Assembly: GCA_011620345.1 (NCBI GenBank)
Contig: WOZJ01000016.1
Location: 1 to 23,330, forward strand
DNA length: 23,330 nucleotides
Direction: 5' to 3'
Source: Nitrospirota bacterium
Lineage (GTDB): Bacteria > UBA2233
A program made the translations under genes and the position numbers. A model generated the notes under the pieces. It was not told the origin of the DNA, searched no databases, and worked only from the letters and a program-made list of their open reading frames with translations. The first letter of the stretch is position 1. The number at the start of each line of letters is the position of its first letter. Below are positions 1-23,330 of this stretch, in pieces.

Positions 1-89
1 TCTTCTAAGCGCTACATTCGGGGCTTCTGAGGCATTCCCAATACGACGCCCCTCGCGGCCTTTGCGATGTCAGGATTCCATAGAGACCC

Positions 90-117
90 TTGACACCCCG
101 CTTGAGCATGATCTAAT
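90..117 (+). promoter_or_regulatory. Sigma70-type promoter for the paralogous secreted pair
   Basis: A perfect -35 box TTGACA lies at 90-95 and a 5/6 -10 box TCTAAT at 112-117, separated by 16 bases. Transcription would start near 122-125, about 60 bases before the ATG at 187. This is the best-matching promoter I found in the window. It has not been shown to be active; the call rests on box match, spacing and position. Confidence 0.7.
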
Positions 118-142
118 GTAATCCTACATTACGTAGTACTAC
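114..142. promoter_or_regulatory. Tandem palindromes overlapping the predicted transcription start (operator candidate)
   Basis: TAATGTA (114-120) and TACATTA (125-131) form a perfect 7-base inverted repeat around ATCC, overlapping the -10 box and the expected start site. Immediately downstream, GTAGTACTAC (133-142) is a perfect 10-base palindrome. The position suits a repressor site, or a hairpin at the 5' end of the transcript. CTACAT-T-ACGTAG (124-136) forms a further imperfect dyad that bridges the two. I cannot assign a regulator. Confidence 0.45.
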
Positions 143-186
143 AAAGCTTAGGTGAAATCAATGAACCAAGAACGAAAGGGAAAGAA

Positions 187-858
187 ATGCGTGTTGGTAT
201 GAAATCGATGGTTTTGTCCGTTGTTGGCCTACTGGCCTACGGGACTATGGCGTTCTGTCAGCCAGCCAGGGGGGCGTGGTCTGCGTTGGGGGCCGAAGAA
301 ACGATTCAGGGGTCTATTAAAGAAATTCAGCAAATCCCGGGCCAGCGTCCCGGCATGGTGGGGCTCCGGTTTGTCGTGGCCGCCAGTACGGGCGATGCGG
401 TGACGGTGCTCGTTGGGCCCGCTTATTACCTGGCGCAGGCCGGCTACAGCCCGAAGGTTGGCGATAAAATCTCCGTGGAAGGGTTTATGATCCAATCTGA
501 TGTCGATACACTCATGGTAGCCAGGACGATCACGGCCGGGGGCTTGACGATCCCCTTAAGGGACGAGCAAGGGATGCCCCTTTGGTCCGGCGGAGGGAGC
601 TTTCCCGCGCAGTTTGCCCCGCAATCCAAGCTCGGCGAGCCGGCCTTCATTCTAGCGAGGGGCTACGGCAGGTCTGGAAACCAAGGCGGCAGCGGGCCCT
701 CTGGTGCGCCCGGAACCGGCGTGAGAACACCCCAGGGCGGTCAGGGGACGGGCGTGTGCCCTTTTGGGTATCCTGCGGGAACGGGGGTCAACAGGCCCTT
801 GCCCCAAGGGTTGCCAAATGCGCCTCGTGGCGTTGCGCCATCTTTTCCGAACCGTTAG
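187..858 (+). CDS. Secreted protein of unknown function with Gly/Pro-rich tail (paralogue 1)
   Basis: No named family is recognised. This 223-residue protein begins with a signal peptide (hydrophobic run around residues 8-23). A compact, probably beta-rich domain follows at about 34-134, containing PGMVGL, VGPAYYL, a KVGDKISVEG stretch and a closing LRDEQGMPLW. The next gene shares the same landmarks (RPGMVG, VGP, Y.PK.GD, LRD.QG.PLW), so the two are tandem paralogues. The hydrophobic/Gly-Asp pattern suggests an OB-like small barrel, which is inference. Residues 135-223 are Gly/Pro-rich low complexity with GTGV repeated every 11 residues at 176, 187 and 198, and a lone Cys in GTGVCP. The ATG at 187 is chosen because AAAGGG lies at proper spacing; an in-frame ATG at 199 is the alternative. 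The protein likely acts in the periplasm or at the cell surface. Confidence 0.7.
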   Translation: MRVGMKSMVLSVVGLLAYGTMAFCQPARGAWSALGAEETIQGSIKEIQQIPGQRPGMVGLRFVVAASTGDAVTVLVGPAYYLAQAGYSPKVGDKISVEGFMIQSDVDTLMVARTITAGGLTIPLRDEQGMPLWSGGGSFPAQFAPQSKLGEPAFILARGYGRSGNQGGSGPSGAPGTGVRTPQGGQGTGVCPFGYPAGTGVNRPLPQGLPNAPRGVAPSFPNR

Positions 859-889
859 GTAAGCAGCAACTTTAACCAAGGAGGTTACG

Positions 890-1375
890 ATGAAAGTGTT
901 GGCTCGAACGATTGGAGGAATGGCCGCAGGGTTTGTATTTTTTGGCCTGCTTGGCTCATCATCCCTTGCCCAGACGCCTAGAGGCCCGGTGTATCAGTGG
1001 GGAACGGAGAAAACGCTCACGGGGACAATCAAAGAGGTCCAGACCACCCAAGGAAGACGGCCTGGAATGGTCGGCGTCCACCTGGCGGTTGACACCAAAG
1101 ACGGCGCCTTTACGGCGATGGTAGGGCCCTATCAGGCGTTGCAATCCCAAGGCTACGAGCCAAAAGAGGGTGATCAAGTCGAACTTCTGGGTTCCGTCCT
1201 CAAGATTAACGACCAGAACGTCATCATCGTGAAAACGTTGAAGGCATCGGGTAAAACGGTTGAGCTCCGTGACGCCCAAGGCTTTCCGCTTTGGATGAAA
1301 GGGCCTAGGATGGGAGGCCGCCCTGGAGCGTGGGGACCGCAGCCGGTCGCGCCCGGAACTCCTAGCTCCAAATAG
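890..1375 (+). CDS. Secreted protein of unknown function (paralogue 2)
   Basis: This 161-residue protein is a paralogue of the preceding gene. It has a signal peptide (residues 1-27, likely cleaved after SLA) followed by the same domain: TLTGTIKEVQ, RPGMVGVH, MVGPYQAL, KEGDQVELLG and ELRDAQGFPLW at about 38-143. The tail is short, Gly/Pro-rich and lacks the GTGV repeats. An excellent ribosome site, AAGGAGG at 878-884, sits 5 bases before the ATG. Only 31 bases separate the two genes, so they are almost surely cotranscribed from the promoter at 90-117 and end at the hairpin at 1387-1416. No catalytic motif is visible. A binding or structural role at the envelope is possible but unproven. Confidence 0.7.
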   Translation: MKVLARTIGGMAAGFVFFGLLGSSSLAQTPRGPVYQWGTEKTLTGTIKEVQTTQGRRPGMVGVHLAVDTKDGAFTAMVGPYQALQSQGYEPKEGDQVELLGSVLKINDQNVIIVKTLKASGKTVELRDAQGFPLWMKGPRMGGRPGAWGPQPVAPGTPSSK

Positions 1376-1386
1376 CTGAGCGCTCG

Positions 1387-1416
1387 AGGACAAGGTGCGA
1401 GAACGCACCTTGTCCT
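1387..1416. terminator. Strong hairpin terminator between convergent transcripts
   Basis: AGGACAAGGTGCG (1387-1399) and CGCACCTTGTCCT (1404-1416) are a perfect 13-base inverted repeat with an AGAA loop. On the plus strand it is followed by the T-rich TGTTGC. The nadB stop is at 1436 on the opposite strand, so the hairpin probably ends both converging transcripts. The U tract is weak on both sides, so efficiency is uncertain. Confidence 0.75.
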
Positions 1417-1435
1417 TGTTGCATCTCCGGGGTTT

Positions 1436-3010
1436 TTAGTCTGCCCGATAGTGACAGCCGATGGAGTTCTTGTTCTCCCAGGCCGCTTGGGCGATGGCCC
1501 TCGCCGCGCCTACGGCGTTCCTAAGGCCGATCAGTCCGTCTGTTAGCTTGCTTTTTCGGTAAAACCTCTCGATCTCCGTTTCAAGGTGGGAAAGCTCCCT
1601 TTGCGCGCGCTCGAGCCTTGGAGCCGTGCGTACAAGCCCGACGTAGTTCCAAAGGATGTGCCGAATAACGCTCAAATCCTGGGCGATCAGCGCGGCGTCC
1701 GTTTTGTACAGGCCGGTTTCTTCCCAGGGCTGAATCTCCTCTTGGGAGGGCTGGCTTTGGGCGCGTATGGTTTCCAGGATCTTCCCCGCCGCCTTATGGC
1801 CCCAGACGAGCCCTTCCAAAAGGGATGTGCTGGCCAACCTGTTGGCGCCGTGTAGGCCGGTACAGGCAACCTCGCCCACGGCATAGAGCCCCTCGAGGCT
1901 TGTCATTCCCACGCCGTCCGCTAGGACCCCCCCGCAGTGGTAGTGCGCCGCGGGCACGACGGGGATGGGCTTTTGAGCGATGTCTATGCCAAGCTCGAGG
2001 CATTTGGCGTGGATGTTTGGAAACTTTTCAAGGATAGTCTTTTCTGGTAGCGCGCCGGCCAAATCGAGCCAGACGCAAGGGCTGTCGGAGTGGAGCATTT
2101 CTTCGTGAATCGCACGGGCGACGACATCCCTGGGTGCCAAGTCTTTCCAGACGGGGTCGTGGCGTGCCATGAAGGCTTCGCCCTTATCATTCAAGAGCCT
2201 GGCCCCCGCCCCCCTTACGGCCTCGGAGATCAAGTAGCCGGGGGATTTGGGGTGGTAGAGCGTGGTCGGGTGGAACTGGACGAACTCGCTGTGGGCTGTA
2301 CGCGCCCCCGCCCGGATGGCCATTGCCAGCCCATCGCCCCGGGCCCCGGCCGGGTTGGTCGTCCATAGATAGAGCCTGCCTATCCCGCCCGTGGCCAGGA
2401 TCGTGTTTTTGGCAAGCAGGCGTTTGACGACACCTGAGGTTTGGTCAAGCGCGTACGCGCCGATGCACCTTGGCGGCTCGTAGACCCGAACGAGCCGGTT
2501 TCTCGACTGGTGGGTGGTCGTCAAGAGGTCCACTGCCGTGTGTCCTGGAAGCATCCGGACGTTTGGGTGTTCTTGGAGCGCCTTCAGAACGGCCAAGGCG
2601 ATCGTCCTGCCCGTGGCATCCTTGGTGTGAACAATCCTGGGGATCGAATGTCCGCCTTCGAGCGCAAGCAAAAGCTCTTCCGTCTCGGCCCTATCGAACT
2701 CTACCCCGCACCGCTCCATCAAGACCTTCTCGATGAGCCTAGGGCCTTCGTTAGCGAGGATGAGGGCCGCGCTTGGGTTGCATACGCCGGCCCCCGCCCT
2801 TTGGATGTCCTCTACCAAAAGCTCCGGGGTGTCGCCCTTGCCCTTGTAGATGATGCCTCCTTGGGCATGGTACGTGTTGGAATCCTCCGGCTTTTCGGCA
2901 CGCGTCAGGATGTGTACGGGAACGCCTGCATCGGCGAGCCTAAGGGCCGCTACGCCGCCCGCGATCCCGCAGCCGATCACGAGCACCTCCGCTTGAACGA
3001 GCTCTTCCAT
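1436..3010 (-). CDS. nadB: L-aspartate oxidase
   Basis: This flavoenzyme oxidises L-aspartate to iminoaspartate, which NadA condenses with dihydroxyacetone phosphate to quinolinate in de novo NAD synthesis. The 524-residue product shows the N-terminal FAD dinucleotide motif VIGCGIAGG (residues 11-19), the family motif NTYHAQGGI near 45-53, EFVQFHPTTLY with the active-site His, an EAVRGAGARL stretch, and the second FAD-contacting region GLYAVGEVACTGLHGANRLAS. The C-terminal helical domain is present. The start at 3010 is chosen because MEELVQAEVLVIG leads straight into the FAD fold. The 41-codon upstream extension lies inside nadA and is Arg/Ser-rich, unlike the family. Only one base separates it from the nadA stop, so translation is likely coupled. 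It is the last gene of the minus-strand operon. Confidence 0.96.
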   Translation of the reverse strand: MEELVQAEVLVIGCGIAGGVAALRLADAGVPVHILTRAEKPEDSNTYHAQGGIIYKGKGDTPELLVEDIQRAGAGVCNPSAALILANEGPRLIEKVLMERCGVEFDRAETEELLLALEGGHSIPRIVHTKDATGRTIALAVLKALQEHPNVRMLPGHTAVDLLTTTHQSRNRLVRVYEPPRCIGAYALDQTSGVVKRLLAKNTILATGGIGRLYLWTTNPAGARGDGLAMAIRAGARTAHSEFVQFHPTTLYHPKSPGYLISEAVRGAGARLLNDKGEAFMARHDPVWKDLAPRDVVARAIHEEMLHSDSPCVWLDLAGALPEKTILEKFPNIHAKCLELGIDIAQKPIPVVPAAHYHCGGVLADGVGMTSLEGLYAVGEVACTGLHGANRLASTSLLEGLVWGHKAAGKILETIRAQSQPSQEEIQPWEETGLYKTDAALIAQDLSVIRHILWNYVGLVRTAPRLERAQRELSHLETEIERFYRKSKLTDGLIGLRNAVGAARAIAQAAWENKNSIGCHYRAD

Positions 3011-3011
3011 G

Positions 3012-4055
3012 CTAGCCCACCTCCAGCATGCGTTGGATGGCCCCGAGCGCCCTTTTGCGGGTAGGCTCGGGTACGTCGATCTCGTAGCGGTTCTCTTGGA
3101 GAGCCTGAAGCGTCGCCTCGAGCGAGATGGCATTCATGTGGGGGCAGCGGATGGCGCAAAGCCGGACGATCTCTTTCGAGGGGTTTGCCGCCTGGACGTT
3201 CTCGCCCATGGCGCACTCGGTCAAAAGGGCAAAGCGTTCCTTGGGCGAGCCCGCGACGTAGCGTGCCATGGCGGATGTCGAGCCGACGAAGTCGCAGAGC
3301 GCCGTTACCTCGGGCTTGCACTCAGGGTGCGCCAAGACGGCCACTTCCGGAAACTGCGCCCTTAAGTTTTTTACATCCTCGGGTTGGAAGCGATCGTGGA
3401 CCTCGCAGCTTCCTTGCCAGCCCAAGATTGCCCAATCGTCTGCATCCGGGAAAACGACCGTCTCCCCGGCCCCTTTTTTTGCGTAGGCAATCTTCTTGCC
3501 GAGCTCTTTGGCCGTGTTGGCCGCAAGGAACGCATCCGGCAGGAAGATAACCCGCGGCGCGTTCATGGCTTGAATGACGTTGGCGGCGTTGGATGAGGTG
3601 CAGCAGGCATCGCTAAGCGCTTTGATGTCCGCGTAGGTGTTGATGTAGCTCACAACGGGAACGCCAGGGTATCGCGCCTTGATGGCTTCGAGGTCTTTTG
3701 GGGCGATGCTTTCTGCCAAAGAACACCCAGCCCTAAGAGAGGGCAAAAGTACGGTTTTTTTGGGGTTCAAGACCTTGGCCGTCTCGGCCATGAACTTCAC
3801 CCCGCAAAAAACGATTACCTCGGCGTCTGTCGTGGCCGCCCTCCTGCTCAATTCCAGCGAATCACCCGTAAAGTCGCAGACGCTGTAGTAGAGCGCGGGC
3901 TCCATGTAGGCATGGCCAAGGATGACGGCGCGGCGCTTTTGTTTAAGCTCTAAAACCTTGGAGGCGATTTCTGCTTTGTATGCGATTTCGAAATCGGGCA
4001 GGACGTTCTGGAGTTTTGCTTTGAGAGCGTTGTAGATACTGGCTTGGTCTTTCAT
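3012..4055 (-). CDS. nadA: Quinolinate synthase (4Fe-4S)
   Basis: NadA condenses iminoaspartate with dihydroxyacetone phosphate to give quinolinate, using an oxygen-sensitive [4Fe-4S] cluster. The 347-residue product carries the three cluster cysteines in their usual settings: C111 in LRAGCSLAE, C152 in DACCTSSNA and C281 in LTECAMGEN. It also has LGHAYMEPA near 47-55, FCGVKFMAETAK near 83-94, SYINTYADIKA near 136-146, and DFVGSTSAM near 255-263. An AAGGAG ribosome site lies about a dozen bases before the ATG, in the 35-base gap after nadC. No residue expected of the family appears missing. It is fourth in the operon, followed directly by nadB. Confidence 0.97.
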   Translation of the reverse strand: MKDQASIYNALKAKLQNVLPDFEIAYKAEIASKVLELKQKRRAVILGHAYMEPALYYSVCDFTGDSLELSRRAATTDAEVIVFCGVKFMAETAKVLNPKKTVLLPSLRAGCSLAESIAPKDLEAIKARYPGVPVVSYINTYADIKALSDACCTSSNAANVIQAMNAPRVIFLPDAFLAANTAKELGKKIAYAKKGAGETVVFPDADDWAILGWQGSCEVHDRFQPEDVKNLRAQFPEVAVLAHPECKPEVTALCDFVGSTSAMARYVAGSPKERFALLTECAMGENVQAANPSKEIVRLCAIRCPHMNAISLEATLQALQENRYEIDVPEPTRKRALGAIQRMLEVG

Positions 4056-4090
4056 GGAAGGGATTCTTTCTCCTTGAGAATATGGCGGGT

Positions 4091-4945
4091 TTATAGGACA
4101 AGCAGGCTTAGATCGAGCGCTTTGGCCGAGTGTGTCAGCATCCCGACCGAGACGAAATCCACCCCAGTTTCGGCTATTTGTCGGACATTCTCCAGGTTTA
4201 TCCCGCCGGAGACCTCCAGCGAAACTTTGGCGTTGACGAGCCCTACGGCCCCTTGGATGCCTTCCGGAGTAAAGTTATCCAAAAGGATGCGCGTCACGGG
4301 GAACGCGAGCGCGTCTTTTAGCTCGCCCAAGTTCCTTACCTCGATTTCGACGGGCAAACGCTTTGGGTTGTTGGAGAGCGTGCGCTCGAGCGCTTTTCCA
4401 ACCCCGCCCGCCAGCGCGATGTGGTTTTCTTTAAGGAGAATCATGTCGAACAACCCAAGCCTGTGATTTTGGCCGCCGCCTAGCAAGACGGCCCATTTAT
4501 CGAGAGTCCTCAAGCCTGGCGTCGTTTTCCTGGTATCGAGGATTTTAGCCTTGGTATGCGAAACGGCGGAGACAAACCGCCGTGTGAGCGTTGCAACTCC
4601 GGACATGCGCATTAAAAAGTTGAGCGCGACGCGCTCCCCGGAAAGAACTGCCCCGGCACGCCCTTCGATTGTGGCGATTGCTTGGAGGGCGCTAACCTCT
4701 TTGCCATCCTTGGCGAGCGGCTCGAAGGCCAGACCCTCATCCAGGTTCAAAAAGACGCGCCTTGCCACCTCGAGCCCCGCGATCACGCCGGGTTCTTTGG
4801 CGAGGATTTGAGCCTTAAGCTGCCTGTCTTGAAGCCCGAGCGCTTGCAAGGTGGCATCCCCCGCGCCAAGGTCTTCTTGAAGTGCCCTGGAGACAATCGC
4901 TTCCAAAATTTCTGGGCTTACGTAGGGGGGCAAGACGTTTGTCAT
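4091..4945 (-). CDS. nadC: Nicotinate-nucleotide pyrophosphorylase (quinolinate phosphoribosyltransferase)
   Basis: NadC converts quinolinate and PRPP to nicotinate mononucleotide, CO2 and pyrophosphate. The 284-residue length is typical. Visible family motifs are EDLGAGD (24-30), GERVALNFL (103-111), DTRKTTPGLR (137-146), the GGGQNHRLGL loop (156-165), KENH (172-175), EVSGGI (244-249) and the phosphate-binding end SVGMLTHS (266-273). The Arg, Lys and His residues of the substrate pocket are all in place. It starts with ATG 6 bases after the YjbQ-family gene and precedes nadA, so the operon holds the whole aspartate-to-NaMN route. The later steps (nadD, nadE) are not in the window. Confidence 0.97.
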   Translation of the reverse strand: MTNVLPPYVSPEILEAIVSRALQEDLGAGDATLQALGLQDRQLKAQILAKEPGVIAGLEVARRVFLNLDEGLAFEPLAKDGKEVSALQAIATIEGRAGAVLSGERVALNFLMRMSGVATLTRRFVSAVSHTKAKILDTRKTTPGLRTLDKWAVLLGGGQNHRLGLFDMILLKENHIALAGGVGKALERTLSNNPKRLPVEIEVRNLGELKDALAFPVTRILLDNFTPEGIQGAVGLVNAKVSLEVSGGINLENVRQIAETGVDFVSVGMLTHSAKALDLSLLVL

Positions 4946-4951
4946 TGGGCC

Positions 4952-5371
4952 CTATTCTCCGATGATCTTGACGAGCACGCGTTTTTTTCTTCGTCCGTCG
5001 AACTCTCCGTAAAAGACCTGCTCCCAGGGGCCGAAATCGAGCCTACCTTGGGTGATAGCTACAACGACCTCCCGGCCCATGACCTGGCGCTTCAAGTGCG
5101 CATCGGCGTTGTCCTCGCCCGTACGGTTATGCCGGTATTTCGATACCGGCTCGTGCGGGGCCAGGTTCTCCAGCCACTCCTCGAAATCTGCGTGCAGCCC
5201 TGACTCGTCGTCGTTGATAAACACGCTCGATGTGATGTGCATGGCGTTGACCAACACGAGCCCTTCCTTTATGGCGCTTTCTTTCAGGCATTCCTCTAGC
5301 TGGGGCGTAATATTGACAAACGCCCGCCTATTGGGCAGGTCGAACCAAAGCTCTTTCCTGTAGCTCTTCAA
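4952..5371 (-). CDS. YjbQ/UPF0047 family protein
   Basis: This is a 139-residue member of the YjbQ (UPF0047, DUF78) family, a small trimeric beta fold. Some members show weak thiamine-phosphate synthase activity; the physiological role is unsettled. Landmarks are [11 protein letters not shown], the motif [31 protein letters not shown], the signature [18 protein letters not shown], and the end [12 protein letters not shown]. Length and motifs match the family fully. The start is TTG at 5371 with AGGAG upstream; no in-frame ATG gives a family-like N-terminus. It sits 6 bases from both neighbours in the NAD operon, so it is cotranscribed with nadC. A link to NAD metabolism is only contextual. 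Confidence 0.9.
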
Positions 5372-5377
5372 CGTCCT

Positions 5378-6097
5378 CTACTCCTTTGGGCCGGTTTGGC
5401 CTAGATTCTCTAAGGAAAGCATGCCACTTTTGGTGTCTATTCTTAAGCTTGCCCCCTGGAAGAGGTTCATCCCCAAAAGCCCCTGTAGGTCGTCTTTCCC
5501 GTTCGGATAGCCGGTGTCTTGTTTGAAGACGAGCACCGGAACCGCTCTCCATTCGTAAGGGCCGATGCGAAGCGTATCCAGCTCGACACGTCGAGCCTCG
5601 ATCCGGCCTCCGCCCGCGACCATGGCAAACGTCTTTTTGCCCTCATCCTCGGGGATCCCGAGCGAATCGGCAAACGTTTCCGTGATTGCCGTAGCGGTGG
5701 CTCCTGTATCCAGCAAGAAATTTCCACGCATCGGGCCGTACGATCTGTGGACGATCTCGACGGGCACCAAGACCTTTCGATCGCGTACGGATACCGGGGT
5801 GCTCGTCCCTTTGGCTAGGGCATCGCCTTGGAAAAAAGCCTTTCCGGATGGTGTTTGGGTTTTATCCTGCGCTTGTTTTGGCGTGCTGTCAGGCCTCAAA
5901 ACCTGCGTGGGGATATGCTCCACGCGCTGAGGCGTTTCTTTTACGACCCTGGTTGCGTCGTCGGTTATGACAAGCCTCCCTGCGGGGTCGGTGTAGCGGT
6001 AGAGCACGCCGGCCTCCAAGAAGCCAGGGACACAAAGAAGGGCTCCAAGAGATTCCAAGAGTCCAAAGAACACGCTATGATGCTTAAAGGTGCGCAC
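5378..6097 (-). CDS. Exported retropepsin-like aspartic protease, DUF4124-like N-terminus
   Basis: This 239-residue protein has a hydrophobic signal segment (about residues 9-29). A short DUF4124-like stretch follows (VLYRYTDPAGRLVITDD, 31-47), as in many proteobacterial envelope proteins, then a disordered Thr/Pro/Gln-rich linker (50-100). The C-terminal domain (about 105-235) is a single retropepsin-like fold: LLDTGATATAI with catalytic Asp at 130, the flap-like region VAGGGRIEA (160-168), and GLLGMNLF (207-213). Such single-domain proteases act as homodimers. It would act in the periplasm. The start is GTG at 6097, since a stop codon lies 9 codons upstream and no ATG is available. It heads the minus-strand operon, 6 bases before the YjbQ-family gene. 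Substrate unknown. Confidence 0.8.
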   Translation of the reverse strand: MRTFKHHSVFFGLLESLGALLCVPGFLEAGVLYRYTDPAGRLVITDDATRVVKETPQRVEHIPTQVLRPDSTPKQAQDKTQTPSGKAFFQGDALAKGTSTPVSVRDRKVLVPVEIVHRSYGPMRGNFLLDTGATATAITETFADSLGIPEDEGKKTFAMVAGGGRIEARRVELDTLRIGPYEWRAVPVLVFKQDTGYPNGKDDLQGLLGMNLFQGASLRIDTKSGMLSLENLGQTGPKE

Positions 6098-6197
6098 ACT
6101 GCCGCCTACGTGGAAATCGGTTTAGTACCAGTATAGCGCGTTCCCGTTGGCTTTCGGAAGCCGTGAAGAACGCCGGGATGAAAATATGGGGGGTTTC
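6098..6197. promoter_or_regulatory. Divergent intergenic region between the NAD operon and the pyr/thr gene string
   Basis: About 100 bases separate the two divergent start codons and must hold both promoters, unless these lie inside the coding regions. On the minus strand, TATACT at 6135-6130 is a 5/6 -10 box, but its -35 is poor. On the plus strand, TATAGC (6132-6137) overlaps it, also without a good -35. GGCTT (6149-6153) and AAGCC (6158-6162) make a small hairpin in the plus-strand leader with no following U run. I see no clear riboswitch or attenuator. Confidence 0.3.
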
Positions 6198-7181
6198 ATG
6201 AGAAAGGCAAAGGCCATCGTAGGTTGCATTCTGTGTGTAGCCATGTTCTCGGCGCGCGTCTTTGCGGCCGATTTAGACAGCGCCTTCCTAAAGAGGATGC
6301 TCGAGCGTCACAGTCCGCACCCGATGTTGAACATTGCAGACAGAGGGGCCAGCATGCTCGCCCCAGAGAACACGATTCCGGCCATCGAGAAAGCCTTTAT
6401 GCTCGGGGCGGACGTCGTTCGGGTCGGGGTTCATCTCACGAAGGACGAGGCCATCGTCGTCCTACAGGACCACGACTTGTCAAGGACGACGAACGTACGT
6501 AGCGTGTTCCCGAACCGGCGATCGGCTTTTGTGAGGGAATTTACGCTGTCCGAGGTCGGCCGTTTGGACGCGGGCGGCTATTTCGCGCGTGAGGACCCGT
6601 ACGGCACGATCAGGTCGGGCGCCGTTTCTCGTGAGGAGGCGAGGCTCTACGCCTCGGGTTCGGTCAAAGTCCCTACCTTAGACGAGGTCGTTACCCTGGC
6701 CAGGCGCTACGATGCCGCTTTGGACATCGAAATCCGCCAGCTGCCGGGGTTTTATCCAAAAATGGGGGAACTCGTTCTCGATTCCGTCAAGAGGGCCGGC
6801 ATGGAAGAGCGCGTGCTCATCTCGAGCCTCGACCATACGCTCCTGTATGAGATGAAAAAGAAAAATGCTAAGGTAGACTACGCGCCCGTCATGCTGGAGA
6901 GGCTTTACCTTCCGGGGCGCTACACGCGGGACAACTTGGGAATGCGTTCGCTTGAGCTGGCCTACGACCTTCTTGCCGTCGAGTTCGGCTATCCGAAGAA
7001 CGAGGCCGACTTTGCGGATGCCCTTAAGCGAAAGGTAGGGATGCTCGTGTGGGGCGCTAATGATGCCGAGACATTCCCCGTGCTCCTTCGGCTTGGCGTA
7101 GCGGGGGCCATCACCCAAAGGCCCGAGCTGCTCGAAGCCTATCTAGATAGGCTCTTTGGTGACGACGAGGGAAGAAGGTGA
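6198..7181 (+). CDS. Secreted GDPD-fold protein lacking most catalytic residues (probable pseudoenzyme)
   Basis: The 327-residue product has a signal peptide (1-24) and a TIM-barrel domain of the glycerophosphodiester phosphodiesterase family. The framework is clear: IADRGASMLAPENT (46-59), GADVVRVGVHLTKDE (70-84), VVLQDHDLSRTTN (87-99), LDIEIR (175-180) and VWGAND with a closing TQRPELL. Compared with the canonical HRG, ELDV and HD motifs, the first catalytic His is Asp48, the metal-binding Glu and Asp are Arg75 and Gly77, and the second catalytic His is Gln90. Only Glu178 of the metal ligands remains. Hydrolysis of glycerophosphodiesters is therefore doubtful. The start at 6198 is preferred over 6186 and a TTG at 6147 because a G-rich ribosome site precedes it and the signal peptide begins there. 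Its stop overlaps the pyrB GTG by 4 bases. Confidence 0.85.
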   Translation: MRKAKAIVGCILCVAMFSARVFAADLDSAFLKRMLERHSPHPMLNIADRGASMLAPENTIPAIEKAFMLGADVVRVGVHLTKDEAIVVLQDHDLSRTTNVRSVFPNRRSAFVREFTLSEVGRLDAGGYFAREDPYGTIRSGAVSREEARLYASGSVKVPTLDEVVTLARRYDAALDIEIRQLPGFYPKMGELVLDSVKRAGMEERVLISSLDHTLLYEMKKKNAKVDYAPVMLERLYLPGRYTRDNLGMRSLELAYDLLAVEFGYPKNEADFADALKRKVGMLVWGANDAETFPVLLRLGVAGAITQRPELLEAYLDRLFGDDEGRR

Positions 7182-8113
7182 AGCCCGTACCCCATTTTTT
7201 AGATATCGCCCCACTGCGTCTTGAGCTCCTCGAGCGGTTGATCGAGAGGGGCTTTTTTTTTAAGCGCATTGCAAGAGAGGCTCCAGAGCGGCTCAAAAGC
7301 CCCCTTTGCATGGAAAAAAGGCTTGTTTTGCTGTTCTTCGAGCCTTCTACCAGGACACGGACCTCGTTTTCGCTCGCGGCCAAACAGTTGGGGTTCGACC
7401 TCCAACCGTTGGAACCCGGCTCAATGAGCCTCGTAAAAGGCGAGAAGTTGGTCGAGAACTTTTTAAACCTAGGAAAGTTGGGGTTCGACGTGGCCGTCGT
7501 TAGGCATCCCAGCTCGGGCGCCCTCCACTTTTTGAGCCGTCATATCGGGGTGAGCCTAGTCAACGCGGGTGATGGCTGTCATGCCCACCCAAGCCAGGCG
7601 CTTCTGGACCTGATGACGATCAAGGAAAGGTTTGGAGAGCTCAAGGGACTCCGCGTGGGCATCGTGGGAGACGTGGCAAAGAGCAGGGTGGCGCGCTCGG
7701 ATATACACGCCCTAAAGAAGTTCGGGGCAACCGTTTCTTTGATCGGCCCGCCGCACTTCGTACCCGATACCTTGGAAGGACCGGGCGTCAAGGTGAGCCA
7801 TGACTTGGACGGCCTGCTTAAAGGCCTCGATGTCCTTGTGATGCTCCGCATCCAGACAGAACGGGCCGCCTACGACCCTCTACTTAGCCTTTCTTGGTAT
7901 CGGGAAGCCTACGCGATCACGCTCGATAGGTTTTCTAGCCTTCCTGGCCATGCGATCGTCCTGCATCCAGGACCGGTATCGTTAGGCATTGAGATGGACG
8001 AGGAGGTCTTAAAGCTCGATCGTTGCCTTTCCTACACGCAGGTTGAGAACGGGGTTTTTGCCAGGATGGCGGTTCTTGAATGGGCTATGGAAGGAAGAGG
8101 ACGGTGCTGTTGA
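7178..8113 (+). CDS. pyrB: Aspartate carbamoyltransferase, catalytic subunit
   Basis: PyrB transfers carbamoyl from carbamoyl phosphate to aspartate, the first committed step of pyrimidine synthesis. At 311 residues it is of normal length for a catalytic chain. It shows the carbamoyl-phosphate loop FFEPSTRTRTSF (53-64), a Ser/Lys loop LVKGEKL (85-91), HPSQALLDLMTI (137-148), and HPGPVSLGIEM (263-273) in place of the more common HPGPINRG. It begins with GTG, whose bases overlap the stop of the GDPD-like gene, with a purine-rich ribosome site in that gene's end. No pyrI regulatory chain is visible. The CarA/CarB products encoded just downstream supply its substrate. Confidence 0.96.
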   Translation: MKPVPHFLDIAPLRLELLERLIERGFFFKRIAREAPERLKSPLCMEKRLVLLFFEPSTRTRTSFSLAAKQLGFDLQPLEPGSMSLVKGEKLVENFLNLGKLGFDVAVVRHPSSGALHFLSRHIGVSLVNAGDGCHAHPSQALLDLMTIKERFGELKGLRVGIVGDVAKSRVARSDIHALKKFGATVSLIGPPHFVPDTLEGPGVKVSHDLDGLLKGLDVLVMLRIQTERAAYDPLLSLSWYREAYAITLDRFSSLPGHAIVLHPGPVSLGIEMDEEVLKLDRCLSYTQVENGVFARMAVLEWAMEGRGRCC

Positions 8114-9402
8114 TTCGAAACGGCTACCTTATCGACCCGGAGGGAGGACACACGGGCCCCGGCCAGCTACTCATGGCCAAGGACAGGGTTGTCGCCGTCT
8201 TGGGGCCGAACGAGCCGGTGAATGCAGGGATGCTTGAACGGACGCTCGATGCCAAGGGGTGCCTTGTAACGCCCGCATTCCTCGATTTGCACGCCCATTT
8301 AAGGGAGCCTGGGTTCGAGCACAAAGAAGACATTGCTTCAGGCCTGAAATCAGCCGTTGCGGGCGGGTTCGGGTATGTCTGTGCCATGCCGAATACCTCT
8401 CCCGTGAACGACAACCCGATCGTGACCCACTATTTGTTGCAGAAGGCCAAGGCCTTGGGTTTGAGCGAGCTTCTCCCCGTTGGTGCGGCAACGCTTTCTC
8501 AAAAGGGCGAAAGGCTAACCGATTTCCACGCCCTTCTGAAGGCCGGCTGCGTGGGCTTCTCGGATGACGGCCGGTCGATCGACGACCCCTTGGTTTTTCA
8601 AGACGCCCTCATTTACACGGGCCAGCTCGATACGGTACTGTTCGAACACGCGGAATCGAAACGTTTGGGCGGGTATCGGGGGATTCATGCGGGCATCGTC
8701 GCCGCATCCCTGGGCCTCGAGGGCTCTAGTGCTCTTTCTGAAACGGCGGTGGTAGCCAGGGACGTGGAAATCCTAAGGCATGCCAAAGGCAGGCTCCACC
8801 TAACCCACATCTCCGCCAAGGGCTCGCTTTCTTACGTTCGTACTGCCAAGGAAGAGGGGCTTGGGCTCAGCGTTGACGTGACCCCGCACCATTTGCTGCT
8901 CACCGAAGAGGCGCTGGCGGGTTTCAACACGACTCCCAAGGTGAACCCGCCTCTACGCATGGAGGAGGACCGGCTTGCCCTCCTCCATGCTCTAAAGGAA
9001 GGGCTGATCGATGCGATTGCCACCGATCATGCCCCGCATACGCAAAGAGAGAAGGACACGTATTTTGAGGATGCCCCGCCCGGCGTGATCGGGTTTGAAA
9101 GCGCGTTCCCGGCCCTTTATGGCCTCGTGGAAAAAGGAGAGCTTGGGCTCGAAAAGCTCGTTTCTTTGCTGAGCATAGGCCCTGCGGGGGTGTTCGGGAT
9201 TAAGGGCATTGGGCTGAAGCAGGGCTCCCTCCCGAACCTAGGGGTATGGCGGGTGCTCAAAGAACCCTCGCCCCTTCCTCCTGCGCGCTATTCAAAAGGG
9301 AAAAACTGCCCGTTTGTGGGGGTCGAAACGAAAATCAAGCTTCAGGCGTTTATAGCCGACGGGAGGGTGGTCTACGAGCATGAAAGGGGTTTTGGCGCTT
9401 AA
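8104..9402 (+). CDS. pyrC: Dihydroorotase (class I)
   Basis: PyrC cyclises carbamoyl aspartate to dihydroorotate. The 432-residue amidohydrolase has the metal motif DLHAHLREPG (H63, H65), MPNTSPVND (95-103), FSDDGRSI (152-159, including the Asp that replaces the carboxylated Lys in this class), HIS (235-237), DVTPHHL (258-264) and ATDHAPH (306-312, Asp308). These look intact, so it is predicted active. GTG at 8104 is chosen as start because GGAAGAGG precedes it and the protein opens with the usual LLIRNGYLIDP; an ATG at 8080 would add eight atypical residues. It overlaps the pyrB end by 10 bases and carA by 23 bases, which implies translational coupling. Confidence 0.95.
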   Translation: MLLIRNGYLIDPEGGHTGPGQLLMAKDRVVAVLGPNEPVNAGMLERTLDAKGCLVTPAFLDLHAHLREPGFEHKEDIASGLKSAVAGGFGYVCAMPNTSPVNDNPIVTHYLLQKAKALGLSELLPVGAATLSQKGERLTDFHALLKAGCVGFSDDGRSIDDPLVFQDALIYTGQLDTVLFEHAESKRLGGYRGIHAGIVAASLGLEGSSALSETAVVARDVEILRHAKGRLHLTHISAKGSLSYVRTAKEEGLGLSVDVTPHHLLLTEEALAGFNTTPKVNPPLRMEEDRLALLHALKEGLIDAIATDHAPHTQREKDTYFEDAPPGVIGFESAFPALYGLVEKGELGLEKLVSLLSIGPAGVFGIKGIGLKQGSLPNLGVWRVLKEPSPLPPARYSKGKNCPFVGVETKIKLQAFIADGRVVYEHERGFGA

Positions 9403-10483
9403 ATCCGGGTTTTGGGTGACGGGAGAGCTCTTTGGCACGGCCGAAGAGTCCGTGGGCGAGGTGGTGTTCAACACGGCGCATGCGGGCTACCCCCAAGTCA
9501 TAACGGATCCGTCCTACTTGGGTCAGATTGTCACGTTCACATACCCGATGATCGGGAACTACGGCGTGCAGGCCGACGAGCTCGAATCGCCGAAGGTCCA
9601 CGCCTCCGGCGTCGTCGTAAGGCAGCTTTTTCGACCCTCATTCCATCCCAAAGCATCCTCGACGTTCGCCGAGTTTCTCGAAGAGCAAGGGGTTCCCGTG
9701 CTCTCTGGAGTCGACACCCGGATGCTTACAAGGCACTTGAGGGAGTATGGCTCGCTCATGGGCATCTTGGCCCCCTTTGAGCGAGAAGAAGACGTCGCAG
9801 GGGTTGTGGAGCGTGCCCGCGTTCTTGAGGGGCTCGAGGGCAAAGACCTGGTCAAGCAGGTACTCGTGGGCTCAAAAGAAGAAGTGTTCCACGCACAAAG
9901 CCGCCAAGACAAGGGTGAGGCAAGCCGCGGGCTTGTCCTTCTTTGCGATCTGGGGGCCAAGCACGGGATCGTCCGCGACTGGCTGTCTTTGGGGTTCGAC
10001 GTGCTGGCTTACCCTGGAGTGCCAGACTGGGACGTTGTGCGTGTCCATGCGCCTACGCTTGTTTGCCTATCGAACGGCCCAGGAGACCCGGCAGCGCTCA
10101 CGGGGGAGATCGAAAGGATCCGGTCTTTTTTGGGGAAAGTCCCCGTGTTCGGGATCTGTATGGGCCACCAGTTGCTCGCGCTCGCGCTAGGCGGCCGTAC
10201 TCAAAAGCTTAAATTCGGCCATCACGGCGTCAACCACCCCGTTGTAGAGCTTGAAACGCGCCGCGTGGTGATTACCTCGCAAAACCACTGCTACACGATT
10301 GTTCCAGAATCGCTCCCCAAGCACGTGCGTGTGACCCATAAAAGCCTCTACGACGGGACGATCGAGGGGATGGAGGTCTTAGATATGAGCCTTCAATCCG
10401 TTCAGTTCCACCCCGAGGCCAGCCCGGGTCCTCTCGACCCAAAATTCCTATACCGACGCTTCTTAGGGGCCATCCATGCCTAG
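9380..10483 (+). CDS. carA: Carbamoyl-phosphate synthase small subunit (glutamine amidotransferase)
   Basis: CarA hydrolyses glutamine and channels ammonia to CarB. The 367-residue protein has the N-terminal CPSase small-chain domain ([17 protein letters not shown], 30-46; [12 protein letters not shown], 110-121) and a C-terminal class I glutaminase with SNGPGDP (231-237), the nucleophile Cys260 in FGICMGHQ, and the His344/Glu346 pair in QFHPEASPG. The catalytic triad is therefore complete. It starts inside the end of pyrC and its last 8 bases overlap carB. Placement beside pyrB and pyrC suggests regulation with pyrimidine genes, although carbamoyl phosphate also feeds arginine synthesis. Confidence 0.97.
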
Positions 10484-13400
10484 AGATACATCCATCCAAA
10501 GCGTGCTCGTTCTTGGCTCCGGCCCCATAGTGATCGGCCAGGCGGCCGAGTTTGACTATTCGGGGACGCAAGCGCTAAGGGCTCTGCGCGAAGAAGGAAT
10601 CCGCACCATCCTCGTGAACTCGAACCCGGCGACGATCATGACCGACCCCGAGCTGGCCGACAAGACCTACATCGAGCCCCTCCTTCCCCAAATCGTCGCG
10701 TGCGTGATCGAAAAAGAGCGCCCGGACGCCCTCCTTCCGACTGTAGGCGGTCAGGTTGGCCTAAACCTCGCCATTGCGCTCGAAGAGGCGGGAGTGCTAT
10801 CGCGCTTTGGCGTCCGACTGATCGGGGCTCAGATAGGAAGCATCAAGAAGGCCGAGGACAGGGAGGCTTTCAAGCGCGCCATGGAACGTATCGGGCTAAA
10901 GGTCCCTCAAAGCCAAAAGGTCGGGACTGTTCAGGAGGCCAAGAAGACGCTCGAGCGAATCGGCCTTCCTGCCATCATCCGTCCCTCGTTCACGCTCGGC
11001 GGTTCCGGCGGTTCGATCGCGTACAACCTCGCTGAGTTCGAGCAGCTAGTTTTGCTTGGCCTTCAGGCCTCCCCTGTGCACGAGGTGTTGATCGAGCGCT
11101 ACCTCTTGGGCTGGAAGGAGTTTGAGCTCGAGGTCATGCGCGACAAGGCGGACAACGTCGTCGTCGTCTGTTCGATCGAAAACTTTGACCCTATGGGAAT
11201 CCACACGGGCGACTCGATCACGGTTGCCCCCATCCAAACGCTCACAGACAGGGAATACCAGGTTCTAAGGGACGCCGCCAAAGCGGTGATCCGGGAGATC
11301 GGCGTCGATACGGGAGGCTCGAACATCCAGTTTGCGATGGACCCGGGACATGAAGAGGTCATGGTGATCGAGATGAACCCTAGGGTCTCCAGGAGCTCCG
11401 CGCTGGCCTCCAAGGCTACAGGGTTCCCTATCGCCAAGATCGCCGCGAAGCTGGCCATAGGCTACACGCTAGACGAGATCCAAAACGACATCACCAAGGT
11501 GACGCCCGCCTCGTTCGAGCCCGCGATCGATTACGTCGTCGTGAAGATCCCGAGGTTTAACTTCGAGAAGTTCCCCGAGGCCGCTCCCTACCTCTCGCCC
11601 CAGATGAAGTCCGTGGGCGAGGCGATGGCGATCGGCCGGACGTTCCAAGAGGCGCTCCAAAAGGCCCTACGCTCGCTCGAGCTCGATTCCTACGGGTTCG
11701 ATTTGGTATCTAGGCTCTCTGGGCTGACTCCTGCCGAAAAAGAGCTTGAAATCATCCGCAGCCTCAAAGATGCATCCTGGGACAGGGTATGGATGATCGC
11801 CGAGGCGTTCCGTACCGGGCTTACCCTCGATTACGTCTACGGGTTGACCAAGATCGACAAGTGGTTTCTAAGCCAGATTCAGGACCTCGTCCAGTTTGAG
11901 GCCGAGCTCGAGTCGATCCACGACTTCCATGGGCTTCCCAAAGAAAGGCGCTACGAGATTCTTTCCAAATCCAAGCAGGCCGGGTTTTCGGACAACAGGC
12001 TTGCCCATCTGCTCCATAGCGACCCAAGCGGTATCGAGCGGCTTCGGGAGCAAGCCGGCATCGTCCCCGTTTATAAGGCCGTGGATACCTGCGCGGCCGA
12101 GTTCGAGGCGAAGACCCCGTACTTTTATTCGTGCTACCAAACCGAAGACGAGGTGCCGAAGTCGTCGACACCGGGCGTGGCGATCCTAGGGAGCGGCCCG
12201 AACCGGATCGGCCAGGGGATCGAGTTCGATTATTCGTGCGTGCACGGCGTGATGGCACTGAGAAGCTTGGGCATTCGTGCCGTGATGGTCAACTGCAACC
12301 CGGAAACGGTGAGCACCGACTACGACACCGTCGACAGGCTTTACTTCGAGCCGCTGTCTTTCGAGGACGTCCGGCATGTGCTGCTTGCCGAGCCGCTTCA
12401 GGGGGCCATTGTCCAGTTCGGCGGCCAGACGCCCCTGAAGCTCGCCATGGCGCTCGAAGCCTCCGGGTTTCGGCTGCTTGGCACCGATCCGGAGCATATC
12501 GATGCGGCCGAGGACAGGGAGAAGTTTAACGTCCTACTTCACGAGATAGGGCTCAAAACGCCGCGCAACGGGGTGGCCAGGAGTGTCGAGCGAGCGCTTG
12601 CCGTGGCCGAGGAGATCGGCTATCCCGTGCTTGTGCGCCCCTCCTATGTCTTAGGAGGCCGAGCGATGGAGGTCATCTACGAGGCTTCCAGCCTGCTTGG
12701 GTACTTGAATAGGAATACCAAGGTTAGCTTTGAGCACCCTTTGCTGATAGAGTCTTTCTTGGAGGACGCCATCGAGCTTGACGTCGACGCCGTGAGCGAC
12801 GGTAAGCACGTGTTCGTTCCCGCCATCATGCAGCACGTCGAGCTGGCTGGCATCCACTCGGGCGACAGCGCCTGCTCGATCCCGCCTTACGACCTTCCCG
12901 AAACGCTCGTTCAAGGCGTCTTGAAGGCGACCAAGGAGCTCGCCAGGAGGCTAGAAATCAAGGGGCTGTTAAACGTCCAATACGCCATACAGAATGGGGA
13001 AATTTATTGCTTGGAAGCCAACCCGAGGGCTTCACGCACCGTGCCGTTCGTAAGCAAGGCTTCCGGCGTGCCGCTCGCCAAGCTGGCCACGCGCGTCATT
13101 ATGGGCCAGAATTTAGATGCGCCCCAAGATTTGATCGCGCACAAAAAAGGGCTGTACTTCGTCAAGGAGGCCGTCTTCCCCTTCCTTAAGTTCCAGGAGG
13201 TGGACGCAATCCTTGGGCCAGAGATGAAATCGACGGGCGAGGTCATGGGCGTGGGGAGGAGCTTTTCTGAGGCCTACCTGAAGGCCCAATGGGCCGCAGG
13301 GTCGATCCTGCCCAAATCGGGCAAGGTGTTCTTGAGCGTGCGGGACGCGGACAAGCCAAGAATTGTGCCCGTCGCCAAAGGGCTCTTGGCGCTCGGGTTT

Positions 13401-13712
13401 GAGCTCATCGCCACGCGCGGGACGAAGGCTGTCCTGCAGGACCACGGCATCGAAGCTGCACAGGTCAACAAGGTTCACGAAGGGCGCCCCCACATCGTCG
13501 ATTTGCTCAAAGACGGACAGATCGGGGTTGTGATCAACACGCCCGAAGGCTCCGGGCCTGTCCTGGATTCCTTCGACATCAGGCGTGCCTGCTTGGTCTA
13601 CAACGTGCCCTACATGACGACGATCGCGGGCGCAAGGGCTGCGCTCGTTGCCTTGGAGGGCATGCATGATAAAATAGAAGTTCTTGCGCTCCAAGATTTT
13701 CATAACGCTTAG
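10476..13712 (+). CDS. carB: Carbamoyl-phosphate synthase large subunit
   Basis: CarB makes carbamoyl phosphate from bicarbonate, ammonia and two ATP. The 1078-residue length matches the family. The two homologous halves are clear: the first opens with [18 protein letters not shown] and SNPATIMTD, the second (around residue 568) with [18 protein letters not shown] and [15 protein letters not shown]-grasp signatures include [11 protein letters not shown] and [13 protein letters not shown], with [12 protein letters not shown] and [11 protein letters not shown]. The C-terminal MGS-like allosteric domain (about residue 945 to the end) contains [11 protein letters not shown] and TRGTKAVL. Nothing is truncated. 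The next gene follows after 17 bases, with a likely internal promoter in the last 70 bases of carB. Confidence 0.98.
13648..13675 (+). promoter_or_regulatory. Possible internal promoter in the 3' end of carB
   Basis: TTGCCT (13648-13653, 4/6 of the -35 consensus) is followed after 16 bases by TAAAAT (13670-13675, 5/6), and a TG one base upstream of the -10 (13667-13668) makes it an extended -10. It would start a transcript just before the DUF1858 gene and alaC, giving the threonine section its own control. Sequence match only. Confidence 0.35.
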
Positions 13713-13729
13713 CCAGGGGTCCTAATTCC

Positions 13730-13945
13730 ATGGAGATTCAATCGACCGAGCCAATCCTTAGCGACGACATGACGATTGGCTATATCTTGAAGACTTACCC
13801 TGCTTCCAGGGCTGTCTTTGAACGCCACGGGGTTCGGTGCAAGTCTTGCAAAGGGGCGGTCTCTGAGCCTTTGCGGAACATGGCGGCAAACTACGGAATA
13901 GATTTGAACGCATTCTTGAACGAGCTTCGCGAGGTCGTTTCATGA
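13730..13945 (+). CDS. DUF1858 small redox-disulfide protein
   Basis: This 71-residue protein matches the DUF1858 family, also described as the hybrid-cluster-protein-associated redox-disulfide domain. Visible are the opening DDMTIGYILKTYPASRAVFERHGVRC, split here as DDMTIGYILK and FERHGVRC, a CxxC pair (Cys37 and Cys40 in RCKSCKG), and the closing helix with NYGIDLNAFLNEL. It is cytoplasmic, with no signal or membrane segment. Members are typically small alpha proteins whose cysteines may form a redox switch or bind metal; the partner is unknown. Its TGA overlaps the alaC ATG (ATGA), so its translation is tied to that aminotransferase. It lies 17 bases after carB. Confidence 0.85.
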   Translation: MEIQSTEPILSDDMTIGYILKTYPASRAVFERHGVRCKSCKGAVSEPLRNMAANYGIDLNAFLNELREVVS

Positions 13946-15150
13946 GCACCCAAGAGGTCTTTCCCAAACTCAAGACGCTTCCCCCGTACGTCTTCTCTGT
14001 CGTCGACGCGCTCAAGATGGAAGCGAGAAGAAAAGGGGAAGACATCATCGATTTGGGGATGGGGAACCCGGACTTGAAAACCCCGGAGCCCGTCGTTAAA
14101 AAGCTTATCGAGGTCGTCAAAGACCCGAAAACCCACCGCTACTCGGCATCCAGGGGGATCAAGCGGCTTAGGGAGAATATTGCAGCGTTTTACGAAAGGC
14201 GCTTTGGGGTTTCGCTCGACCCGGACACCCAAGTATGCGTGACGATCGGCGTGAAGGAGGGGCTTTCGCACCTGATGCTGGTCGTGACCTCGGAGGGCGG
14301 CTGTGTATTCGTCCCGGCGCCGAGCTACCCGATCCATGCCTACTCCGTCATCATTGCGGGTGGAAGGCTTGTGCACGTTCCGATGCTTCCGGAAGACGAA
14401 TTTCTAGGCCAGCTGGACAAGGCACTTTCAAAAGACCGGGCCACGTACAAGATCGTTCTTTTGAGCTTTCCGCACAACCCTACGACCGTTTGTCAGGACA
14501 GGACCTTTTTTGAGCGAGTGACACAACTCGCCAGGGATCACAGGGCCTGGGTCGTACACGACTTCGCCTACGCCGACCTATGCTTCGAGGACTACAAGGC
14601 GCCCAGCTTGCTTCAAATCCCCGGCAGCATGGACGTGGGGCTCGAGTTTTTCTCGTTTTCCAAGAGCTTTAGCATGGCCGGATGGCGGCTTGGGTTCGCA
14701 GTAGGAAACCCGACGCTCATCCGGGCGCTTACTCGGATCAAGAGCTACCTCGATTACGGGGTATTTACCCCAATCCAGGTGGCCGGTATTACGGCGCTAA
14801 ACCTAGAAAATCATTATGTTCAGGACATCGTGGAGACCTACAAAAGGCGGCGTGATGTGCTGGTCGACGGGCTAAACCGGATTGGCTGGGAGGTTCAAAA
14901 GCCCAAGGCAACGATGTTTCTCTGGGCAAAGGTTCCCGAGCCTTTTGACAAGCTTGGCTCGCTTCGGTTTGCCGAGTTTCTCGTTAAAGAGGCCAAGGTG
15001 GCGGTTTCCCCTGGGATAGGGTTTGGAGAGCTGGGCGAAGGCTACGTCCGCATGGCGCTTGTTGAAAATGAGCATCGGATCAGGCAGGCGCTAAGGGGGA
15101 TCAAGAAGGCGCTTGCCAGCCCCACGATGCTCGATGTAAGGGTTGGCTGA
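13942..15150 (+). CDS. alaC: Class I/II aminotransferase, AlaC type
   Basis: This 402-residue PLP enzyme closely resembles E. coli AlaC (YfdZ), a glutamate-pyruvate transaminase. Shared landmarks from memory are LPPYVFSVVDALKMEARRKG, DLGMGNPD (38-44), THRYSASRGI, TIGVKEGLSHLML, PAPSYPIHAYSVIIAGG, SFPHNPT, VVHDFAYADL (204-213), and the PLP lysine Lys241 in FSFSKSFSMAGWRLGF. Its length is normal. It starts at an ATGA overlap with the DUF1858 gene and lies 5 bases before hom, so it belongs to the threonine section. A role as an aspartate or other transaminase feeding that pathway cannot be excluded; motif similarity favours alanine formation. Confidence 0.88.
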   Translation: MSTQEVFPKLKTLPPYVFSVVDALKMEARRKGEDIIDLGMGNPDLKTPEPVVKKLIEVVKDPKTHRYSASRGIKRLRENIAAFYERRFGVSLDPDTQVCVTIGVKEGLSHLMLVVTSEGGCVFVPAPSYPIHAYSVIIAGGRLVHVPMLPEDEFLGQLDKALSKDRATYKIVLLSFPHNPTTVCQDRTFFERVTQLARDHRAWVVHDFAYADLCFEDYKAPSLLQIPGSMDVGLEFFSFSKSFSMAGWRLGFAVGNPTLIRALTRIKSYLDYGVFTPIQVAGITALNLENHYVQDIVETYKRRRDVLVDGLNRIGWEVQKPKATMFLWAKVPEPFDKLGSLRFAEFLVKEAKVAVSPGIGFGELGEGYVRMALVENEHRIRQALRGIKKALASPTMLDVRVG

Positions 15151-15155
15151 TCGAT

Positions 15156-16481
15156 ATGGGGCACGAACGCGGCCGCGTCGCGCTCGGAATTGCCGGCGTG
15201 GGAACCGTTGGCAGGGGGGTATTGGAGCTTTTGCTGGCCCAAAAAGAGGCGCTGTCTAAAAAGGCGGGCGTGGCCCTCGAGGTCGTTCGTGTTGTAGACA
15301 GGGATGCCGAGGAGAAGCTAGCAGGGTTGTCCAACTTAGGCGGCCTGGATGTTTCCCATAATCTAGAAGACCTCTTGAAGCCCGATGTCGACATCGTCAT
15401 CGAGCTCGTCGGCGGGACTCAAGCCGCCAAGGATCTCATTTTCGGGGCGCTAGAGAAGAAAAAGAGCGTTGTGACGGCCAACAAGGCGCTCCTTTCTTCC
15501 TTGGGCAGGCAGATCTTTGAGTTGGCCCAAAAGCAGGGTGTGGGGCTTGGGCTTGAAGCGTCCGTCGGAGGAGGAATCCCTTTGATCGAGGTGATCAGGA
15601 ACAACCTTGTCGCAAACCGGCTTGACGGGCTCTACGGGATTTTGAACGGGACGTCCAATTTTATCCTCGAGGCCATGACACAAAAACGGATCCCGTTCGA
15701 GCAAGCACTGGCCGAAGCCAGGGCGAAAGGCTATGCCGAGGCAGACCCGACGCTCGACATCTCGGGCAAAGATACGGCCCATAAGCTCTGCGTCCTTCTT
15801 GGCGTTGCGTTAGATTTTTGGCCGGGGTTGGAGGCGGTTTATACCGAAGGGATCGAACGAGTTGCAGAGCTAGATATCGCGTACGGAGCCGATTTGGGGA
15901 TGGCGATCAAGCTTTTGGCCATCGTCAAACGGGTCGGACGGTCGATCGAGTGCCGAGTCCACCCCGTAATGGTGCCCGAGCGGCACCTGCTGGCGCACGT
16001 AAACGGCGCGTTCAACGCGCTGTATCTCGATTTGAGCTGTACGGGCCCTCTTTTGTTCTTCGGGCAGGGGGCGGGCCGTTACCCTACAGCCTCTGCCGTT
16101 GTAGGTGATACAGTAACGATTGCCGGCGGGTTGGCAAGGGGAGTTTGCACCCTAAGGCCACCAGGGTCGCTCGATGGGGAGGCGTCATTGACTCCCGTAC
16201 CGATGGAAGAAATCGAGACGGAGTATTATCTGCGGTACATGGTTTCGGACGTGCCCGGTATGGTGGGCAAGATCGCCACGGCGCTCGGCAATCACGAGGT
16301 GAGCATTTCGCAGGTCATCCAAAAAGAGCGCAACGAAGGGGGAGAAAGGGTGCCCGTCATCCTGCTTACGCATAAAACGAAAGAGCGTTGTCTCAAGGCT
16401 GCGCTTAAAGAGATCTATTCGCTTGGGAGCGTTCTTGACGAGCCCCCCCAGGTGATTCGGATAGAGAGGTTCGTATCATGA
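15156..16481 (+). CDS. hom: Homoserine dehydrogenase with ACT domain
   Basis: Hom reduces aspartate semialdehyde to homoserine at the branch to threonine and methionine. The 441-residue protein has an N-terminal NAD(P) fold ([11 protein letters not shown], 11-21; TANKALLS, 107-114), the catalytic domain with [10 protein letters not shown] (162-171) and [15 protein letters not shown] (197-211; active-site Lys210), and a C-terminal ACT domain (about 352-420; [19 protein letters not shown]) that usually gives threonine feedback control. It is a monofunctional enzyme with no aspartokinase domain. It starts with ATG 5 bases after alaC and overlaps thrC by 4 bases (ATGA). Confidence 0.97.
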
Positions 16482-17551
16482 CTCAAACCTGGCCGGGCGT
16501 ATACAGGGCGTACCGCGACTGGCTTCCGAAGATCGAAGAAGAGGCCATCGTTACGCTCTTGGAGGGCAACACTCCGCTCATCCCGCTTAGGCGGCTGCCC
16601 AAGCTCTGGGGTTTTGGAGAAACGCGCGTGTCTGTAAAATACGAAGGGCTTAACCCGACCGGGTCGTTCAAGGATCGGGGGATGTGCGTGGCCGTATCCA
16701 GGGCGTTGGCCACAGGGGCGAAAGCGCTCATCTGCGCATCCACTGGCAACACCTCGGCGTCCGCCGCCGCTTACGGGGCGAGGGCCGGGGTACCGTGCCA
16801 TGTGCTCATTCCAAAAGGGAAGATCGCCATGGGCAAGCTAGCCCAAGCGCTCGTCCACGGTGCAAACGTTATCCAGATCGAGGGAAACTTTGACGAGGCG
16901 CTTTGCTTTGTCCGTGAGCTTGGAGAGCGCGCCCCGCTCACGATCGTCAACTCGATCAATCCGGACCGCATCGAGGGCCAGAAAACCGCAGCCCTCGAAA
17001 TTATAGGATCGCTCGGGGGTGTGCCCGACATCCATTGTCTGCCGGTGGGCAACGCCGGCAACATCACCGCCTACTGGATGGGCTACAAGGCCTACGCCTC
17101 AAGGCATGGCCTCGATAAAATGCCAAGAATGCTCGGGTTTCAGGCGGAAGGCGCCGCTCCGATCGTGCTCGGCAAAAAAGTCGACAACCCAGAGACAATC
17201 GCCACGGCCATTCGCATCGGGAACCCGGCTTCATGGCAAGGCGCGCTTCAAGCGGCAAAAGAATCCAACGGTGCGATCCGGGCGGTGAGTGACGAGGAGA
17301 TCCTCGAGGCCTACCGTGCGCTCGCCTCGAACGAAGGGATCTTCTGCGAGCCCGCTTCGGCCGCGAGCCTGGCAGGCCTTAAAAAAGCGATTGCCGAAGG
17401 CCTTATTCCCGAGGGCAGCGAGGTCGTGTGCACGCTCACCGGCCACGGGCTAAAAGACCCGGATATCGTGGTGAAGAGCTTTGAGGGGCGCTTTGTCACG
17501 TTGAAGACCTTCAAGGAAGTGGAGAGCGTGCTGTTGGGGGCCGGGGCATGA
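16478..17551 (+). CDS. thrC: Threonine synthase
   Basis: ThrC converts O-phosphohomoserine to threonine with PLP. The 357-residue length fits the short bacterial class. Visible are [11 protein letters not shown] (27-37), the PLP lysine motif [16 protein letters not shown] (Lys65), the phosphate/PLP contact [28 protein letters not shown], the PLP-phosphate glycine loop [13 protein letters not shown], and [14 protein letters not shown]. The pocket appears complete. It overlaps hom upstream and the apgM homologue downstream by ATGA junctions. Its substrate requires a homoserine kinase, for which the following gene is the only candidate in the window. Confidence 0.97.
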
Positions 17552-18777
17552 AGCGTTTTGTCCTTCTCCAGGGCGATGGCATGCCGGATTTGCCCATCGA
17601 GGAAAAAGGCGGCAAAACGGTGCTTGAGCTGGCAAAGACCATCAACCTTGATTTTCTTGCCTCGAGGGGAGAATTTGGCTCGGTCGATACCATTCCTGAA
17701 GGGTTCGAGCCTCAAAGCGACATCGGGAACTTGAGCCTTTTGGGATACGACCCAAAAGAGGTTTACACGGGCCGCTCCCCCATCGAGGCCGCGAGCAAAG
17801 GGATTGTCTTAGGGGATGAGGACGTGGCCTTTCGGCTCAACCTGGTGAGCTTCGATGAGGCCAAGGGCGCTTGGTTTCTAGAGGACTTCAGCGCCGGCCA
17901 TATCGAAGATCGCGATGCCAAAGAGCTTATCCGCGCGCTCCAAGAGGGGTTTAATTCTTCGCTTCCGATTGAAATCCACCCGGGCCTAAGCTACCGCCAC
18001 ATCTTGGTTTGGCGCAACGGGGAAAGCCGATTCGCCCTAAAGCCTCCGCATGACATCCAAGGCCAGCGGGTGGAAGCGTACTTGCCCAAAGGGCCGGGCG
18101 CGGAAGTGCTTACAAGATTGCTCGTGGGGGCAAGGGAGATTTTAAAGTCCCACCCTCTCAACCAGAAGCGGACGGCGGAAGGCAAAATGCCTGCAAACGG
18201 CATCTGGTTGTGGGGACAGGGCAAGGCACCTACGAATATTAAGCCTTTCACCGTGCATGCGGGCCTTCCTGGGGCGGTCATCGCGGCCGTGGACCTCGTC
18301 CGAGGGATCGCAAAGCTGGCCAAGATGCATCTTGTCGAAGTCGAGGGCGCGACGGGGTTTATCGACACGAATTACGCCGGCAAAGGGGAGGCGGTTCTTC
18401 AAGCGCTCGAAGAATACCCGTTCGTATTCCTGCACCTCGAGGCGCCGGACGAGGCCGGGCACATGGGAAGCCTAGAAGAAAAGATTAGGGCGATCGAGCG
18501 CTTCGATGCAGAAATAGTAGGCCGAGTGCTGGATTTTGCCAGAAGGGCGGGCGATATCCGGATTGTCGCGACCTCGGACCATGCAACGCCCTTTGCGCTC
18601 AAAACTCATGCCCCCGGCGCTGTGCCGTTTGCACTCTGGGACCCTGGAATGACCAGAAGCAATAAGCATGCGGTCAAGTTCTGCGAGGCCTCGGCCAAAG
18701 CCTCGTCCGTACGGTACCCATCGGGTCCGGCGCTCTTCTTTCGCCTGCTCGATCGTAATGGCCTGGCAGATTCCTAA
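17548..18777 (+). CDS. ApgM-family protein, probable homoserine kinase (annotated as cofactor-independent phosphoglycerate mutase)
   Basis: This 409-residue protein belongs to the archaeal-type cofactor-independent phosphoglycerate mutase family of the alkaline-phosphatase superfamily. It shows [18 protein letters not shown] (7-23), the phospho-acceptor region [14 protein letters not shown] (56-69; nucleophile Ser57), [42 protein letters not shown], and [19 protein letters not shown], so the two-metal site appears intact. TIGRFAMs defines a subset next to threonine genes (TIGR02535) as a proposed homoserine kinase. Here the gene overlaps thrC by ATGA in an alaC-hom-thrC order with no thrB, which supports that role over glycolysis. 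Family certain, function inferred; both activities remain possible. Confidence 0.8.
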
Positions 18778-18807
18778 ACGAACGAAAGGATTGACCTGGA
18801 GGGGGAC

Positions 18808-19761
18808 ATGGACCGTAACTTGGCGATGGAATTCGTCCGCGTGACCGAGGCCGCGGCGCTGTCGTGTGCACGGCTGATGGGCCGGGGCGACGAACGGGCA
18901 GCGGACCAGGCGGCCACTGAAGCGATGCGCAGGGTTCTTGCTTCTGTCCAAATCAACGGTACGATCGTGATCGGGGAAGGGGAGCGCGATGAAGCGCCCA
19001 TGCTCTACATTGGCGAAAAGGTAGGGACAGGGTCGGGTTCCGAGCTCGATCTGGCCGTGGATCCGCTGGAAGGGACGACGATTTTGGCGACAGGCGGGCC
19101 GAATGCGCTGGCCGTGATCGCGTCCGCCCCAAAGGGGAACCTCTTTCATGCCCCCGACATCTACATGGACAAGATCGCCGTAGGGCCAAAGGCCAAGGGG
19201 GCGGTTGATATCACAAAACCCCCCGCTTGGAATCTAAAGCAAATTGCCGACGCGCTCGGAATGTACATCGAAGACTTGACGGTTGTCATTTTAAACCGGC
19301 CAAGGCACGAAAATCTGATAAAAGAGGTTCGCAAGGCTGGCGCGAGGATCCGCCTGATTGGGGACGGGGACGTTTCGGCGGCGATTGCGACGTGCAGGGA
19401 GGATGCCGACGTGGACGTGCTCATGGGAATCGGCGGCGCTCCGGAGGGTGTGATCGCGGCGGCGGCACTCCAATGCTTCGGCGGCGATTTTCAAGCGGTT
19501 TTTAAGCCTAGGAACGAGCGCGATATAGAGCGGATGCAGAAAATGGGGGTCCGTGACCACGAGAAAGTATACAAGATCGAAGAGCTGGCAAAAGAAAACT
19601 GCCTGTTTGCCGCAACGGGTGTTACTACGGGGGATTTCCTGGAGGGCGTTCGGTACTTCAAGGGAGGCGCCCGTACCCACTCTGTCGTCATGAGGCAAAA
19701 ATCCCGGACGGTCCGCTACATTGAAGCGACCCACTGTTTCGATTTCAAGCCAATATACTAA
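18808..19761 (+). CDS. glpX: Fructose-1,6-bisphosphatase, class II
   Basis: GlpX removes the 1-phosphate of fructose 1,6-bisphosphate in gluconeogenesis; some homologues also act on sedoheptulose 1,7-bisphosphate. The 317-residue length is typical. Metal and catalytic residues are visible: Asp33 in GRGDERAADQAATEAM, Glu57 in VIGEGERDEAPML, Asp85 and Glu88 in LAVDPLEGTT. Further family motifs are NLFHAPDIYMDKIAVGP, LNRPRH, RIRLIGDGDVSAAI, MGIGGAPEGVIAAAAL and FAATGVTTG. A strong GGAGGGGG ribosome site precedes the ATG. The 30-base gap after the apgM homologue is the widest in the string, so a partial break in expression is possible, though I see no terminator. Confidence 0.97.
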   Translation: MDRNLAMEFVRVTEAAALSCARLMGRGDERAADQAATEAMRRVLASVQINGTIVIGEGERDEAPMLYIGEKVGTGSGSELDLAVDPLEGTTILATGGPNALAVIASAPKGNLFHAPDIYMDKIAVGPKAKGAVDITKPPAWNLKQIADALGMYIEDLTVVILNRPRHENLIKEVRKAGARIRLIGDGDVSAAIATCREDADVDVLMGIGGAPEGVIAAAALQCFGGDFQAVFKPRNERDIERMQKMGVRDHEKVYKIEELAKENCLFAATGVTTGDFLEGVRYFKGGARTHSVVMRQKSRTVRYIEATHCFDFKPIY

Positions 19762-19777
19762 TGAAAAAGGGTGTTGC

Positions 19778-20389
19778 ATGCGACTAGCGGTTGAACCGGA
19801 AAGGCCCCACGGAAGGTGGCTTGAGCGTGCCTTAGGGACGCTCAAAGAAGGTGGCATTGTTCTCATTCCCTCCGATTCTGGCTATGGGCTTGCTTGTTCG
19901 GTGTTGAGCCATGCTTCGATCGAGAAGCTAAGACAGGTCAAAGAGCTAGAAACGCAGAAATTTTTAACCCTGTTGTTTCCCGACCTTAAACGAATCGGCG
20001 AGTATGCTCAACTATCCGACTATGCCTTCAAAACAATCAAACGGGCGATCCCAGGGCCCTACACGTTCGTGTTGCAAGCCACAAAGAAAGTCCCAAAGCT
20101 CTTGGACACCAACCAAAGAACCGTCGGCATACGCATTCCGGACCATCCCGTGACCCTTGCGGTGCTCAAGGAGCTCGAAGAACCCCTTGTTCACTCCTCT
20201 TTCCCTTCGGGAGAGGCGTTGTATACCGATCCGGTGGAAATAGAGAATCGCATGAGAAAGCAACTCGACCTACTTTTGGATGTAGGCATTCTCCCCGTTA
20301 CTCCCACGACCGTGGTGGATTTGAGTCAAGAACCCTACATGATCCTTAGACAAGGACAAGGCGATGCATCCTGGATCGTTGGCGCTTAA
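19778..20389 (+). CDS. yciO: YciO-type Sua5/YrdC-family protein
   Basis: This 203-residue protein is of the Sua5/YrdC/YciO fold. The family includes TsaC, which makes threonylcarbamoyl-AMP for the t6A tRNA modification. Its motifs resemble YciO more than TsaC: IPSDSGYGLAC near the N-terminus (YciO has TDSGYAL), the nucleotide-site segment AIPGPYTFVLQATKKVP, GIRIPDHPV and PTTVVDLSQEP near the end. The role of YciO itself is unsettled. The start at 19778 is chosen because an AAAAAGGG site precedes it; a TTG at 19721 would lie inside glpX. It ends within the first codons of the phosphoesterase-like gene (26-base overlap). The threonine-synthesis genes upstream are a suggestive but indirect link to t6A chemistry. 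Confidence 0.85.
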   Translation: MRLAVEPERPHGRWLERALGTLKEGGIVLIPSDSGYGLACSVLSHASIEKLRQVKELETQKFLTLLFPDLKRIGEYAQLSDYAFKTIKRAIPGPYTFVLQATKKVPKLLDTNQRTVGIRIPDHPVTLAVLKELEEPLVHSSFPSGEALYTDPVEIENRMRKQLDLLLDVGILPVTPTTVVDLSQEPYMILRQGQGDASWIVGA

Positions 20390-21566
20390 GGCCGGATTTT
20401 GCCTTTTTTTGGTGTTGTTTGCGGGCGTTGGTCCTCTTGGGGCCATCGATGAAGACGAAATCTTGGCGGGCCCTTACCTCACCAACCTGAGGCCCGCGCA
20501 CGTAACGGTGAACTACGAAGTCAGCCGGCCTGTGCTGGGATGGGTGCAGTTCGATACCGAGGGGCATTTCGACTCGGGATGGAACTACACGCACGGATAC
20601 CCTCCGGAAGATGTCCTTTCCGACATCCACCACATCACGCTGCCAGGGCTCTTAGACGACGAACGGTATTACTACTCGATCACGCTCAAGGACCCAAACG
20701 ACGATCGGGACTACGGGTTTTTCGATTACTCGCTGAAGACGGCTCCAGAGAAAGGCCAGGCCGAGGTCAGCTTCCGAATCGGCGTGTACGGGGATTGCTA
20801 CGGCAACCCATCGCTGCTTAGGCGGGTATCGGACGATATCAGTTCGGAAGACGACATGATCGCGGCATTCTTGGTGGGTGACATCCTTCCTCCCGATTAC
20901 TCCGAAACGGCCTGGAGGGACTTTTTCTACGGCGTGGAGTATCTTGGCGCGGAAAAGGCGATCTTTCCATTAAAGGGCGCCAACGAAGCGAGCGGGGAGG
21001 CTGCCAAAGCGTTCGATCGTTACTTCCCGTTGATAGAAGGCCCGCTGGATACCCCAAAGACCTTTGGCTACCACAGCTTTGATTGGGGGGTTTTGCACTT
21101 GATCGTGCTGGATACGCTCAAGATGGACGAGGCTCAAGCAAGCTGGCTTGAGCAAGACCTCCAGGGTTCCGCCTCAGCGCCATACGTACTCGTTTTCCTC
21201 CATCAACCCGTTGAGGAGCTTGATAGGGGGATGGCAGGAAGGCTCGAGGGGTTGTTTGCCAGGAACAAGGTTTCTGTCGTGTTTTCGGGCGGCGATGGAG
21301 ATTTTCGGCTCGAAGAGCGCTCTGGGGTTCATTATGTCAATACCGGTTCGTTGACACAGCCAGCCCAGGAAAGCCGTCCCGTTCCCTCGGAGGGAAAAGG
21401 GCTTGTCTTGAGAGATGCCATACCTTACGTTTCTTTCCAGGTTGGCGAAGAAGGGGATGTCTGGTTGGAGGTGATCAGCATGGGTAGCCTAAGCCCAGAT
21501 GGCCAGGTGAAGCGCGATCGCAATAGCGTCCAGAAGCTCCAGATTCTGCCTAGAAACGTGCCATAA
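20364..21566 (+). CDS. Exported purple-acid-phosphatase-like protein with degenerate metal site
   Basis: This 400-residue protein starts with a signal peptide (hydrophobic core 8-26, Ala27 near the cleavage site). Residues about 34-127 look like the FnIII-like domain of purple acid phosphatases (GPYLTNLRPAHVTVNYEV; HHITLPGLLDDERYYYSI). Residues about 134-370 follow the calcineurin-like phosphoesterase order: GVYGDCYG (Asp144), FLVGDILP (Asp173), PLKGANEAS where GNHE is expected (205-208), VFLHQPV (His280), and SGGDGDFR where GHxH is expected (309-312). The two aspartates and one His are kept, while the GNHE Asn/His and both GHxH His are gone, so a normal dinuclear centre seems impossible. It may be inactive or differently wired. 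The ATG overlaps yciO by 26 bases, with AAGGACAAGG upstream. Periplasmic or surface location. Confidence 0.7.
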   Translation: MHPGSLALKAGFCLFLVLFAGVGPLGAIDEDEILAGPYLTNLRPAHVTVNYEVSRPVLGWVQFDTEGHFDSGWNYTHGYPPEDVLSDIHHITLPGLLDDERYYYSITLKDPNDDRDYGFFDYSLKTAPEKGQAEVSFRIGVYGDCYGNPSLLRRVSDDISSEDDMIAAFLVGDILPPDYSETAWRDFFYGVEYLGAEKAIFPLKGANEASGEAAKAFDRYFPLIEGPLDTPKTFGYHSFDWGVLHLIVLDTLKMDEAQASWLEQDLQGSASAPYVLVFLHQPVEELDRGMAGRLEGLFARNKVSVVFSGGDGDFRLEERSGVHYVNTGSLTQPAQESRPVPSEGKGLVLRDAIPYVSFQVGEEGDVWLEVISMGSLSPDGQVKRDRNSVQKLQILPRNVP

Positions 21567-21578
21567 CCGGCCAACCCG

Positions 21579-22499
21579 ATGAGATCGTTGGCGTTTCTTG
21601 GGGAAGGCTTAAGGGATGACGGCGCAAACGCGCGGTTTGTGATTCTTTCGTGTCCTTACGAAAGGACTGCCTGCTATTTAAAGGGGACGGCACTGGCCCC
21701 AAGAGAGATTCTCGCGGCCAGTGAGCAGCTGGAACGCTACGACGAGAAGCTTCGCTTTTCGCCTGTCCGGGCAGGGATTCGTACGGCTGAAATCTGGTAC
21801 CCAAACCTTCCTTCGGACGACCCAGAATCCGTGATCGAGGCCTATCGGGGGTTTTTTCGCCGGAAGTTTGACCCTTTGAGCCAAGTGCCCGTCCTCATCG
21901 GAGGAGAACACTCGGTTTCGCTCGCCTTGGTGCCATTGGTTGCCGAGGCCTACCCTGATCTTGGGGTGGTGCTTTTTGACGCTCACGCCGACCTGCGGGA
22001 TTCCTACCAGGGGCTTCGGTTCTCGCACGCCTGCGTATCCAGAAGGCTGCTCGATACGTTTCCCATCGCACAATTTGGCATTCGGAGCTTGAGCGAGGAA
22101 GAGGCGCGCCTTATCGAGCAAAGAAGCCTTTCTGTGGCGTATGCGCATACGCTCAAAGGTGCAGAGGGCTTTATAAAGGCTCTTGACGAGGCGCTGTCCA
22201 AATTACCCCAAAACGTGTACCTTTCGATCGATGTGGACTGCCTCGATGCCTCTGCGATGCCGGATGTCGGAACGCCCGAGCCTTTTGGCCTTTCGATGTT
22301 CGAACTGGAGGCGATGGTCGAAGTTCTGACGAAAAGAAAACGTGTCGTAGGGTTCGATTTGGTGGAACACGCCCCGCTGAGCCCGACCAAGGCGTCTACG
22401 TTTAGCCTTGCAAGGTTTCTTTACAGGACGATCGGGCTCATAGCCATTTCTATGGGCTGGGCATATCCGCCAGAGACCTCCTTTGTTGTCGGAAAATGA
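21579..22499 (+). CDS. speB: Agmatinase (ureohydrolase family)
   Basis: SpeB hydrolyses agmatine to putrescine and urea. The 306-residue protein carries all manganese-ligand motifs of the arginase/agmatinase family: GGEHSVS (His111), FDAHADLRDSY (Asp134, His136, Asp138) and SIDVDCLDAS (Asp218, Asp220). The DLRD.Y.G..SHAC context is agmatinase-like rather than arginase-like. The C-terminal Glu motif is LVEHAPL. It lies 12 bases after the phosphoesterase-like gene and 14 bases before the arginine decarboxylase. With that neighbour it forms a two-step arginine-to-putrescine route, which supports agmatine as the substrate. The ribosome site is weak, so coupling to the upstream gene may help translation. 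Confidence 0.93.
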   Translation: MRSLAFLGEGLRDDGANARFVILSCPYERTACYLKGTALAPREILAASEQLERYDEKLRFSPVRAGIRTAEIWYPNLPSDDPESVIEAYRGFFRRKFDPLSQVPVLIGGEHSVSLALVPLVAEAYPDLGVVLFDAHADLRDSYQGLRFSHACVSRRLLDTFPIAQFGIRSLSEEEARLIEQRSLSVAYAHTLKGAEGFIKALDEALSKLPQNVYLSIDVDCLDASAMPDVGTPEPFGLSMFELEAMVEVLTKRKRVVGFDLVEHAPLSPTKASTFSLARFLYRTIGLIAISMGWAYPPETSFVVGK

Positions 22500-22513
22500 A
22501 GAAGGAAGCGTGC

Positions 22514-23059
22514 ATGGATTTGATTCCTAAGGGCCTGTTCTTTACGAGCGGCGTGGGCATTCACAAAGAGAGGCTCGTTTCGTTCGAGCTCGCGCTCAAA
22601 GATGCCCGCGTAAACCATTTGAACCTTGTGCCCGTCTCGAGCATCGTCCCGCCCGGATGCCAGGTTGTCTCCGCCGATGAGGGGGTAAGACACCTAAAAC
22701 CCGGGGCGGTTACGTTTTGCGTAGCGGCGTGGATCTCGAGCAACGAGCCCGGCCGTACGGTTACGTCGGCCGTTGGGATGTGCAGCCCAAAAGACCAGAC
22801 AATGCACGGATACCTAAGCGAGCACCACGCGTTCGACGAGAGCGAGGAGCTGGCCAAAGAATACGCCGAGTACTTGGCCGCGTTGATGTTCATGAACACC
22901 AACGGGATTCCTGAGGGTACAGGGCTTTCTTGGAGTGCCAACAAAGCCATCTGGATGGAAACCAACCGAATTTTGAGGTTGGAAAGTGTTGTAAAATCTG
23001 CTATAGTGTCGCTTGGAACGTATACGACGGTTTTTGCAGGCGCGATCTTTTTGTGGTAG
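22514..23059 (+). CDS. pdaD: Pyruvoyl-dependent arginine decarboxylase
   Basis: This enzyme decarboxylates arginine to agmatine with a covalent pyruvoyl group formed by self-cleavage, instead of PLP. The 181-residue proenzyme fits the family (M. jannaschii PvlArgDC type). Cleavage should fall between Ser42 and Ser43 in NLVPVSSIVPPG, releasing a beta chain of 42 residues and an alpha chain that begins with pyruvoyl. Other landmarks are FFTSGVGIHKERLVSFE, CVAAWISSNEPGRTVTSAVG, EHHAFDESEELAKEYA, and SWSANKAIWM. The start at 22514 (MDLIPKGLFF) has GAAGGAAG upstream; an in-frame codon at 22496 would overlap speB. It is the last gene of the plus-strand string. Confidence 0.94.
   Translation: MDLIPKGLFFTSGVGIHKERLVSFELALKDARVNHLNLVPVSSIVPPGCQVVSADEGVRHLKPGAVTFCVAAWISSNEPGRTVTSAVGMCSPKDQTMHGYLSEHHAFDESEELAKEYAEYLAALMFMNTNGIPEGTGLSWSANKAIWMETNRILRLESVVKSAIVSLGTYTTVFAGAIFLW
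22979..23007 (+). promoter_or_regulatory. Likely promoter for the terminal lipoprotein gene
   Basis: TTGGAA (22979-22984, 4/6 of -35) and TATAGT (23002-23007, 5/6 of -10) are exactly 17 bases apart, inside the 3' end of the arginine decarboxylase gene. The start would be near 23014, about 100 bases before the ATG at 23112. No hairpin terminator separates this gene from the string, so readthrough may add to its expression. Confidence 0.45.
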
Positions 23060-23111
23060 AACCTTAAATGAGCTGCTTTGTTCATCAACCCAAATTAAAA
23101 AGGGGGAGCTA

Positions 23112-23330
23112 ATGAATCACGGAGTGTTCAAGAAGGTCATGTCGGGTGTGGTAATTGGAGGGTTGGTCATGACGCTCGGGCTTGGCTGCAAGAAGAAAGA
23201 AAAGACCGAGGAGCCCCCCGCCGGAACGGAGCAGTCGGTGCCCATGACCCCGGAGGAAACGCCGAGCGAGCCCCAGGCCCCCTACGGAACGGAGACGCCT
23301 TCAGCCCCGAGTGAGGAGCCAAGCCAGCCG
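23112..23330 (+). CDS. Putative lipoprotein, N-terminal part (cut by the window end)
   Basis: Seventy-three codons are visible before the window ends, with no stop. The N-terminus MNHGVFKKVM is followed by a hydrophobic stretch (about 11-25) and Cys26 in TLGLGC, a slightly off-consensus lipobox (Gly at -3). A charged KKKEKTEE segment follows, then a Pro/Glu/Thr/Ser-rich low-complexity region with repeated E.P.. and PSE.P units, typical of a disordered tether. A good AAGGGGGAG ribosome site lies just upstream. It would be anchored in a membrane by lipidation. No functional domain is visible in the available part. Confidence 0.65.
   Translation, partial: MNHGVFKKVMSGVVIGGLVMTLGLGCKKKEKTEEPPAGTEQSVPMTPEETPSEPQAPYGTETPSAPSEEPSQP

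Follow-up and report, generated by a model that had tools for sequence, protein, structure and literature searches.

A putative exported GDPD-fold pseudoenzyme at the head of the pyr genes in a Candidatus Cutipiota genome

The gene at positions 6198–7181 of the window (the whole 23,330-nt stretch of contig WOZJ01000016.1, assembly GCA_011620345.1, that was analysed) is best explained as encoding an exported protein of GDPD fold that no longer hydrolyses glycerophosphodiesters and is retained for a role other than catalysis, presumably with a metal-free pocket for an anion or phospho-ligand; we put the probability of this reading at roughly 55%. The same replacements in both species of the phylum, purifying selection, the selective loss of catalytic positions, and an intact barrel all speak for it. 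The initial annotation had proposed a pseudoenzyme, and that part stands on the same evidence, while the link to pyrimidine metabolism that it raised does not. The protein represents a clean natural case of a framework kept and a chemistry stripped under ordinary selection, and the canonical and partly degenerate members of its subfamily make the active-site loss testable at the bench. The features discussed are collected in Table 1.

Table 1. Coordinates of the gene, its predicted protein features and the neighbouring pyr genes in the window.
Feature	Positions	Strand	Basis or remark
Putative GDPD-fold pseudoenzyme, 327 aa	6198..7181	+	PF03009 match, AlphaFold2 model, fold match to GDPDs
Predicted signal peptide, residues 1-23 (MRKAK...VFA-AD)	6198..6266	+	Read from sequence: hydrophobic core, AxA-type site
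TIM-barrel GDPD domain, residues 42-317	6321..7148	+	Range aligned to 2pz0; secondary-structure elements in order
Asp48 in place of canonical His; Arg49 of the HRG motif (Lys in sister species)	6339..6344	+	
Arg75-Val-Gly77 replacing metal-binding Glu-x-Asp	6420..6428	+	
Gln90 replacing catalytic His of HD	6465..6467	+	
Subfamily insert (FPxR ... EDPYGTIRSGxVSxEEA)	6495..6665	+	Common to relatives from the second phylum
Glu178 (metal ligand, kept) and Arg180 (canonical Lys)	6729..6737	+	
pyrB, pyrC, carA, carB, each overlapping the next	7178..13712	+	Gene context, not thought part of the mechanism

The protein matched the GDPD profile PF03009 with an E-value of 1.2e-27 and 98 bits against a cut-off of 23.6, covering positions 2–243 of the 244 in the profile, and this match above the curated cut-off together with the GDPD-type TIM barrel places it in the PF03009 sequence and fold family. 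It was the only PF03009 gene found in its own genome, which is 97% complete and also encodes a glycerol kinase. Its N-terminus reads as a short positive stretch, a hydrophobic segment, and a VFA-AD cleavage-type site, and a difference of 4 nt in the length of the upstream region between the two species favours the ATG at 6198 over the TTG at 6147 as the start. Structure prediction agreed with the preserved fold described in the initial annotation: an AlphaFold2 model from a six-sequence alignment (mean pLDDT 76, pTM 0.80, and above 90 in residue blocks 71–90 and 171–180) formed an intact GDPD barrel whose best structural match was the GDPD of T. tengcongensis, 2pz0 (Z 31.1, rmsd 2.1 over 239 residues). 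In this predicted model, the substituted positions fall on, or immediately after, the expected strands (44–48, 73–80, 86–88, and 174–179).

Direct reading of the residues bore out the claim of a GDPD framework with D48-R-G, R75-V-G77, and Q90-D, in which only Glu178 of the expected ligands is left. The replacements are H48D, E75R, D77G, and H90Q, the phosphate-binding Lys has become Arg180, and the signature of active GDPDs (HR...EN, E-x-D, HD) is absent; in both species neither catalytic His survives and only one of the three metal ligands remains, and the protein and its sister ortholog have a basic residue at each of positions 49 and 180. The comparison set consisted of 66 other GDPDs picked by similarity to this protein, leaving out the f268 branch described below and one outlier, so that the p-values are indicative. 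All 12 non-catalytic positions conserved at 90% or more were kept, while five of the seven catalytic ones had changed (Fisher p 0.0018); at 85% or more, the counts were 16 of 16 kept and again five of seven changed (p 0.0006). One of the five changes is the conservative Lys to Arg. By this alignment-based measure, catalytic positions are lost selectively, beyond chance.

The phylum UBA2233 comprises two genomes, the other being Nitrospirae bacterium UBA2233; a review names it Candidatus Cutipiota and describes two genomes of 1.8–1.89 Mb from oil-contaminated soil and a tailings pond (PMC11382960). The sister-species ortholog is 93% identical, shares Asp48, Arg75, Gly77, Gln90, Glu178, and Arg180, and has Lys at residue 49. 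The D/R/G/Q pattern is therefore the same in both species of the phylum, and the only close homologue found does not keep H/E/D/H, a combination that the initial annotation would have taken as a sign of recent decay or sequence error. Between the two species, dN/dS was 0.15–0.17 for the GDPD gene, 0.17–0.21 for nadA, 0.14–0.16 for pyrC, and about 0.07 for carB. The stripped form is fixed and maintained, since the ortholog carries the same replacements at a dN/dS like that of nadA and pyrC; being found in two closely related genomes only, its conservation in the clade spans a short time.

Relatives were sought in two largely overlapping samples of 386 and 384 genomes across the domain, and in these the subfamily occurred only in Cutipiota and one second phylum (that of genome G101), where 38 of 100 genomes had a member at an E-value of 1e-15 or better. 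Searches of viral, plasmid, and phage collections returned no close relative of the protein. Two viral contigs of about 349 and 290 kb (L113 and L114) encode GDPD-like proteins with SHAxxWDGP at the position of the HRG motif. An insert after RTTN (FPxR ... DPFGxIxxGxVS) is common to the window protein and the second-phylum relatives, occurring in L032–L034 and L061–L087, and the FPxR...DPxGTI insert together with the tree grouping makes the window protein a member of the subfamily. In the tree, the window protein and its ortholog (the window pair) fall within the subfamily, which is split from the outgroups at 94/84, and outside the other members (a 100/97 group), on a long branch.

Among the second-phylum families, f101, f261, and f265 carry the canonical signature, and in f268 (L061–L072) HRG is replaced by HAG and E-x-D mostly by G-x-D, with both His, Asp77, Glu178, and nearly always Lys180 kept (one member has Ile). 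Two of its members, L063 and L064, retain Glu75 and represent an intermediate state; L124 and L097 also belong to this branch. The HRG arginine was, judging from these sequences, apparently lost on more than one occasion, because the paralogous GDPDs L121 and L122, with HAG and intact ELD, HD, and E-x-K, are placed elsewhere in the tree. The loss in f268 is apparently independent of that in the window pair. A single loss uniting the two was considered and is disfavoured, a common origin receiving an AU p of 0.053 with fewer rows and 0.014 with more rows, a result that is not final since the long branch makes the placement uncertain. The window protein is best explained as having arisen from a subfamily of hydrolases, whose members elsewhere among bacteria can be encoded beside an ABC-type uptake system; in L059 the canonical relative stands downstream of genes for a solute-binding protein and two ABC permeases, giving the order binding protein-permease-permease-GDPD.

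Canonical hydrolysis by the window protein is very unlikely, because the equivalents of Glu78, His93, and His51 of Staphylococcus aureus LpgD and one further ligand are jointly absent. Single-residue changes are already crippling in real GDPDs: LpgD E78A and H93A are deficient (PMC10404611), and Ala at any of the three metal ligands inactivates ttGDPD (PMC4926365). Losing just the first His would not be enough to inactivate the enzyme, since LpgD H51A is impaired yet retains activity (PMC10404611). Since Glu75 and Asp77 are missing and position 75 is now Arg, a divalent metal would no longer be bound, and the Arg75 guanidinium may supply the positive charge that the metal formerly gave. Arg/Lys49, Arg75, and Arg180, set against Asp48 and Glu178, would leave a metal-free, slightly basic pocket with a formal charge close to that of the former metal and its ligands, which, in its extracytoplasmic location, could hold but not cleave a ligand that is anionic or carries phosphate. 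Judged from these residues, the pocket probably still binds such a ligand: the exchange of acidic metal ligands for Arg and Gly, the basic phosphate-side residues in both species, and the roughly unchanged formal charge of the pocket favour a metal-free anion or phospho-ligand site, although the charge argument has few changes behind it. The basic residues at 49 and 180 in the window pair are as expected if anion binding is kept.

The main rival, possible but clearly less probable, is that the barrel is a non-catalytic scaffold for extracytoplasmic protein-protein contacts whose old pocket holds no ligand. Conservation of the entire fold despite active-site loss would suit such a role, as would the context of the partly degenerate f268, which in several genomes is flanked by a TatT-like TPR protein (PF16811) on one side and an uncharacterised secreted protein on the other; the window protein's own genome has four TatT-like genes. 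However, the window offers no recognised partner, and the basic residues persist at 49 and 180. New chemistry, in which Asp48, Arg75, Gln90, Glu178, and Arg180 would catalyse a different, metal-independent reaction, appears doubtful. TIM barrels often gain new reactions, and this general tendency counts in its favour, as do the replacements themselves, which are charged rather than merely small or inert and are fixed in both species; yet the residues form no recognised catalytic constellation. The initial annotation had suggested that Asp48 and a "shifted" His92 might build a new site, which found no support, His92 being ordinary in the family (HDHT in the active-type L040 and L014), and His79 is likewise ordinary in active GDPDs. 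Still less probable is that some GDPD or cyclic-phosphate activity survives with the metal arranged differently: Glu178 is kept, and LpgD mutants without His93 or Glu78 still act slowly on the cyclic intermediate (PMC10404611), but here four key positions are jointly lost, where one metal ligand changed to Ala suffices to inactivate ttGDPD (PMC4926365).

The position of the gene had invited comparison with pyrR, and a pyrimidine-synthesis regulator replacing it in front of the pyr genes would account for a first gene with a 4-nt pyrB overlap and an order (GDPD-pyrB-pyrC-carA-carB) identical in both species; moreover, the Pribosyltran matches in its own genome, read by eye, were Hpt, Prs, ComF, Upp, PurF, and PyrE, with no PyrR. 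A pyrR-like role is nevertheless unlikely on sequence grounds, because a signal peptide is present and gene overlaps are the rule here, and the pyrR stand-in as a whole we regard as highly improbable. The pyrB overlap says little about function, as eight of the 12 other adjacent gene pairs downstream also overlap when the longest open frames are taken. No pyrB was seen near the sampled subfamily loci outside the genus, many of which lie on short contigs, no Rfam element was found in the window, and promoter and terminator scans gave no excess over shuffles. A PyrR-type regulator has a phosphoribosyltransferase fold and binds RNA in the cytoplasm; this protein has a GDPD barrel and, as read from its sequence, an export signal, and the proposed link to pyrimidine control is accordingly left unsupported. 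A decaying gene or a sequence error can be dismissed: the long branch to relatives, at 2.2 changes per column, would fit, but the frame is intact in two separate assemblies, the non-catalytic core is wholly kept, and the sister ortholog with the same replacements and the dN/dS of 0.15–0.17 rule it out.

Other secreted proteins are encoded in the window. The gene at 20364–21566 (+) encodes a secreted purple-acid-phosphatase-like protein in which GNH(E/D) has become GANE and GHxH has become GGDG. It had no Pfam match above cut-off (Pur_ac_phosph_N, E 0.056) and aligns with metallophosphoesterases of other genomes; GD, GDxx, and a VxxH-type His are retained, GANE and GGDG are identical in the sister species (L126), and L127, L128, L129, L131, and L132 retain the GNH(E/D) and H-x-H residues. 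Two secreted phosphoesterase folds with selective metal-site loss within 23 kb suggest a common theme, which is not proof. That Candidatus Cutipiota turned several secreted phosphoesterases, this protein and the GDPD included, into metal-free phospho-ligand binders by selectively losing metal and catalytic residues from folds unrelated to each other is a speculative and rather unlikely extension. Not every secreted protein encoded here has lost its active site, since the aspartic protease-like neighbour at 5378–6097 keeps its DTG motif. Two adjacent secreted paralogs at 187–858 and 890–1375 (+) gave weak matches, far under cut-off, to the model of the magnetosome protein MamS.

When compared to known systems, no described bacterial GDPD pseudoenzyme was found among the open-access papers searched. 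The window protein resembles the T. tengcongensis GDPD (2pz0, PF03009) in its fold, in the PENT, RTTN, and LDAG motifs, and in the third metal ligand Glu178; it differs in its substitutions at the two catalytic His and at two of the three metal ligands, in the change of Lys to Arg, and in the long insert after RTTN. With the canonical subfamily GDPDs (f101, L032–L034), which are UgpQ-like in gene context, it shares this insert, 39–46% identity, and an N-terminal hydrophobic segment. In contrast, those proteins retain H/R/E/D/H/E/K, and in one case (L059) the gene is preceded by those for a binding protein and two permeases, whereas the window protein is stripped and heads the pyr genes. Family f268 has the same subfamily insert and, in some members, the tail LDRLFGxDE, but it has lost Arg49 (HAG) and mostly Glu75 while retaining both His, Asp77, and Glu178. 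Finally, the GDPD-like sphingomyelinase D/PLD enzymes of spider venom and bacteria have the same barrel as the window model (Z about 16–17). These enzymes retain the His pair and the acidic metal ligands, both of which are gone in the window protein.
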